64,000 nt of DNA from an uncultured Archangium sp. (lineage in GTDB: Bacteria; Myxococcota; Myxococcia; Myxococcales; Myxococcaceae). The position numbers and the translations under genes are program-made. Of the stretch, positions 1-64,000 are shown one piece after another (within the stretch, counting starts at the first letter, position 1; each line of letters opens with the position of its first letter). Where the stretch lies: positions 1-64,000 of the forward strand of contig CAIVGN010000238.1 of assembly GCA_903905455.1 (NCBI GenBank), written 5' to 3'. A model generated the notes under the pieces. The model had not been told where the DNA came from and did no database searches. It was given only the letters and a program-made list of their open reading frames with translations.

Positions 1-2
1 AG

Positions 3-2141
3 ATCCAGAAGCGCGCTGTCGCCCGCCAGCAATACGAAACGGCGAAGGCCGAAGGGCGCCGCGCCGCGCTGCTCGACCAGGAGCGCCCGAACCTCTTCAC
101 CCAGTCGCTGGCCAACCTGCTCCCCGGCGAGTCGGTGGAGGTCGCCCTGCAGTACGTGGCCCCGCTGCGCTACGACGACGGCGTCTACACCCTCAACTTC
201 CCCATGGTGGTGGGCCCCCGCTACGTGCCCGGGGCGACGCTGCCCGGCGAGTCGCAAGGCTCCGGCGCGACGCCCGACACCGCCAGCGTGCCCGACGCGA
301 GCCGCATCACCCCGCCGTCCGCGCGCAGCGGCCGCGACATCGAGGTCACCGTGCGCCTCGACGCGGGCACCGTCATCGAAGACCTGTGGAGCGTCTCGCA
401 CCGCCTCGAGGTCGATCGCCCCTCGTCCTCCCGCATGTCCCTGTGGCTCCACCCCCTCGACACCCTGCCCAACAAGGACCTCGTGGTGCGCTGGCGCGTC
501 TCCGGCACCCAGGCGCGGGCGGCGTTGCTCGCGGGCGGCGGCGCCTTCGCCCTGATGCTCAACCCCGAGTCGAAGGACGCGAACCTCCCGCCCACGCCCA
601 GGGAGATGGTCTTCGTCATCGACACCTCGTGCTCCATGAACGGCCCCCCGCTCGACGCCGCCAAGCGCGCCATGACCCGGGCGCTCGAGCAGATGAACCC
701 CGACGACACCTTCATGCTCATCGACTTCGCCGACACCGCGAGCTCGTTCCATGACGCGCCCCTGCCCGCGACGGACACCCAGGTGCGCCGCGCCGAGGCG
801 TACCTCCAGGCGCTCCCCGCCGGGGGCGGCACCAACCAGCTCTCCGGCATCCGCCGCGCGCTCGCGAGGCCGGAAGATCCGAAGCGCCTGCGCATGGTGC
901 TGTTGATGACCGACGGCTTCATCGGCAACGAGGAGGAGATCCTCGCGGAGACGCGGAAGCTGCGCGGCGAGGCGCGGGTGTTCGGCTTCGGCATCGGCAG
1001 CTCGGTGAACCACTTCCTGCTCTCGCGGCTGTCGGAGGAGGGGCGCGGCTTCTACCAGTACGTGCGCCCGGACGAAGACGCGGGCGAGGCGGTGGATCGC
1101 TTCGTGCGGCGCGTGCGGCGGCCGTTGATCACCGACCTCGTGGTCGACTGGGGCGGGCTGCAGGTGGCCGACACCCTGCCGTCTGCAGTGGTGGATCTCT
1201 TCGACGCCCAGCCGTTGATCATCCTCGGGCGGTACCGGGCCGAGGGCGCGGGCACGGTGGTGCTGCGTGGGAAACGCGCGGGGCTGCCGGTGGTGTTCGA
1301 GGTGCCCGTGACGCTGCCCGCGTTGTCGAGCGAGGGTCACGCGCTGTCGATGGCCTGGGCCCGGCGCCGCATCGAGCAGTTGTCTGCGGCGCAGTACGAC
1401 GTGGAGCAGCCCGAGACCGTGGAGCGGATCACCTCGCTGGGCCTCGAGTTCCACCTGGTCACGAAGTACACCTCGCTGGTCGCGGTGGAGGAGACGAAGG
1501 TGACCGACGTGGCCGCCACCACCGTCAGCGAACCGACGCTCGTGCCGGAGTTGACCCTCCCGCCGCCGCCGCCCGCAGCGCAGTTCCAGCAGCGGCGCAT
1601 GAACACCATTCAGATCATCCGCGGCACGCCGGTCCCGACGAAGGGGCAAGGGTCCCTCCACGGCAGCAGCGGGGGCGACGCGATGGGCTTTGGTGGCCTG
1701 GGGATGCGGGGCACCGGCGCGGGCGGTGGGGGTGTCGGCGCGATGGGGCGGATGGGCGCGGGGACGACTGGCGCGGTTGATCAGGATGGGTTCGCGGCGA
1801 ACTTCAAGGTGCCCGGGAAACCGTCGGAGAAGAAGCCGCCCACCGAGGACGAGGTGCTGGACTCCCTGGGCCCGAGTGACCTGGTGGAGATCATCCACGC
1901 GCACCGGGCCGAGCTGAAGGTGTGCTTCGAGCAGCAGCAGGCGGCGGACCCGTCGCTGCACGGCAGGCTGGTGATCCGCTGGTTCGTGGAGACCAACGGC
2001 CGCGTCACCGCCATCGCGGTGGTCAGCAAGGAGTTCGAGTCGACCGTGGTCGCCGGCTGTGTACAGAGTCGGCTGCGGGCGTGGCAGTTCCCGAAGTTGT
2101 CCCGGCGCAGCGACGCCTTCACCTTCCCCTTCGCCTTCTGA
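3..2141 (+). CDS. VIT and vWA domain protein with AgmX/PglI-type C-terminal tail (5' partial)
   Basis: The reading frame is open from the left edge, so the N-terminus lies outside the window; the GTG at 135 is internal. The first ~150 visible residues look like a VIT (inter-alpha-trypsin) domain, including the segment LLPGESVEVALQYVAPL. A vWA domain follows with the metal-site motif DTSCSM near base 621; the usual glycine of DxSGS is cysteine here. A Gly/Met-rich linker (about 1620-1780) leads to a C-terminal module with a TonB-like fold signature and two cysteines (LVIRWFVETNGRV), as in the AgmX/PglI tails of myxobacterial surface and gliding proteins. Envelope location is inferred. A sigma factor gene starts 10 bases downstream, so the two may be cotranscribed. 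Confidence 0.85.
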   Translation: MQKRAVARQQYETAKAEGRRAALLDQERPNLFTQSLANLLPGESVEVALQYVAPLRYDDGVYTLNFPMVVGPRYVPGATLPGESQGSGATPDTASVPDASRITPPSARSGRDIEVTVRLDAGTVIEDLWSVSHRLEVDRPSSSRMSLWLHPLDTLPNKDLVVRWRVSGTQARAALLAGGGAFALMLNPESKDANLPPTPREMVFVIDTSCSMNGPPLDAAKRAMTRALEQMNPDDTFMLIDFADTASSFHDAPLPATDTQVRRAEAYLQALPAGGGTNQLSGIRRALARPEDPKRLRMVLLMTDGFIGNEEEILAETRKLRGEARVFGFGIGSSVNHFLLSRLSEEGRGFYQYVRPDEDAGEAVDRFVRRVRRPLITDLVVDWGGLQVADTLPSAVVDLFDAQPLIILGRYRAEGAGTVVLRGKRAGLPVVFEVPVTLPALSSEGHALSMAWARRRIEQLSAAQYDVEQPETVERITSLGLEFHLVTKYTSLVAVEETKVTDVAATTVSEPTLVPELTLPPPPPAAQFQQRRMNTIQIIRGTPVPTKGQGSLHGSSGGDAMGFGGLGMRGTGAGGGGVGAMGRMGAGTTGAVDQDGFAANFKVPGKPSEKKPPTEDEVLDSLGPSDLVEIIHAHRAELKVCFEQQQAADPSLHGRLVIRWFVETNGRVTAIAVVSKEFESTVVAGCVQSRLRAWQFPKLSRRSDAFTFPFAF

Positions 2142-2151
2142 CCACGCGCCC

Positions 2152-2643
2152 ATGGCTCTCGACATCGGCGTGCTCTTCGAGCGGTACCACGGGGTGGTCT
2201 TCCGGCGTTGCCTGTCGCTGTTGCGGCACGAGGCCGACGCGGAAGAGGCGGTGCAGGAGGTCTTCGTGGCGGCCATCTCCGGCTTCGGGCGCTTCCGCCT
2301 GCGCAGCGCGCCGTTGACCTGGCTCTACGCGGTGGCCACGCGGCATTGCCTGCAGCGGCTGCGCAACCAGAATACGCAGGCGCTCAAGCGGGCCCTGTTC
2401 CACGACGACGAGGCGGTGGAGACCGACCTCGCGGCGCGCGTCGACCTCGAGGCCTGGCTCGCGGGGCGTTCCCTCGAGGAGCTCGAGTTGATCACCCTCT
2501 CGTTCCGCGACGGGCTGACGCAGGAGGAGATCGCCCAGGTGACGCGGCAGTCGCGCAAGACCGTCGCCCGCCGCCCCGCGCACCACACTCCCGCGCCCCG
2601 CGCCCGCGGGGAGAGGGCCGGGGTGAGGGGCCGCGCCGCCTGA
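2152..2643 (+). CDS. ECF-like sigma-70 family sigma factor, C-terminus altered by a repeat
   Basis: A 163-residue protein starting at ATG 2152. Residues 1-75 fit sigma region 2 (a DAEEAVQEVF core, then a WLYAVATRHCLQRLR segment). Residues ~105-145 fit region 4, with a helix-turn-helix at LTQEEIAQVTRQSRKTVARR. In related sigma factors the recognition helix continues as a basic amphipathic helix. Here the frame runs straight into a REP-like palindromic repeat and ends in a low-complexity Pro/Arg/Gly tail. The extreme C-terminus therefore looks replaced, and promoter recognition may be changed or lost. The gene follows the vWA gene by 10 bases. No anti-sigma factor is visible. The family is clear; whether the product still works is not. 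Confidence 0.75.
   Translation: MALDIGVLFERYHGVVFRRCLSLLRHEADAEEAVQEVFVAAISGFGRFRLRSAPLTWLYAVATRHCLQRLRNQNTQALKRALFHDDEAVETDLAARVDLEAWLAGRSLEELELITLSFRDGLTQEEIAQVTRQSRKTVARRPAHHTPAPRARGERAGVRGRAA
2588..2633. repeat. REP-like palindromic element, copy 1
   Basis: A GC-rich imperfect palindrome (CCCGCG, loop, CGCGGGG) is followed by a GAGAGGGCCGGGGTGAGG tail. A second copy with the same tail lies at 8541-8585. Similar elements are widespread in high-GC proteobacterial genomes. This copy lies inside the 3' end of the sigma factor frame and between convergent genes. Confidence 0.7.
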
Positions 2644-2673
2644 GCGCCAGCCCTCCCAGCCCACTGCTGCCGA

Positions 2674-5600
2674 CTACCGCACGGTCACCTGCAGCGCGTA
2701 CCTGAACTGCCCATTGGTCCCTGAAGCGAACGACGACGCGCGGACCATCAAGTACCAGGTGACGCTGGTGGTCCCGCTGTTCTTGGCCGCCGAGTACGCG
2801 GGCACGCTCCCGGTCCCATCGATCATCGAGCAGAACCCGCGGCCGCTGTCGTCGTCCTCGACCAACTGCGTCCCGGCGGCGTTGTACAAGGTCAGCCTGC
2901 TGTCGAGCGTGAGCGACTCGCAGGTGGTGCCACCGCCCTCGATGACCTCCGCGCGCAGGCCCTTGCCCGGGGGCACGGTGACCGCCCACACGTCCACGTC
3001 GGTCAAGGTGGTGTGATCGCCCGAACCCCACGCGTTGACCTGGCTGATCAGCGTCGCGGAGGCGGTGGCGATGGTCTCATCAGGCTCGACCTCGTTGCCG
3101 GCAGCCGACTGGAACGCGACCTCGAGGAAATACCGCGCGACGACGGCGTTCAACCCGGTCTCTTCGACCTGCACGTAATAGGTGCCCGCGGCGACGTTGA
3201 TCACCAGGGCGCTGCAGCTGGCGATGCCGGTGGTGTTGTCGGTGGCCACCTGGGTGCCGGCGCCATCGAACACCCGCAGCGTGGTGGTGGTGCTCGCGTC
3301 ACAGTCGCCCGGGGTGGTGAAGGTCTCGAAGCGCAGCACGCCGCTCGAGGCCACGGTGACGCGGAACAGGTCGAGGTCGGTGGCGGTGCTCAGCGTCCCG
3401 CGCAGCGTCGTAGTCCCGGTGACCTGCACGGTCGAGGCGTCGGCCAGGGCGCGGGTGCCGTTCTGCTCCACCTCGTCCACGGCGTTGAAGCGGCAGAGGT
3501 TGGTGCACTGATCCGTGTTGACCTGGTTGCCGTCGTCGCACTCTTCGGGGGCGGTGACGATGCCGTTGCCGCACACGATGGCGGTGAAGCCGATCTCCAG
3601 CCCGTAGCCCGGCACGGCGGCGTCATCGCCGTACTCCACCACGTGGGCGTAGACCGTCTGCCCGGCGGCGAGGGTGTAGGTGAGCCCGGAGCAGCGATCG
3701 GCCGAGAGGTTGCGGTCGTCGTTCGAGAGCAGCACCGTGCCCGCGGCGTCGCGCAGGTTGAGCCCCAGGTCGATGCTCGTGGCGCAGGCCACGCCCTGGC
3801 CGTAGCCGGTGGCGCGGTTCCAGGTGTCGAGGCGCAGGACCTGGGGGAGCAGCGTGTCGTTGGTGATGGCGAACACGTCTTCGTCACCGGCCGGGGTGAG
3901 GGCGGCGACGATGGCGGTGTTCCCCAGCGAGGCCAGCACGGCGCCGTTGGTGTTGGCGTTGGCGCTGGCGAAGTCGTTGCCGAGGATGCCCGAGCCACCG
4001 GTGATGGTGGCGCCGTCTTCGTTGGGTTCGATCTCCGTGCGCTCGAGGCGGCAGTTCGCGCCGCAGCCGTCGAGGGCGCGGGTGTTGCCGTCGTCGCACT
4101 GCTCCGAGCCGTCGACGAAGCCGTCGCCGCAGGCCTGCGCGCGCATCACGCAGGTCGAGGGCATGGTGCCGCTGCAGCTCCAGCCCACTTCCACGGTGCA
4201 CGTCGCGGAGCAGCCGTTGCCGCTGGTGACGTTGCCGTCGTCGCAGGCCTCGGTGCTGGCCTTGAGCCCGTCGCCGCAGGTGGTGGTGCACACCGAGGGC
4301 ATGCCGCTGCAGGCGAAGGCGAACTCCACGGTGCAGGTCGACGAGCAGCCGTTGCCGCTGGTGGCGTTGGCGTCGTCACAGGCCTCGCCGAAGACGATGA
4401 CCCCGTCGCCGCACACCCCGCGGCAGACCGAGGGGGTGGTGCCGGTGCAGGCGAAGCCCGACTCCGGGGCGCAGGTGGCCGAGCAGCCATCGCCGTTGGC
4501 CACGTTCCCGTCGTCGCAGCCCTCGGCCGCGGCCCTGGCCCCGTCGCCGCAGCGCACCGAGCACACCGAGGGCATGGTGCCCGCGCAGGCGTAGCCCGGT
4601 TCGACGGTGCAGGTGGCCGAGCAGCCATCGCCGCCCACCAGCGCGCCGTCGTCGCAGCCTTCGGTGCCACCCTTGATGCCGTCGCCGCAGACCGCGGTGC
4701 AGGCCGAGGGAATGCCGGCGCAGGCGTAGCCCGCCTCCACGGTGCAGGTCGCCGAGCAGCCGTCTCCGCTGATCAGGTTCCGGTCGTCACAGGCCTCGAC
4801 GCCCTGGCGCACGCCGTCGCCGCACAAGCCTCCGCACACCGACGGGGAGCCGGTGCACGTCCACCCCAACTCCACGGTGCAGTTGGTGGCGCAGCCATCC
4901 AGGGCGTTGATGTTGCCGTCGTCGCAGGCCTCGGCGCCGACCTTCAGGCCGTCTCCGCAGCGCGTGACGCACGACGAGGGCAGGCCGGCGCACACGTAGC
5001 CGCTCTCGGCCTGGCAGGTGGCGGAGCAGCCGTCGCCGGCCACGGTGTTGCGGTCGTCGCAGGTCTCGGCGCCCACCGCGATGCCGTCGCCGCAGCTGCT
5101 GGCGCAGGTGGACGGGGAGCCGGTGCAGGCGAAGCCCGTCTCCTGGAAGCAGTTCATCGAGCAGCCGTCGCCGCCGGTGCGGTTGCCGTCGTCGCACTCC
5201 TCGCCGGTGGTGATGGTGCCGTTGCCGCAGGTGGAGATGCAGGACGAGGGCATCATCGTGCAGGTGTAGCCGGGCTCGACGCGGCAGCCCGCGGAGCACC
5301 CGTCGCTGCCCACGGTGTTGCCGTCGTCGCAGGTCTCGGTGCCGGCCACGATGCCGTTGCCGCAGCGGGTGACGTTGCAGTTGTTGTCGCAGCCGTCGCC
5401 GTTGATGGCGTTGCCGTCGTCGCAGCCCTCGGTGCCGGCCCTGGTGCCGTTGCCGCAGCCCGTGGGGCGACAGGTGCCGCCCACGCCGTCGTCGCAGCCG
5501 TCGTCGTTCGACTTGTTGCCGTCGTCGCAGGCCTCGGTGGGCTGCTGCACGCCGTCGCCGCAGCTCCCCGCGACGCACACGTTCTGGGTGCACACGCCGC

Positions 5601-5988
5601 TCTGGCAGTCGGTGCCCACGGTGCAGCCGCCGCCGGTGGTGCACTGGTGGCCCGGCGCGCACGCCCCGCCGCAGTCCACGCCGGTCTCGGTGCCGTTGCG
5701 CTGGCCGTCGGTGCACGAGGCGTTCGACGCGCACAGGTGCGTGCTCAGGCTGCACCGGCCCGAGGGGCAGTTGGTGTCGTCGAGGCACTGCACGCAGGTG
5801 CCCTGGCCGTCACACACGCCGGTGGCGCAGGCGCTGGCGATGGTCGAGGGCGTGTGGCGGGCCACGCCGTTGCTGCAGGTGTCGTCGGTGCAGGGGTTGG
5901 CGTCGTCGAGGTTCGCGCAGGTCGGCTTCGCGGAGCAGGCGGCGAGAACGGCGGAGAGGCACAGGGGCCAGAGCAGGCGCGAGAACAT
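2674..5988 (-). CDS. Long cysteine-rich DUF4215-repeat lipoprotein with PPC-like domains
   Basis: A 1104-residue protein with a lipoprotein signal peptide (MFSRLLWPLCLSAVLAAC), so it should be exported and lipid-anchored. From about residue 140 to 665 it carries more than a dozen tandem ~37-residue repeats of the form CGDG-x(3-6)-E-x-CDDGN-x(6)-GC-x(2)-C. These are the myxobacterial cysteine-rich (DUF4215, TIGR02232-type) repeats, probably disulfide-bonded. One more repeat lies near residue 825. The rest of the C-terminal third contains about three beta-rich segments resembling bacterial pre-peptidase C-terminal (PPC) domains (for example DEDVFAITND and DLDLFRVTV). No catalytic domain and no MYXO-CTERM anchor is seen. 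A surface adhesive or structural role is an inference. It is convergent with the sigma factor gene. Confidence 0.85.
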   Translation of the reverse strand: MFSRLLWPLCLSAVLAACSAKPTCANLDDANPCTDDTCSNGVARHTPSTIASACATGVCDGQGTCVQCLDDTNCPSGRCSLSTHLCASNASCTDGQRNGTETGVDCGGACAPGHQCTTGGGCTVGTDCQSGVCTQNVCVAGSCGDGVQQPTEACDDGNKSNDDGCDDGVGGTCRPTGCGNGTRAGTEGCDDGNAINGDGCDNNCNVTRCGNGIVAGTETCDDGNTVGSDGCSAGCRVEPGYTCTMMPSSCISTCGNGTITTGEECDDGNRTGGDGCSMNCFQETGFACTGSPSTCASSCGDGIAVGAETCDDRNTVAGDGCSATCQAESGYVCAGLPSSCVTRCGDGLKVGAEACDDGNINALDGCATNCTVELGWTCTGSPSVCGGLCGDGVRQGVEACDDRNLISGDGCSATCTVEAGYACAGIPSACTAVCGDGIKGGTEGCDDGALVGGDGCSATCTVEPGYACAGTMPSVCSVRCGDGARAAAEGCDDGNVANGDGCSATCAPESGFACTGTTPSVCRGVCGDGVIVFGEACDDANATSGNGCSSTCTVEFAFACSGMPSVCTTTCGDGLKASTEACDDGNVTSGNGCSATCTVEVGWSCSGTMPSTCVMRAQACGDGFVDGSEQCDDGNTRALDGCGANCRLERTEIEPNEDGATITGGSGILGNDFASANANTNGAVLASLGNTAIVAALTPAGDEDVFAITNDTLLPQVLRLDTWNRATGYGQGVACATSIDLGLNLRDAAGTVLLSNDDRNLSADRCSGLTYTLAAGQTVYAHVVEYGDDAAVPGYGLEIGFTAIVCGNGIVTAPEECDDGNQVNTDQCTNLCRFNAVDEVEQNGTRALADASTVQVTGTTTLRGTLSTATDLDLFRVTVASSGVLRFETFTTPGDCDASTTTTLRVFDGAGTQVATDNTTGIASCSALVINVAAGTYYVQVEETGLNAVVARYFLEVAFQSAAGNEVEPDETIATASATLISQVNAWGSGDHTTLTDVDVWAVTVPPGKGLRAEVIEGGGTTCESLTLDSRLTLYNAAGTQLVEDDDSGRGFCSMIDGTGSVPAYSAAKNSGTTSVTWYLMVRASSFASGTNGQFRYALQVTVR

Positions 5989-6285
5989 GCCGTTTCCTAC
6001 CCCAGCGAGGCGAAAGTCCCAATTGGGGGCCGCTCGGTGGTTCGGTGCAGAGGCCCAGTTCCGTCGACCGCCGAGGTTCGCGCGGGCCTGCGCATGAAGT
6101 CAGCGGGGAAGGCGGCCTTCAGGGTCGAGGGTGCTGCGTGGCTTTCGGAGCCTTCGACTCCGGCGTGCCCCTTGGCGCGAGCGCCTCGTGGTGCAGGGCG
6201 CTCCGGCTTCGGGTCAGAGCCGCCACTGCGCCACGCCGATGGCCGCCTCCCAACGCGAAACCTGGCGGGAGGGTCCGACCAGTGC

Positions 6286-6342
6286 CTGCACTCGGGTGGC
6301 TTCAGGGATGCTGCAGCGTTCACGAAGCCACCGGAGTGGCAG
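6286..6342. repeat. 57-bp near-perfect palindrome
   Basis: Arms 6286-6303 and 6324-6342 (core GGTGGCTTC / GAAGCCACC) pair over about 18 bases with one mismatch and one bulge. The 20-base loop is itself almost self-complementary around GCTGCAGC. It could form a cruciform or a long RNA hairpin. Confidence 0.7.
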
Positions 6343-6505
6343 CCCCTACGACGATTGAGACCAACCCCGTGACCTGGGGTCACTTTGGGCGAAGTCGAGG
6401 GGCCAGTGGGGGACGAGCAAGGCCACCCGAGACCAGCATCAAGGCCTCCTCGAGGCCCCGACCTGCTCGTGACCCGCGTGCTTCGTGAGGATGCTGGGCC
6501 GGGCC

Positions 6506-6743
6506 ATGACGACACTGATCCCGACTTCGCGCAGCTCCGCGCCGGACCCAGGCCCCACTTTCACGAAGCACGAGTCATGCGCGTGACGTTCGCCAGGAAG
6601 CCAGGGGCCAGCTCGACTCGAGCAGGGCGCCCACCCACCCGCACGCCCATCTCCCCAAAGCCGCAGTTTGCCAACCTCGCCAGCGCGAAAGGGAGCCCGG
6701 GGTCCGGCGCCGAGCTTCGCCAAGTCGGGATCAGAGTTGTCAC
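6506..6743. repeat. Inverted pair of ~60-bp imperfect repeats
   Basis: The segment 6506-6567 reappears in reverse complement at 6687-6743 with roughly 80% identity. The shared core is CTGATCCCGACTT, followed by a GCGCCGGACCC block. The two arms enclose about 120 bp. The pattern suggests two copies of a small repeat element in opposite orientation. Confidence 0.6.
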
Positions 6744-6898
6744 CGCCACAGGGCCGCTCTGGAGCCGCTACGATGCCCGTCCATGCACAGGCGCTCGTTG
6801 CGCTGGGTCGGCGCCACGTCGGCCGATGGAGGTACGGTGCAGACCACCGCCGCAGTCCATGGGCCCCGAGGGCTGTCTTTGATCCGGAACCCCACGCC

Positions 6899-7807
6899 AT
6901 GAAGCGACGCGACCTCCTCCTCTCCTCAGCAGCCCTCGCGCTGGCCTGCGCCCGGAAGAGTTCCACCACCTCCACGCGGGCCGTGTCGCTGGTGGTGCCC
7001 GCCCAGCCCACGAAGGACGGCGCCGGCGTCTCGCTGCACCGCGCCCTGGGGCAGCGGGCCCTGGCCATGCTCGACCCCTTCCTCATGCTGGACGAGTTCC
7101 AGACCGAGAACCCCGACGACTACATCGCGGGCTTCCCGGATCATCCCCACCGGGGCTTCGAGACCGTCACGTACATGATCGACGGCGCCATGGAGCACCG
7201 CGACTCGGTCGGCAACCACGGCCGCCTCGGCCCCGGCGCCGCCCAGTGGATGACCGCCGGGCGCGGCATCGTGCACTCCGAGATGCCGAAGCAGGAGCGC
7301 GGCCTGATGTGGGGCTTCCAGCTCTGGGTGAACCTCCCCGCGCGCCGCAAGCTGATCCCCCCGCGCTACCAGGACATCGCGCCCACCCTCATCCCCGAGG
7401 TCGCCCTCGAGAAGGGCCGCCTGCGCGTCATCGCCGGCACCGCCGAAGGTCAGATCGGGCCCGTCTCGGGCATCGACGTCGAGCCGCTCTTCGTCGACGT
7501 CACCCTCGAGCCCGGCGGCGCGTTCACCCTGCCTACTTCCCCCCAGCACACCTCCTTCGTCTTCGTCACCGACGGCGCGATGCGCGTGGGCGCCACCAGG
7601 CAGGAAGTGCCCAAGGGCCACCTCGCGGTGCTCACTCCCGGTCAGGTGCTGCAGCTCGAGGGCAGCCATGGCCGCGCCCTGGTCCTCGCGGGCCGGCCGC
7701 TGGGGGAGCCCGTCGCCCGCTGGGGCCCCTTCGTGATGAACACCGACGCGGAGATCCAGCAGGCCATCGCCGACTACCGCTCGGGCCGCCTGGTGCGGGG
7801 AAGCTGA
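6899..7807 (+). CDS. Pirin family protein with export signal
   Basis: A 302-residue member of the pirin/quercetinase cupin superfamily. The first cupin carries the expected metal-binding region: HPHRGFET, then MEHRDS, then GIVHSEMP. A second pirin C-terminal cupin follows. Cytosolic pirins bind iron and some oxidise quercetin. Unusually, this one begins MKRRDLLLSSAALALAC, a twin-arginine-like n-region with a lipobox, so it may be exported and lipidated. ATG 6899 was chosen because it begins this signal; longer frames upstream run through the repeat-rich intergenic region. The substrate cannot be read from the sequence. Confidence 0.85.
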   Translation: MKRRDLLLSSAALALACARKSSTTSTRAVSLVVPAQPTKDGAGVSLHRALGQRALAMLDPFLMLDEFQTENPDDYIAGFPDHPHRGFETVTYMIDGAMEHRDSVGNHGRLGPGAAQWMTAGRGIVHSEMPKQERGLMWGFQLWVNLPARRKLIPPRYQDIAPTLIPEVALEKGRLRVIAGTAEGQIGPVSGIDVEPLFVDVTLEPGGAFTLPTSPQHTSFVFVTDGAMRVGATRQEVPKGHLAVLTPGQVLQLEGSHGRALVLAGRPLGEPVARWGPFVMNTDAEIQQAIADYRSGRLVRGS

Positions 7808-7844
7808 CGACCCTTCGAGGGCAATGTGCTACTTGCCGGGCACC

Positions 7845-8540
7845 ATGGGCGCTCAATGGAAGCACAAGGGCCGCGAGGCCAACTCCAAGGCGAAGGCGAA
7901 GCTGATCAGCAAGGCAGCCAAGGAGCTGCTGATGGCCGCGAAGGGCGGGGCTGACGCCTCGACCAACCCGCGCCTGCGCATCGCCGTGGAGTACGCGAAG
8001 AAGGTCAACATGACCCGCGACACCCTCGAGCGCCTCATCAAGAAGGGCGCCGGGCTGCTCGACGAGACCATCACCTACGAGCTCGTCACCTACGAAGGCT
8101 TCGGCCCGCACCAGGTGCCCATCATCGTCGAGTGCCTCACCGAGAACCGCACCCGCACCGCGGCCAACGTGCGCCAGCTCTTCCGCCACGGGCAGATCGC
8201 CGCCACCGGCGCCATTTCGTGGGACTTCGACCGCCTCGGGGCCATCGACGCCGTGGGCCCTGCCGGGATGGACCCGGAGACCGCCGCCATCGAAGCGGGC
8301 GCCCAGGACCTCGAGCCGGGCGACGACGGGGTGACGCACTTCTACACCGCGCCCCACGACCTCGACACCGTGCGCAAGGCGCTGGAGGCCGCGGGCTGGA
8401 AGCTCGAGTCCGCCGCCCTGGTGTGGCGCGCCAAGAACCCGGTCACCGTCGCCCCGGAGCACCGCCACTCGGTCGACGAGTTCCTCGCCGAGATGGACGA
8501 AGACGACGACGTGCAGACGCTCTTCGTGGGCATCAAGTAA
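7845..8540 (+). CDS. YebC/PmpR (TACO1) family regulatory protein
   Basis: A 231-residue protein of the YebC/PmpR/TACO1 family, whose members act as DNA-binding regulators or as translation factors that relieve ribosome stalling. The N-terminal helical bundle starts GAQWKHKGREANSKAKAK, followed by an AKKVNMTRDTLERLIKKG segment and a YELVTYEGFGP strand typical of the family. The N-terminus is closer to the YeeN-like branch than to canonical YebC (MAGHSKW). ATG 7845 is preferred over the ATG at 7824 because the family begins at this Gly-Ala-Gln-Trp. The gene follows the pirin gene by 37 bases and ends at a REP-like element. Confidence 0.85.
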   Translation: MGAQWKHKGREANSKAKAKLISKAAKELLMAAKGGADASTNPRLRIAVEYAKKVNMTRDTLERLIKKGAGLLDETITYELVTYEGFGPHQVPIIVECLTENRTRTAANVRQLFRHGQIAATGAISWDFDRLGAIDAVGPAGMDPETAAIEAGAQDLEPGDDGVTHFYTAPHDLDTVRKALEAAGWKLESAALVWRAKNPVTVAPEHRHSVDEFLAEMDEDDDVQTLFVGIK

Positions 8541-8585
8541 CTCCCTCGCCCTGCGAAGCGGGGAGAGGGGCGGGGTGAGGGGCCG
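8541..8585. repeat. REP-like palindromic element, copy 2
   Basis: It starts directly after the yebC-like stop codon. It has a short GC stem around GCGAAGC and the same GGGAGAGGGGCGGGGTGAGG-type tail as the copy at 2588. It sits between convergent 3' ends, where it may also work as a bidirectional terminator. Confidence 0.7.
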
Positions 8586-8606
8586 ATCCGCCTCCGCCCC
8601 CCGTTC

Positions 8607-11249
8607 TCAGGGACACCCGACCCGGACCGCGATGGGGCTGATGGTGGGCGAACCGGTCACCGCGCACGGGGTCACCAGGTCGTAGTGCTCGAGGAAGATG
8701 CGGCCCATGGCGCCGCCGCCTCCGCCGCCGCCCTTGCCGCCAGGCGAGCCGCCGATGGGCGGGGTCGAACCCGCGGCGCCATCGCCGCCCGCCCCGCCGC
8801 CGCCTTCGTTGGTGCCGCCGTTGGCCGGGGTCTGCGAGCTGGTCGCGCCGTCAGCGCCAGGGGTCGCCGCGCCACCCTGCGCGCCACCGCCGCCCGCGCC
8901 CCCGTTGGCCGTGAGCTTCGCCGCGCCCACCACCCGCAGCCGCAGTGCCTGCACCCGCAAGGCCCCGCCGCTTCCGCCACCACCACCGCCGGGGTCACCG
9001 CCGCCGTTGCCGCCCTCGCCCCCCTGGGCGCTGGTGCTGACCACGGCGTTGAGCCGCAGCGAGCCCGCCACCGAGAGCTGCAGCGCGCCGCCACCCACGC
9101 CCCCGGGGGTGGGCCCGCCCGTGTCGCTCTGTCCAGTGCCGCCCGGGCACCCCACCAGCAGCGGGGCATCGCCGCCGGTGTCCGCGACGCCGCCATCGCC
9201 CCCGGACGCGGCGCTGTTGTTGCCGCCGCCCCCGTTGCCGCCGCGCGTGAAGAACCCACCGCCACCACCACCGCCGCCCTGGTTCCCGCTCGTGCCGCCG
9301 TTGCTCCCGCGCCGCGCCCCGCAGGTGAGCGCCGCCGACGCCCCGGGCCCCTGCCGGCCCGCGGTCACCGAGTTGGCGAAGATGGCCCCGTTGACGTCGG
9401 CGTCGCCGAACACCGCGAGCACCACCGGCCGTGAGCCGTAGAGCGTCAACGTCCCGGCATCGGAGATGACGAGGTTGGTCATGGACAGCACCGCGAGCTG
9501 CCCCGCGGCGCCCCCGTCCGCGAAGGACACCGTGGGCAGCGCGTTCCCGTTGCACGGCGCGCTGAAGCCCGCGTCGGGCCCGCTGTAGAACTGGAGCGCG
9601 CAGTCGATGAGCACCGCGGTGGGCGCGGTGGGCATGACGGGCACGAAGTTGTCCGTGGGGAAGAGGAACGTGCCCGCGGGCGTGCAGGCCCCGGCCCCGT
9701 TGCAGGTGCCGCCGCCGGAGCACGCGGTCCCCAGCGGCGACGCGGTGTACTGGCAGGCGCCGGTGCCGTCACACCCGGGCACGGCGTTGACGAAGCACTC
9801 GGCCGGCGTGCAGGTCGCCGGGGTCCCCCCGCACCCGCCGTCGGCGGCGCATTGATCCCCCGTGGTGCAGTTGTTCCCGTCGTTGCAGCTGGCGCCGGCC
9901 AACACCGCGTACGAGCACCCGCCGTCGAACGAGGGCTCGCACACGCCCTGCGCGAAGCACCCGCCGGCCGGGGGCGCGGCGCACACCTGGGGCGACCCGA
10001 GGCAGCCCCCGCTCCCATTGCAGCCGTCGCTGATGGTGCACGGATCGTTGTCGCTGCAGCTCGCCGCCGCGGCCTTCGGCCCGTAGCTGCAGTCGCCGGT
10101 GGCCATCGCGCACGTCCCCGCCGCCGAGAAGCAGGCGCCCGGAGGCGTGGTGCACATCTTCGCCGCGCCGCCGCCGCAGGTGGTCCCCTGGCACACCTCG
10201 CCCAGGGTGCAGGCGTTGCCGTCTGTGCAGGCCTGTCCAGCGCAATCGGGGTCCGCGCAGTCGATGAGCCCGTCGGAGTCGTTGGACACGCCGTCGGCGC
10301 ACAACGTCTCCGCGGGCTCCACGCACAGGCCGCCCATGCACACCCCGCCCACGCCGCACACCGAGCTCGCGCAGTCGCTGTCGGCGCAGTCGGCCAGCGC
10401 GTCGCCGTCGTTGTCGACGCCGTCGGTACACGCGTTCTCGATGCAGCGCGTGGAGCCGCACTGCGCCCCGGTGCCCGTGCCGCAGGCCTTCGCGGCGCAG
10501 TCGGTGTCGGCGCAGTCGGTGGCGCCGTCGCCGTCGCCGTCGAGGCCGTCGGTGCACGCCTGCTCGTGGCACGCGCCCGAGACGCAGGTCGAGCCCGCGC
10601 CGCAGGCCGCCGCCGCGCAGTCCGGGTCAGCGCAGTCGGTGGTCCCGTCGCCGTCCCCGTCGACGCCGTCGTCGCAGGCCTGCTCGCGACAGGTGCCCGA
10701 CACGCAGGTGGCCCCGGCGCCACAGGCGAGCGCGTTGCACGCGGGGTCGGCGCAGTCGGCGCCGGCGCTGCAGTCGTTGTCCTTGCCATCGCTGCACAGC
10801 TCCGGGGCGCCGGGCTTCACCGTGGCGTCGCCGTCGTTGCAGTCCGAGGGAGGGGAGAAGCCGTCGTGGTCCGCGTCGACGGCGGCGCCGCGCTGCACGG
10901 TGAGCGTCACCGCGGTGGGCGTCTTGCCGAAGGTGGCGGCGGTCAGCGCCGACTCCTCGGTGGGCACGGTGCGCGTGGTGCACGCGTCGTCGGAGTACCC
11001 CTGGGCCTGCACCGAGACCGTCTCGGGCAGCTGGTCCTGGTAGACGGCCACGTGCAGCGCCCGGCCGCTGACGACGAGCATCGCCCGCGTCTCCACGGGC
11101 TGCGCGCCGTCGGCGCTGAGCCTCACCTTCACGCAGCGCGAGGTGGCCCCGGCTCCCTGCTCCACGGACACGTCGAGGTAGCGCTGCGGCGGGGCGCACC
11201 CCGCGACCATCAGCAACACGGCTGCGGCACTGCGCGTCGTCAGACGCAT
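8607..11249 (-). CDS. MopE-like cysteine-rich, glycine-rich lipoprotein
   Basis: An 880-residue exported lipoprotein (signal MRLTTRSAAAVLLMVAGC, lipid on Cys18). At residues 125-160 it carries a putative metal-binding motif of the MopE type (DADHDGFSPPSDCNDGD). Repeated Asp/Cys modules (DGVDGDGDGTTDCADPDC) follow and may bind calcium. The middle is cysteine-rich. Residues ~640-860 are extremely Gly/Ala-rich and low in complexity, which explains the long proline-rich frame on the opposite strand. No enzyme domain is recognised. ATG 11249 was chosen because it begins the signal peptide. A cell-surface structural or metal-binding role is inferred. Confidence 0.85.
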   Translation of the reverse strand: MRLTTRSAAAVLLMVAGCAPPQRYLDVSVEQGAGATSRCVKVRLSADGAQPVETRAMLVVSGRALHVAVYQDQLPETVSVQAQGYSDDACTTRTVPTEESALTAATFGKTPTAVTLTVQRGAAVDADHDGFSPPSDCNDGDATVKPGAPELCSDGKDNDCSAGADCADPACNALACGAGATCVSGTCREQACDDGVDGDGDGTTDCADPDCAAAACGAGSTCVSGACHEQACTDGLDGDGDGATDCADTDCAAKACGTGTGAQCGSTRCIENACTDGVDNDGDALADCADSDCASSVCGVGGVCMGGLCVEPAETLCADGVSNDSDGLIDCADPDCAGQACTDGNACTLGEVCQGTTCGGGAAKMCTTPPGACFSAAGTCAMATGDCSYGPKAAAASCSDNDPCTISDGCNGSGGCLGSPQVCAAPPAGGCFAQGVCEPSFDGGCSYAVLAGASCNDGNNCTTGDQCAADGGCGGTPATCTPAECFVNAVPGCDGTGACQYTASPLGTACSGGGTCNGAGACTPAGTFLFPTDNFVPVMPTAPTAVLIDCALQFYSGPDAGFSAPCNGNALPTVSFADGGAAGQLAVLSMTNLVISDAGTLTLYGSRPVVLAVFGDADVNGAIFANSVTAGRQGPGASAALTCGARRGSNGGTSGNQGGGGGGGGFFTRGGNGGGGNNSAASGGDGGVADTGGDAPLLVGCPGGTGQSDTGGPTPGGVGGGALQLSVAGSLRLNAVVSTSAQGGEGGNGGGDPGGGGGGSGGALRVQALRLRVVGAAKLTANGGAGGGGAQGGAATPGADGATSSQTPANGGTNEGGGGAGGDGAAGSTPPIGGSPGGKGGGGGGGAMGRIFLEHYDLVTPCAVTGSPTISPIAVRVGCP

Positions 11250-11336
11250 GAACACCTCGTGAGGGGGGGAAGGGCGAGCGTGATTACGCACGGCGCCCGC
11301 GAGAAACACAACCGCGCGGCGCAGGGGCACAGAGGC

Positions 11337-12137
11337 CTACTTCAGCGACTCGGCGAGGTCCTGGGCGTCGGCGTTGTCGGGCGCCAGCTCGAGCAGGCGC
11401 GCGGCCGCGGCCCGGGCCTCCTCGCGATGTCCGCGCCCGGCCTCGAGGGTGGCGAGCTGGAACCAGCCCCGGGAGAGCTTGGGGTCCAGCTGCAGCGCGC
11501 GCCGCAGCCACTGCGCCGCGTCGTCGACGCGCCCCCGCCGGGCGAGGATCAACCCCAGGTTGAACACCACCTGCGCGTCGTCGGGGGCCCGCCGCACGGC
11601 GTCGGTGAACACCTGCTCGGCGCCCGCGAGGTCGCCGTCGCGGGCCAGCGCCGTGCCCAGGCTCTGGCGCAGCTCGTTGCGCGACGGCGCGAGCTCGAGG
11701 GCGCGGCGCAGGGCCCCGGCCGCCGGCTTGAGCTCGCCCAACTCGAGGAGCACCGAGCCGTACGCTTCCTGCACCTCGGCGTCGCGCGGGTCGAGCCGCA
11801 GCGCGCAGGCGAAGGCGTCGCGGGCCTCGGGCTTCGAGCCCACCTTGCGCGCCGCGAAGGCCAGCGGCAGGCACAGCGTGCCCTCGTGGGGCTCGGCCTT
11901 CCGCGCCACCCGCAGCGCGTCGAGGGCCTCCACGTCGCGCCCCTGCCGGGTGAGCTCCGCGGCCAGCACCCGGTGGCCCTGCGCGTAGGCCGGGTCGAGC
12001 TGCACCGCGAGGGCGAACACGTCGGGGCTCACCTTCGGGGGCGTGGCGCCGGTCAGCCACATGACCAGGGCCAGCACCGCCCCGGCGCCCGCGAAGAGCG
12101 TCAGCTGGTAGTGCGCGTAGCCCAAGAGCCCCTTCAC
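11337..12137 (-). CDS. TPR-repeat protein with N-terminal membrane segment
   Basis: A 266-residue protein starting at GTG 12137, whose GTGA overlaps the stop codon of the upstream membrane protein gene. A membrane segment near residues 12-30 (LTLFAGAGAVLALVMWL) is followed by about six tetratricopeptide-like repeats with the A-x(3)-LDP and G-x(3)-A pattern (for example WLRRALQLDPKLSRGWFQLA). TPR arrays mediate protein contacts. The tight overlap implies translational coupling and a shared complex with the polytopic protein upstream. Reading further upstream in this frame only gives a shadow of the neighbouring gene. Confidence 0.8.
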   Translation of the reverse strand: MKGLLGYAHYQLTLFAGAGAVLALVMWLTGATPPKVSPDVFALAVQLDPAYAQGHRVLAAELTRQGRDVEALDALRVARKAEPHEGTLCLPLAFAARKVGSKPEARDAFACALRLDPRDAEVQEAYGSVLLELGELKPAAGALRRALELAPSRNELRQSLGTALARDGDLAGAEQVFTDAVRRAPDDAQVVFNLGLILARRGRVDDAAQWLRRALQLDPKLSRGWFQLATLEAGRGHREEARAAAARLLELAPDNADAQDLAESLK

Positions 12138-13174
12138 AGGTTCACCCGCACCTGCTCGCGGCGCACGCGCCAGAGGAACGAGTCGAAGTAGTAGTGCGTC
12201 AGGGCCACGCCGCTGCCCACGGTGGTGAAGGCGAAGCCCTCGCCCGCGCCGCCCGTGGAGAGCCCGAAGCGCTGGAAGAGGAAGGCCACCAGCACCACGA
12301 AGGCCGCCACGCCCAGGCCGTAGAGCCACGGGCCCCGGGCGCGGAAGAGGAAGCGCATCGGCGCCGTGACGTCGGCCGGCGCGGCCTGCGCCACGCGACG
12401 GCGGTTGTAGTGCCAGACGAGCACCACGTACTGCACCGAGTGGTAGAGCTTCTCGTGCGCGCTGAGCAGGAAGATGTTGGTGGTGGAGTTCATCACCAGG
12501 TACCCGCCCGTCAGCGCCCCGAGGAACACCTGCTTGCCCAGGCTGAAGTGCCCCTCGCGCGCGAAGCCGCGCTGGGCGCGCACGTAGAGCGCCAACGCCC
12601 CGAGCGTCACCGTGCCTGCCACCGCGCGCAGGCCCCACACCAGGCCTACCGTCGTCGGCACCGGCACCGCGAGGGTGCGCAGCACGTTGAGCATCGGAGC
12701 CAGCAGCCCCATGTTGAAGCTCATCACCAGCACCGCCGAGGCGAAGAGCAGGGTCAGCTCCACGTACCCCCGGGAACGGGCGCCGGCCTTCGCGTCGTAC
12801 AGCCGCAGGAAGCCGTAGTTCTGCATCACCGCGTGGAAGCGGTCCCAGAAGTAGATGATGAAGGCCAGCACCTCGGGCCGCCCGCGGGTGACGAAGATGA
12901 CCGCCGCGAAGAGCAGGGGGAAGCCGAGGATGCTCACCTGGTGCGTGCGCAGCTCCTCCTTGTCGAGGAAGGCGCGCATCCACGTCGGGGCGTAGTGGCC
13001 GACGGTCAGCACCAGGTTGAACCACAGGAAGAGCTGCGAGGGCTCGAACACCTGGCCCAGGGCGAGCACCAGCAGCGCGCCGGTGACGCTCAGCCCCGAG
13101 TAGAAGGCCAGGTCGTGCGCCGGGCTCACCAGCCACGACGCGCTCGCCTCGACGGCCGGTGCGCGCTTGCCCAT
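12134..13174 (-). CDS. Polytopic membrane protein with several histidine motifs, function unknown
   Basis: A 346-residue protein with about eight or nine hydrophobic segments. Histidine and aromatic motifs sit at membrane borders: LTVGHYAPTWMR, WDRFHAVMQNYGFLRL, HEKLYHSVQYVVLVWHYNRRR and LTHYYFDSFLWRVRR. Such clusters are reminiscent of membrane di-metal enzymes or haem/quinone-binding proteins, but I recognise no family. ATG 13174 is preceded by GAGGTGG, a good ribosome binding site, which overlaps the region after the upstream stop at 13182. It is the middle gene of a lipoprotein / membrane protein / TPR operon. Presence of the gene is certain; its function is not known. Confidence 0.8.
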   Translation of the reverse strand: MGKRAPAVEASASWLVSPAHDLAFYSGLSVTGALLVLALGQVFEPSQLFLWFNLVLTVGHYAPTWMRAFLDKEELRTHQVSILGFPLLFAAVIFVTRGRPEVLAFIIYFWDRFHAVMQNYGFLRLYDAKAGARSRGYVELTLLFASAVLVMSFNMGLLAPMLNVLRTLAVPVPTTVGLVWGLRAVAGTVTLGALALYVRAQRGFAREGHFSLGKQVFLGALTGGYLVMNSTTNIFLLSAHEKLYHSVQYVVLVWHYNRRRVAQAAPADVTAPMRFLFRARGPWLYGLGVAAFVVLVAFLFQRFGLSTGGAGEGFAFTTVGSGVALTHYYFDSFLWRVRREQVRVNL

Positions 13175-13181
13175 CACCACC

Positions 13182-13922
13182 TCAGGGGTCGGTCTGCTTG
13201 CGGTAGCCCTCGGGGATGGGCGCCCCGGGCACCAGCAGCACCCGCTCGCCGGCGTCGGCCGCCGCGACCGGCACCGGGGCCGGCTTCGGCGCCTCGGGGG
13301 TCTCGACGCGGGTCTGGGTCTGGGTGCGCGTGCCCCACAGGCCGGCGGCGGTGAAGACGAAGCTGGTCTTCACCACGGGCTGGCCGAAGCGCTTCTGGCA
13401 AGCCGCGTCGTCGATCACCACCTGGGTGGTGGCCGCGCCGCCGTCGTCGCCGGTGCTGGGCGCGCCCGCGGCGAAGCAGCGGCCGAACTTCGCCACGAAG
13501 TCCTTCTCCGACATGCCCGCGAACGGCTCGGGCGGCCCCGCATCCACGGGCCCGGCGGCGACGGGCGCGGGCTCCGGCGGGGGCGCGGCCTTCAGCGGCT
13601 GCGGGGCGAGGCGGCCCTCGAAGGGGTCGCCCTGGGCCACCTTCTCCTTCGGCACGCGCTCCAGGCGCACCCGCGACTGCTCGGCGCGCAGCCGCGCCGC
13701 GAGCTCGAGCGCCCGGGCCTTCTCGCGGGCGTTCTCGGGCACCGCGTCGAGGCCGGCGAGGATGGGCTCGAGGGCCGGCGAGACGTAGGCGTCGTCCCCT
13801 TCGCGGCTGATCAGCGTCGATTGATCAGCCTCCAGGGCGTAGAACGGCTGGTACGTCTTGGGGCGGCACCCGGTCATCGACAGGGTCAGCGCGAGGCAAC
13901 ACAGGACCGGGGCGACTCTCAT
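13182..13922 (-). CDS. Lipoprotein of unknown function, first gene of a three-gene operon
   Basis: A 246-residue protein with a lipobox (MRVAPVLCCLALTLSMTGC). It has a charged helical stretch (residues ~60-100), a Pro/Ala-rich linker, and a short C-terminal region with two cysteines (FGRCFAAG and DDAACQKRFGQP). No family is recognised. ATG 13922 begins the signal peptide. The membrane protein gene begins 7 bases after its stop, so the two are probably expressed together. The 158-bp region upstream is shared with the divergent prepilin operon. Confidence 0.75.
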   Translation of the reverse strand: MRVAPVLCCLALTLSMTGCRPKTYQPFYALEADQSTLISREGDDAYVSPALEPILAGLDAVPENAREKARALELAARLRAEQSRVRLERVPKEKVAQGDPFEGRLAPQPLKAAPPPEPAPVAAGPVDAGPPEPFAGMSEKDFVAKFGRCFAAGAPSTGDDGGAATTQVVIDDAACQKRFGQPVVKTSFVFTAAGLWGTRTQTQTRVETPEAPKPAPVPVAAADAGERVLLVPGAPIPEGYRKQTDP

Positions 13923-14080
13923 GGGTGGGAGACTGTCTCCCCGCACCGCACCCTTCGCAAGTTGGCGTCATTGCAAAAAGTGCAGGGTACTTGCTGCGAG
14001 GTCGGGGTTTCGCGCACCGCAAACCACCGAGTTCACTGACGGCCCCCCCTCGAACGCTTCTTGCTGAAGCGCGGCCGGCC

Positions 14081-14677
14081 ATGACGCCTGCTCCCTCTTC
14101 ACGACGCGGTCTCACCATCCTCGAGACGATGATCGCCATGGTCATCTTGCTCGTCGGCCTGACCGGGGCGCTCGGCGCGCTCCAGCAGGGAGTGCTCGAG
14201 GCGCGCCTGGGCCAGAACCGGCAGCAGAAGGCGATGCTCGCCGACGCGACGCTCCAGCGGGTCAAGCTGCAGGACAAGCTGACCTTCTTCCCCACGGCCG
14301 GCGCCGCGCCCACCAGCGACATCTCGAAGCTCGCGGTGGGGGTGAGCCCCTGGGTGCCCGACAGCTGCCCCGCTTCCGGCTGCACCGACCCGCTCGACTT
14401 CAGCATGGGCGCCTACTTCATCATCAAGCCCGACGGCACCATCACCCGCGACGCCACCGTGCCCGCCGGCACCAGCTGCGGCTCGGCGGCGCTCCCCGAG
14501 GGCACCGTGTGCCGCGAGGTCTACACCCACACCGGCGCCCCCTTCGGCGGCAGCAACATCTCGGGGGCCATTCCGGGCTCGCAGTCGGCGACCACCTGGG
14601 TGCGGGTGACGCGCAAGGGCTCGCTGACGCTCCCCGCCGAGGTCGACATCGTGATGCGCCAGGTGGTGGTCCAGTGA
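14081..14677 (+). CDS. pilV: Type IV prepilin, PilV-like minor pilin
   Basis: A 198-residue protein with a class III prepilin leader ending in Gly: SSRRG is followed by LTILETMIAMVILLVGLTGA, with Glu at mature position 5. PilD-type peptidase would cleave and N-methylate it. The body holds pairs of cysteines (DSCPASGC and SCGSAALPEGTVC) that could form disulfides. By position (first of three prepilins, then PilY1) and by the TILETMIAMVIL helix it is PilV-like; FimU is an alternative name. It overlaps the next gene by 4 bases. Confidence 0.8.
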   Translation: MTPAPSSRRGLTILETMIAMVILLVGLTGALGALQQGVLEARLGQNRQQKAMLADATLQRVKLQDKLTFFPTAGAAPTSDISKLAVGVSPWVPDSCPASGCTDPLDFSMGAYFIIKPDGTITRDATVPAGTSCGSAALPEGTVCREVYTHTGAPFGGSNISGAIPGSQSATTWVRVTRKGSLTLPAEVDIVMRQVVVQ

Positions 14678-15690
14678 GCCGGTCGAAGGCGAAGGGCATG
14701 ACGCTGCTGGAGATCATGATCGCCGTGGGCATCGCCTCGGCGGTGATGGCCATGGCCGTGTCCGTGGTCGGCGCCGGCGTGACCCTCGCCCGCAAGGGGG
14801 AGCAGACGGTGGCCAGCAACGAGGCCTCCCGCGCGGGCATGGAGATGCTGCTGCGCGACCTGCGCATCGCCGGCACGGGCGGCGGGCTGTTCGTCACCGA
14901 CTCGGCCGGCACGCCGGTGCAGATCAACTCCATCTTCACCCAGGCCGGCACCAACGGCACCGACGAGCTGTGGCTGGTCGTGCCCCGCAGCAACATGATG
15001 CAGAACGACTGCTCCAAGGTGGGCAGCGCGGCCATCGTCAGCGCCTCGGGCACCGGTCCGCTCACCGTCAACTGCACCGCCCCCCTGGCCGGCGCCACCA
15101 CCCTGCTGGTGACCAACTTCAGCCAGGGCGCGTTGATCAGCGGCCTCACCCTGGCCACGGGCACCTCCATCACCTACGCCGAGTCCGGCGTGTCTGGATT
15201 CTCGAACAACCCGCAGAAGGGCGGCTTCCAGCGCGGCGACTACGTGGTGCCGGTGGACGTCGTGCACTACTTCGTGCGCCTCAACGCCGCGACCAACCGG
15301 CCCGAGTTGATCCGCTCGCCGGGGGCGTTGAACACCCCGGTGAGCGCCGCCGCGCCCTTCAAGGATGTCTCCACCAATCGGCAAGACCGCTTCCCCGACA
15401 TCGAAGACCTGCAGGTGGCCTTCGGCAGCGGCGTGGCCCCCTCGCTCACCTTCGCCAGCGGCCACACCGTGGTCTACAACCCGGCGGCCGCGCCGGTGGC
15501 CCTGCGCCTGACCGTGGTGGGCATCACCCCGCGGCCGGTGCTCGACGACCAGAACAAGGTCCAGCCGTTCGGCCCGGTGGACGTCGAGGATCACCTGGTC
15601 TCCGTGCCCCCGCCAGACCCCGATGGCTATCGCCGCAGCGTGTACCGTCGGCGCATCGAACTCCTCAACATGGGACCCGCGAATCTATGA
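14674..15690 (+). CDS. pilW: Type IV prepilin, PilW-like minor pilin
   Basis: A 338-residue protein starting at GTG 14674 inside the GTGA overlap. The leader SRSKAKG is cleaved before MTLLEIMIAVGIASAVMAM, again with Glu5. The large periplasmic domain (about 300 residues) is the usual size for PilW. PilW helps form the minor-pilin complex that primes pilus assembly and presents PilY1. The start is fixed by the prepilin motif eight residues in. It overlaps pilX by 4 bases (ATGA), so the three prepilins are translationally coupled. Confidence 0.8.
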   Translation: MSRSKAKGMTLLEIMIAVGIASAVMAMAVSVVGAGVTLARKGEQTVASNEASRAGMEMLLRDLRIAGTGGGLFVTDSAGTPVQINSIFTQAGTNGTDELWLVVPRSNMMQNDCSKVGSAAIVSASGTGPLTVNCTAPLAGATTLLVTNFSQGALISGLTLATGTSITYAESGVSGFSNNPQKGGFQRGDYVVPVDVVHYFVRLNAATNRPELIRSPGALNTPVSAAAPFKDVSTNRQDRFPDIEDLQVAFGSGVAPSLTFASGHTVVYNPAAAPVALRLTVVGITPRPVLDDQNKVQPFGPVDVEDHLVSVPPPDPDGYRRSVYRRRIELLNMGPANL

Positions 15691-16325
15691 ACACTCGCCG
15701 ACGCACGGGCTTCGCCATGATCGCGGCCCTGATGCTCATGGCCCTTCTGGCCATCATCGCCATCGCCGTCTTGTCCATGTCGGCCGCGGATCGCCGCCGG
15801 GCCATCCGGCACACGCGCTCGGAGTACCGCGAGGGCTGCGCCTATTCGGGCATGACCTACGCGCGGGCCTACTTCGCGAACAACTTCGCCAGCTGGAACA
15901 CCTACCTGGCCGACCCCGCGAACTACAACCCGTTGAGCCTGCCGGCGACCAACGGCGGCTGGGGCGCCCAGGCCAGCGCCGACCTCACCGACGCGGGCAT
16001 CGTGGCCCTCCGGGACACCGGCGCCAGGCCGCAGCTCTTCGTCGACCTCGACGGCGACGGCCGGTCCGACGCGTACATCTTCATCCGCGACAACTACGAC
16101 GAGTTCCCCCCGGCGGCGGCGAACTTCAAGCAGGACAATGATCAGAACGCCATCGTGGGCGCGGTGTGCATCTCGCAGACCATGGCCCCGCGCCGCGAAG
16201 ACGGCACCATCGACGAAGACCGGCTGATGGTCGAATCGCTGCTCAGCTACAACCAGGCCGGCGGCGGCTACGACTCGCAGTCCGGCGGCGGGGCCGACGG
16301 CACGGGCAACCGCAACAAGCCGTGA
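15687..16325 (+). CDS. pilX: PilX-like minor pilin with a DxDxDG motif
   Basis: A 212-residue protein beginning MNTRRRTGFAMIAALMLMALLAI. The short basic leader ends in Gly, but Glu5 of classical pilins is absent (FAMIA), as in many PilX/GspK-like minor pilins. Residues 120-128 read DLDGDGRSD, a calcium-loop-like motif. The C-terminus is Gly/Asn-rich. PilX is expected to cap the minor-pilin complex and contact PilY1. The stop lies 4 bases from the convergent DUF1554-like gene. Confidence 0.75.
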   Translation: MNTRRRTGFAMIAALMLMALLAIIAIAVLSMSAADRRRAIRHTRSEYREGCAYSGMTYARAYFANNFASWNTYLADPANYNPLSLPATNGGWGAQASADLTDAGIVALRDTGARPQLFVDLDGDGRSDAYIFIRDNYDEFPPAAANFKQDNDQNAIVGAVCISQTMAPRREDGTIDEDRLMVESLLSYNQAGGGYDSQSGGGADGTGNRNKP

Positions 16326-16329
16326 CGCT

Positions 16330-17148
16330 TCAGAACTCGAAGCAGTAGAGCCGGCCCTGGGACGCGCAGGGCTGGTTGACGGCCCCGGTCCACGCGCCCG
16401 CGTCGTGGGTGAAGCCGACCGAGCCGACGCCGCCGTCTTCCCGCGACCAGTCGTTGCAGGTCACCCCGTTGTTGAGGCCCGTGCGGTCGGTGCCCGACCA
16501 CACCGCCGAGGCCGGCACCACGGCGCCGAACTCGTCGCGGTTGAGCGGCACCTCGGGCAGCGCCCTGAGGGTGGTGGCCGTCTTGAACACCTGGGTGCTG
16601 GTGCCCACCAGCAGGTAGGGCGCGCCGGCCTCGAGGCGGGTGAAGGCCCGCGCGCTGCCGACCGCGACCATCGCCTGCCACGCGCCGCCGAGGCCCGCGT
16701 CGGCCGCCGCGTCGTTGCACAGCGTGTCGGCCGCGGTGAGCGCGTCGCTCGAGCGCCCGGGCGTCACGAGGTCGCCGGTGAAGGTCGCCGAGGTGACGAA
16801 GAGCCGCGGGTGGGCCGCGTGCACGCCGGCGTCGGTCCCCGCGTCGGCCGTCGTGCCGCCGCCTCCGCCCAGAGCGCCCCCACCACCGCCCGTCGCGCTG
16901 CCGCCGCCCGTCGCGGCCCCGCTGCCTCCGCCGGTGGACGCCGTGCGGCACACCCCCGCGGTGCAGCTCCGGGTGCTCCCGCAGGCCTCGCAGCTCGCGC
17001 CGAGGTGGCCACACTCGGCCGCCTCGGTGCCCGCGCGGCACACGCCCTCGGCAGTGCAGCAACCCGCGCAGGTGGTCTCGCACGTCGAGAGCCCCGAGCA
17101 CGCCGACACGCACACACCTGCGACCACGAGCAGCCAGGTCCGAATCAT
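16330..17148 (-). CDS. DUF1554-like lipoprotein inserted in the pilus cluster
   Basis: A 272-residue protein with a lipobox (MIRTWLLVVAGVCVSAC). A cysteine-rich N-terminal part (CETTCAGCCTAEGVC) and a Gly/Thr linker lead to a C-terminal domain with DTLCNDAAADAGLGG, VWSGTDRTGLNNGVTCNDW and CASQGRLYCFE. These match the DUF1554 / collagen-like-lectin pattern seen in Leptospira and myxobacterial surface proteins. It lies antisense between pilX and pilY1, where other clusters have a continuous operon. It may encode a surface partner of the pilus or be an unrelated insertion. An alternative ATG lies at 17160. Confidence 0.75.
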   Translation of the reverse strand: MIRTWLLVVAGVCVSACSGLSTCETTCAGCCTAEGVCRAGTEAAECGHLGASCEACGSTRSCTAGVCRTASTGGGSGAATGGGSATGGGGGALGGGGGTTADAGTDAGVHAAHPRLFVTSATFTGDLVTPGRSSDALTAADTLCNDAAADAGLGGAWQAMVAVGSARAFTRLEAGAPYLLVGTSTQVFKTATTLRALPEVPLNRDEFGAVVPASAVWSGTDRTGLNNGVTCNDWSREDGGVGSVGFTHDAGAWTGAVNQPCASQGRLYCFEF

Positions 17149-17165
17149 GCGGCCGAACATACCGC

Positions 17166-17211
17166 AACAGTTGCGAGGCTCCCCCGTTTGCGACCTCTGG
17201 AAAACTTGCGA
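17166..17211 (+). promoter_or_regulatory. Direct TTGCGA repeats upstream of pilY1
   Basis: Three TTGCGA hexamers start at 17171, 17188 and 17206, spaced 17 and 18 bases apart. The first forms an 11-base palindrome with the preceding GCAAC. Regular spacing upstream of pilY1 suggests a regulator site; no regulator can be named. Confidence 0.3.
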
Positions 17212-17291
17212 GTGAGGGGGGGAGGGGTGCTCCATCCCCCATGTCTGAGGGGCGAAGGGCGCTGGTTCGGATCTTGAAGACCGCGCAGGCC

Positions 17292-20200
17292 ATGCGCCGG
17301 ATCCTCTTGCTCAGCCTCGTGGTCTTGTCGGCGGTCGCTTCGGCGGCCACCTCGGCGACCTTCTCGCAGGGCTCGCTCATCATCCCCATGCAGGCGAACT
17401 TCCAGACGGCCTGCGGCAGCACCTCGGCCTACGGCCTGGTGTGGAAGCTCCTCTACGAGAACCGCAGCGGCGGCGCGTTCGCGGGCGCGCCCATCACCAT
17501 CAACTGGATCATCAGCGACACCAAGGCGTCGCCCAACCGGTGCGTGCCCACCAACAAGCACACCTCGCCCACGCCCAACAGCCGGGCCCCGGGCACCGCG
17601 GGCTGGGACAACGCGGCGGGCGCCGGCGGCGCGTGGACGGACGGCTGCGACCTGAGCATCCCCAACGGCGCGGGCGTGGAGAGCATCGGCAAGATGCCGG
17701 TGGTGAACGTGGACTTCAGCCTCGCCTTCCCCGGCACGGGCCTCTACGACCCCAACGCCACCACCTCGAAGATCCAGGAGTTCAACACCACCGGCGGCCT
17801 GGCCCAGCCCTCCTACGACACGGCCACCGCCACGGCGGGCAAGGGCAAGCGCCCGGCCTCGGGCGCGCTCGACAACAGCGGCGCCTGCACCGCCGCGCCG
17901 TGCATCAACCGCTTCAGCAAGATCCAGTACATGGGCGGCGTCTTCGTCATCGACTCGTCCGACGCCAAGCGCGTCATCGAGGCCATGAAGGACTCGACGC
18001 TGCCCCACCTCGGCATCCACGCGGGCATCTCGTCGCCGGGCTGCCCGCTGGGCGGCAACTACACGGTGGTCATGCACCAGGCGACGCAGTCCTTCGACGC
18101 GCCGGTCTACAAGCGCATCACCCGCGTGCCCCCGAAGATCGCGCTCCTCGACTTCGGTGGCGGCATCAAGACGGTGCTCCAGTCGTACCTCAACAACGCC
18201 GGCCTCATGGGCAGCATCGGCCCCGACCCGGTGGCGGGCACGCCGTCGACGGGCACCACGGGCCTGGTCTACGACCGGCTCAACGCCATCGCCGACCTGG
18301 TGACCACCGGCACGTACCCCAACGGGTACCTCAACTCGAAGGTGGGCAGCCGGTCGCGCTACAAGGTCTACTGGGCGCCCCACTGGGAAGTCGACGACCC
18401 GACCCTGGGTACCACCGCGCAGGTGGCCAACGCGCTCGACAACATCGCGTACTTCGCTGATCAGAAGGGCAACGGCGTGATGGCCGAGTGCGCCAGCATC
18501 GAAGGCTACGAAGGTTCGACGGCCGGCATCCCCACGCCGTCCACCCAGACCGACTTCATGTTCGACAACCCGTCGGACACCACCAAGAACCTGGTGCACA
18601 ACGGCCTCAACAACAGCAACGGCCGCAACTGCACCGACCCCGACTACCTGGCGAGCACCACCAACCCCCGGTACTGCACCAAGTACCCGTACCCCAGCGA
18701 CCCCTTCGTGCAGATCGGCGACTTCTCGTATTCGCCCACCGGCGGCCACGTGTCCGACTTCCGCCGCGCCGCGACCGGCACCCGGCGCTCGGGCGTGCGC
18801 CGGCTCGCCAACTCGTGGACCAACCTCCCCACGGCGGGCTCCGACGACACCGGCGACAACGGGTGGGACTTCTTCACCCTGCGCCAGAAGGACAACGACC
18901 CCGAGAAGGCGACCATCATCTACGTCGCCGGCCACGACCTCTCGGGCGACGTCGCCGGTTCGCGCGTGGTGCTCAACACCCTGCTCAACCTCGGCGCCGA
19001 CCCCATTCCCTCCGACCGCAACTACGCGGCGCCGGTGGGCTTCCTCGACAGCACCAACAGCAACCTCCCCACGCTCGTCTCGTCGGTGTACTCGGTGCTC
19101 ACCGGCACGCTGCCCCCGGGCTCGTCGACCTACGACAAGAGCACCGGCAAGGCCTGGCGCTTCCCCTTCACCGGCGGCAACCTGCGCGTGCGCAACGCGG
19201 CGGCCATCCAGGCCGGCGAGAACGAGCTCAACGACTACACGCTCTACGCCGCGGACTCGGCGATGCCCGCCCCCCCGGCCCGAAACCTCTTCACCTACTT
19301 CGGCGGCTACGCGCAGGAGAACCCCACGCTCACCGGCAGCCGGCGCGTGAAGAACGACGTCGCCCAGCTGGGCTGGAAGCCGGAGCGCATCGAGTACAAC
19401 CGGCTCAACGACGACTACAGCGGCGTCCCCAACAGCGCGTGCACCGACGTGCAGCGGTTCGGCGACTACAAGGACCGGGTGACCGGGGCGAATACCGGCG
19501 GCCTGGTGCCCGGCTCCGACGGCATCTGCGACCTGCAGCAGGCCCTGATGTGGTCGAGTTTCACCTTTGACGTCGGCGGCACGGGCAACCACTCGTTCCC
19601 GCCCGGCCAGGTCGCGCACCTCAAGACCGACGTGCCCGACCTGCAGCAGTTCGTGCAGCTGGTCCGCGGGCACTGCTACGCCACGCGCAGCGAGCTGAGC
19701 CTCAGCGGCACGCCGGATCAGATCTTCGAGCCCTCGGACTCCAACTGCATCGACATGGGTGGCTACGGCGAGAACCTGGCCCACATCGGCGGCGCGGTGC
19801 GCTCGACGGCGGCCGTGGTGCCCGCCAGCGCCAAGGTGCCCAGCGCGGCCGGTACGCGGCCCACGGTGGCCTACGTCGGCACGTGGGACGGCCAGCTCCA
19901 CGCCATCTACATGGGCGGCGGCTCGGGCTACACCGGCCCGGCCGGTGGGCGCAGCTACCTGAACCCCGACGCCACCTGCAGCAACGGCGGCTGCGTGGGC
20001 GGCCTGACCACCACCTTCAAGACCAACTACGCCTCGAACTTCGCGTCCGGCACGCTGCCGACCCGCGGCACCGAGCTGTGGGCCTACCTCCCGGCGACGC
20101 AGTTGCCGCACCTCAAGCAGAACAACGCCCGCGTCGACTCGTCGCCCGTGGTGCAGGACGTGTTCGTCGACCTCTACGGCGACGGCATCAAGCGTTGGCA

Positions 20201-21662
20201 CACGGTGTTGGTGGCCTCGGTGGGCCCCACCGGCCGCGAGCTCTTCGCCATGGACGTCACCAACCCCCTCAAGCCGGTGCTCCTGTGGGACATCGTGGGC
20301 AGCAACTTCCAGAGCGCGTCGAACTACCCGCCGTTCCCCGCAGTGGCGATGTTCGACTACGACAAGGCTGGCGCCGCCAAGCCGCTCGAGTGGGACAACA
20401 CCCTCGCCGACTTCCTGCTCCCCCCGGTGCTCGACACGGGCCGCACCGTGGGCTTCCCCTACGACTACACCGACCTCGGCGGCAGCCGCGCCCTGTCCAT
20501 CGGGCAGATGCGGGAAGGCCTCGAGCCGACCTACGCCGTCTTCGTGGCCAGCAACGCCTCGGGTTACGGCGCGGGCGCCAACGACGCCCAGGGCCGCTCG
20601 ATGGCCAAGGGCCTGGTGGTGCACGCCATCGACATCGGCACCGGCCAGAAGCTGTGGAAGTGGAAGCAGCCCTACGTCAACGACAACACCAAGGCCGGCT
20701 ACCGCATGGCCGACAACACCGTGCCGCCCCCCGTCTCCATCGTGAACTCCTCCGAGGGCGCGGGCACGCTGTACGTGGGCGACATGGAAGGCCGCGTCTG
20801 GGAACTCAACGCCAGCACCGGCCAGAACTTGAACGCCCTGCGCGACGCCACCTGCACCACGCCTGCGTGCAACTTCGCCGCCTTCGACACCCGCCCCAGC
20901 TCATGCGTGTCCCCGGCGGTGTGCAGCCCCGAGCCCATCACCAGCAACCTGGCCATCACCAAGCTGCCCACCACCACCACCGCCTCGACCCCGCTCGCGC
21001 CGTACCCCAGCGAGATGGTGATGGTCGTCGGCACCGGGGGCACCGACTGGGTGCCCAACGCCGTCGGCGGCAAGGTGCACACCCTGCTGCTCAACAGCAC
21101 CCGTCGCAAGCCGGTGCGCACCGGCGGCGCTCACCTGCCTCCTTCGGGCGGCGCGTGGACGCTGTCCGACGCGCGCGACTCGGCGATGTCGAACGGGCCC
21201 ACGGGCGAGACCGGCGGCCTCTTGCAGAACCCCACGGGCATGCCCCTGGTGCTGACCGTGCCGTACCGCGTGTACGGCAACATCACCGTCAGCGGCTCGA
21301 CGGTCTTCGTGCCGCTGGTGCAGGGCGCCGGTGGTGACCCGCTGAACATCGCCAAGACGCTCGGGGGCAAGACCCTCGACCTCCCGCTCGGCAACCTGCC
21401 GGCGACGCAGGCCCTGGGCCAGATGACCGGGTTCAACTACGCCAACTTCGGTGGCGTGGCCGTGATGGAGGTGCCGCAGGGCGGCACCGGGCCCAAGGAC
21501 GTGTGGGTGATCGGCGACGAGGTGAGCAAGACGGCCATGCGCAAGGACACCAACGGCGGCGCCAACGCCACGCGCACCCAGGCCGACAAGACGCTCTCGA
21601 AGGACACCGCGCTGCCGTACCGGCTCTACAACTCGGTCCGTCGCTTCTTCAGCCAGCAGTAA
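17292..21662 (+). CDS. pilY1: PilY1-like pilus tip/adhesin protein
   Basis: A 1456-residue secreted protein with signal peptide MRRILLLSLVVLSAVASA. The N-terminal ~800 residues are a large variable region with scattered cysteines. The C-terminal part matches the PilY1 beta-propeller: TVAYVGTWDGQLHAIYMGG, ELWAYLPATQLPHL, WHTVLVASVGPTGRELFAMD, then GTLYVGDMEGRVWELNA. PilY1 sits at the pilus tip, promotes pilus extension and mediates adhesion. The loop DLYGDGIKRWH may bind calcium. An upstream in-frame ATG at 17241 would add 17 residues before the signal peptide and has its only GGAGG 15 bases away, so 17292 is preferred. A hairpin terminator follows. Confidence 0.85.
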   Translation: MRRILLLSLVVLSAVASAATSATFSQGSLIIPMQANFQTACGSTSAYGLVWKLLYENRSGGAFAGAPITINWIISDTKASPNRCVPTNKHTSPTPNSRAPGTAGWDNAAGAGGAWTDGCDLSIPNGAGVESIGKMPVVNVDFSLAFPGTGLYDPNATTSKIQEFNTTGGLAQPSYDTATATAGKGKRPASGALDNSGACTAAPCINRFSKIQYMGGVFVIDSSDAKRVIEAMKDSTLPHLGIHAGISSPGCPLGGNYTVVMHQATQSFDAPVYKRITRVPPKIALLDFGGGIKTVLQSYLNNAGLMGSIGPDPVAGTPSTGTTGLVYDRLNAIADLVTTGTYPNGYLNSKVGSRSRYKVYWAPHWEVDDPTLGTTAQVANALDNIAYFADQKGNGVMAECASIEGYEGSTAGIPTPSTQTDFMFDNPSDTTKNLVHNGLNNSNGRNCTDPDYLASTTNPRYCTKYPYPSDPFVQIGDFSYSPTGGHVSDFRRAATGTRRSGVRRLANSWTNLPTAGSDDTGDNGWDFFTLRQKDNDPEKATIIYVAGHDLSGDVAGSRVVLNTLLNLGADPIPSDRNYAAPVGFLDSTNSNLPTLVSSVYSVLTGTLPPGSSTYDKSTGKAWRFPFTGGNLRVRNAAAIQAGENELNDYTLYAADSAMPAPPARNLFTYFGGYAQENPTLTGSRRVKNDVAQLGWKPERIEYNRLNDDYSGVPNSACTDVQRFGDYKDRVTGANTGGLVPGSDGICDLQQALMWSSFTFDVGGTGNHSFPPGQVAHLKTDVPDLQQFVQLVRGHCYATRSELSLSGTPDQIFEPSDSNCIDMGGYGENLAHIGGAVRSTAAVVPASAKVPSAAGTRPTVAYVGTWDGQLHAIYMGGGSGYTGPAGGRSYLNPDATCSNGGCVGGLTTTFKTNYASNFASGTLPTRGTELWAYLPATQLPHLKQNNARVDSSPVVQDVFVDLYGDGIKRWHTVLVASVGPTGRELFAMDVTNPLKPVLLWDIVGSNFQSASNYPPFPAVAMFDYDKAGAAKPLEWDNTLADFLLPPVLDTGRTVGFPYDYTDLGGSRALSIGQMREGLEPTYAVFVASNASGYGAGANDAQGRSMAKGLVVHAIDIGTGQKLWKWKQPYVNDNTKAGYRMADNTVPPPVSIVNSSEGAGTLYVGDMEGRVWELNASTGQNLNALRDATCTTPACNFAAFDTRPSSCVSPAVCSPEPITSNLAITKLPTTTTASTPLAPYPSEMVMVVGTGGTDWVPNAVGGKVHTLLLNSTRRKPVRTGGAHLPPSGGAWTLSDARDSAMSNGPTGETGGLLQNPTGMPLVLTVPYRVYGNITVSGSTVFVPLVQGAGGDPLNIAKTLGGKTLDLPLGNLPATQALGQMTGFNYANFGGVAVMEVPQGGTGPKDVWVIGDEVSKTAMRKDTNGGANATRTQADKTLSKDTALPYRLYNSVRRFFSQQ

Positions 21663-21692
21663 GGGTTTTCCGTTCCCGGGGGGGAACACCAG

Positions 21693-21721
21693 GAGGGCGC
21701 TGGCGCTTCGCCAGCGCCCTC
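21693..21721 (+). terminator. Perfect 13-bp hairpin after pilY1
   Basis: GAGGGCGCTGGCG and its exact complement are separated by the loop CTT and followed by TTGGT. The stem is strong and the T-tract weak, as is usual for terminators in high-GC genomes. It ends 13 bases before the next gene. Confidence 0.75.
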
Positions 21722-21734
21722 TTGGTATGAGCGG

Positions 21735-22238
21735 GTGGTGCGAGAACTCCAGGCCGTACCGCTGACGGCGCAGGCCTTTCTTCCTTTTGGTCGCGTGGTG
21801 TCGGCGGGGCTCGGCGCCGGCGCGTCGGCGAACCAGGGGACCGCGGTGCGCTTCGACTTCTGCGCGGAGCTGATCAACACCCGCCCGCAGTCCACGCCCA
21901 ACCTCGCCGTGTTCCGCTCGGCGCCCCGGGCGCTGCCCCTGGAGCTGACGCTGCTCGAGCGCCACCCGTGCTCGACCCAGGCCTTCATTCCCATGGTGGT
22001 GGCCCGGTACCTGGTGTGCGTGGCGCCGACGTTGCCCGACGGGAAGCCCGACCTCGCGGGGCTGGTGGCCTTCGTGTGTGCGAAGGGCCAGGGCGTGGCC
22101 TACGCGCCGGGCACCTGGCACCACCCCATGGTGGCCCTCGACGCGCCGGCGGAGTTCGCGATGCTCGCGTGGGAAGACGGCTCGCCGCGCGACTGCGAGC
22201 TCGAGCAACTGGCGGTGCCCGTGCGCGTCACCGGGTGA
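21735..22238 (+). CDS. Ureidoglycolate lyase (AllA)-like protein
   Basis: A 167-residue protein of the ureidoglycolate lyase (allantoin catabolism) cupin-like family. Family features include an N-terminal AFLPFGRVV, a central ARYLVCVAP and the motif GVAYAPGTWHHPMVAL, whose histidines line the active site of AllA. Family members release urea from ureidoglycolate to give glyoxylate. No other allantoin gene is nearby, so the physiological substrate is uncertain. It starts at GTG 21735 (a second GTG follows at 21738). Its 3' end overlaps the convergent DUF4476 gene by 11 bases. Confidence 0.75.
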   Translation: MVRELQAVPLTAQAFLPFGRVVSAGLGAGASANQGTAVRFDFCAELINTRPQSTPNLAVFRSAPRALPLELTLLERHPCSTQAFIPMVVARYLVCVAPTLPDGKPDLAGLVAFVCAKGQGVAYAPGTWHHPMVALDAPAEFAMLAWEDGSPRDCELEQLAVPVRVTG

Positions 22239-23016
22239 GGAGCGCCTTCACCTTCTGCTTGTCGCCCTCGAAGGTGAAGTGCCGGTAGAGCTTGAAGGCG
22301 TTCTGCCGGTCGACGAGCCGCGGGGTGCACACCTCGACCACGGTCACCTGCTCCGACGAGAACGAGAAGAGGTCCACGAGCTGGCCGAGCTGGTCGACGG
22401 TGAGGCCGCCCTGGGAGGTGCGCACCACGTCGAGCTTCGCGTCACTGAAGGCCTCGGCCTGCACCGCCTCGACCAGGGCGGGGAAGTCGACCATGGCGAA
22501 GGTGGGCTGCGGCGCGGTGAGGACCACGCCCGGCCCCCGGGCCCCGCCGCGGAACGAGACGTTGCTGCGGTAGTACCGGCGCAGCTCGACCTTGCGGTCG
22601 AAGACGAGCGCGCCGCCGAGGCTCATCACCACGCGGTAGAACTGGCCGGGCTTCGCGGCCACTTCGCAGGGCACGTCGAAGCCGCCGAGGTAGCTGCCGT
22701 CGTCGGCCCAGATGTCCGCGCGGGCGCCTTCGGGGCTGAGCAGGCGCAGCGTCTCCTGGGGCTTGAGCTCGAAGCCGAGGGTGAAGGTGTCCACGCCCAC
22801 CACCTGCACCGGGGGCGGCCGCGGGCCCCGGTGGCGCGCGTCGGTGGGCATCGGGGGAGGCGCCTCCGCCGGGGCACCCGAGACGCGAACCTGCACCGAG
22901 AGCCCCGGCACCTGCACCTGGGTCGTGGCCTCGCCCACGTCGAGGTCGACGTCCTGGGCGAGGGCGGCGGTGGAGGTCACGCAGAGCAGGGCAGCGGCGA
23001 GCAGTCGGCGGTTCAT
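22228..23016 (-). CDS. DUF4476 domain secreted protein
   Basis: A 262-residue protein with signal peptide MNRRLLAAALLCVTSTAALA. The middle region is beta-rich. The last ~90 residues (AFSDAKLDVVRTSQGGLTVDQLGQLVDLFSF onward in two pieces, ending FEGDKQKVKALL) fit DUF4476, a helical domain of unknown function common in Bacteroidota and myxobacteria. It has no enzymatic residues that I can name. Upstream lies an AT-rich stretch with an inverted repeat (23089-23111) that could control it. Confidence 0.75.
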   Translation of the reverse strand: MNRRLLAAALLCVTSTAALAQDVDLDVGEATTQVQVPGLSVQVRVSGAPAEAPPPMPTDARHRGPRPPPVQVVGVDTFTLGFELKPQETLRLLSPEGARADIWADDGSYLGGFDVPCEVAAKPGQFYRVVMSLGGALVFDRKVELRRYYRSNVSFRGGARGPGVVLTAPQPTFAMVDFPALVEAVQAEAFSDAKLDVVRTSQGGLTVDQLGQLVDLFSFSSEQVTVVEVCTPRLVDRQNAFKLYRHFTFEGDKQKVKALLTR

Positions 23017-23088
23017 GGTCGGCCTTTTCTTGGGGGGGGCATCGGGGTGACGCCGGCCGGAGGGACGCCGCTCGGGGTGCTCGATTCA

Positions 23089-23111
23089 ATTGATTATTCA
23101 GTTAAATCAAT
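23089..23111 (-). promoter_or_regulatory. AT-rich inverted repeat, operator-like
   Basis: ATTGATT, nine bases, AATCAAT: a perfect 7-bp inverted repeat in an AT-rich island about 75 bases upstream of the DUF4476 start. Its base composition differs sharply from the surrounding DNA. Confidence 0.45.
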
Positions 23112-23226
23112 ATGTTACGAATGTCATGCGGGGCGCGTCGAGGTTGGTTGCCGAGCCGGGTCGAGGCGATCCATCCGGGACGGCGAACAGCCATGGGGAG
23201 CGCGGGCGGGACGGGTGCGGTGGCTC

Positions 23227-23282
23227 TGCTCGACCCGAGCGTGCCCCTCGAATTGAGGCCCGTTTCACGCGCGCGTCGAGCA
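23227..23282. repeat. Palindromic repeat B, copy 1
   Basis: TGCTCGAC at the left end and GTCGAGCA at the right end enclose GCGTG/CACGC and a central CCTC-GAATT-GAGG, giving a nested 56-bp palindrome. A copy with about 41 of 48 identical bases lies inverted at 56827-56874. Confidence 0.7.
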
Positions 23283-23342
23283 CGGCCTGCACCCCCTTCA
23301 CGCCCGCGTTCCCCAGGGCTGTTGAGCCGCGTGACTCGCTGA

Positions 23343-24803
23343 TCAGCGCTTGAGGAAACTGCGCTCCCACTCGGTCAACACGCGGTCGAGCCGCGCGCGC
23401 CGGCCCGGGTCAGACGCGCTGGCCTCGAGCCGGTATTTCCCCAGCGCCGGCAACGCCGCCACGTCGAGGTTCTTCTTCCGCTTCGCCCGTGCCTCCAGCT
23501 TGACGATGCGGTTGAGCAACTGCCGCGTGGTGGGCGCCGGCCCGAGCCTGCGCGCTGGCTTTATCTCCACCGGCGCCTCGACCCCGGCGTCGATGACCGC
23601 GGCGTCGATGACCGCAGGCCCGGTCTCCACGACCTCTGCCCCCGCATCCACGGGCGCGCTGCCCGCATCCAGCTCCAGCACGACGGGCCCCGGCGTCGGC
23701 GCGACCACTGGCTCCGGGCGCGAGCTCACGTAGGCCGCCCCGGCGCCCGCCAGCCCCAGCACCACGAACCCCACGGCCCACCACGTCGCCCCCGCGCGCC
23801 GGCCGACCGGGGCCACCGGCGCCACGGCCACGGGAGCCGGCGTCGGCTGGCTGAACATCGGAGGCAGCGCCGGCGCCGGCGTGAGGTGTTCCCTCGAGCT
23901 GCGGGGCCGCGGGCTCCCCAGCGCCATCACCGCGTCCTCCAGCGCGGCGCGTACCTCGTCCACCGTCTGCGGCCTCGCCTCCGGGGCCTTGGCCAGCATG
24001 CGCAGCACCAGCGCCTCGAGGCCCTCGGGCAACTGCGGCTCGAGCGACCGGGGCGACGGCGGCGCGGTGCCCACGTGCGCCACCATCACGTCCATCGGGG
24101 TCGCGCCCGCGAACGGCACCCGGCCGGTGAAGAGCTCGAAGGCCATCACCCCCAGCGCGTAGAGGTCGCTGCGCGGGGACACCGAGAGCCCGCGGGCCTG
24201 CTCCGGCGCCATGTAGTCGGGCGTGCCCGAGACCGTCGACTGGCTGGTCTGCTTGGTGTTGCCGTCGAGGCCCACCGCGCGCTTGGCCAGCCCGAAGTCG
24301 AGCAGCTTCAAGAACCGCGAGCCATCGGCCTGCCGGCACACGAAGACGTTCGAGGGCTTCAGGTCGCGGTGGATGACGTTCGCCCGGTGCGCGGCCGAGA
24401 GCGGCGCGCAGATCTCCAGCAGCAGCTCCAGGGCAGTGAGCAGCGGCACCCGGCCCAGCGGTTGTTGCTGCAGCCACAGGTCCAGGGGCTCGCCGTCGAG
24501 GAACTCCATGACCACGTAGGGCCGGCCGTCGGGCAGCTGCCCCATGCCGAAGATGTCGATGATGCCGCGGTGCCCGATGGCGTTGACCGCCTCGGCCTCC
24601 GCCACCAGCCGGCGCACCTGGTGCTCGTCGCCGGCGACCTGCGGCTTGAGCACCTTGATGGCCACGCGCTTCTTGATGACCGGTTGGATGCCCCGGTAGA
24701 CGACGCCCATCCCACCCTGTCCGATGGGCTCGATGATCTGGTACTCGCCGACCAGCGCCCCGAGGAGCGGATCAGCCAGCGGCGGGTGGACGTCTTCAGG
24801 CAC
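23343..24803 (-). CDS. Hanks-type Ser/Thr protein kinase
   Basis: A 486-residue kinase. The glycine loop is GQGGMG (28-33), the ATP lysine is K50 (VAIKVLK), the catalytic loop is HRDLKPSN (145-152) and DFG is at 169-171, followed by GTPDYMAPEQ, so it should be active. A Pro-rich juxtamembrane region leads to a single membrane segment near residue 340 (WWAVGFVVLGLAGAGAAYV). A ~130-residue C-terminal region follows that should be extracytoplasmic and is rich in Asp/Ala/Pro. The start is GTG 24803. It reads away from the PilZ-like gene behind it with a 48-bp gap, so the two may share transcripts. Confidence 0.9.
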   Translation of the reverse strand: MPEDVHPPLADPLLGALVGEYQIIEPIGQGGMGVVYRGIQPVIKKRVAIKVLKPQVAGDEHQVRRLVAEAEAVNAIGHRGIIDIFGMGQLPDGRPYVVMEFLDGEPLDLWLQQQPLGRVPLLTALELLLEICAPLSAAHRANVIHRDLKPSNVFVCRQADGSRFLKLLDFGLAKRAVGLDGNTKQTSQSTVSGTPDYMAPEQARGLSVSPRSDLYALGVMAFELFTGRVPFAGATPMDVMVAHVGTAPPSPRSLEPQLPEGLEALVLRMLAKAPEARPQTVDEVRAALEDAVMALGSPRPRSSREHLTPAPALPPMFSQPTPAPVAVAPVAPVGRRAGATWWAVGFVVLGLAGAGAAYVSSRPEPVVAPTPGPVVLELDAGSAPVDAGAEVVETGPAVIDAAVIDAGVEAPVEIKPARRLGPAPTTRQLLNRIVKLEARAKRKKNLDVAALPALGKYRLEASASDPGRRARLDRVLTEWERSFLKR

Positions 24804-24851
24804 GGGTCGTGGGCAGGCATCATCCCATGTCCAACCCCGGGGCGCGGCTTT

Positions 24852-25328
24852 TCAGAAGCGCGACAGGGCGGCGTCGAACAGCGCCTGCTCGAGGCGCAGC
24901 AACTTCGGCTCGTCGAGGTTCACGAAGACCACCGAGAGCCGGGTGCTCGTGGGGCTCTGCCTGGGCGCCGACACCACGCGCGCGTCGCCGACGATGGGCG
25001 GGTCGGTGCGGTTGACCGTCAGCGACCAGGGCACCGAGTCGCCTTCCTTGAACATCGCCGCCACCAGCGCGGTGAAGCCGGTGCACGAAATCTCCCGCGT
25101 GGTGGTGCGGTACACGTTGGAGATCTCGATGGGGAACACGTGCGCCACCTTGAGCGCCCGCCGCGGCGCCACCCCTTCCGGGATGTCCAGGCGCTGCGCG
25201 CTCATCAACGAGCGGGCCAGCTCGTCACGCATGCCGAGGTACTTCTTGAGCTCCGAGGGACCCAGCGAGCCGCGCTTGGCCTGCTCGTGGGTGAGTCGAA
25301 ACGTCGCAATCCACTGCGCAGGATCCAT
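24852..25328 (-). CDS. PilZ-like domain protein
   Basis: A 158-residue cytosolic protein. An N-terminal helical part (residues 1-60) is followed by a beta-rich part: FPIEISNVYRTTTREISCTG, then FKEGDSVPWSLTV and DARVVSAP. This resembles the short PilZ-like domains of myxobacteria, but the RxxxR...DxSxxG cyclic-di-GMP motif is not clearly kept (REISCTGF instead). Binding of the nucleotide is therefore doubtful. ATG 25328 begins the conserved-looking part. It sits between thymidylate kinase and the Ser/Thr kinase on the same strand. Confidence 0.6.
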   Translation of the reverse strand: MDPAQWIATFRLTHEQAKRGSLGPSELKKYLGMRDELARSLMSAQRLDIPEGVAPRRALKVAHVFPIEISNVYRTTTREISCTGFTALVAAMFKEGDSVPWSLTVNRTDPPIVGDARVVSAPRQSPTSTRLSVVFVNLDEPKLLRLEQALFDAALSRF

Positions 25329-25399
25329 GAGCACCGCAGAATAGTGACCCCGCCGCGCGCGCGGGGCGATTCCGCTCGCCGTGGACTGCCTACCAGGAC

Positions 25400-26065
25400 C
25401 TACGTGAGGCCCTGCAGCGGCCCCGCGAGGATGCGCGCGCGCACCTCGTCGAACACCACCTCGGCCGAGCGGCCGCCGTCGATGACCGCCACGTGCGGCT
25501 CGACCAGCGAGAGGAAGATCGCCCGCACCTTCGTGAGCGCCTCGAGGTTCTCGAAGAGGTCCTGGCCCTCGCCGCGCGCGTGGATGCGCTGCAGGCACAG
25601 CTTCGGGTCGGCATCGACCAGCAAGACCAGGTCGGGCTTGGGGGCGAAGGCCCGGTTCATCTCCAGCAGCGCCTGCGGGTCGAGGCCCCGGGCACCCTGG
25701 TAGGCCACCGTCGAGTAGTAATACCGGTCGATGATCACCAGCGCCCCGCGGGCCAGGGCCGGGCGCACCAGCGTCTCCACGTGCTCCTTGCGGTCGGCGA
25801 TGAAGGCCGCCAGCTCGTCCTCGGGGCTCAGGCGGGCGGTGAACCTCGCCTCGCGAATCTTCCGTCCCCAGGGCCCCTGCGTCGGCTCCCGGGTGCGCAC
25901 CACCTCGAGGCCCTCGAGCTCGGCCCAGTCGGCGAACATGCGGGCCTGCGTCGACTTGCCGGAGCCGTCGATGCCTTCGAACGCGAGCAAAACACCATGC
26001 GGGAGCGGGGTGGCCACGGCGCCGGCGCGTAGCACCTTTGGGAAATCGGGAGGAAATGCACGCAT
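25400..26065 (-). CDS. tmk: Thymidylate kinase
   Basis: A 221-residue protein that phosphorylates dTMP to dTDP in the dTTP pathway. Visible motifs are the P-loop FEGIDGSGKST (30-40), the dTMP-binding RTREPTQGPWG, the catalytic-site DRYYYSTVAYQGARG and a LVLLVDADP strand. The assigned ATG (26065) overlaps head-to-head with the start of the plus-strand neighbour. A GTG at 26017 would give a 205-residue protein starting just before the core and would leave a 47-bp spacer. Either start is possible. Confidence 0.9.
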   Translation of the reverse strand: MRAFPPDFPKVLRAGAVATPLPHGVLLAFEGIDGSGKSTQARMFADWAELEGLEVVRTREPTQGPWGRKIREARFTARLSPEDELAAFIADRKEHVETLVRPALARGALVIIDRYYYSTVAYQGARGLDPQALLEMNRAFAPKPDLVLLVDADPKLCLQRIHARGEGQDLFENLEALTKVRAIFLSLVEPHVAVIDGGRSAEVVFDEVRARILAGPLQGLT

Positions 26066-26771
26066 GATGCGCCCCGTGACGACCCCCCGACCGTGGACCG
26101 TGCTGCACCCCGGGCCCCTCACCCCTCGCGGGGAAGGGCTGTGGACCATCGACGACCAGGTGCCCGGCCTGCCCGGCGCGACCCGGCGCATGACCATCGT
26201 GCGCCGCCGCGACGGCTCGCTGCTCTTCTACAACGCCGTGCCCGTGCCCGAAGAGGTGCTGCGGCAGATCCGCGCCCTGGGGCCCCCCGCCCAGCTCGTG
26301 CTGCCCAACGCGCTCCACGCGCTCGACGCGGCGGCCTTCGCCCTCAAGCTCAACGTCACCGCCTACGCCCCCGAGGTCGCCGTCGCCGCCCTCGCCGCCC
26401 GGCTCCCCTGCCAGCCCATCAGCGCCCTGCCCCTGGAAGAAGGCCTGCGCGTCTTCACCGTCGACGGCTTCCGCACCAGGGAGGCCGTGCTCCTCGTGGG
26501 CGACACGCTCCTCGTCGGCGACCTCGTCACCAACGCCCCCCACGGCCGCGGCGTGGTGGGCCTGCTCATGCGCCTCGTCGGCTTCACCGGCCCCGAGCCC
26601 AAGCTCCCCAGGCCCGTGCGCAAGCGCGTGGAGGTCGACACCGCCGCCGTCCAGGCCCTCTTCCGCACCCTCTCCGACCAGCCCGGCCTCGCCCGCATCA
26701 TCCCCAGCCACGGCGACGTGATGGACCGCGATGCCGCCGCGCTCCTCCGCCACCTCGCCAGCTCCCTGTAA
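26064..26771 (+). CDS. MBL-fold-like DUF4336-type protein
   Basis: A 235-residue protein resembling the DUF4336 branch of the metallo-beta-lactamase superfamily: RRRDGSLLFYNAVPVPEEVL, LVLPNALHALDAAAFA, TLLVGDLVTNAP and IIPSHGDVM. The canonical HxHxDH metal motif is replaced by LPNALHALD, so hydrolase activity is uncertain. AGGAAA about 8-11 bases ahead supports the ATG at 26064 or 26067. It is divergent from tmk with overlapping start codons, which is unusual. It ends before a 53-bp inverted repeat. Confidence 0.7.
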   Translation: MMRPVTTPRPWTVLHPGPLTPRGEGLWTIDDQVPGLPGATRRMTIVRRRDGSLLFYNAVPVPEEVLRQIRALGPPAQLVLPNALHALDAAAFALKLNVTAYAPEVAVAALAARLPCQPISALPLEEGLRVFTVDGFRTREAVLLVGDTLLVGDLVTNAPHGRGVVGLLMRLVGFTGPEPKLPRPVRKRVEVDTAAVQALFRTLSDQPGLARIIPSHGDVMDRDAAALLRHLASSL

Positions 26772-26791
26772 ACCGGCGAAATCAGCCGAGC

Positions 26792-26844
26792 GACTCCGAG
26801 TGGATCGCGCAGATATTGCGCGTTAGTCGATCCAACTCGGGGTC
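26792..26844. repeat. 53-bp inverted repeat between MBL-like and receiver-kinase genes
   Basis: An outer arm GACTCCGAG-TGGATCG pairs with CGATCCAACTCGGGGTC with one mismatch and one bulge. An inner hairpin CGCGCA-GATAT-TGCGCG lies in the middle. It could be a terminator for the upstream gene or an operator 15 bases ahead of the kinase start. Confidence 0.55.
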
Positions 26845-26859
26845 ACGAGGGAGCTGTCG

Positions 26860-27993
26860 ATGGGTGGAGACCTGCTGGTGGTGGACGATTCGCCTCAGAA
26901 CACCGAGGTGCTGATGGCGCTGCTGGCTTCGCGCGGACACTCGGTGCGGGTGGCCCACGGGGGCCGCGAGGCGCTGCGCCTGGTCGACGAGCAGACCCCC
27001 GACCTGGTGCTGCTCGACGTGCACATGCCCGACCTCGACGGCTTTGCGGTGTGCCGGGCGCTGCGGGAGACCTGGGCCAGCGCCCAGCTGCCGGTGGTGT
27101 TCCTCTCGGCGGCGCAGGACCCGGTGAACAAGCTCAAGGCCTTCGAGGCGGGCGCCGTCGACTTCGTGACCAAGCCCTTCCACTTCGAGGAGGTGCTGGC
27201 CCGCGTCGCCACGCACCTCGAGCTGAAGCGGGCGCACCAGCGGCTGCACGCCCTGGAAGCCTCGCGGCGGCGCTTCATCACCGCCCTGGTGCACGACATC
27301 AAGAACCCGCTGACGCCCATCTTGAAGAACACCGAGTGGCTCCTCGAGCAGGCCCCGGTGGAAGACCACGAGACCCTCGAGGTGCTGCGCGACATCCACG
27401 TGGCGGCGAACCACCTGCACCGCATGGTGCTCTCGCTGCTCGACGTGGCCAACGACTCGGCCCGGGGGCCCCCGGCGCGGCCGGTGCGCGTGGCGCTGCG
27501 GGCCTGGGCCGACGAAGCGCTCGCGCTCGTCACCCTGCGCCTGCGCTCGCAGCCGGGGCGCCTGCAGGTGACGGTGGAAGACGGCTCGGCCACCTTCGAT
27601 CCGCAGCTCATGGCGCGGGTGCTGCACAACCTCGTCGACAACGCGCTCAAGTACGCGCCGCGCGACGAGCCGCTGCACGTCGACGTCAGGGGTGAGACGG
27701 GCGGCCTGCGCCTGTGCGTCGAAGACCGCGGCCCCGGGGTGCGGCCCGAAGACCGCGAGCGCATCTTCCACGCGTGGACCCGGCTCGACGACGCCGACCC
27801 CCACGCGCGCACCAGCCACGGCATCGGCTTGGCGTTCTGCCGCCAGGCCGTGGCGTCACACGGCGGTGACATCCGCGTGGAAGACGGTTCGCCCTCGGGC
27901 GCGCGCTTCGTGGTGACGCTGCCCGGTTGTGGCTCCAACGCTGATCAAGCCGCCGCCTGCACGGGCCCGACGAGGGGAGCGAACGCGACTTGA
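26860..27993 (+). CDS. Receiver-histidine kinase fusion, C-terminus altered
   Basis: A 377-residue soluble sensor kinase. Residues 1-120 form a receiver domain (LVVDDS, phospho-acceptor in LVLLDVHMPDLDG, conserved Lys in VTKPF). A HisKA helix follows with the phospho-acceptor in ALVHDIKNPLTP, then an HATPase with LVDNALKYAP, DRGPGV and HGIGLAFC. It lacks membrane segments, so it is probably driven by a partner phosphorylating the receiver. After GARFVVTLPG the last ~21 residues come from a different sequence: the same 31 bases recur at 28862-28892, followed there by a short in-frame end (GGVG, stop at 28903). The native C-terminus thus seems displaced by an insertion. Confidence 0.85.
   Translation: MGGDLLVVDDSPQNTEVLMALLASRGHSVRVAHGGREALRLVDEQTPDLVLLDVHMPDLDGFAVCRALRETWASAQLPVVFLSAAQDPVNKLKAFEAGAVDFVTKPFHFEEVLARVATHLELKRAHQRLHALEASRRRFITALVHDIKNPLTPILKNTEWLLEQAPVEDHETLEVLRDIHVAANHLHRMVLSLLDVANDSARGPPARPVRVALRAWADEALALVTLRLRSQPGRLQVTVEDGSATFDPQLMARVLHNLVDNALKYAPRDEPLHVDVRGETGGLRLCVEDRGPGVRPEDRERIFHAWTRLDDADPHARTSHGIGLAFCRQAVASHGGDIRVEDGSPSGARFVVTLPGCGSNADQAAACTGPTRGANAT
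27896..27926 (+). repeat. 31-bp direct repeat, left copy
   Basis: Identical to 28862-28892. It encodes the end of the last HATPase strand of the receiver-kinase (ARFVVTLPG region). Flanking sequences are not related outside the 31 bases. Confidence 0.9.
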
Positions 27994-28147
27994 AAGCCAG
28001 CGCGCTCAAAGACAGCCATGGGGTGCTGGGGAGGTCGGTGGCCTGACGCGGCAGCCCTCTCGCGCAGCGCCGCGGCCCCGGACGCTTCGTGACCCCAGCT
28101 TGATGGCTTCGCCGGGGAGACCCCGCGAGGTGCGCGGGTCTCGGAGT

Positions 28148-28225
28148 GCGTCATCAAAGATGACAAACTCATCGGCAGGTCCTCTCGCGTGTGTGATGCA
28201 TCTGAATTGTCATCTTTGATGACGC
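28148..28225. promoter_or_regulatory. Pair of identical GTCATC-N3-GATGAC palindromes
   Basis: GCGTCATCAAAGATGACAA at 28148-28166 recurs as its exact complement at 28207-28225. Each arm is itself a 15-bp palindrome (GTCATC-N3-GATGAC). Their centres are 59 bases apart. This resembles a dimeric regulator binding twice with DNA looping, or a recombination site. The arms are AT-rich against a GC-rich background. Confidence 0.5.
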
Positions 28226-28466
28226 GGTGGCGGACCCCTGCTCCCTCCGCGCCCCCCTGCCCAACGCGGAGTCAAGCCGTCACCGAACGTTCGCGCCGAG
28301 AGGCTGACCAGTTCCTGGTGCAGCGTCGGGAACCCACCCCCGACCGCCCCTCCCTGCCTGCCGCAGTTCGGCGTCACGCAGCTTCCGGAGCGCCACCGGA
28401 AACCAACCGTGCCCCCGTATCGCCGCGCGTTGCGTGGGGCGGCGGCTTCGGACGAGGATGCAGCCC

Positions 28467-28724
28467 ATGACGACGTACCGGATGATGCTGATCGGGCCCT
28501 GCGGCTCGTTGGCGTCCCTCACTGGCTCTGCCTGCGTGACAGCCGGCGAGTGCACCAACCAGGTGCTCCTGCTCGACGGCGGCACGTATTCGCACTTCGC
28601 GAACGCGCAGGGCTGCGCGGGCACCGGCGTGTACCGCTGCGCAGAGGCGGACGCAGGGGATCCGACCTGGGCAAGCGCCTGCGACTGCAGCGTGGACGGC
28701 GGGCTCTGTCAGCAGAACCGGTAG
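28467..28724 (+). CDS. Small cysteine-rich hypothetical protein
   Basis: An 85-residue frame within the inserted segment. It contains eight cysteines (for example GSACVTAGECTN, QGCAGTGVYRC and CDCSVDGGLCQQN) and resembles the cysteine patterns of larger lipoproteins in this window. ATG 28467 has GAGG about 9-10 bases ahead. A clear signal peptide is missing. It could be a fragment of a decayed lipoprotein gene. Confidence 0.4.
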   Translation: MTTYRMMLIGPCGSLASLTGSACVTAGECTNQVLLLDGGTYSHFANAQGCAGTGVYRCAEADAGDPTWASACDCSVDGGLCQQNR

Positions 28725-28861
28725 GCCGGTGCGGTGGGCGGCGTCGCGCATGCGCGGTGGCATGACCACCAAACCGACGCAGACCCAACCCCGGTGTCGG
28801 TGCCGCACTCCCTGCCATGCCATGCCGTGCTTGCCCCGGAGCCCATCGTTGCGGTGACAAC

Positions 28862-28892
28862 CGGGCGCGCGCTTCGTGGTGACGCTGCCCGG
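28862..28892 (+). repeat. 31-bp direct repeat, right copy
   Basis: Identical to 27896-27926. It is followed by GGC GGG GTG GGG TGA in the same codon phase, which looks like the original end of the kinase gene. Confidence 0.9.
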
Positions 28893-28942
28893 CGGGGTGG
28901 GGTGACAACGAGACGCGAGGAGAATAGGAGCCCGCTCACTTC

Positions 28943-29827
28943 ATGTTTCGTCATCGCGAAGACCGGCTCCCGCTGTTCCTGATGTTCTGCCTCTTCTGCG
29001 TGGACGTGTCGGTCTACCTGTGGGTCGACAACGTCCTCGCGCTGCTGGCGTACTCGCTGATCAGCATGCTGCCCAAGGCCGGCATCTGCGCCTTCAACCA
29101 CCACCACCAGCACGTCTCGACCTTCCACCACGCCTGGGCGAACCGGCTGCTGGAGGTCATGTACATGCTGCAGACCGGCGTCTCCAGCCAGGCCTGGGTG
29201 CTGCACCACTCGTTGGGCCACCACCTCAACTACCTCGACCAGACGAAGGACGAGTCGCGCTGGGCCCGGGACGACGGCTCGCGCATGGGCGAGTGGGAAT
29301 ATGCGTGGGTCACCACCCTGACCGCCTACCCCCGCGCCTGGGTGGTGAGCGCCAAGCACCCCCGGCAGCGCCGCATCTTCGCGGTGATGGGCGTTCTCTC
29401 GGTGCTGCTGATGGCGGCCCTCGTGGCGTACCGCCCGGCGGCTGGCCTGCTGGTGTTCGTGATGACGCCGCTGGTGCTGCTCTACGGCACGGCGCTGGCG
29501 ACCTACACGCACCACTCCGACCGCGCGACGGACAACGACTTCGTCGCCTGCAACAACATCATCCAGACCTTCTACAACAAGTTCACCGGCAACCTCGGGT
29601 ACCACACGGCGCACCACCACCGGCCCGGCATGCACTGGTCGAAGCTGCCGGCGCTGCACGCGGAGATCCTCCCGAAGATTCCGAAGGAAGCCTTCACCAT
29701 TCCCGGCGTGCCGTGGCGGTGGTTCGGCACGTGCGAGGGCGCCGAGAACTTCGCGCCGTACACCGTGGCGCAGCAGGCCACCGCGTCGGTCGCGCCGGTC
29801 GGTCCGCCCCGGCAGGCCGCGAGCTGA
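28943..29827 (+). CDS. Membrane fatty acid desaturase/hydroxylase family protein
   Basis: A 294-residue membrane protein with the histidine boxes of the di-iron desaturase superfamily: HHHQHVSTFHH (53-63), HHSLGHH (88-94), THHSD (189-193) and HTAHHHRPGMHW (221-232). Hydrophobic segments at about 10-45 and 145-185 fit two membrane hairpins. Family members introduce double bonds or hydroxyl groups into acyl chains, using oxygen. The substrate is unknown. The reconstructed old stop of the receiver-kinase lies only 37 bases ahead of ATG 28943, which suggests they were once adjacent. Confidence 0.85.
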   Translation: MFRHREDRLPLFLMFCLFCVDVSVYLWVDNVLALLAYSLISMLPKAGICAFNHHHQHVSTFHHAWANRLLEVMYMLQTGVSSQAWVLHHSLGHHLNYLDQTKDESRWARDDGSRMGEWEYAWVTTLTAYPRAWVVSAKHPRQRRIFAVMGVLSVLLMAALVAYRPAAGLLVFVMTPLVLLYGTALATYTHHSDRATDNDFVACNNIIQTFYNKFTGNLGYHTAHHHRPGMHWSKLPALHAEILPKIPKEAFTIPGVPWRWFGTCEGAENFAPYTVAQQATASVAPVGPPRQAAS

Positions 29828-29833
29828 TCTGCT

Positions 29834-31261
29834 TCAGGGGGCGGGGCAGTCCCGCCTGATCACCCCGAGCCCGGTGCTCAACCGCGCGCGCACCGCGTCG
29901 GGCGCACCGTGCGGCACCAGCTCGAGGGCGTGGCGCTGGGCCGATACCGCCTCCGCGCACGCGCCGCCCTTCGCCATCACCGCGGCCGCCGAGGCCACCA
30001 CCCGCACGTCATCGGGCGCCAGCCCCACCGCGCGCCGCGCGAGCGCCAGGCCTTCGGCGCACCGCCCCTCGGCACACCGCCGCGAGGCGAGCTCCACCAG
30101 GGCGAGGAACGCGTCGGGCTCCAGGACGAGCGCCTGCTCCAGGGCCGCGGTCCGCTCCGGTGCTTCCGGTAACGCCAGGGCGAGCAATAACCAGCCCGAG
30201 CCCAGCGTGGGCTGCGCGGCGACGAGCTGCCGGGCGGCCTCCACGCGCGAGGTCGCGAGCACCACCTGCTGCTCCCGCACGCCGGGCTCGTTCGGGTCGA
30301 GGGCGAGGCCGGCATCCGTCTCGGCGCGGGCGCGCACCCAGCGCCCGGTCGACGCGGCGAGGCGGGCGAGCAGGGCGTGCACCTGGGCATCGGTCATCAC
30401 CCGCTGCGAGGTGACGGCGGACACGACACCCAGCTCGATGCGCTGGGTGTGGATGTTGCGGCGCTCGACGTAGGCCGCGGCGGCGTCGCTCATGGCCTTC
30501 TCGGTCCACAGGGGGAAGACCTCGCCCCAGGCGCGGCGCGGCTCCTGTCCCTCGCCGAGGGCGGCGAAGAACTTCTCCAGCCCCGCGCGCTGCTCGTTGA
30601 AGAGGTAGTGCACCCAGAACCACGCGCTGGCGAGGCGGTGGGCCTCGAGGCCCGGGCGCTCGTCGTGCAGCTCGTCCCAGGCCCACAGCGAGTCCACCGG
30701 GAGCAGGCCCCAGCGCAGCACCTCGCCCAGGCGCTCCTGGTTGGGCACGCCGCGGGACGCCATCTTCGAGTCGGCGTCGAGGGTGATGGTCTCGAGGTAC
30801 TCCGAGAGCCCCTCCGACAACCACCGCGGCCGCCGGCGCAGGGCCTGGCCCGAGTAGTGGTGGGCCAGCTCGTGGAGCATCAACCGCAGCTGAGGGGTGG
30901 ACTCGAGCAGGGAGCCGTCGCTGCTGATGACCATCACCGGCCCGCGCCAGTCATGCACGATGGAGCCGTCGCGCAGCGCGTCGAAGGTGACGTCCTCCAG
31001 CTGGGCCACGCTGCGAAAGAGCACCACCTCGAGGGGGCGCGCGGGCGTGGGCACGCCCAGGAAGCTGGGCAGCAGCGCGGTGCGGGCGCGCTCCAGCTCG
31101 AGGGCGGCGGCGCCGGCGGCCTCGGGGCCGAGGTTGGTGTGCACCACGAAGTGCGCGGAGCTCAGCTCGCGCCAGGTCTCGCCGCCGTGGGTGGGGCACT
31201 CCGGGGTGACGTGGGCGCAGCTTGCGAGGGCGAGCACCAGCAACGACGTGAGGCGGGTCAT
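29834..31261 (-). CDS. Lipoprotein HExxH metallopeptidase (peptidase MA-like) with TPR-like tail
   Basis: A 475-residue exported protein with lipobox LALASC (Cys15). A gluzincin-type zinc site is visible: HELAHH (130-135), then WLSEGLSEYLE (148-157) supplying the glutamate ligand, as in the peptidase MA-like family. Residues ~300-470 are helical, TPR-like repeats (DAGLALDPNEPG, EQALVLEPDAFLALVELA). ATG 31261 starts the signal peptide. It is divergent from the next lipoprotein gene with a 39-bp spacer, so both promoters overlap. Confidence 0.8.
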   Translation of the reverse strand: MTRLTSLLVLALASCAHVTPECPTHGGETWRELSSAHFVVHTNLGPEAAGAAALELERARTALLPSFLGVPTPARPLEVVLFRSVAQLEDVTFDALRDGSIVHDWRGPVMVISSDGSLLESTPQLRLMLHELAHHYSGQALRRRPRWLSEGLSEYLETITLDADSKMASRGVPNQERLGEVLRWGLLPVDSLWAWDELHDERPGLEAHRLASAWFWVHYLFNEQRAGLEKFFAALGEGQEPRRAWGEVFPLWTEKAMSDAAAAYVERRNIHTQRIELGVVSAVTSQRVMTDAQVHALLARLAASTGRWVRARAETDAGLALDPNEPGVREQQVVLATSRVEAARQLVAAQPTLGSGWLLLALALPEAPERTAALEQALVLEPDAFLALVELASRRCAEGRCAEGLALARRAVGLAPDDVRVVASAAAVMAKGGACAEAVSAQRHALELVPHGAPDAVRARLSTGLGVIRRDCPAP

Positions 31262-31300
31262 CGGCGCGAACCATCGCACGGGGGCGCTAAGGTGCCAGTC

Positions 31301-32527
31301 ATGCTCCGTGGCGCCGCGCTGGTCCTCCTCGTGCTCGCCGCCTGTGGGCCCCCTCCGGGCGACACCTGCCAGCGGGTGTTGGTGTCCGCGACGGGCCAGG
31401 GCGCCGCGGGTGGCTTCGGGGGCGCGGGCGGCTCGGGTGGGGCCGCGGCCAACGCGCTGGGCATCGCCGGAGAGCCGCTGACGCTGACGCTCTTCGCGCC
31501 CTTGAGCTCGTGCGTGAGCGACGCGCTGCGGGCCTCGGTGGAGGTGCTGGGGCCGGACAACCTGCCCGTGCCGGTGGCGCTCTCGGGGCCGCCGCGGGTG
31601 TTGGACGTGGGCGTGGTGCAGGTGGCGCTGGCCTTCACCCCCGCGCAGGCCGGCAGCTACCTGGTGCGCACCACCTTCGAGCCGTCGCTGGGCGTGCGCA
31701 CCACGGTGGTGGACGTCGCGGCCTCGCGCCTGGACGCGGGCTTCGTGACGGTGCCGCTGCCGGGAGTCGACGGCTGCCTCGGGGGCGCCTGGCCGTTGAC
31801 CGCCGACACCGTGGCCTGCGAGCGCGCCAGCGGGGCCATCGAGCTGCGCCGCGCCGACGGTGGCGTCACCTCCTTCGACGGCGAGCAGTTGGTGGTGGTG
31901 GACACGGTGCTCTGGTCGGTGCACCGCGGGCGGCAGTCACTGGAGCGGCGGGTGTTCGAAGACGGCGGGCTGCGCCTGGCCGACGCCTTCGCGGGCATCG
32001 ACGCGGTGGTGGTGCCCGCGCTGCACGACACCGACCTCGCGGTGCGCCAGGCGACGGGCGGCCAGCTGACCATCCTGCGCGTGGGGGCGGCGACGCTCAC
32101 GCCGGCGTTCTTCCCCGGGTTCTTCGACGGCCGGGTGCTCTTCGCCGACCCGCCGGGGCAGCTCTACCTGGGGGGCAACTGCTTCGACGTGAGCTGTGTC
32201 TTCGACCTCCAGGGCCTCGAGGCCGGGGTGGTGTGGCGTACCGACCCGTCGACCGGCCAGCTGCGGGGCCTCGCCCGGCCGCTGGGCACCCTCGACGACG
32301 CGGCCCGCTTCACCCTGCGCCAGGCCCCCGAGTCGCCGGCGCTGCCCACGGCGGCCTTCGAGCGCGTGCCCCTGTGGCTCCCGGCGCGGCCCCCGGTGAG
32401 CGTACTCGCCTCCCTCGACGACGGGGTGGTGACGCTCAGCGCCTGGAACAAGGCCGAGGTGGTGCGCGTGGGGCGTCGCTTCGTGCTGCTGCGCGATTCG
32501 ACCGGAGTTCGCGTGGTCCAGAGATAA
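31301..32527 (+). CDS. Lipoprotein of unknown function
   Basis: A 408-residue protein with signal and lipobox MLRGAALVLLVLAAC. A Gly-rich linker (residues 30-52) is followed by an immunoglobulin-like stretch (VALAFTPAQAGSYLVRTTFE). A longer beta-rich region then looks like a propeller, though I cannot assign a family. It contains two cysteine pairs (DGCLGG with VACERA, and NCFDVSC). A surface or periplasmic location is clear; the role is not. Confidence 0.7.
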   Translation: MLRGAALVLLVLAACGPPPGDTCQRVLVSATGQGAAGGFGGAGGSGGAAANALGIAGEPLTLTLFAPLSSCVSDALRASVEVLGPDNLPVPVALSGPPRVLDVGVVQVALAFTPAQAGSYLVRTTFEPSLGVRTTVVDVAASRLDAGFVTVPLPGVDGCLGGAWPLTADTVACERASGAIELRRADGGVTSFDGEQLVVVDTVLWSVHRGRQSLERRVFEDGGLRLADAFAGIDAVVVPALHDTDLAVRQATGGQLTILRVGAATLTPAFFPGFFDGRVLFADPPGQLYLGGNCFDVSCVFDLQGLEAGVVWRTDPSTGQLRGLARPLGTLDDAARFTLRQAPESPALPTAAFERVPLWLPARPPVSVLASLDDGVVTLSAWNKAEVVRVGRRFVLLRDSTGVRVVQR

Positions 32528-32617
32528 CCGATTCAATTCACATCAGAATTTTTCACGAGACAACTCCTGACGCGTCGTGTCGATAATCATCCTACCTTTC
32601 GGCAGCCCGGTGGTTTG
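32528..32617 (+). promoter_or_regulatory. AT-rich promoter segment ahead of a Ser/Thr kinase gene
   Basis: The 90 bases between the genes are AT-rich (ATTCAATTCACATCAGAATT and ATAATCAT stretches), unlike both neighbours. This is most likely the kinase promoter; no clear -35/-10 pair could be fixed. Confidence 0.4.
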
Positions 32618-34159
32618 ATGACTTCTGGCCCAGACAGCCTCGACGCTCAGCGACGCCGGCAGGCAGGGCAGGTGCTTGCCCCCGGAGACTCGGGCCCGCA
32701 AGCTGCCGCGCTCATGCTGCAGGAGCCCACGCCGGAAGCGCCCCTCCCCTTTGGGCGCTACCAGCTGATCCGCCGAATCGGCGCCGGAGGAATGGGCGAG
32801 GTGTTCCTCGCGCGAGAAGGCGGAGACGCGCCGCGGGCGGTGGTGGTGAAGAAGGTGCTCCCGAACCTGGTGGCGAACCGGGCGTTCGTGGGGCGCTTCC
32901 TCGACGAGGCGAAGGTCGTCGTGCGGCTCAAGCACCACAACATCGCGCGCGTGTACGCGATGGGTGACGTCAACGGGGAGTACTTCCTGTCGATGGAGTA
33001 CGTGCAGGGCAAGACGGTGAGCCGCTTCACCAAGCGCCTGCGCGACCGCAAGGTCGACCTGCCGCTGGGCATCGCGTTGTTGCTCGGGGAGAAGGTCTGT
33101 CACGGCCTGCAGTACGCGCACGACTCGAAGGACGAGACGGGCAGCCCGATGCACCTCGTGCACCGCGACCTCTCGCCGGCCAACGTGTGCATCAGCTACC
33201 GCGGCGAGGTGAAGATCATCGACTTCGGGGCCGCGCAGTCGACGCTCAAGGAAGAGCAGACCGCGCCCCGGGTGGTCATCGGCAACCTGACGTACATGGC
33301 GCCGGAGCAGGCGAAGAAGCAGATCGTCGACGGCCGCGCGGACATCTACTCGTGCGGGGTGATGCTCTGGGAACTGCTCGCGTGGCACGCGCTGCCGCAG
33401 AAGGGCGACCCCATCGAGCGCTGGCGCAAGGCCGCCAACCCGAGCTGGGACGCGCCGTCGCTCAGCCAGCCCAACGTGCCGCGGGAGGTCGACGAGGTCA
33501 TCCTCAAGGCCCTGCGCAAGGAACCCAAGGACCGGTACTCCACGGCCTTCGAGTTCGGCGAGGCGCTCAAGAAGCTGCGGCTCAAGTTCGCGCCCGACGT
33601 GGCCGACCGGGACATCGGCGAGCTGCTGGCGCGGGTGTTCGCCAAGGAAAAGACGGGCGAAGACGCGGTGCTCCACGAGGCGGTCTACGGCAAGACCATC
33701 AACATCCCCGACGCGGACAAGACGCGGCGGGTGCAGTTCGTGCCGCCCACCGCGCTGGCCTTCGAGCACACCGCGGTGCTGGCACCGGAAGACTTCCAGC
33801 ACGACGACCAGGACGTCACCGACCCCGGCCGTGAAGAGCCGCCGCCTCCGCCGCTGTCGGAAGACGGCACGCCCACGCCGGCCAAGGACCCGCGGCTCAG
33901 CAAGCCCCTCGCCGAGTCGCGCGGCCGCCGCACCAGCTTCGGGGTGACCTTCTCGGATGTCGAAGAGCCGATCATCGAGGCCTCGCTCATCCAGGAGATC
34001 GACGCGTCGGACGACTTCCTCGACCCGCAGTCAGACCCGGAAGCCGACACGCGGGCCAACTACGCCGAGGGCAAGTGGAAGACGGTCGTGCTGTTCGGCG
34101 GCATCTTCCTGTTCGCGACGGGGCTCGGGTTTCTCGGGGTGTGGTTGGCGCTGCGGTGA
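32618..34159 (+). CDS. Hanks-type Ser/Thr protein kinase with HRDLSP loop
   Basis: A 513-residue kinase. The Gly loop is GAGGMG (55-60), the ATP lysine is K78 (RAVVVKK), the catalytic loop is HRDLSPANV (182-190) and DFG is at 202-204. The Lys of HRDLKP is Ser, a variant common among myxobacterial kinases, while Asp184 and Asn188 are kept, so activity is likely. A ~130-residue acidic, proline-rich linker leads to a C-terminal membrane segment (VVLFGGIFLFATGLGFLGVW) that anchors the protein with almost nothing outside. ATG 32618 follows an AT-rich promoter region. Confidence 0.9.
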   Translation: MTSGPDSLDAQRRRQAGQVLAPGDSGPQAAALMLQEPTPEAPLPFGRYQLIRRIGAGGMGEVFLAREGGDAPRAVVVKKVLPNLVANRAFVGRFLDEAKVVVRLKHHNIARVYAMGDVNGEYFLSMEYVQGKTVSRFTKRLRDRKVDLPLGIALLLGEKVCHGLQYAHDSKDETGSPMHLVHRDLSPANVCISYRGEVKIIDFGAAQSTLKEEQTAPRVVIGNLTYMAPEQAKKQIVDGRADIYSCGVMLWELLAWHALPQKGDPIERWRKAANPSWDAPSLSQPNVPREVDEVILKALRKEPKDRYSTAFEFGEALKKLRLKFAPDVADRDIGELLARVFAKEKTGEDAVLHEAVYGKTINIPDADKTRRVQFVPPTALAFEHTAVLAPEDFQHDDQDVTDPGREEPPPPPLSEDGTPTPAKDPRLSKPLAESRGRRTSFGVTFSDVEEPIIEASLIQEIDASDDFLDPQSDPEADTRANYAEGKWKTVVLFGGIFLFATGLGFLGVWLALR

Positions 34160-34939
34160 TCACCGCAGGGAGGGAGGCCCGTACGGCGCTTCCTTCTCGA
34201 GGGTGAGCGCCGGCAGGGTGCCGCCCACCAGCAGGGCTCCGAGCACCGGGAGATCGTCCTTCGGCGTCGAGGTGATCATCGCCCGGCCACCGGTGATGGG
34301 CTCGCGCACCACGGGAGCGGAGGTGACCACCCCCTCGAGGCGGATGATCAACCGGTGCCCCACGGTGTCCTTCGTCAGCTCGGCGAAGGCGCGGCCGGTG
34401 GGGCGGTCGAACTCGAGCATCAGGCCGGAGGGCTTGGGCTCGGCGTTCACCACGCGCGGGGTGAGGCAGCGGTCTTCGCGCAGGGCGTAGACGGTGGCCT
34501 GGTCGCCGTCGGTGCCGAAGGCCAGGGGCACGCCGGCGTCGCCGAGGGCGAGCTCGAGCTGGGCGCGGGTGGGCGCGAGCAGGGCGCAGGTGGTGTCGCC
34601 GCGGTTGGTGGTGACCGGGGGCGCCCAGGCGCGCGCGCACCAGGGCTCGGCGATGGTCTCGTCTTCGGGGCAGAACTCGAGGTGGCCGCTGCGGGCGAGC
34701 AACGACTTGATGGGTCCGAGGTCGCCGCCCTCGGGCACGCGCACCGAGAGCGTCGAGTCGTCTTCGTGCAGGTTCGCCTTGAGCTTGAGCTGCGCGAGCC
34801 GGCGATCCACCACCGTGCGCACGGAGTCGGTGGTGGCCTTGCGGTAGAGGAGCTGGACCCCTCGCTCGGGGACGGTGCGCTCGGGACACGCCGACGCGAG
34901 GAGCAGGAGGAAGGGGGTGGCGTGTCGGGGGAAGTGCAC
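34160..34939 (-). CDS. SecD P1-head-like lipoprotein
   Basis: A 259-residue protein. From residue ~25 on it resembles the periplasmic P1 domain of SecD: GVQLLYRKA, VVDRRLAQLKLKANL, LSVRVPEGGDLGPIKSLLARSGHLEF, LMLEFDRPTGRAFAELT, then APVVREPITGGRAMI and LLVGGTLPALTLEKEA. Unlike SecD there are no membrane helices. Instead GTG 34939 begins a lipoprotein-type signal (FLLLLASAC). So a domain of the Sec accessory machine appears as a free lipoprotein. It is convergent with the kinase gene, one base after its stop. Confidence 0.7.
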   Translation of the reverse strand: MHFPRHATPFLLLLASACPERTVPERGVQLLYRKATTDSVRTVVDRRLAQLKLKANLHEDDSTLSVRVPEGGDLGPIKSLLARSGHLEFCPEDETIAEPWCARAWAPPVTTNRGDTTCALLAPTRAQLELALGDAGVPLAFGTDGDQATVYALREDRCLTPRVVNAEPKPSGLMLEFDRPTGRAFAELTKDTVGHRLIIRLEGVVTSAPVVREPITGGRAMITSTPKDDLPVLGALLVGGTLPALTLEKEAPYGPPSLR

Positions 34940-35283
34940 GCTCAGGGGACTTAGTACGGGCGCTCGCCGTGGAGGCTTCGATGGGAGGCACGCGTCTCCG
35001 GCGAACGGCCGGAGGTGAACAGCAGCCGGAAGGGTTGCGGTCGTGCGCGGGCGTCGGCCGTGCGTGTCGCGTGCGGGCCCCGCGAAGGCGAGGCGTCTCG
35101 ATTCCATAGGACTGACGGACTCCGTGGGGGTGCGCACCACCACCGAGTCCGTCAGTGTGCGTAGCCCGAGACGAAGCCTGCACGGACCCGTCACCGAGGC
35201 GCTCGGTTCGAGGGGCTGATCAACCTGGGCACGGCGCCGGGCCCCCAGCACACCCCCGCTCCCCATGGCTTTCGCCGTTCCCC
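34940..35283. other. Intergenic repeat region A, copy 1
   Basis: No gene is seen. The stretch 35016-35283 is related to 45821-46205: both contain GCGAACAGCAGCC-like starts, a GGCGTCTCGATTC block, a 44-bp palindrome, an ACGAAGCCTG block and a CCCATGGCTTT end. Confidence 0.65.
35112..35155. repeat. 44-bp palindrome (family A), copy 1
   Basis: CTGACGGACTC and GAGTCCGTCAG form the outer arms. The inner part GTGGGGGTG/CACCACCAC pairs with one mismatch. An identical 44-bp copy is at 45918-45961. Confidence 0.85.
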
Positions 35284-35844
35284 TCAGCGCCGCTCCTTCC
35301 CCGCCAACGCACCGAGCACGGGAAAGGGAATGAACTCCACGCGGTGGCTGCGCTCGCCCAGGCAGCGCGCGCCGTCGGTGCGGCTGACCAACACGCACAA
35401 CGACCGGTGCACCAACACCGTCAGCGCCCGCGTGCAGCGCCCCTCATCGATCACCTCGACGGGCATCGACTCGACGTACACCGCGCTCGCCTCGAGGGTC
35501 GTGTTGATCAGGTGCTGCACGAACGTCTCGCCCTCGACGTTGCCGGCCACCGTGCACAACGCCGAGTGCAACGACGCATCCTGCACCCCGGCCCCCGCCT
35601 CGAGCACCTGCCGGCACAACGAGTCCCGCACGTCGACGATGAACAGCGCCAGCGCCCCGCCTTCGAACCGCCCGGCCGCCTCGCTCACCGCCGCCTTCGC
35701 GAGCACCGGCGCCGCCTGCCGCAGGGCCTCGGCCAGGCTCGCCCCCGAACGCAACGCCGTGACCAACGCACGGCTCCCGGCCCGGGGGTCGACCCGGGGC
35801 CGCCACTGGCGCCAGGCGGAAGACAATGCGGTGAGCGGCGACAT
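35284..35844 (-). CDS. Hypothetical protein
   Basis: A 186-residue, mostly helical soluble protein of alanine-rich composition with four cysteines. No signal peptide, membrane segment or family motif is recognised. The coding pattern (strong third-position GC) supports a real gene. It stands alone between repeat region A and the amidotransferase gene, from which it is divergent. Confidence 0.6.
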   Translation of the reverse strand: MSPLTALSSAWRQWRPRVDPRAGSRALVTALRSGASLAEALRQAAPVLAKAAVSEAAGRFEGGALALFIVDVRDSLCRQVLEAGAGVQDASLHSALCTVAGNVEGETFVQHLINTTLEASAVYVESMPVEVIDEGRCTRALTVLVHRSLCVLVSRTDGARCLGERSHRVEFIPFPVLGALAGKERR

Positions 35845-35946
35845 GCCTGATTGTCAGCCGAGCACGGCACCTCTTCCCGTGAGAGAACTGTGAGCGGCCT
35901 TGACGTTCAGCGGCCCATTTCGAGGGGAGTTTCGAAGGTGAATTCC

Positions 35947-36633
35947 ATGCGCGCGGTGGTGGTGCAGCACGAAGAGCACGAGGGCCTGGGCCTCCTGAAG
36001 GCCCCCCTGGAAGAGGTCGGCTACACCCTGACGACGCGCTTCCGCTGCGTCGAACACAAGGACCTCGACGCCGAACTCGTGGTCGTCCTCGGTGGCTCCA
36101 TGAGCGTCGCCGCCGCCGACCTCCACCCCTTCCTCCGCGACGAACTGGGGCTCCTCACCGAGCGCCTGGCCCTCGGCCGCCCCACCCTCGGCCTGTGCCT
36201 GGGCGCGCAGTTGCTGGCCACCGCGGCCGGCGCCACGGTCACCCGCGGCAAGAATGGCCTCGAGGTGGGCGTCGCCCCCGTGCGCTGGACCAGGCAGGGC
36301 CTCGAAGATCCCGCCGTCGCCGGGCTGCCCCCGAAGTCGGTCATGGCCCACTGGCACGAGGACACCTGGAGCGCCGTGCCCGACGGCGTGCTGCTCGCCT
36401 CCACCGACCGCTACACCCAGCAGGCCTTCCGCGTGGGCCGCAGCTATGGCTTCCAGTTCCACCCCGAGCTCACCGCCGACGCCTACGGCGACTGGTTGAC
36501 CCGCGACGCCGAGCTGCTCGAGCTCGACGGCCGCGACGTGGCCGAGCTGCGCACCGCGTTGCCGAAGCTGAAGGCCGCCGAGACCCAGAACGCCGAGTTC
36601 CTCTCCCGGTTGGTGCGGGTGCTCGCGCGCTGA
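35947..36633 (+). CDS. Class I glutamine amidotransferase-like protein
   Basis: A 228-residue protein of the GMP-synthase-like glutamine amidotransferase family. The nucleophile is Cys84 in LGLCLGAQLL, and the His-Glu pair is FHPE (171-174), so the triad is complete. Such stand-alone proteins hydrolyse glutamine or gamma-glutamyl compounds, or pass ammonia to a partner synthetase; no partner is encoded next to it. GAAGGTG ahead of ATG 35947 is a good ribosome binding site. Confidence 0.85.
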   Translation: MRAVVVQHEEHEGLGLLKAPLEEVGYTLTTRFRCVEHKDLDAELVVVLGGSMSVAAADLHPFLRDELGLLTERLALGRPTLGLCLGAQLLATAAGATVTRGKNGLEVGVAPVRWTRQGLEDPAVAGLPPKSVMAHWHEDTWSAVPDGVLLASTDRYTQQAFRVGRSYGFQFHPELTADAYGDWLTRDAELLELDGRDVAELRTALPKLKAAETQNAEFLSRLVRVLAR

Positions 36634-36721
36634 AGACGTGAATGTCGAGTGCACTGACAATGATTGGTCAATCTTTGTCGGTATCTTCGAGCGGGGACCG
36701 GCCCCTAGCTTCCAGAGTTCC

Positions 36722-37444
36722 ATGCACGAAGCCACGTTCTCCGACCGCAAGAGCCCGTTCTCTCCCGAAGAGCACGCGACGTACGCGGAGATCGTCACGC
36801 TCCATCGCCCGATGCGCGACGCCCTCCTGGTGCCCATGTTCTCGAAGGGCGTGGCCCAGCTCGAGCTGGACCGCAGCGAGATCCCCGCGCTCGACGAGGT
36901 CAACGCGCGCCTCGCGAAGCTGACCGGCTGGCAGGGCGTGTTCGTGCGCGGGCTCGAAGACGGCGCGGGCTTCTACAGCCTGCTGCGCGACAAGAAGTTC
37001 CCCATCGGCCACTTCGTGCGCGACCGCCGCGACCTCAACTACACCCCGGCGCCCGACGTGGTGCACGACCTCTACGGCCACATCCCGTTCCACACCGACG
37101 CGGCCTACGGCGACTACTGCCAGCGCTACGGCACGCTGGCCTGCGAGTTCCTCGACGACCCCACCCGGTTGCGCCGCCTCGAGCGGTTCTTCTGGTTCAC
37201 CAACGAGTTCGGCCTGGTCGAGACGCCCCAGGGCCGCCGCATCTTCGGCGCCGGCATCGCCTCGAGCCTGGGGGAGTGCCGCTACGCCCTCTCCGCCGAG
37301 CCCGAGGTGCTGCCCTTCGACGTCGAGCGCATCTGCGAGCAGGAGTTCCGCATCGACCAGATGCAGCCCCGGCTCTTCGTGATGCAGTCGATTGATCAAC
37401 TCTACGGCTCGTTCGGCAAGCTCGAGGCCGTCGTCCGCGCCTGA
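36722..37444 (+). CDS. phhA: Phenylalanine 4-monooxygenase
   Basis: A 240-residue aromatic amino acid hydroxylase that converts phenylalanine to tyrosine using tetrahydropterin, oxygen and iron. The iron ligands are visible as His115 and His120 (VVHDLYGHIP) and Glu162 (FTNEFGLVE). The length matches bacterial enzymes that lack the regulatory ACT domain. No pterin carbinolamine dehydratase gene is nearby. The 88-bp leader is AT-richer than its surroundings and includes GATTG-GT-CAATC, so it likely has its own promoter. Start ATG 36722 matches the family N-terminus. Confidence 0.92.
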   Translation: MHEATFSDRKSPFSPEEHATYAEIVTLHRPMRDALLVPMFSKGVAQLELDRSEIPALDEVNARLAKLTGWQGVFVRGLEDGAGFYSLLRDKKFPIGHFVRDRRDLNYTPAPDVVHDLYGHIPFHTDAAYGDYCQRYGTLACEFLDDPTRLRRLERFFWFTNEFGLVETPQGRRIFGAGIASSLGECRYALSAEPEVLPFDVERICEQEFRIDQMQPRLFVMQSIDQLYGSFGKLEAVVRA

Positions 37445-37449
37445 TCAGC

Positions 37450-38652
37450 TCACGGCCCGAACGGGGGCTGCCCACCACCTGAGCCACAACCCGCGACCGG
37501 ACCTTCGCTGCGCGGCTGGCACGACGGCGCCGGCACGTCGCACGGCACGCACCCGCCCTGGCCGTCGTCGCGGCAGTCGGTGGTGCAGGCGTACGAGACG
37601 ACCTCACAGCGGCTGTCCGTCGAGCAGGTGGCGAGGTCGAGGCCGAGGCACGGTGAGGGCGGCGAGACCGGCACGCAGATGACCTGCGCGTCGCACGGGG
37701 CGCACAGGGCGTTGGGCGGGCACGCCGGGCACACCCCGAGGGCTTCCACGGCGCAGTCGGTGCGGGCGCTGCAGGCGGCGACGTCGAGGCCCGCGCAGGT
37801 GTCCACCACCGCGTCCACGCACACCGGCGTCGCCATGCACGGAGGGCAGGTGGTGTTGCCGGTGGGGTCCACCGTGCAGGTGCACGCGCTCACCGACTCG
37901 AGGCGACACTCGGGGTGCACGGCGCAGGTGTTCGGGTCGAAGCTGCCGCAGCCCGCGGGCACCGCGTCGACGCAGCGGGGCTCCGAAGCACAGGGGGGAC
38001 ACTCGGTCTGCCCCAGCGAGTTGGTGGTGCACACGCAGACGGGGCTCTCGAGGCGGCACTCGGGGTGCGTGGTGCAGGTGTTGGCGTCGAAGCTGCCGCA
38101 GCCCATGGGCGCCGCGTCGACGCAGCGGGGCTCCGAGGCGCAGGGAGGACACGCGGTCTGTCCGGACGAATCAGTCGCGCAGGCGCAGATCGGGCTCTCG
38201 AGGCGGCACTCGGGGTGCGTGGTGCAGGTGTTGGCGTCGAGCGCGCTGCACGACGGCGGCGGCGGGGTGACGCACCGGCGCTGCGTGGGGCAGGGCAAGC
38301 AGCCCCCGAGCGCGTCGTCGGCGCACAACGTCGCGCACGCCAGCTCTTCGAGGCGACAGTCGCTGCGCAGGCCGCACGCCAGCTCACCCAGCGCGTCGCA
38401 CGAAGGAGGCGTCACCGTCACGCACTGGAACCCGCCGCAGGGCTGACACCCGCCGTGCCCATCGTCGAGACACACCGCCGCGCACGCGAGCTCCTGCTCC
38501 GCACAGTCGCTGCGCGCGCCACACGCGGCGCGGTCCAGCGTCTCACAGCGGGTCAACGGCTGAGGGGGCGTCACGCCGGGAGGCTGCGTCTCGAAACCAC
38601 GACCACACGCGGTAGCGACGACGACCAGGGCGACCCACGAGAGCTTGTGCAT
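37450..38652 (-). CDS. Cysteine-rich repeat lipoprotein
   Basis: A 400-residue protein with a lipobox (MHKLSWVALVVVATAC). It is built of about seven cysteine-rich units, of which three are near-identical 50-residue repeats (CGSFDANTCTTHPECRLESP, then a CPPCASEPRCVDA end). At the DNA level these are 150-bp tandem repeats starting at 37900, 38050 and 38200. The cysteines are regularly spaced and probably disulfide-linked. No catalytic domain is seen. It is convergent with phhA with a 5-bp gap. The repeats can expand or contract by recombination, which may vary the surface protein. Confidence 0.8.
   Translation of the reverse strand: MHKLSWVALVVVATACGRGFETQPPGVTPPQPLTRCETLDRAACGARSDCAEQELACAAVCLDDGHGGCQPCGGFQCVTVTPPSCDALGELACGLRSDCRLEELACATLCADDALGGCLPCPTQRRCVTPPPPSCSALDANTCTTHPECRLESPICACATDSSGQTACPPCASEPRCVDAAPMGCGSFDANTCTTHPECRLESPVCVCTTNSLGQTECPPCASEPRCVDAVPAGCGSFDPNTCAVHPECRLESVSACTCTVDPTGNTTCPPCMATPVCVDAVVDTCAGLDVAACSARTDCAVEALGVCPACPPNALCAPCDAQVICVPVSPPSPCLGLDLATCSTDSRCEVVSYACTTDCRDDGQGGCVPCDVPAPSCQPRSEGPVAGCGSGGGQPPFGP
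37900..38349 (-). repeat. Three 150-bp tandem repeats inside a lipoprotein gene
   Basis: The units start with GAGGCG[GA]CACTCGGGGTGC at 37900, 38050 and 38200, exactly 150 bases apart. The units at 38050 and 38200 share at least their first 40 bases. They keep the reading frame (50 codons each). Confidence 0.85.
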
Positions 38653-38781
38653 GCGGCAGCCCCTGAGCAGCCTTTGGGCCAACCCGTTCCGGGCCGTGAG
38701 TTCAGCGGGTTGCGCGTGGAGATGGGGCCGGCGGTCACGGAATTCCGAGAGTCCACCTCAGGGAATGCGCAGCGATCTACT

Positions 38782-39351
38782 GTGCGCCGCATCGTGGCGA
38801 GCGCAGCCGATTGGCAGGCGAGTTCAGTGCAGGTGGCCGGTCTCCTGAAACAGGTCAAGGCGCGTGGGCTCGACGCGAAGGTGCTCGCGCGCTGCACCCC
38901 GGCGACCCGGTTGGTGTTCGAGAACCCGTACTCGGCGCGCTGGCATTCGGGGGAAGCGCTGGTCGACTTCTCCGAGGCCACCGTGGCCGTCGCCGGGCCG
39001 GCGGAGTTCGAGGCGCTCAACTTCGACATGGCCCACGCGTCGTTCGGGCCGATCCTCAAGCCCATGGTGCAGGTCGCGCTGGCCATCACCGGGCGCTCGC
39101 CGGCGACGGTGCTGGGGCGCATGCCGTCGTCCATCGAGCAGGCGCTGCGCAACGTGAAGTGCGTGTGGACCTCGAGCGACAAGAACGGCGGCACGCTGAG
39201 CTTCACCTACCCGTGCCCCATCCAGCCCGACACCGAGCACGCCTGGCGCGGGGCCCTGCGCTTCGTGGCCGAGCTCTCCGGTCAGCCGGTGCGCGTCGAC
39301 ACGTGTGAGCTGCGCGACGGCAACTCGCTGCACTTCAAGGTCAGCTGGTAA
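38782..39351 (+). CDS. Hypothetical protein
   Basis: A 189-residue soluble protein, helical at the N-terminus, then mixed (NPYSARWHSGEALVDF, FDMAHASFGPILKPMVQVAL, HAWRGALRFVAELSGQPV). Its ending NSLHFKVSW and general pattern recall families that are multiplied in myxobacterial genomes (such as TIGR02265), but I cannot assign it. The start is uncertain: GTG 38782 precedes the region with coding bias, and ATG 38722 is an alternative. Its end overlaps the convergent flavoprotein gene by 11 bases. Confidence 0.55.
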   Translation: MRRIVASAADWQASSVQVAGLLKQVKARGLDAKVLARCTPATRLVFENPYSARWHSGEALVDFSEATVAVAGPAEFEALNFDMAHASFGPILKPMVQVALAITGRSPATVLGRMPSSIEQALRNVKCVWTSSDKNGGTLSFTYPCPIQPDTEHAWRGALRFVAELSGQPVRVDTCELRDGNSLHFKVSW

Positions 39352-39952
39352 CGCCGCTCCGGCGCAGCTTCGCCTCGAGCGCATCAGCACCACCCTCGCG
39401 CTCCAGCCGCGCGAGCCACTTCCCGCGCGCCGCCTCGCCGAGCTTCCGCGTACCGAACACCAGCGACCGCTTCACCGGCGCGAAGCCCACGAACCCCAGC
39501 GTGGCCCGGCCGAAGCTCCCGGCGAGCGCGTCGTGGTGGGCCAGCCGGTACCAGAGCCCCGGGCTGTCCATGCTCGTCACGTAGCGCGTCGACTTCCCGG
39601 CCATCAACCCGACGGGCAGCGCTTTCCCCTCGAAGCGGAACGCCCAGCCGGGCAGGAACAACCGGTCCACCAGCGCCTTCATCGCCGCCGGCAGCCCCGC
39701 CCACCACGTGGGGAACACCCACGTCACGTGGGACGACACCTCGAACGCGGCCCGCACCGCCGCCAGGTCCGGCTCGTCGCGCATCGGTTCGCGGTACGCC
39801 CCGCGCAGCACCGGGTCGAACTGCAGCGTGGTCACGTCGAAGTGCCGCACCGTGGCCCCCGAAGCCTCGGCGCCTTTCCGCCACGCCTGGGCCAGGGCCG
39901 CATTGAAGGAGTCTTCGTGGGGGGCGGCGGTCAGCAGGGTCACGGTGGTCAT
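39341..39952 (-). CDS. NAD(P)H quinone oxidoreductase / flavodoxin-fold protein
   Basis: A 203-residue protein of the NAD(P)H dehydrogenase (quinone) / KefF-MdaB flavodoxin-fold family. Visible features are the N-terminal strand and phosphate loop (LLTAAPHEDSFNAAL), WVFPTWWAGLPAAMKALVDRL around the flavin, and PGWAFRFEGKALPVGL. It would reduce quinones or other electrophiles with NAD(P)H and FMN/FAD. It is divergent from a LysR gene with a 45-bp spacer that holds an inverted repeat, a classical arrangement for control by that regulator. Confidence 0.85.
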   Translation of the reverse strand: MTTVTLLTAAPHEDSFNAALAQAWRKGAEASGATVRHFDVTTLQFDPVLRGAYREPMRDEPDLAAVRAAFEVSSHVTWVFPTWWAGLPAAMKALVDRLFLPGWAFRFEGKALPVGLMAGKSTRYVTSMDSPGLWYRLAHHDALAGSFGRATLGFVGFAPVKRSLVFGTRKLGEAARGKWLARLEREGGADALEAKLRRSGVTS

Positions 39953-39997
39953 GCCCGAATCAGTACCCATCGCCGCCGTCACTCGCCCCGTCGATGA

Positions 39998-40024
39998 ATG
40001 CATGAGACACATGCGCTCATGCAT
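39998..40024. promoter_or_regulatory. LysR-type inverted repeat
   Basis: ATGCATGAG, nine bases, CTCATGCAT: a perfect 9-bp inverted repeat between the divergent flavoprotein and LysR genes, overlapping the candidate LysR start codons. The symmetry suits a LysR dimer site and autoregulation. Confidence 0.5.
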
Positions 40025-40894
40025 GGGCCACTGGACTGGGACGACGTGCGCTTTTTCCTCGCCTCCGCGCAGCAGGGGGGCTTCGGCGCCGCCGCGCGCC
40101 ACCTGGAGACGCAGCAGTCCACGGTGAGCCGCCGCGTGGCCTCGCTGGAGGCGCGGCTGGGGGGCGCGCTGTTCGACCGCACCGCCTCCGGGCTCGCGCT
40201 CACGCCCCTGGGCCACCGGGTGTTGGGAGAAGCCGAGGTGATGGAACAGGCGCTCACCCGGGTCACGGACGCGGCCTCGGCCACCGAGCGCGTGGTCGAC
40301 GGCGTGGTGCGGGTGGCGATGACCGAGACGCTGGCGGCGACGGTGGTCATCCCCGAGGTGTTGCCCGGGCTGTTGCGCGCGCACCCGAAGCTGCGCATCG
40401 ACCTGGTCATCGGGAACACCTCGGCGGACCTCGCGCGGCGGGAAGCCGACATCGCCCTGCGTTTCTTCCTGCCGCCGAAGGGAGACCTCGTCACCCGCCG
40501 CGTGGCCCGGCTGCCCACGGCGGTGCTCGCCAGCCGCGCGCTGGCGAAGACCCTGCCGCGCAAGGCCCCGAAGGCCTGGCCCTTCGTCGGTACCTGGCTG
40601 CCCACCGGCGCGGCCCCCGAGGAGGCCTGGCGCGAGGCCTTCGGGCCGTCGGTGCTGCGGGTCACCACCAACAGCTTCCACGCCCAGCTCGAGGCGGTGC
40701 GCGCGGGCCTGGGGGTGGCGGTGCTCCCGGTGACCCTGGGCGACGCGCTGGGGCTCAGCGCGCTGGGCCTGCCGGACGACGTGCGGCCCCCACCGCCCAT
40801 CGACCTCTACCTGGTGACGCCCCGGGCCCTGCGCCGGGTGCCGCGGGTGGCGGTGGTGTTCAGCGCCCTCGAAGCAGCGCTCGCCACGCTGTGA
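39998..40894 (+). CDS. LysR family transcriptional regulator
   Basis: A 298-residue regulator. The N-terminal winged helix-turn-helix is clear: WDDVRFFLASAQQGGFGAAARHL followed by QSTVSRRVASLEARLG, then LFDRTASGLALTPLG. A substrate-binding domain fills the rest. It most likely controls the divergent quinone-reductase-like gene in response to an aromatic or electrophilic ligand, by analogy with similar pairs. The start may be ATG 39998 or ATG 40019 (MHGPLDWDD); the second leaves most of the inverted repeat outside the gene and fits homologues better. Confidence 0.88.
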   Translation: MHETHALMHGPLDWDDVRFFLASAQQGGFGAAARHLETQQSTVSRRVASLEARLGGALFDRTASGLALTPLGHRVLGEAEVMEQALTRVTDAASATERVVDGVVRVAMTETLAATVVIPEVLPGLLRAHPKLRIDLVIGNTSADLARREADIALRFFLPPKGDLVTRRVARLPTAVLASRALAKTLPRKAPKAWPFVGTWLPTGAAPEEAWREAFGPSVLRVTTNSFHAQLEAVRAGLGVAVLPVTLGDALGLSALGLPDDVRPPPPIDLYLVTPRALRRVPRVAVVFSALEAALATL

Positions 40895-40917
40895 CGAACG
40901 CGTAGATTGCGCGCCCC

Positions 40918-43377
40918 ATGAGCACCCCAGTCCTCCCGAAGCGCGCGCGTGTCGTCGTCATTGGCGGCGGAGTCATCGGCTCCTCCGTCGCGTACCACCT
41001 GGCCCACATGGGCTGGAAAGACGTGGTGCTGCTGGAGCGAGACCGGCTCACCTCGGGCACCACCTGGCACGCGGCCGGGCTGATGGTCACCTTCGGCTCG
41101 ACCTCCGAGACGAGCACCGAGATGCGCAAGTACACCCGCGACCTCTACGCGCGCCTCGAGGCCGAGACCGGCCAGGCCACCGGCTTCAAGCCCGTGGGCT
41201 TCATCGAGGTCGCCGCTGATCAGGACCGCCTCGAGGAGTACCGCCGGGTCTCCGCCTTCAACCGCTACTGCGGCGTCGACGTGCACGAGATCAGCCCCTC
41301 GGAGGTGAAGAAGCTCTTCCCCATCGCGAAGGTGGACGACGTGCTCGCCGGCTTCTACGTGAAGGAAGACGGCCGGGTGGACCCGGTCGACGTGACCATG
41401 GCCCTGGGCAAGGGCGCCAAGCTGCAGGGCGCGACCATCCTCGAGGGCGTGCCGGCCCTGGGCGTGGTCATCAAGAACGGCGCGGTGGCCGGGGTGGACA
41501 CGGCCTTTGGCACCATCGAGTGCGAATACGTCGTCAACTGCGCGGGCATGTGGGGCCGGCAGCTGGGCGCGAAGAACGGCGTCAACATCCCGCTCCAGTC
41601 GGCCGAGCACTACTACCTGATCACCGAGAAGATCGACGGCATCAGCCGCGACTGGCCGGTGCTCGAAGACCCGGGCTCCTACGGCTACTTCCGCGAGGAG
41701 GGCGGGGGGCTGATGGTGGGCATGTTCGAGCCGGTGTGCGCGCCGTGGAAGATCGAAGGCGTGCCCCACGACTTCTCCTTCGGCGAGATTCCCCCCGACT
41801 GGGACCGCATGGCCCCGTACCTCGAGAAGGCCATGGCCCGCGTGCCGGTCTCGCAGACCGCGGGCATCAAGAAGTTCTTCTGCGGCCCCGAGAGCTTCAC
41901 CCCCGACCTGCGGCCCGTGGTGGGCGAGGCGCCCGAGGTGAAGAACTACTTCGTGGCCGCGGGCCTCAACTCCATCGGCATCCTCACCGGCGGTGGCCTG
42001 GGCCGGGTGATGGCGCACTGGATCATCAACGGCCGCCCCGACGTGGACGTCACCGGCATGAACATCGACCGGCTGCACGTCTACCAGTCGAACCCCGAGT
42101 ACCGCCGCACGCGCACCGTGGAGTCGCTGGGCATGGTCTACGCCTGCCACTACCCCAGCAAGTCGATGACCACCGCGCGCGACGCCAAGCGCTCGGCCAT
42201 TCACGAGCGGCTCGTGGGCCAGGGCGCGTACTTCAAGGACGTCAGCGGCTGGGAAGGCGCCGACTGGTTCGAAGGCGAAGGCAAGACCCCGCAGCCGGGC
42301 CCGCTGTCCTTCGGCCGCATGGACTGGTGGAAGCACTGGGAGGCCGAGCACCGCGCCACCCGCGAGGGCGTCATCCTCATGGACATGTCGTTCATGTCGA
42401 AGTTCCGCGTCGAGGGGCGTGACGCGGGGCGGCTGCTCAACCAGCTCTCCGCCAACAACGTGGACGCCGAGAAGGGCCGCATCACCTACACCCAGTGGCT
42501 CAACGAGGGCGGCACGCTCGAGGCCGACCTCACGGTCACCAAGTTCGACGACCGGAACTTCTTCGTGGTGGCCAGCGACACCGCGCACCGGCACGTGGAG
42601 ACGCGCATGAAGCGGCTCTTCGGCGACGCCCACGCGTTCTGCTCCGACGTCACCAGCGCCTACGCGCAGCTCAACATCCAGGGCCCGAAGTCGCGCGAGC
42701 TAATGCAGGCGGTGACCTCGGTGGACCTCTCGAACGACGCCTTCCCCTTCCGCGCGGTGACGGAGATCGACATCGGCTTCGCCCGCGTGTTGTGCGTGCG
42801 CATCACGTACCTGGGGGAGCTGGGTTACGAGCTCTACATCCCCACCGAGCAGGCGGTGCACGTGTACGACCGGCTGGTGAAGGCCGGCGCGCCCCTGGGC
42901 CTGCGCCACGCGGGGCTCAAGGCGCTCGCGTCGCTGCGCATGGAGAAGGGGTACCGCGACTACGGCCACGACATCGACAACACCGACTCGGTGCTGGAGG
43001 CGGGCCTGGGCTTCGCGGTGGACCTGAAGAAGGAGGGCGGGTTCATCGGCAAGGACGCGGTGCTCGCCAAGAAGAACGAGGGCCCCTTGAAGCGCCGCAT
43101 CGTGCAGGTGCTGGTGAAGGACCCCGAGCCCCAGCTCTTCCACGCCGAGCCGCTGTGGAAGAACGGCAAGCGAGTGGGCTACGTGCGCGCGGCGTCCTAC
43201 GGGCACACCCTGGGGGGCGCGGTGGGCCTGGCGATGATCGAAGGCGGCGCCGAGGTGGTCGACGCGAAGTTCCTCGCCGAGGGCGACTGGCAGGTGGAGA
43301 TCGCCGGGAAGCGCTACCCGGCGATGGCCTCCATGAAGCCGCTCTACGACCCCGAGAACAAGAAGGTCAAAGCCTGA
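40918..43377 (+). CDS. FAD-dependent dimethylglycine/sarcosine dehydrogenase-type protein with GcvT domain
   Basis: An 819-residue two-module enzyme. The N-terminal DAO module has GGGVIGSS (16-23) for FAD and TSGTTWHAAGL, whose His51 corresponds to the covalent FAD histidine of dimethylglycine and sarcosine dehydrogenases. From about residue 430 a GcvT (folate-binding aminomethyltransferase) module follows, with a GcvT C-terminal barrel at the end. Family enzymes demethylate N-methylglycines and pass one-carbon units to tetrahydrofolate. The substrate could also be a related N-methyl compound. It follows the LysR gene by 23 bases. Confidence 0.88.
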   Translation: MSTPVLPKRARVVVIGGGVIGSSVAYHLAHMGWKDVVLLERDRLTSGTTWHAAGLMVTFGSTSETSTEMRKYTRDLYARLEAETGQATGFKPVGFIEVAADQDRLEEYRRVSAFNRYCGVDVHEISPSEVKKLFPIAKVDDVLAGFYVKEDGRVDPVDVTMALGKGAKLQGATILEGVPALGVVIKNGAVAGVDTAFGTIECEYVVNCAGMWGRQLGAKNGVNIPLQSAEHYYLITEKIDGISRDWPVLEDPGSYGYFREEGGGLMVGMFEPVCAPWKIEGVPHDFSFGEIPPDWDRMAPYLEKAMARVPVSQTAGIKKFFCGPESFTPDLRPVVGEAPEVKNYFVAAGLNSIGILTGGGLGRVMAHWIINGRPDVDVTGMNIDRLHVYQSNPEYRRTRTVESLGMVYACHYPSKSMTTARDAKRSAIHERLVGQGAYFKDVSGWEGADWFEGEGKTPQPGPLSFGRMDWWKHWEAEHRATREGVILMDMSFMSKFRVEGRDAGRLLNQLSANNVDAEKGRITYTQWLNEGGTLEADLTVTKFDDRNFFVVASDTAHRHVETRMKRLFGDAHAFCSDVTSAYAQLNIQGPKSRELMQAVTSVDLSNDAFPFRAVTEIDIGFARVLCVRITYLGELGYELYIPTEQAVHVYDRLVKAGAPLGLRHAGLKALASLRMEKGYRDYGHDIDNTDSVLEAGLGFAVDLKKEGGFIGKDAVLAKKNEGPLKRRIVQVLVKDPEPQLFHAEPLWKNGKRVGYVRAASYGHTLGGAVGLAMIEGGAEVVDAKFLAEGDWQVEIAGKRYPAMASMKPLYDPENKKVKA

Positions 43378-45006
43378 TCAGTTGATGCCCGGGTCGCAGA
43401 GCCCGTTGGTGCAGATGGTCGACGCGCACTGCGTACCCGTGGTGCACGTGGCGCCCACCGGCAGCCCGCAGATGTTGCCGGAGCACAGCCCGTTGAGGCA
43501 GTCGGGGCCCACGTTGCAGGCCGAGCCGTTGGGCAGGCCGGCGCCGCCGTCGCGACGGTCGACCTCGGTGAGGCTGCCGTCGGCGCAGCCGTAGACGATG
43601 CTCACGCGCGCGGTGGAGTCGGTCGCCACCAGGTTACACAGGCCGCCGTAGAAGGTGATGCGCACCGTGGCCGGCGAGTAGTCCCAGCCGTTGCCGTGGA
43701 CCACGTCGCGGTTCTGGAGCACGCCGTTGACGTACACGAAGACCTTGGCCGGGTCGGGCGGGGCGGTGGCGAGGCGGTACTCGCAGCCCAGGGCGCCCTG
43801 GGCGATGAGGTTGAAGGCCGCGAGCAGGCCCGGGGCGTCGTCGGCCTGGTAGTACTTGGTGGCGCCGGGGCGCGCGGTGCCGCCGGCGGTGGCGATGTCG
43901 GCGAGGTTCTGCGCGCTCACGCCCGAGCCGAAGCCCACCACGAAGGTCTTGATGCCCTTCTGCGCGAGGTTGGTGGTGGCCGCCTGGGTGCCGTTGCCCA
44001 TGCAGGTCTCGGAGCCGTCGGTCACCAGCATCACGTAGTTGGCGCGCATGGGGTCGGACAGCTCGGGCACGAGGCCCGCCGCGGTGAGCACCCCGCCGAT
44101 GGGCGTCTTGCCGCCGGGGCCGTTCATGTCGAGGGCGGTGCCGATGGAGGCCGCGCGCTGGTCACCCACGGTCACCGAGACCGGGCCGGGCACGCACTGC
44201 TGGGCGTTGCCGCCGCCCGCGGGGAAGAGCATCAGCCCGAACTGGATCTGCGACTGGTACTGCGAGGTCACCTGCTTGATGGCCGCGGTGCCGATGTCCC
44301 ACTTGGACACGCCGTTGATCAGCTCGGTCATGGAGCCCGACTTGTCGAAGGCGATGAACATGTTGGAGTTCACCTTGGCCGCCTGGAAGAGCTCGCCGCC
44401 GCAGGAGGTCGCGCCGCCGTCGGCCGCGGCCTGAACGCAGGTGCCGTCGCTGGCGCAGGTCGAGCCCATGTTGCAGCCCGAGGTCTTGCAGTCGCTGATG
44501 CACTTGCCCACGGCGTTGCACAGCTGGCCCGCCGCGCAGTCGGCCTTGTCGCCGCAGCCGCCGGTGGGCACGCAGCCGCCGACGGTGGAGCACTTCTCGG
44601 AGGCGGCGCAGTCGGCGCCGGTGGTGCACTTGCCCGCGCAGGTGCCGCTGGCGAGGCAGACCGCGGTGCTGCCGCAGCTCCCGACGCCCTGGCAGCTCTG
44701 CGCGCACAGGCCGGCGGCGGTGCAGGCCTGGCCGGTGAGACAGTCGGCGTCGGCGCCGCAGCCGACCTTGGTGACGCAGCCGCCGGCCTTCGAGCACTTC
44801 TCGTTGGCCTGGCACTGGGTGTCTGCGGTGCAGGTGGTGGCGCAGGTCTGGGTGTCGAGACAGGTCAGGGAGCCCATGCAGTCGGTGGTCGCCTGGCATT
44901 GCGCGCCGACCTGGCCTCCGCCGCAGTTGCAGCCGGCCAGCATCACGGCGGCGCCGAGCGCCAGCAACACCGAGAACTGCCCGCCCGCGAAAGTGATCTT
45001 CTTCAT
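43378..45006 (-). CDS. vWA lipoprotein with cysteine-rich N-terminal region
   Basis: A 542-residue protein with signal and lipobox GAAVMLAGC. Residues 30-215 are cysteine-rich modules (for example CTADTQCQANEKCSKAGGC, and CGADADCLTGQACTAAGLC). A vWA domain follows with a complete MIDAS motif (FIAFDKSGSMTE, then a TPIGG threonine and VMLVTDGSETC). A short cysteine module ends the protein. vWA domains bind ligands through a metal ion. GGAG eight bases before ATG 45006 supports the start. Its stop codon directly abuts the convergent GcvT-type gene. Confidence 0.85.
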   Translation of the reverse strand: MKKITFAGGQFSVLLALGAAVMLAGCNCGGGQVGAQCQATTDCMGSLTCLDTQTCATTCTADTQCQANEKCSKAGGCVTKVGCGADADCLTGQACTAAGLCAQSCQGVGSCGSTAVCLASGTCAGKCTTGADCAASEKCSTVGGCVPTGGCGDKADCAAGQLCNAVGKCISDCKTSGCNMGSTCASDGTCVQAAADGGATSCGGELFQAAKVNSNMFIAFDKSGSMTELINGVSKWDIGTAAIKQVTSQYQSQIQFGLMLFPAGGGNAQQCVPGPVSVTVGDQRAASIGTALDMNGPGGKTPIGGVLTAAGLVPELSDPMRANYVMLVTDGSETCMGNGTQAATTNLAQKGIKTFVVGFGSGVSAQNLADIATAGGTARPGATKYYQADDAPGLLAAFNLIAQGALGCEYRLATAPPDPAKVFVYVNGVLQNRDVVHGNGWDYSPATVRITFYGGLCNLVATDSTARVSIVYGCADGSLTEVDRRDGGAGLPNGSACNVGPDCLNGLCSGNICGLPVGATCTTGTQCASTICTNGLCDPGIN

Positions 45007-45158
45007 GTCTTCGGCTCCTTGTTTCGTTCGGCCCGGCCCTCGGCGGTGCAGTGCCGGGGGGTCCTCGTTGATGGTCTCATGCACGGAGGTACCGCGCATC
45101 TTGCGGGCCCGGCCAAGTGGTGAGGCGCGGCACACCTGAGGTCACTATGTGAGGCCCC

Positions 45159-45794
45159 ATGCGTGTCTTGAGCTTGTTGGTGCTGGGATGGTCTTCGATG
45201 GGGTGGGCGCAGCCGGCGGGGGCGTGGCGGCTCGACGTGGCGAAGAGCGAGCTGGTGGTCAAGGTGTGGAAGACGGGCGCCGCGGCGGCGCTGGCCCATG
45301 ACCACGTGGTGCGCGCGACGAAGTTCTCGGGCGAGGTGTCGCTCGACGAGGCGGGGGCCCCGGAGTCGTTGGCCCTGGCGGTCAGCGTGGAGGTGGCGTC
45401 GCTCGTGCCCGACGAGCCGGAGACGCGGAAGAAGTACTTCATCGTGGGACCCCCGGTGCCGCCGGCCGATCAGCTGAAGGTGAAGGAGCACTTGCTGGGC
45501 GACGAGCAGCTCGACGCGGCGAAGTTCAAGGCCATCAGCTTCAAGAGCGACGGAGTGTACAGGGAAGCGGGCGGTGGTCTCCAGTGTCGGGGCCAGCTGA
45601 CACTGCACGGGGTGACCAGGGAGGTGCGGTTTCCCCTCACGGTGAAGGCGGGGGTGGGGGTGGTCGAAGGGGACGCTTCGGTGCGCCTGAAGACCAGCGA
45701 CTTCGGGGTGGCGCCGTTCTCGACCGCGCTGGGTTTGATTCGGAACAAGGACGAGGTGGAGTTGGTGCTGCACCTGGTGGCGGTGCGGCCGTGA
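45159..45794 (+). CDS. YceI-like secreted protein
   Basis: A 211-residue protein of the YceI superfamily, lipocalin-like barrels that bind isoprenoid or amide lipids. It has a short signal peptide (MRVLSLLVLGWSSMGWA), then WRLDVAKSELVVKVWKTG, HDHVVRATKFSGEVSLD, LTLHGVTREVRFPLTV and the C-terminal VAPFSTALGLIRNKDEVEL. The ligand is unknown. It is divergent from the vWA lipoprotein gene with a 152-bp shared promoter region, and is followed by repeat region A. Confidence 0.85.
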   Translation: MRVLSLLVLGWSSMGWAQPAGAWRLDVAKSELVVKVWKTGAAAALAHDHVVRATKFSGEVSLDEAGAPESLALAVSVEVASLVPDEPETRKKYFIVGPPVPPADQLKVKEHLLGDEQLDAAKFKAISFKSDGVYREAGGGLQCRGQLTLHGVTREVRFPLTVKAGVGVVEGDASVRLKTSDFGVAPFSTALGLIRNKDEVELVLHLVAVRP

Positions 45795-45917
45795 GGTCGT
45801 GAGGCTTCGACGTGCGGAGGCGAACAGCAGCCTGAAGGGTGGCGGTCGTTCGCGGGTCGGCGGCCCTGCGCATCACGAGCGAGCCCCGCGGAGGCGCGGC
45901 GTCTCGATTCTGCAACA

Positions 45918-45961
45918 CTGACGGACTCCGTGGGGGTGCGCACCACCACCGAGTCCGTCAG
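45918..45961. repeat. 44-bp palindrome (family A), copy 2
   Basis: Identical to 35112-35155, with outer arms CTGACGGACTC/GAGTCCGTCAG. Confidence 0.85.
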
Positions 45962-46021
45962 AGTGCAGTGCCCGAGACGAAGCCTGCCGGACCAGTCATC
46001 GTCGCGCCTCGATTGTTCAAC

Positions 46022-46068
46022 AGTGACGGACTTTCAGCGCATGGGGACGACACCAGCAGTCCGTCAGT
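46022..46068. repeat. Diverged palindrome (family A), copy 3
   Basis: Outer arms TGACGGACT (46024-46032) and AGTCCGTCA (46058-46066) match the other two copies. The central part is different. It lies about 100 bases after copy 2 and is also followed by an ACGAAGCCTG block. Confidence 0.7.
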
Positions 46069-46533
46069 GTGCGCTCGCGGGGACGAAGCCTGGACGGGCC
46101 AGTCACCGTCGCGGTCGGGCCGAGGGGCTGCTCAAGCCGAGCACGGCGCTGGGCCACACACCCCCCGCGCTCCCCATGGCTTTGGCCTTTGCCCGCTCCC
46201 AGCGCGTGGCCTCGAGTCGCGCGAACCAACCGCCCAGGCAGCAGCCACTGACTTCCTGTCCTGGCTGCCGAAGGGCAGCACCTGCAGCTGCAAGATGCTG
46301 CTGCTTCAGCGCCCCGCGTCGCCCCTGACGAAAACTGTCGAGGGCCGACGGTGGATCAACCCCCACCGACCGTTCCTGGAAATCGAGGCCACGCCCCGAA
46401 TCCCTCTGAATTCCGGCTGGTTCGCGCGGCAGCTGAGCGCTCCCCTGTCCCCGGCACCCATTCCCAGCGCCGACCGCTGCCGATCGCAGGAGACGAAGAC
46501 CTCCCATCGAAGTGCCACGTCACCGCCGGCCGC

Positions 46534-49500
46534 TCAGGCCCACCTGGTCAACGCCGCCTCGAGGTCAAGCGCCCGTGCCGGCTTCGGCACATGGTCGTCC
46601 ATGCCCACCGCCAGGCAGCGCGCCCGGTCCTCGGCCATGGCGTTGGCCGTCATCGCCACCACCGGCGTGCGCGGCAGGCCCTTCGCCGCCTCCCGCGCGC
46701 GAATGGCCGACGTCGCCTCGAAGCCGTCGAGGTCGGGCATCTGGCAGTCCATGAAGATCACGTCCCACGGGCCGCGCCCGTGAGCCTCGACGGCCGCGCG
46801 CCCGTCCTCCACCAGGGTCACCTCGCAGCCCAGTCGCTCGAGCATGGCCCGCGCGATGCGCTGGTTCACCGGGTTGTCTTCCGCGACCAGCACCCGCCGC
46901 CGCTTCACTTCCCGGGGCGGTGGCAGGGTCTGGGGTGTCGCCATCACCGGCGCGGCCTCCGGCGTCGCCCCCTGCGCGGTGGCGATGGCCCGGGCCACCA
47001 TCTTCCCGAAGGCGGCCGTGGCCACGGGCCGGTGCACCACCGAGGTGAGTCCCGGGCGTTCCCCGCGCCGCTGGGTGTTCGCGGCGTAGAGCACGAAGGC
47101 CGTGCCCCGCGGCGGCGCCGTGGCCAGCACCGGCTCGACCGTGGCCTCCGAGAGCAGCACCGCGTCGAAGCGACCCCGCACCAGCGCCGCGCGCGCCCCG
47201 TCGGTGTCCACCGCCACCTCGACCTCCGCGCCCTCGGCCTCGAGCTGTTCCCGCACCAACCGCCGCTGCAGCGCCAGCCGCTCCACCGCCAACACCCGCT
47301 TCCCGGTGAGCGCCGGCACGCGGGGCGCCGGGCGCGGCGTCTCTTCTTCCAGCGGCAGCGTCACCTCGAAGCACGTGCCTGCCCCCGGCGCGCTCTCGAG
47401 GGTGATGGTGCCGCCCAGCCCCGCCACCAGCCGCCGCGAGATGGCGAGGCCCAGGCCCGTGCCCCCGAAGCGCCGCGAGGTCGAGGCGTCGGCCTGGGTG
47501 AAGGGCTCGAAGAGCACTTGCTGCCGCTCGAGCGGAATGCCCGGCCCGGTGTCGCTGACCCGCACCACCAGCGACGGCCCGCTGCGCTCGAGCTCGAGCA
47601 GCACGTGCCCCGCGGCCGTGAACTTCACCGCGTTGCCTACGAGGTTGGTGATCACCTGCCGCAGCCGCGACGGGTCGCCCCACACGCGCTGCGGCGCCGC
47701 GGCGTCGATGCGCACCAGCAGCTCCACCGGCGTGTCGCGCACCTTGCCGCGGAACAGCTCGACCGTGTCGTAGACCAGCTGCTGCGCGTCGAACACCAGG
47801 CGCTCGAACTCCAGCCGGCCCGCCTCGATCTTCGAGAAGTCGAGCACGTCGTTGAGGATGACCAGCAGCCCCTCGGCGGAGCGGTACACGGTGCGCGCCG
47901 CCTCTTCCTGCTCGGGGTTCAGGTCCATGCCCAGCAACAGCTCGGTCATGCCCAGCACCCCGTTCATCGGCGTGCGGATCTCGTGGCTCATGTTCGCCAG
48001 GAACGAGCTCTTGGCCCGGTTGGCCTCGTCGGCTTTCGCGGCCAGTTCGGTGGCCAGCCGCGACTGCCGCTCGAGCGCTTCTTCGGCGTGCTTACGCGGG
48101 GTGATGTCGGCGCGGATCGAGACGTACTTTTCGATTTTCCCCTGCGGCCCGAAGATGGGCTCCACCAGCGCGTCGACCCAGTAGAAGCTTCCGTCCTTCT
48201 TCTTGTTGCACACCTCGTTGCGCCAACTGTGGCCGCTGGCGACGGTGCGCCACATCTCGGCCCAGAAGGCCTTCGGGTGCACCCCGGAGTTGAGCACCCG
48301 GTGGTTCTTCCCCAGCAGCTCCTCGCGGCCGTAGCCGGTGATCTCGCACAGCTTGTCGTTGGCGCTGGTGATCAGCCCGTCGAGGCCCGCGGTGCTCACG
48401 ATGAACTGTTGATCGATGGTCCGGTAGAGCGCCTCGCGCTCGCGCATCTGCTGGTCGGCCACGCGCTGGGCCTCGCGGAGTTCCTGCGTCATGCGCAGCG
48501 CCAGGTGCAGTGCCTGGGTCCGGCTGCGCCCCGCCAGCCAGGCCACCAGCACCAGTAGCAGCGTCAGGGCGACGCCCGCGGTGCGCTGGCTCTTGGAGGC
48601 GAAGTCGCTGAGCGTGGCCTCGAACTGCGGCGTCGAGCGGGTGTGCATCAGCAGCGTGCGCCCGCCGGCCTCCACCAGGGTGTCGCTCGAGTAGCGGCCC
48701 CCGTTCTCCGGGGCCCCCTTGAGGTGGCCGTCGGGGTCGTAGAGCGAGGCCTCGTCGCTCTTCGCGGTGCCGTCGTAGATGTCGAGGTCGATGAGCCCGT
48801 CGCCCGCGCTGAGGGTGCCGGCGAAGAGCTCGTCGGCGATGATCGGCGCGAAGACGAAGGCCCGCAGCGCGTCGTGCCGCTGCGCCGCCGTGCGGAAGCC
48901 CCGGTCGATGCGAAACACCGGCAGGATCATCAGCATGCCCGTGCGCCCGCCCTCCCCGCGGTGGAGCTGCACCGGCGGGGTGAGCGTCGCCAACCCCGTC
49001 TCGATCGCCCGCTCGAGGGCCACGCGCAGGCGCGGCTCGGCGTTCAGGTCGAGGCCGAGCAGCTCGCGGTTCTGCGCCAGCGGCTCGATGACCGTCACCA
49101 CCGACAGTTGCTCGCCGACCCCGTCGGACTGCACCGCGAAGTCGGGCGCGAAGTCGGCGCGCTGCCGCGCGAGAAAGGCGTCGAGTTGGTCCCGCGGGGT
49201 GGCCTCGATGACCCCGAAGCCGTGCACCCCGGGAAACTCCGCCGAGAGGTCCCTCGATTGGACGTAGGCAAGGAAATCCCGGCGTCCCATGACCTGGTTG
49301 CTGGCGTAGGCGCCCCGCGCACCCTTGAGCCCGTATTCCGGCATCGACAGCCGGCGTCGCGCCTCGGCCAACAGCCGGTCGTGGGCCCTCAAGAAGCGAA
49401 CCTGGCCCTCGGCCTGCTCCCGCTCGGCCGTGCTCTGGGACACGGCCCACGTCACGCACAGGCCCCCCGCGAGCGCCACGAGCATCATCCCGGCCACGGC

Positions 49501-49608
49501 CCAGCGCGTGCGCTGTTCGGCTCTCTGGAGACGGCTTTCCACGTCGGGCCCCAGGCCATGCACGATCGGATCCGCCATCGACCCACCCGGAGGACTCCAC
49601 GCACCCAT
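46534..49608 (-). CDS. CHASE-PAS hybrid histidine kinase
   Basis: A 1024-residue membrane sensor. A membrane segment at ~40-58 and another near 350 enclose a CHASE-like extracytoplasmic domain (residues ~75-330; FPGVHGFGVIEATPRDQL). A PAS domain follows (VSTAGLDGLITSANDKLC, GYGREELLGKNH), then HisKA (NMSHEIRTPMNG), HATPase ([25 protein letters not shown]), a degenerate receiver without its phospho-Asp (FDAVLLSEATV) and an intact receiver (VLVAEDNPVNQ, VIFMDCQMPDLDG). ATG 49578 is an alternative start. It is divergent from a second hybrid kinase. Confidence 0.9.
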   Translation of the reverse strand: MGAWSPPGGSMADPIVHGLGPDVESRLQRAEQRTRWAVAGMMLVALAGGLCVTWAVSQSTAEREQAEGQVRFLRAHDRLLAEARRRLSMPEYGLKGARGAYASNQVMGRRDFLAYVQSRDLSAEFPGVHGFGVIEATPRDQLDAFLARQRADFAPDFAVQSDGVGEQLSVVTVIEPLAQNRELLGLDLNAEPRLRVALERAIETGLATLTPPVQLHRGEGGRTGMLMILPVFRIDRGFRTAAQRHDALRAFVFAPIIADELFAGTLSAGDGLIDLDIYDGTAKSDEASLYDPDGHLKGAPENGGRYSSDTLVEAGGRTLLMHTRSTPQFEATLSDFASKSQRTAGVALTLLLVLVAWLAGRSRTQALHLALRMTQELREAQRVADQQMREREALYRTIDQQFIVSTAGLDGLITSANDKLCEITGYGREELLGKNHRVLNSGVHPKAFWAEMWRTVASGHSWRNEVCNKKKDGSFYWVDALVEPIFGPQGKIEKYVSIRADITPRKHAEEALERQSRLATELAAKADEANRAKSSFLANMSHEIRTPMNGVLGMTELLLGMDLNPEQEEAARTVYRSAEGLLVILNDVLDFSKIEAGRLEFERLVFDAQQLVYDTVELFRGKVRDTPVELLVRIDAAAPQRVWGDPSRLRQVITNLVGNAVKFTAAGHVLLELERSGPSLVVRVSDTGPGIPLERQQVLFEPFTQADASTSRRFGGTGLGLAISRRLVAGLGGTITLESAPGAGTCFEVTLPLEEETPRPAPRVPALTGKRVLAVERLALQRRLVREQLEAEGAEVEVAVDTDGARAALVRGRFDAVLLSEATVEPVLATAPPRGTAFVLYAANTQRRGERPGLTSVVHRPVATAAFGKMVARAIATAQGATPEAAPVMATPQTLPPPREVKRRRVLVAEDNPVNQRIARAMLERLGCEVTLVEDGRAAVEAHGRGPWDVIFMDCQMPDLDGFEATSAIRAREAAKGLPRTPVVAMTANAMAEDRARCLAVGMDDHVPKPARALDLEAALTRWA

Positions 49609-49690
49609 GGGTCATTGATTGTCAGTGGGGTTCAAATGACCTCACTGGAGGGTGCGGCGCGCCCATCATGGGTCGGGTTAGACATTCTCC

Positions 49691-51463
<1,773 letters not shown>

Positions 51464-52170
51464 TGAGGGGCGCCGCCGCCGCGGCCTGCTCCAGCATCCA
51501 GTCCTTGAGGCCCGCGGTGAAGCGCACGCCCCTGGGGATGCTGGTGCTGCTCAGCGCCAGGCCCTTGTACTTGAGCAGCTCGATGCGCGGGTGCCCGGGG
51601 TCGATGCCTACCGGGGCGCGCTTGAGCTTCTCCATGCCGTCGGGGGTCAGCCCGTGCTCGAGCGCCGCGTCGACCAGCTTCTGGGCCACCGGGCCCGTTT
51701 TCTCGTCCACCAGGCGCTTGCGCAGCCGCTGCAGGGCCAAAGGTTCGAGGGCGTAGAAGCCGAAGGCCACGAGGTCTTCGAGGCCGAGGTGGAAGTAGAG
51801 CGCCGCCGGGCCCTCCATGGGCTTGAAGCCCTCGAAGGGCACCAGGGCGGCGACGTGGGTCTTGTAGGGGCTCTTGTCCTTGGAGAAGCGCACGTCGCGG
51901 TTGAGGCGGAAGAGCTTGGGCGGCCCCAGCTTGCGCCCGTGAATCTTCGCAAGCGGCGCGGGCAGCTCGGCCAGCAGGGCGGTCAGCGGCTGGAGCCACA
52001 GCGCCTCGTAGGCGTCGCGGTGGGCGTGGAACCACTCGCGGTTCTGCGCGAGCGACAGTCCCTGGAACCACGAGACGCCGTCCTTGGGGAAGCCAGTGAA
52101 GCGCGGTTCGCTCATGGGCCCCACGCTTACCCCAGAGCAGGCCGGGCCCGGTGTGCTACGCGCGGCCCGC

Positions 52171-52788
52171 ATGGGCTGGACCATCAACTACGAAGTGGAA
52201 GTGACCCCCGGGGCGCTGGCGCCTGACGCCGCGGCCCTCGAGGCCCACCTCGACACCTGGAACGCCCGGCTCTCGACGCTCTGCGAGCCGTACGTGTTGA
52301 AGGCCACCGACCTGCCGGGGCGCTGGCGCGGCTACACCCGGCCGGCCCCCTCGGCCCGGGCCGCCGACGACTACGTGACCCTGGTGCACGCCCTGGCCGA
52401 GCTCGAGGCGCGGTTCCCGGGGCTCTTTGCGACCATCTCCGACGAAGACGGCATCTTGAGCCACGCGCGCCCCTGTGAAATCGACGCCGTCGCGCTGCGC
52501 CGCAGCATGCTCGCGCAGTGGAGCGCCGATGAGCGCGAGCTCGCGGTGCCCGAGTCGGAGGACCCGCAGGAGGCGCTGCTGCAGAACCTCCGCCACGAGG
52601 CGGCCGCCGTGGGCAAGGCCTTCGCCGCCGAGCGCCTCACGGAGGCGGACTTCACGACGCTGGAGGAGCAGGAAGAGCGGCAGCTGACGCTCGAGCTGCA
52701 GCGCCTGGTGGGGGCTCCGGTCGAAGCCGCGCCCCCGCTCCCGCCCAACGTCATCGCGGTGGACTTCAAGAACCGCAAGAAGCGCTGA
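52171..52788 (+). CDS. Hypothetical protein
   Basis: A 205-residue soluble protein beginning MGWTINYEVEV. It has a mixed N-terminal part, an acidic helical region (residues ~115-180, including TEADFTTLEEQEERQLTLEL) and a basic end (DFKNRKKR). No family is recognised. Codon bias is strong, so the gene is real. It is convergent with the AT-hook protein gene, 3 bases apart. Confidence 0.6.
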   Translation: MGWTINYEVEVTPGALAPDAAALEAHLDTWNARLSTLCEPYVLKATDLPGRWRGYTRPAPSARAADDYVTLVHALAELEARFPGLFATISDEDGILSHARPCEIDAVALRRSMLAQWSADERELAVPESEDPQEALLQNLRHEAAAVGKAFAAERLTEADFTTLEEQEERQLTLELQRLVGAPVEAAPPLPPNVIAVDFKNRKKR

Positions 52789-52791
52789 CGG

Positions 52792-53265
52792 TCACGACGC
52801 GGCGGCGGCCGCGGGCTCGGCGTCGCCGAAGAGGCCGTCGGTGGCCGGCACCTTGCGCGGGCGGCCCCGCTTCTTCGGCGCCGGGGGCGGCAACGGCTGG
52901 CCGTCGGCGCCCAGGGCCACCACCACCTCCACCGGCTTCGGCGGGGCGGCGGGCTTGCGCAGGCGGGGCAAGGACAGGGCGTTCACCTTCTCGCTCAGCG
53001 CGTCGTCCTGCTCGGCGAAGACCTTCAGGTACGCGTGCAGCCGGTGGCCCTTCTTGAGCAGCGACTCCTGCTCCTCGTCGAGGGCGGCGCGGACCTCCTG
53101 CAGCTGCGCCTCGATGTGCAGCAGCTCGAGGTGGCGCTCCTTGACCCGGGCCACCGAGTTCTGCAGCGCGACGGCGTCGAGCTCGGGGAAGGTGACGTCA
53201 GGCAGCGACGAGAACAACTGCAACAGCTGGTGGAGATCCGGCGCGAGGAGGTCGAGGTCGTTCAT
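52792..53265 (-). CDS. Coiled-coil protein with AT-hook motif
   Basis: A 157-residue protein. Residues 35-100 form a charged coiled-coil-like helix (VKERHLELLHIEAQLQEVRA, LDEEQESLLKKGHRLHAYL). The C-terminal tail holds an AT-hook, KKRGRPRK, which binds the minor groove of AT-rich DNA. It may be a small chromosome-associated or regulatory protein. ATG 53265 lies directly behind an inverted repeat (53270-53291) that may be its operator. Confidence 0.7.
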   Translation of the reverse strand: MNDLDLLAPDLHQLLQLFSSLPDVTFPELDAVALQNSVARVKERHLELLHIEAQLQEVRAALDEEQESLLKKGHRLHAYLKVFAEQDDALSEKVNALSLPRLRKPAAPPKPVEVVVALGADGQPLPPPAPKKRGRPRKVPATDGLFGDAEPAAAAAS

Positions 53266-53269
53266 GGTG

Positions 53270-53291
53270 ACACTGAATATACGTTCAGTGT
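53270..53291 (-). promoter_or_regulatory. ACACTGAA-N6-TTCAGTGT operator-like inverted repeat
   Basis: A perfect 8-bp inverted repeat with a six-base AT-rich spacer (TATACG), five bases upstream of the AT-hook gene start codon. The shape resembles TetR- or LuxR-type sites. A bound protein would block transcription or translation of that gene. Confidence 0.55.
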
Positions 53292-53307
53292 CTACGGGGA
53301 TCAAGTT

Positions 53308-53835
53308 TCAGAACACCGGGAGCGAGGTCTGCGACTGCTGGTGGAGGAAGGTGATCAGCTCCACCAGCTCGAAGCCCAGGCGCACCTCGCCGTCGCCGAG
53401 CACCGTGGGGAACTCGGTGCCGCCGGCCACGGTGAGCGAGATGCCGACGGCGCGGAAGCCGACCTGGGCGAGGGCCACGCCGCTCCAGGCGGAAGCGCGG
53501 CCGGGCACCCAGCGGGCGAGCACGTCGACGCCGGTGAAGAGCGCGAGGGCCAGCTGCGAGTTCAACTTCGCGCGCACCAGGTCCACGGTGAAGAAGCCAC
53601 CCACGTCGAGGCCGGCCTGGGCGGAGAAGAGGCCGCGCGCCTGCACGCCGAAGCGCACCGGGTCGAAGCGCAGGCCGAGCAAGGCGTTGACCCCGAAGAA
53701 GAACGGCGCCTCGGGGGTGACCGTGGCGCGGGCCCCGCCGGCGGCCTCCAGCTGCACCACCGCGTGGAGCCCGGGTTCCTCGAGCACGGGCGCGTCACCG
53801 GCGGCGCACAGCAGCAGCAGGGCGAGGGCGCTCAC
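53308..53835 (-). CDS. Small exported hypothetical protein
   Basis: A 175-residue protein starting at GTG 53835, in a GTGA overlap with the stop of the patatin gene. The hydrophobic start VSALALLLLCAAGDA is probably a signal peptide. The rest alternates short beta strands with small and aromatic residues (FFFGVNALLGLRFDPVRFGV, FTVDLVRAKLNSQLALALF), which is suggestive of an outer-membrane beta barrel. No family was recognised. Translational coupling suggests it works with the patatin lipoprotein. Confidence 0.65.
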   Translation of the reverse strand: MSALALLLLCAAGDAPVLEEPGLHAVVQLEAAGGARATVTPEAPFFFGVNALLGLRFDPVRFGVQARGLFSAQAGLDVGGFFTVDLVRAKLNSQLALALFTGVDVLARWVPGRASAWSGVALAQVGFRAVGISLTVAGGTEFPTVLGDGEVRLGFELVELITFLHQQSQTSLPVF

Positions 53836-55862
53836 GGCGTGGCCCCCGCGCTCCAGGTGCCGGCCGGGCAGGTGAAGTACTTCGGGCCGTCTTCCGGCGC
53901 GGCGCACAGGGGCATGGTGTCGTTCACGCGGCGCGTTCCTTCCTCGAGGCGCCAGCGCGCGAAGTCGGGGCACAGGGGTTGTTGGTAGTCGGCCAGCCAC
54001 TGCTGGAACGCGGCGTCGCCCTGGTGCTCGGTGATGAGGGCCTTGACCTGATCAGGCATCGGCGCGGGCCAGCCGAGCTTCGTCGCCAGGTCGCCGCCTT
54101 CGCCCAGCTGGGCGCGGGCCACCTGCTGGCCCCAGAGGAACAAGCCGCGCATCACGTAGCGGTCGAAGGAATAGCCCGCGCCGGCCACCACCCAGTCCTG
54201 CACGTCGGAGGGCACGTAGAGCCCGCGCACCCGCGCGTCGGTGGCCACGGCGGCGGCCGAGGCCGGGTCGCGGAGCTTCTCGAGGGCGGCGAGCTCGAGG
54301 TCGCGCAGCTGCGCCTCACGGGGGGCGAAGGCCAGCTCGTTGAGCGCCTGCTGGGTGGCGTACTGCTCGAGGGTGTTGAAGGCCGACTCGGTGATCAACC
54401 CCGGCTTCGGCGCGGGGATGGGCGTCAGCCGCCCGGTGTCGAGGGCGAGCACGCGCAAGGGGGCGCTCCCAGCGGGCAGCAGCGGCGTGCCCCGCGAGTA
54501 CATCAGCGCGCGCAGGGCGGGCTGCTGCGAGCGCAGGCCGCCGTCGACCCACAGGCCACACTCGCCGCCGGTCTCGAAGCCGGACCAGGTGTGCGAGACG
54601 GGCCGCGCGAAGAAGGGCAGCACCAGCGAGGCCATCAGCCCCGAGCCGAGGCAGGCCGCGGGGTCGGCGCCGGTGCACGCGCGCTCGTCGAGGCCCACCA
54701 GCTGGTTCTGCTGCGTCTCCACGGCGACCACCACGCGGGTCAGCCGGTTGTCGCGCATGCGCTCGTGGAACAGGGCGAGCAGCGGGTCGAGGGGCCGGGC
54801 CTGCATGGGGTCGAAGCGGATGAAGTTCACCCGCGGGCGGCCCAGCACGTCGAGGGCGCGGGCCACCGAGCCGGCCTCGGCGCACATCAGGTCGGCCTCG
54901 TCGACGTCGGCGAAGTAGCGCTGCAGCAGCTTGAGCGCGCAGGCCTGTACCGGGCGCGCGGAGGGCACCGGGTTCGAGGGGAAGGGCGCGCCCGGCCACC
55001 CCGAGAAGCAGCCCATCTTGCCACCGGACAGATTGCCGTGCGGCACCTCCGGGCGCAGCTGGTACGCGTTGCACTGGGTGACGAAGTCGAGCTGGGCGGG
55101 GGTGAGGGTGCCCTCGTCGATCATCGCGAACTCCAGCAGCTGGCCGAGCAGGGCGCCGACGCTGGTGCCCACCACCGAGGAGAAGCGCGTGGCGAGGTCG
55201 AGGGCGGGGCGCTGGGCTACCGGCATGCGGGCCAGGGCCTCCTCGCGGGTGGAGAGCAGCTCGTAGAGCACGCCGGCGGAGAAGGCGCCGTTGGCCGCGC
55301 CGCCGCTGAGCGCGAGCACCGGGAGGTGGTTCTGCGCCGCCTGGTTCGAAGGGGTGGCGGCGAGGAGCGTACCCAGGCGCTTCAGGGCCGAGGCCGCGGC
55401 GACGTAGGTGTCCGCCTTGCGTGCCGGGGCGAGCCAGGTGAGCTGCGCGAAGTCGAAGGTGGTGCTCGCGGCCTTGCCGATGGACCAGGCGAGCTGCGAG
55501 GGGTCGGCGCCGAAGCCGGCGGTGCACGCGGGCGTGGCGCGGAGGGCGGTGAGTTCGGAGGTGAGGGTGGCGGCCCAGGTGGTGGCGTCGAGGGTGCCGG
55601 TGGTGGCGCGGCCGATGCGCTCCAGGTCCGCGGCGGAGAGGGACGCGAGGCACCCGGCCGCGGCTTGCGGGTTGTTCCACGGGCCGGCGACGTCGAACTG
55701 CAGGTGCGCGTAGAGCTGGAACTCGAGCTGCACCGAGGGCACGGGCCGGTCGTCACCGCCGTAGGTCAGGCCCGCGAAGACGGACTTGTTCGTCAGGTCG
55801 ACCGCCACGCAGCCGCTCAGGACCGCGAGCAGCGCCACCCCACCACCGAGACGCGAAGGCAT
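53832..55862 (-). CDS. Patatin-like phospholipase lipoprotein
   Basis: A 676-residue exported protein with lipobox VLSGC. The patatin core starts near residue 170. It has the oxyanion loop GGAANGAFSAG, the nucleophile motif GTSVGALLG with its serine, and a DGG catalytic Asp (LWVDGGLRSQQP). Patatins hydrolyse acyl esters of phospholipids by a Ser-Asp dyad. The ~165-residue N-terminal extension and the long C-terminal part are not assigned. ATG 55862 begins the signal peptide. It forms a two-gene unit with the small exported protein downstream. Confidence 0.85.
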   Translation of the reverse strand: MPSRLGGGVALLAVLSGCVAVDLTNKSVFAGLTYGGDDRPVPSVQLEFQLYAHLQFDVAGPWNNPQAAAGCLASLSAADLERIGRATTGTLDATTWAATLTSELTALRATPACTAGFGADPSQLAWSIGKAASTTFDFAQLTWLAPARKADTYVAAASALKRLGTLLAATPSNQAAQNHLPVLALSGGAANGAFSAGVLYELLSTREEALARMPVAQRPALDLATRFSSVVGTSVGALLGQLLEFAMIDEGTLTPAQLDFVTQCNAYQLRPEVPHGNLSGGKMGCFSGWPGAPFPSNPVPSARPVQACALKLLQRYFADVDEADLMCAEAGSVARALDVLGRPRVNFIRFDPMQARPLDPLLALFHERMRDNRLTRVVVAVETQQNQLVGLDERACTGADPAACLGSGLMASLVLPFFARPVSHTWSGFETGGECGLWVDGGLRSQQPALRALMYSRGTPLLPAGSAPLRVLALDTGRLTPIPAPKPGLITESAFNTLEQYATQQALNELAFAPREAQLRDLELAALEKLRDPASAAAVATDARVRGLYVPSDVQDWVVAGAGYSFDRYVMRGLFLWGQQVARAQLGEGGDLATKLGWPAPMPDQVKALITEHQGDAAFQQWLADYQQPLCPDFARWRLEEGTRRVNDTMPLCAAPEDGPKYFTCPAGTWSAGATP

Positions 55863-55936
55863 TGGGGTCGGGTTGTACCCCAAAGGAACGGGGCGGTGCC
55901 TTGACAGATTTCTGCACGGCGCATCTGCTTGTCTGC

Positions 55937-56182
55937 ATGCGAACCACGTTGGACCTCAATGATCAGCTCATTCGCCGCGCGAAGCGGGTCGCGGCCGAGC
56001 GAGGCACCACGCTGACGGCGCTCATCGAGGACGCGCTCCGTCAGAAGTTGAGTCACGCGCCGCCCACCCGGGGCAAGCGGAGAACGGTCCACACCTTCAA
56101 GGGTAACGGGCTGCTGCCGGGTGTCGAACTGGGCAGCACCTCCGCGCTCCTCGATCTCCTGGACGACGATGCTGCTGCTTGA
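55937..56182 (+). CDS. vapB: VapB-like antitoxin
   Basis: An 81-residue protein with an N-terminal ribbon-helix-helix domain (MRTTLDLNDQLIRRAKRVAA, then TLTALIEDALRQ). This is typical of type II antitoxins that bind the operon promoter. The C-terminal part (GNGLLPGVELGSTSALLDLLDD) would wrap the toxin. ATG 55937 begins the beta strand of the fold. It overlaps the toxin gene by 14 bases. Confidence 0.85.
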   Translation: MRTTLDLNDQLIRRAKRVAAERGTTLTALIEDALRQKLSHAPPTRGKRRTVHTFKGNGLLPGVELGSTSALLDLLDDDAAA

Positions 56183-56603
56183 CGTCAACCCGCTGCTCTA
56201 CGCGCTTCGGGCCGACGTCCCCGACCACGCTGCGTGGAAGGCCTGGCTCGAAGGGTTGCTGAACGGCGATGAGCCCTTCTCGGCCTGCAGCGCGACGCTC
56301 GGCGCCGTCATCCGCATCGCCACGCACCGGAAGGTGTTCAAGACGCCGACCCCCCTTTCCGACGTCCTGCTCTTCATCGATGGAGTTCGCGACGCGCCTT
56401 CCTTCGTGCTCCTCGAGCCCGGGTTGCAGCACTGGGGCCTGATGGAGCGACTGTGTCGGGTGGTGGGGGTGACGGGAAACCTGGTGAGCGATGCCTACCT
56501 GGCGGCCCTCGCGCTCGAGGCCGATGCCGAGTTGATCACCGCCGACCGGGACTTCGCGAAGTTTCCGCGCCTGCGCTTTCGCCACCCGCTGTCGCGAGGC
56601 TGA
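56169..56603 (+). CDS. vapC: VapC-like PIN-domain toxin
   Basis: A 144-residue PIN-domain RNase. Acidic residues are visible at LLLDVN (Asp5), NLVSDAYLAAL and TADRDFAKFP, which bind the metal. The usual mid-domain glutamate is not evident (TLGAVIRIATH), as in a known sub-branch of VapC proteins. VapC toxins cut tRNA or rRNA and are held inactive by VapB. ATG 56169 begins the PIN fold. The gene ends 350 bases from the 3' end of dnaA. Confidence 0.85.
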   Translation: MLLLDVNPLLYALRADVPDHAAWKAWLEGLLNGDEPFSACSATLGAVIRIATHRKVFKTPTPLSDVLLFIDGVRDAPSFVLLEPGLQHWGLMERLCRVVGVTGNLVSDAYLAALALEADAELITADRDFAKFPRLRFRHPLSRG

Positions 56604-56953
56604 AGTCCGCTTTGGAGCCTTCGCGGGCACCACGGCGCCTCGTTTGCTCGGACCTCAGGTGGGAGGGGCGGCACATCTGTGTTGGTGCGGAGACCCGCTC
56701 AGTGACCGACATTTTGTCATAGGTGCTGGGGATCCGGATGGGTCGCCCCCAGCCATGGGGGAAGCGTTCATTTGTGGCCGTCATCAGGGAGGACGGTCGG
56801 AAAACAACGCGTCCCCACCCGACTCACCGTGCGTGAACAGGGCCCCAATTCGAGGGGCACGCACGCGTCGAGCAGGGACCCGGCGCCCTTCACGACCGCC
56901 ACCATCAAGGCTGTAAGCAGGATCCCGTGTCACAGCGACGGCCGAGCCGCCGC
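56604..56953. other. 350-bp region between vapC and dnaA with palindromic repeat B
   Basis: No gene is seen. It contains repeat B copy 2 (56827-56874) and an AGCCATGGGGGA block near 56753 that recalls the block at 23200. The two flanking genes are convergent, so it must also hold their terminators. Confidence 0.55.
56827..56874. repeat. Palindromic repeat B, copy 2
   Basis: The inverse of 23227-23274 with about 41 of 48 identical bases. The arms CCGTGCGTG / CACGCACG enclose an AATTCGAGGGG core. Confidence 0.7.
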
Positions 56954-58285
56954 CTAGAGGGTCGCCAGCTTGTGCGACAGCTCGCCCAGCTCGAGCTTGA
57001 GCTGCGCGTCGTTGTCCTTGAGGTTCTCGATCTTCCGCACCGAGGTGAGCACGGTCGAGTGGTCCTTGTTGAAGCGCTTGCCGATCTCCGGGAGCGACGC
57101 GGAGGTCATGGTGCGGCACAGGTACATGGCCACCTGCCGCGCGTGGGCCACGTGCTTGACCCGGCGTTCGCCGCGCAGTTCGTCGACGGCGAGCTTGTAG
57201 TAGCGCGCCACTTCCCGCTGGATGGACTCGGTATCGAGCGCCTTCTGCGCGGGGATCAGGTCGGCCAGCACCTGGGCACACAGCTCCTCGGTCAACGGCT
57301 GCCCGGTCAGCGCGTGCACCGCGGACACCTTGATCAACGCGCCCTCGAGCTCGCGCACGTTCTTCACCACGTGGCGCGCGATGAACTGCGTCACCTTGTC
57401 GGTGAGGTTCACCCCGTCGGCGGCGGCCTTCTTCTTCAAGATGGCCATGCGCGCCTCGAAGTTCGGCTCGTGCACGTCGGTGATGAGGCCCATGGCGAAG
57501 CGCGAGCGGAGCCGGTCTTCGAGGCCGGGGATCTCCGAGGGCACGGTGTCCGAGGTCATCACCACGGCCTTGCTCATCTGGTGGAGCGCGTTGAACGTGT
57601 AGAAGAACTCGTTCTGCGTCTCCTGCTTCTTCCCCAGGAACTGGATGTCGTCGATGAGGAGGACGTCGCACTCCTCGCGGAAGCGGCGGCGGAACTCGGT
57701 CATCTTCTGGTCGCGCACCGACTCGATGAACTGGTTGGTGAACTCTTCGCTCGACAGGTACAGCACCCGCGCCCCGGCGTTGCGGGAGATGATGCGGTTG
57801 CCGATGGCGTGGAGCAGGTGCGTCTTGCCCAGGCCCGTGCCGCCGTAGATGAACAGGGGGTTGTAGGCGCGCCCCGGAGACTCGGACACGGCGAAGCCCG
57901 CGGCCGCCGGCAGCTGGTTCGAATCGGAGACCACGTAGGTGTCGAAGGTGAAGCGCTCGTTGAGCCGGGCCGGGCGCCGCAGGTGTGAGACTGGCGGTGC
58001 GGCGGGCAAAGCGGCTGACACTTCGCGCTTGTCGACCTTTTCCCACTTCACCAGGACGGGCGTTCCGATCACCCGGGCCAGCGCCTGGCCCATCAGCTCG
58101 GAGTAGTGATCATCCACCCAATCTCGGAAGAACAGATCTTCAACCCCCAACGTGAGGGTCTGATCGTCATAGGTGAGGGGGTGCAACTGCAGGAGCTGCG
58201 AGACGACGTAGGTCTGACCATCGTTGCGAAGCTGCTCGAGCGCGTTCTGCCAGAGGTTACGCGCGCTTACCGTCGATTCGGCCAT
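56954..58285 (-). CDS. dnaA: Chromosomal replication initiator protein DnaA
   Basis: A 443-residue initiator that binds DnaA boxes and opens oriC in an ATP-dependent way. Domain I is at residues 1-85. The AAA+ domain has Walker A GGTGLGKTH (148-156) and Walker B LLIDDIQFL. Domain IV carries the DnaA signature FNKDHSTVLTSVRKI near the C-terminus. The linker domain II is short. ATG 58285 matches the family start (MAESTVSARNLWQNAL). It faces away from rpmH, and a DnaA-box cluster lies upstream of both. Confidence 0.97.
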   Translation of the reverse strand: MAESTVSARNLWQNALEQLRNDGQTYVVSQLLQLHPLTYDDQTLTLGVEDLFFRDWVDDHYSELMGQALARVIGTPVLVKWEKVDKREVSAALPAAPPVSHLRRPARLNERFTFDTYVVSDSNQLPAAAGFAVSESPGRAYNPLFIYGGTGLGKTHLLHAIGNRIISRNAGARVLYLSSEEFTNQFIESVRDQKMTEFRRRFREECDVLLIDDIQFLGKKQETQNEFFYTFNALHQMSKAVVMTSDTVPSEIPGLEDRLRSRFAMGLITDVHEPNFEARMAILKKKAAADGVNLTDKVTQFIARHVVKNVRELEGALIKVSAVHALTGQPLTEELCAQVLADLIPAQKALDTESIQREVARYYKLAVDELRGERRVKHVAHARQVAMYLCRTMTSASLPEIGKRFNKDHSTVLTSVRKIENLKDNDAQLKLELGELSHKLATL

Positions 58286-58805
58286 GTCGACGACACCAGG
58301 GGAACTCGGAGTTTTTGCGGAAGACGGGAAGGCGGTCGGGGGAAGGGGAGTCTCATACACGCCGGGGTTTTTCGTGATCAAGATCTTCCGAAAAGCCCAA
58401 GCGGGACAGTGACTTGCGGGCCCCACCCGGCGCTGTGGAGCGTGATCAGAAATTCCTTTGCCCGAAAGTTCCGTCACGCCCCGGCCACATGACTGCATGT
58501 ACGTCTTTTGCAAAATGGGAGGTGAGGGGTCCCCCGGCAGGGTTTCCCACACTCTCCACAGGGGGCATGAGGGGGTTTTCCACAGACTCCACAGCGTTTT
58601 CCACAAACGGTGTGGAGAGGCCCGGAACAGGGACGGGGAGTGCTCGAAACTCGTGGCGGCCCCAACGACAAAGAGTCGGACCCGCGTGATCCAAAGTGAC
58701 CTGAGTTCTTGACGCGACGCGAGGGCCCGTCATAAGGCCCCGACCCTCTGCCGGAGTACCTCCGGTGGTCTTACACATCAGTTCCGAGATGGAAGGAGCC
58801 ACCCC
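58286..58805. other. Putative replication origin (oriC) between dnaA and rpmH
   Basis: The 520 bases between the divergent dnaA and rpmH genes hold a cluster of sites close to the DnaA box TTATCCACA: TTTCCCACA at 58543, CTCTCCACA at 58552, TTTTCCACA at 58576 and 58597, and an inverted CTCTCCACA at 58611-58619. Nearby stretches (58440-58520) are AT-richer than the surroundings. No gene is present. The assignment rests on position and box clustering; no perfect consensus box was found. Confidence 0.65.
58709..58737 (+). promoter_or_regulatory. Probable rpmH operon promoter
   Basis: TTGACG (58709-58714), 17 bases, ATAAGG (58732-58737): a housekeeping-type -35/-10 pair about 70 bases ahead of the rpmH start. 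Confidence 0.5.
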
Positions 58806-58964
58806 GTGGCCAAGCGAATTCCGACGTACCAGCCGAGCAAAGTGAAGCGCAACCGATCGTTCGGGTTCCGCAAGCGCAACAGCACCAAGGCCGGCCAGGG
58901 CATCCTGAAGAAGCGCCGTGCGAAGGGCCGCAAGCGCCTCGTTGCTCGCGCCTACACGAAGTAA
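58806..58964 (+). CDS. rpmH: 50S ribosomal protein L34
   Basis: A 52-residue basic ribosomal protein, read directly from the sequence: [20 protein letters not shown], then [20 protein letters not shown] and [12 protein letters not shown]. It is very similar to bacterial L34, with a short Ile-Pro extension at the N-terminus. It starts at GTG 58806 with AAGGAG seven bases ahead. The stop is 4 bases before rnpA, so it heads the rpmH-rnpA-yidD-yidC operon next to the origin. Confidence 0.95.
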
Positions 58965-58968
58965 GGCG

Positions 58969-59337
58969 ATGCCAAGCGCATTCTCCTTCCCGAAGGAGGT
59001 GCGCCTGCGTCGTCGCAGCGAGTTCCTCCGCGTCCAGGACAAAGGGCACAAGATTACGGCGGACTGCCTGTTGTGCCTGGTGCTCCCAAATGGAAGAGCG
59101 GATGGGGTCACGCGGTTGGGCCTCACCGTGTCCACCAAGGTCGGCCCATCGGTGGTGCGCAACCGCATCCGCCGCAGACTTCGCGAGCTGTTCCGCGTGA
59201 GGAAAGCGACGCTGCCGAAGGGGCTCGACATGGTGTTCATCGCCCGGAGCAGCGCGGCCACGGCTGACTTCGCGCGCCTCAGCAAGGCCTACGAGCGTTG
59301 CGAGCGCGAGCTCGAGAAGAAGTTCAAGGCCTCATGA
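58969..59337 (+). CDS. rnpA: Ribonuclease P protein component
   Basis: A 122-residue protein subunit of RNase P, which matures the 5' ends of tRNAs. The family signature is visible as [15 protein letters not shown], with [10 protein letters not shown] at the N-terminus and [10 protein letters not shown] near the end. ATG 58969 is 4 bases after rpmH. The last codons overlap yidD (ATGA). Confidence 0.95.
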
Positions 59338-59681
59338 TGCGGGCGCTCGTGGTGCAGCTGTTGCTGTTGCCGCTGCGCTTCTACAAGAAGGTCCTCAGCC
59401 CGTTCCTGCCGCCGATGTGCCGGTTTCACCCGTCGTGCAGCGTGTACGCGATGGGCGCCATCGCCGTGCATGGCCCCTTCAAGGGCACCTGGTTGGCCGC
59501 GCGACGCGTGACCCGCTGCCACCCCTTCAACCCCGGTGGCTTCGACCCGGTGCCTTTGAAGAATGGGCTGAGCGCCGAAGCGCTGCTCGAGAAGTCTGAG
59601 CCCGAAATCACCGCTCGGCTGAACGCCCCCGTTCACCCCAGCCTCGTGGGCCTCGTGAAGGCCCCTCACCGAGACCCCTAA
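59334..59681 (+). CDS. yidD: Membrane protein insertion efficiency factor YidD
   Basis: A 115-residue protein with the YidD signature [11 protein letters not shown], followed by [21 protein letters not shown] and PGGFDPVP. An amphipathic N-terminal helix ([20 protein letters not shown]) attaches it to the inner membrane, where it assists YidC/Sec insertion. The C-terminal extension beyond residue 80 is longer than in the E. coli protein. It overlaps rnpA by 4 bases and is followed after 4 bases by yidC. Confidence 0.93.
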
Positions 59682-59685
59682 AGTC

Positions 59686-61503
59686 ATGGATCAACAGAAA
59701 CGACTCCTGCTCGCCATCGCGCTGTCCTTCGGGCTCACGCTCGTGTGGACCCAGTTCGTCTGGAAGCCCCAGGCCGATGCCGAGGCCTCCGCGCTCGCCG
59801 CGAAGCTCGACGGTGGCTACGAACTGGTCGACGGTGGCCTCGGCGGCGCGGTGGTCATCGCCCAGCCCCCGACGCTCTCGGCGCCGGTGCCCGTGGTGCT
59901 CGAAGACGGTGGCGTGGCCGTGGCCGCGGCGCCGGTGGTCGAAGTGCCGCTGCGCGAAGTGGCGCTGGCCCGGCCCAGCACGCGGTTGGTCTTCACCTCC
60001 GAGGGCGCCGGCCTCACCTCGGCCGAGCTCACCGGGGAGCGCGAGCGTGAAGAGAAGAAGCTCACCATTCCCGAGGGCTGGAAGAAGCTGTTCGGCGCGA
60101 AGTTCGACCCCGCGCCGCAGATGAACCTCGCGCGCGCGGTGCCCGGCGTGGGCCCGAACCTCGCGGTGTCCATCGTGGGCAGCGCGCCCCTTTCCGCCAC
60201 GCAGCGCTACGCGGTCACCGAAGAGGGTGAAGGCAAGCTGGTGTTCACCGGCCGCTCGGGCCCCTGGGAGGTCACCAAGACCTTCACCTGGAGCGCGGCG
60301 GTGCCCTCCGACCAGGACCCCTCGGCCTACGTGTCGAGCCTCGCGGTGACGGTGAAGAACGTCAGCGCCACCGGCCAGGCCGGCGAGCTGGGCGTGCACG
60401 CGCTGCGGGCCATCACCCCCGGCGCGGAAGAGGCGCCCTCGATGTTCGGGGGCATCGGCAACCAGGCCTCGGTGCTCTGCCGCGTGGCCGACGACGTCAC
60501 GCGCAAGACGCCCCCCTCGGAGGGGGGCGGGTTCCTCGGCTTCGGCGGCGCGCCCAAGTACGACGAAGAGAAGAAGGGCTCGCTGCACTTCGCGGGCATC
60601 GACCAGCAGTACTTCCTGACGGCCATCTGGCCGAAGGAGACCGCGGTCGAGGGCCGCTGCCTCATCACCGCCAAGGCGGCGGAGCGTGGCGCGGCGTTGT
60701 TCGTGCCCGTGTCGCTGCAGCCCGGCGAGTCGGTGACCAGGAACTACGGCGTGTTCCTCGGCCCCAAGGACCTGCACCTGCTGCTGGCCATGGGCAAGGC
60801 CACGGGCCCGGGCGCCTTCGACCCCGGCCTCGACAAGACCGTGGACTTCGGCCTGTGGGCGTTCATCTGCAAGGTGCTCATCTTCTTCCTGCGCTTCTTC
60901 CACGACGCGCTCGGCAACTGGGGCGTGGCGATCATCTCGCTGACGGTGATGGTCAAGGTGCTGCTGCTGCCCCTGACGCACAAGGCGATGGTCAGCGCGG
61001 AGTCCATGAAGAAGCTCCAGCCGAAGATGGAGGAGCTCAAGAAGAAGTACCCCGACGACCGCGAGAAGCAGAACGTCGAGATGATGAAGCTGTACCAGGA
61101 GGGCAAGGTGAACCCGCTCGGTGGGTGCTTGCCGCTGCTGCTCCAGCTGCCCATCTGGGCCGCGCTCTTCACCACCCTGCGCACCAGCTACGAGCTGTAC
61201 GGCGAGCCGTTCTACGGGGTGTGGAGCAACCTCACCGCGAAGGACCCGACCTACATCCTGCCGCTGCTGCTGGGCATCACGATGATCGTCACCCAGCGCC
61301 TGCAGCCGCAGATGATGGACAAGCAGCAGGCGTTCCTCATGACCTGGGTGATGCCCGTGTTTTTCACCGGCATCATGATGAACTACCCGGCGGGCCTCGC
61401 GCTCTACATCTTCACCAACAACCTGCTGTCCATCATCCAGCAGTACGCGCTGCGCAAGTACCTCGCGCGCGGCACGCCGGTGGTCGCGGGGGCCCTCAAA
61501 TGA
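59686..61503 (+). CDS. yidC: Membrane protein insertase YidC
   Basis: A 605-residue insertase of the Gram-negative type. The N-terminal anchor is LLLAIALSFGLTLVWTQFVW, followed by a large periplasmic domain (residues ~60-360). The conserved core helices include FHDALGNWGVAIISLTVMVK, then MKKLQPKMEELKKKYPDD and GGCLPLLLQLPIWAALFTTL. It inserts membrane proteins alone or with SecYEG. The last codons overlap the Jag-like gene (ATGA). Confidence 0.96.
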   Translation: MDQQKRLLLAIALSFGLTLVWTQFVWKPQADAEASALAAKLDGGYELVDGGLGGAVVIAQPPTLSAPVPVVLEDGGVAVAAAPVVEVPLREVALARPSTRLVFTSEGAGLTSAELTGEREREEKKLTIPEGWKKLFGAKFDPAPQMNLARAVPGVGPNLAVSIVGSAPLSATQRYAVTEEGEGKLVFTGRSGPWEVTKTFTWSAAVPSDQDPSAYVSSLAVTVKNVSATGQAGELGVHALRAITPGAEEAPSMFGGIGNQASVLCRVADDVTRKTPPSEGGGFLGFGGAPKYDEEKKGSLHFAGIDQQYFLTAIWPKETAVEGRCLITAKAAERGAALFVPVSLQPGESVTRNYGVFLGPKDLHLLLAMGKATGPGAFDPGLDKTVDFGLWAFICKVLIFFLRFFHDALGNWGVAIISLTVMVKVLLLPLTHKAMVSAESMKKLQPKMEELKKKYPDDREKQNVEMMKLYQEGKVNPLGGCLPLLLQLPIWAALFTTLRTSYELYGEPFYGVWSNLTAKDPTYILPLLLGITMIVTQRLQPQMMDKQQAFLMTWVMPVFFTGIMMNYPAGLALYIFTNNLLSIIQQYALRKYLARGTPVVAGALK

Positions 61504-62318
61504 CCGAGCCCACCGCGGTGGTGGTGTTGCCCCCGGACTCGAAGCGCCCGCAGGCCGACACCCTGCTGGCCGACGTGTTCAAGCTGATGGATTACCCCGC
61601 GAAGCTCGAGTTCAAGGACATGCCCGACGGCTCGTTGGGCGTGGCCGTGCACTTCGAGGGAGAGCTGCCCGGCGTCACTCCCGGCAAGCGCAGCTACCTC
61701 GTGGACTCGGTGCAGTTCTGGCTCAACAAGGTCGTCAACCGGCCCAACGTCGCCCGCCGCTGGGTGAACCTGGGCGTCAACGGCTTCCCCGAGCCGCGCA
61801 TGCCCGGCCAGCCCCGGGAGCCGCGGGAAGAGAAGGCCCCGCAGCAGCAGCAGCCCCTGGTGGTGGCCCAGGCCCCCGCGCAGAAGCCGCAGCGGGTCAA
61901 AGAGGTGAAGGCGGCGCCCGCGCCGGCCTCGGCGCCGGCGAAGGCCGCCCCCGCATCGGCTCCGGCCCCCGCGGCGGCCCGGCCCCCGCGGCGTGATGAG
62001 AAGCGGCCCGGCGCCCCGGTGCGCGGCGACAGCGGCCAGGAGCGCTCGCTGACCCCCGCCGCCGACCCGTTGATCACCTCCGCCGGCAAGCTGCTCGCCG
62101 AGAAGGCCGCGAAGCTGGGCCGGGTGTACGGCGTGATGGGCCTGAGCGCGGATCAACGCGCGTTGATGTTGAAGGCCGCCGAAGGGCTCCCCGGCGTCAC
62201 CGCGAAGGCCGAGGGCGAAGGCCACTGGCGCCGCCTGGTGATGGTGCCCGAGAAGCTCGCGGTCATCGCCAAGAAGCAGGTGATGCCCGATTACGACGAC
62301 GAAGACGAAGACGAGTGA
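61500..62318 (+). CDS. Jag/KhpB-like RNA-binding protein, diverged
   Basis: A 272-residue protein in the position where jag (khpB) follows yidC. Residues ~25-105 have a KH-like pattern (LLADVFKLMDYPAKLEF, VDSVQFWLNKVVNRPNVARRW). A long Pro/Ala/Lys linker (110-190) follows, then a helical C-terminal region and an acidic tail (DYDDEDEDE). An R3H motif is not recognisable. KhpB proteins bind RNA and influence cell division in Firmicutes. The assignment rests on context and weak similarity. Confidence 0.6.
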   Translation: MTEPTAVVVLPPDSKRPQADTLLADVFKLMDYPAKLEFKDMPDGSLGVAVHFEGELPGVTPGKRSYLVDSVQFWLNKVVNRPNVARRWVNLGVNGFPEPRMPGQPREPREEKAPQQQQPLVVAQAPAQKPQRVKEVKAAPAPASAPAKAAPASAPAPAAARPPRRDEKRPGAPVRGDSGQERSLTPAADPLITSAGKLLAEKAAKLGRVYGVMGLSADQRALMLKAAEGLPGVTAKAEGEGHWRRLVMVPEKLAVIAKKQVMPDYDDEDEDE

Positions 62319-62322
62319 GCCG

Positions 62323-62529
62323 ATGGCCAAGACGCGCGAACAGAAGATCTTCGGGGCAGCGGTGTTGAAGACGAGCTTCCGGCTCCGCGGGGCGCTCGAC
62401 TCGCCGGCCTTCAAGAGCATCTTCCCGGGCGTGATTCGCGACCTGGGCCTCACCGACGAAGACGTCGAGGCCTTCATCGAGGCCAACCGCGAGGCGGTGG
62501 AGAAGGCCGCGCGCGGTCAGCCGAGCTGA
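62323..62529 (+). CDS. Small conserved-looking hypothetical protein
   Basis: A 68-residue protein (MAKTREQKIFGAAVLKTSF and onward), helical and soluble. It starts 4 bases after the Jag-like stop, so it belongs to the origin operon. No family is recognised. It resembles small accessory proteins, but nothing in the sequence shows a function. Confidence 0.65.
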   Translation: MAKTREQKIFGAAVLKTSFRLRGALDSPAFKSIFPGVIRDLGLTDEDVEAFIEANREAVEKAARGQPS

Positions 62530-62579
62530 AGCGCAGGTCCCAGGTCCCGCGCGCCCGCGCGGCGTGGTACACCGGCCCG

Positions 62580-63188
62580 ATGCGCATCGTTGCCCTGACC
62601 GGCTTCCTGTCGGTCGTCGCCCTTGCCCAGCCGCTGGAGTACCCGAAGCTCAGCGATGCCGAGAAGAAGAAGCTCGACGACCACCAGGTGGTCATCCACG
62701 AGCTCAAGCCCACCGACAACCGCGGCGTCTCGGCCGAGTCCATGGGCGTGGTCGACGCGCCCAGCACCGAGGTGTGGCCGGTGGTGCGCGACTGCGAGCA
62801 CTTCTCGAAGTTCCTCCCCAGCACCAAGTCGAGCGCGCGCAAGGTCGAGAACGGCGAGTCGTTGTGCTTCGACGAGATCAGCCTCCCCTTCCCGCTGATG
62901 AACCTCTGGGCGGACACCCGCTCGGTGGTGCGCGAAGAGCCCGCGGGCCACTTCCAGCGCGCCTGGTCCTTCGTGCGCGGCACCTACAAGCACAACCGCG
63001 GCGCCTGGACCGTGCTGCCCTGGGGCCCCGAGGGGAAGCAGTCGCTGGTGGTGTACCTCATCGACTCCGACCCGATGATGCTCGTGCCCGACGCGCTGCT
63101 CCGCTCGGCGCAGCAGGGCTCGCTGCCCGAGGTGTTCGTCAGCCTGCGCAAGCGCGTGGTGGCCCTGCGCGGTGGCGCGAAGCCCTGA
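62580..63188 (+). CDS. SRPBCC (START-like) secreted protein
   Basis: A 202-residue protein with a signal peptide (MRIVALTGFLSVVALA) and a START/polyketide-cyclase-like fold: VVDAPSTEVWPVVRDCEHFS, then KFLPSTKSSARKVENGES and WADTRSVVREEPAGHFQRAW. Such pockets bind lipids or other hydrophobic ligands. It follows the 68-residue gene by 50 bases and may be the last gene of the origin operon. A periplasmic lipid-handling role is an inference. Confidence 0.75.
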   Translation: MRIVALTGFLSVVALAQPLEYPKLSDAEKKKLDDHQVVIHELKPTDNRGVSAESMGVVDAPSTEVWPVVRDCEHFSKFLPSTKSSARKVENGESLCFDEISLPFPLMNLWADTRSVVREEPAGHFQRAWSFVRGTYKHNRGAWTVLPWGPEGKQSLVVYLIDSDPMMLVPDALLRSAQQGSLPEVFVSLRKRVVALRGGAKP

Positions 63189-63238
63189 GGGTGCGTGAAG
63201 AGACGGCCTCGCGTCGCCGACCTCCTCACAGGCGCTGA

Positions 63239-64000
63239 CTACTTCACGGTGGAGATGACCAGCGGGTCGCCGGAGGACGGCGTGAAGGTCACCGCGCTGT
63301 CGCTGCGGGTCACGTGGGGTCGCGCGCTGGTGTCGTTGAGCGCGAGGGCGAGCAGCAGGGTCAGCACCTCGTCGTTCTCGTCCACCGAGGCGAGCAGCTG
63401 GCCGTAGTTCGCCCCTGCGTCGCGGTAGTCGGCCGGGATCCACCACGCACGGAAGGTGTCGTCGACGGCCTGAGCCGCCTCGACCCGCGCGGGGCCCGGG
63501 GCATCGGCCACCGCCTCCAGCTTGCGCATCGCGCCGTCCCACGAGGCCCACAGGCGCTGCAGCAGGAGCCGCCGGAGCAGGGACGGGTCGGCCACCGGTG
63601 CAGCCTGGGGCAGGTCCATCGACCAACCGAAGGCGGCGACGCCCATCGAGATCCGCTCGGCCGCCACCACGTCGTGCGTGCGGGCGAGGCGGGCCGGCAG
63701 GGTGGCCCACTCCTTCGCGAGCTCGGTCCTCGCCTCGGGGGGCACCTGCGCGAAGGCCCCGCCACACACCGGCGCCAACGCGCGCAGCCCCAGGCGCGTC
63801 AACAGCGCGCCCTGCGGCCCGAGGTGCGAGAGGTCGGCCGCGAAGGCCAACGTCAGGCCACAGCGCTCGAGGGCGGGCTCCGGCTTGCCCTCCGCGAGCA
63901 GGGTGCGTACCTCGAGGTTGGTGATGAGGAAGAGGGCGGCGGTGGTGAAGCGCAGGCGGCTCCAGCGCGGGGCGCTCTCGGTGGACCACGGCGAAAGGCC
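63239..64000 (-). CDS. Hypothetical protein (5' partial)
   Basis: The frame is open to the right edge, so the N-terminus lies outside the window; the visible part has 253 residues. It is helical, alanine- and leucine-rich (GPQGALLTRLGLRALAPVCG, WDGAMRKLEAVADAPGPA), with no motif that I recognise. Codon bias supports a real gene. It is convergent with the SRPBCC gene across a 50-bp gap. Confidence 0.65.
   Translation of the reverse strand, partial: GLSPWSTESAPRWSRLRFTTAALFLITNLEVRTLLAEGKPEPALERCGLTLAFAADLSHLGPQGALLTRLGLRALAPVCGGAFAQVPPEARTELAKEWATLPARLARTHDVVAAERISMGVAAFGWSMDLPQAAPVADPSLLRRLLLQRLWASWDGAMRKLEAVADAPGPARVEAAQAVDDTFRAWWIPADYRDAGANYGQLLASVDENDEVLTLLLALALNDTSARPHVTRSDSAVTFTPSSGDPLVISTVK

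Follow-up and report, generated by a model that had tools for sequence, protein, structure and literature searches.

A probable decayed insertion-sequence derivative flanked by a long direct repeat at the 3' end of a histidine kinase gene in an uncultured Archangium

Introduction

What process places an exact second copy of a gene's last coding bases almost a kilobase downstream of the first? The question is raised by a kinase gene in a stretch of 64,000 nucleotides from an uncultured Archangium sp. (contig CAIVGN010000238.1, positions 1 to 64,000 of the forward strand; hereafter the window, to which all unprefixed coordinates refer). An initial annotation, prepared from the sequence alone, proposed that an element had entered the 3' end of the gene and duplicated its attachment sequence, a pattern familiar from genomic islands and prophages with attachment sites in gene 3' ends. 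Here, we compare the locus with related genomes and with known mobile elements, and describe an insert bounded by what appear to be two insertion sequence (IS) ends, with an unrelated palindromic repeat lodged between them.

Results

The direct repeat and its gene context

The receiver and histidine kinase gene (26860-27993, plus strand; an ORF matching Pfam Response_reg, HisKA and HATPase_c) contains near its end the 31-bp sequence CGGGCGCGCGCTTCGTGGTGACGCTGCCCGG (copy 1, 27896-27926, plus strand), which recurs exactly, as the initial annotation had reported, at 28862-28892 (copy 2, plus strand), with a spacing of 966 bp and 935 bp between the copies. Among exact direct repeats in the 64-kb window whose copies lie no more than 5 kb apart, this one is the second longest, the other long ones probably lying, to judge from their tandem spacing, inside internally repetitive genes; no further full copy of the 31-mer is present in the 8.6-Mb genome (251 contigs). 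The stretches 3500-5550 and 37930-38240, probably parts of repetitive genes, contain long internal direct repeats with exact matches of 19-49 bp, many spaced 135-150 bp apart.

The annotation was also right that the downstream copy continues in frame to a short end and a stop: copy 2 extends as ...GARFVVTLPGGVG and stop, which leads to GGVG, the native end of the kinase (stop codon 28903-28905), and thus restores the short native C-terminus. An in-frame stop lies a few codons before copy 2 (R-stop-QPGARFVV), which marks this copy as a duplicate of the gene end and not, as had been considered, a fragment of a different kinase gene. Copy 1 reads into the insert, where the kinase gains about 21 residues (GCGSNADQAAACTGPTRGANAT, then stop), and the native stop is not restored. 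Downstream follows a fatty acid desaturase gene (28943-29827, plus strand; PF00487), the native neighbour of the kinase.

An empty site in a congeneric genome

In Archangium sp. MAG-75 (G002; JAEUJS010000570.1), a member of the same genus, the kinase and desaturase genes are adjacent and uninterrupted, without the insert, which is the arrangement that the annotation had advised seeking in relatives. Both flanks align with the window, at 64% amino acid identity for the kinase up to residue 355 and 70% for the desaturase; the G002 kinase ends in GARFVVELPLN and stop, and the desaturase ATG follows about 17 bp after the kinase stop. Given this uninterrupted junction, the segment in the window is an insertion. 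The lineage of the window most likely gained 935 bp plus one repeat copy, a very precise loss in G002 being less likely. A kinase ortholog beside the desaturase was absent from the other desaturase loci examined, and G002 therefore provides one independent empty site.

The ends of the insert

When 144 related genomes were searched, the initial 56 bp of the insert matched at three places in an uncultured Myxococcales MAG of the same family (G018; CAIWFK01 contigs). That genome contains the matching repeat three times, always next to different sequence and always at the end of a contig, where the common sequence stops the assembly; for these reasons the repeat reads as a mobile element. The copies have a common boundary, CGGGTGTGCCTCCCATGCTGATCAAGC, and the alignment begins at base 1 of this repeat and at 27924, exactly where the insert starts; the first 27 bases align ungapped with 22/27 identities, and identity is 80% over 60 columns (59 bp of the insert). 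The local alignment score of the G018 terminus against the insert is 52, whereas the maximum among 2,999 same-length random segments of the Archangium genome is 29. The left end is thus strongly indicated to be a mobile-element terminus.

The left terminal inverted repeat, CGGTTGTGGCTCCAACGCTGATC (27924-27946, plus strand), agrees at 16/23 positions with the other insert end (28841-28863, minus strand; reverse complement CGGTTGTCACCGCAACGATGGGC), and the element ends read CGGTTGT...ACAACCG. The annotation's description of the ends as weakly inverted is apt, since they match at 10/14 positions, a level reached by 1.2% of random position pairs. Support for the right end as the partner of the left is modest. 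With its left edge matching the G018 terminus and its other end an imperfect inverted copy, we read the insert as bounded by two IS ends. The annotation had further advised a genome-wide search for other copies of these ends. It returned none: in its own genome, the two insert ends are the only exact occurrences of the end motif GGTTGTNNCNNCAACG, and with up to one mismatch the genome total equals that of the control. One own-genome match to the repeat plus the first 27 bp of the insert (contig C16, position 36877) looked like a chance match.

Because CG/CGG is common to the repeat and the element ends, the left boundary may be off by as many as 3 bp and the right one by as many as 2 bp. If CGG is taken as the first element bases, an IS-derived element on the minus strand spans 27924-28863 (940 bp), its left edge coinciding with the boundary common to the three G018 copies, and the target duplication measures 26 bp (27898-27923, GGCGCGCGCTTCGTGGTGACGCTGCC, and 28864-28889). 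On this reading, element ends and target have CG and CGG in common, which makes up the other 5 bp of the 31-bp match; as such a coincidence is somewhat unlikely, the target duplication could extend to 31 bp.

A trace of a transposase-like gene

Just inside the left end, at 27945-28008 on the minus strand, lies the probable remnant of a transposase-like gene 3' end (...AVFERAGFQVAFAPLVGPVQAAA, then stop), with the frame and stop position of the G018 element (...LTLAPLVRHVRRAA, then stop). The minus-strand frames stop at the same place, as ...DDAMDLTLAPLVRHVRRAA in G018 and ...RAGFQVAFAPLVGPVQAAA in the window, with the common pattern ...APLV..V..AA before the stop. In G018 the 3' part of the gene is apparently intact, whereas in the window about the last 20 codons remain, the frame being cut off upstream by the palindromic repeat described below. 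No Pfam or NCBIfam model matched these roughly 20 residues. The statement that the segment encodes no recombinase accordingly holds for its present content, but overlooks this trace.

The other end of the G018 element was not found in about 100 further G018 contigs sampled (those shorter than about 3 kb appeared as N), and neither these contigs nor the genomes searched contained a full-length parent. Comparison of the IS terminus with plasmids, both as DNA and as peptide, gave chance matches only, and IMG/VR held no match for the IS end or for the orphan ORF of the insert.

A palindromic repeat inside the insert

About 40% of the insert is a copy (28009-28372, ~360 bp; core arms 28148-28166 and 28207-28225) of a dispersed, imperfectly palindromic repeat of ~340-375 bp, which interrupts the transposase-like frame. 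The family core (56-74 bp, GTCATCAAANWTGACA...TGTCAWNTTTGATGAC) has 13 sites with both arms exact in the same genome and 0 in 98 relatives; allowing one mismatch, about 32 loci in the genome carry one arm or both, against 0 matches to a reversed control. The arms vary together (GTTGAC/GTCAAC, ATTGAC/GTCAAT, GATGAC/GTCATC), mismatched pairs also occurring; the loci are mostly intergenic, and the window copy has a fold z-score of -5.0. No Rfam family matched, no flanking duplications above chance were detected, no Y1/RAYT transposase is present in the genome and no mobiliser of the family was identified. At another locus (L067; G000:C179:9000-12000), tandem ~249-bp repeats with 85-bp exact shared blocks have an outer segment, CCATGGCTGTCTT, in common with the palindromic family.

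The closest copy (G000:C203:18202-18613) aligns with 28000-28417 (80% identity over 418 bp) and is flanked by a gene end on one side and the stop of an hmuY gene on the other. The stretch 28373-28417 resembles the 3' end of hmuY (GTVGFRWR versus GTIRFRWRYVN and stop at C203), which suggests that the palindromic repeat may have brought flanking chromosomal DNA along. Two further hmuY genes were considered as the source of this piece and do not account for it.

The right part and the insert as a unit

For the right part of the insert (28373-28861), none of the genomes searched offered a convincing relative. This part includes an orphan ORF (28434-28724, plus strand; 85-96 aa) that is Cys-rich with a lipoprotein-like start, and whose codon-like GC3 of 0.90 hints that it may be coding. 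The ORF matches no Pfam or NCBIfam family and has no significant PHROGs match, and searches of 99 relatives gave weak matches only. As a unit, the insert has no second copy in its own genome, and none turned up among about 147 genomes of the class; phages gave no match to it, and plasmids short chance matches only. The suggestion that it may represent a new non-autonomous element was therefore overstated: the unit is single copy, and the palindromic repeat that landed inside it is unrelated.

Discussion

We consider it probable that the insert is a decayed insertion-sequence derivative, a non-autonomous relic with both IS ends around mostly foreign DNA. It has terminal inverted repeats and a flanking duplication of the target, and in G018 a relative of it is repeated at three unrelated sites. 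In this view, an IS with inverted ends of the CGGTTGT type would have entered the last codons of the kinase gene, and staggered cutting by its transposase, followed by repair, would have duplicated 26-31 bp of the target. The transposase gene, on the minus strand and terminating some 20 bp inside the left end, would later have been broken by the ~360-bp palindromic repeat, and the rest of it lost or replaced through deletion or replacement. Such a relic is presumably immobile at present, and any movement would require a matching transposase supplied in trans. Against this reading stand the single copy in the genome, the lack of a full-length parent among the sequences searched, the brevity of the protein trace, the absence of relatives of the right half from the genomes searched, and termini that do not start precisely with TGT, unlike those of IS1202.

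To our knowledge, target duplications longer than 15 bp have been recorded in few IS groups, and there is no agreed mechanism for them. In the IS1202 group they measure 15-17 and 24-29 bp (PMC10045372) or 16-28 bp (PMC10132070), the outer ends read TGT...ACA (PMC10132070), the subgroup with long duplications has imperfect 24-26-bp inverted ends, e.g. 16/24 (PMC10132070, PMC10045372), and the elements are 1.5-2.5 kb long with a DDE transposase of 394-507 aa (PMC10132070, PMC10045372). The duplication beside the insert, 26 bp and at most 31 bp in its one copy, lies in the range of that subgroup; however, the TGT of the insert lies 4 bp inside the end, and if TGT/ACA are taken as the ends the flanks do not form a clean duplication. 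Of a transposase, about 20 C-terminal codons survive in the insert, and these gave no Pfam or NCBIfam match. Some members of the IS1634 family (IS1549, IS1634) duplicate long and variable stretches of target (8-514 bp), and the published end consensus of the IS1634 family is C-----YT (PMC2266710); the insert resembles that family in its long duplication and differs from it in its ends, which do not fit the consensus, and a search for an IS1634-type transposase (NF033559) gave 0 matches in the genome. With no such transposase, an unsuitable TGT...ACA and the parental transposase not recovered, we file the element in neither family, while its long duplication resembles that of the IS1202 group. 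That the insert belongs to an undescribed myxobacterial IS family with CGG(T/G)TGT ends and 26-31-bp target duplications, which mobilises small transposase-less derivatives, is a speculative extension that we think rather unlikely to be correct. If a parent were found, a myxobacterial family making duplications of this length would be a useful comparison.

The attachment-site explanation would make the insert the remnant of a tyrosine-integrase island or satellite, with the 31-bp repeats as attL and attR in the gene 3' end and the integrase deleted. A repeat of 31 bp at the 3' end of a gene has the typical size and place of an att core, and this one fits in both respects; copy 2 restores the native kinase end, so that, as with islands and prophages integrated in gene 3' ends, the direct repeat recreates the end of the gene, and the genome encodes four tyrosine recombinases. 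Unlike those elements, the insert contains no integrase gene and its edge is a transposable-element terminus. That terminus recurs in three unrelated G018 contexts, which is unlike site-specific integration, and the only integrase in the genome with a resolved att uses a 26-bp tRNA 3' end; these points weaken the explanation. Against it also stand the failure of copy 1 to restore the kinase stop, the absence of phage similarity and the short, chance nature of the plasmid matches. We judge it unlikely. Of the original proposal, entry into the 3' end of the gene stands, on the evidence of the empty site in G002 and the mobile-element ends seen in G018, while the duplicated sequence is better described as a target-site duplication beside inverted ends than as an attachment site.

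A one-time event in which chromosomal DNA was captured at a staggered double-strand break and the overhangs of ~31 nt were filled in would suit the single copy of the insert and its mosaic interior of palindromic repeat and hmuY 3'-end-like stretch. It leaves unexplained why the insert edge matches a mobile-element terminus to the base, and likewise the inverted ends, and we regard it as quite improbable. A still-mobile, MITE-like non-autonomous transposon with a long target duplication would have the features seen here, with both IS-like ends, about 0.94 kb, an exact duplication and no transposase, but such elements are multi-copy, and neither its own genome nor about 147 genomes of the class contain another copy of this one, which makes this very unlikely. 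There is only a slight chance of an assembly chimera, for which the draft state of the genome (251 contigs) and the position of the joins in a 31-mer could speak, given that both joins would need the same 31-mer and would have to reconstruct an IS end with a duplication, that the palindromic repeat of the insert belongs to its own genome and not to relatives, and that the segment is interior to a 96.6-kb contig.

Read as a decayed IS derivative, the insert shows how a long target duplication can mimic an attachment-site duplication and how an IS may decay while hosting other repeats, and the kinase with its 21-residue tail from the insert would be a simple case of an IS altering the end of a protein. 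Elsewhere in the genome, a probable integrated element of 10.5 kb (L177; G000:C129, about 84871-95390) is bounded by 26-bp repeats resembling a tRNA 3' end and has a tyrosine integrase just inside.
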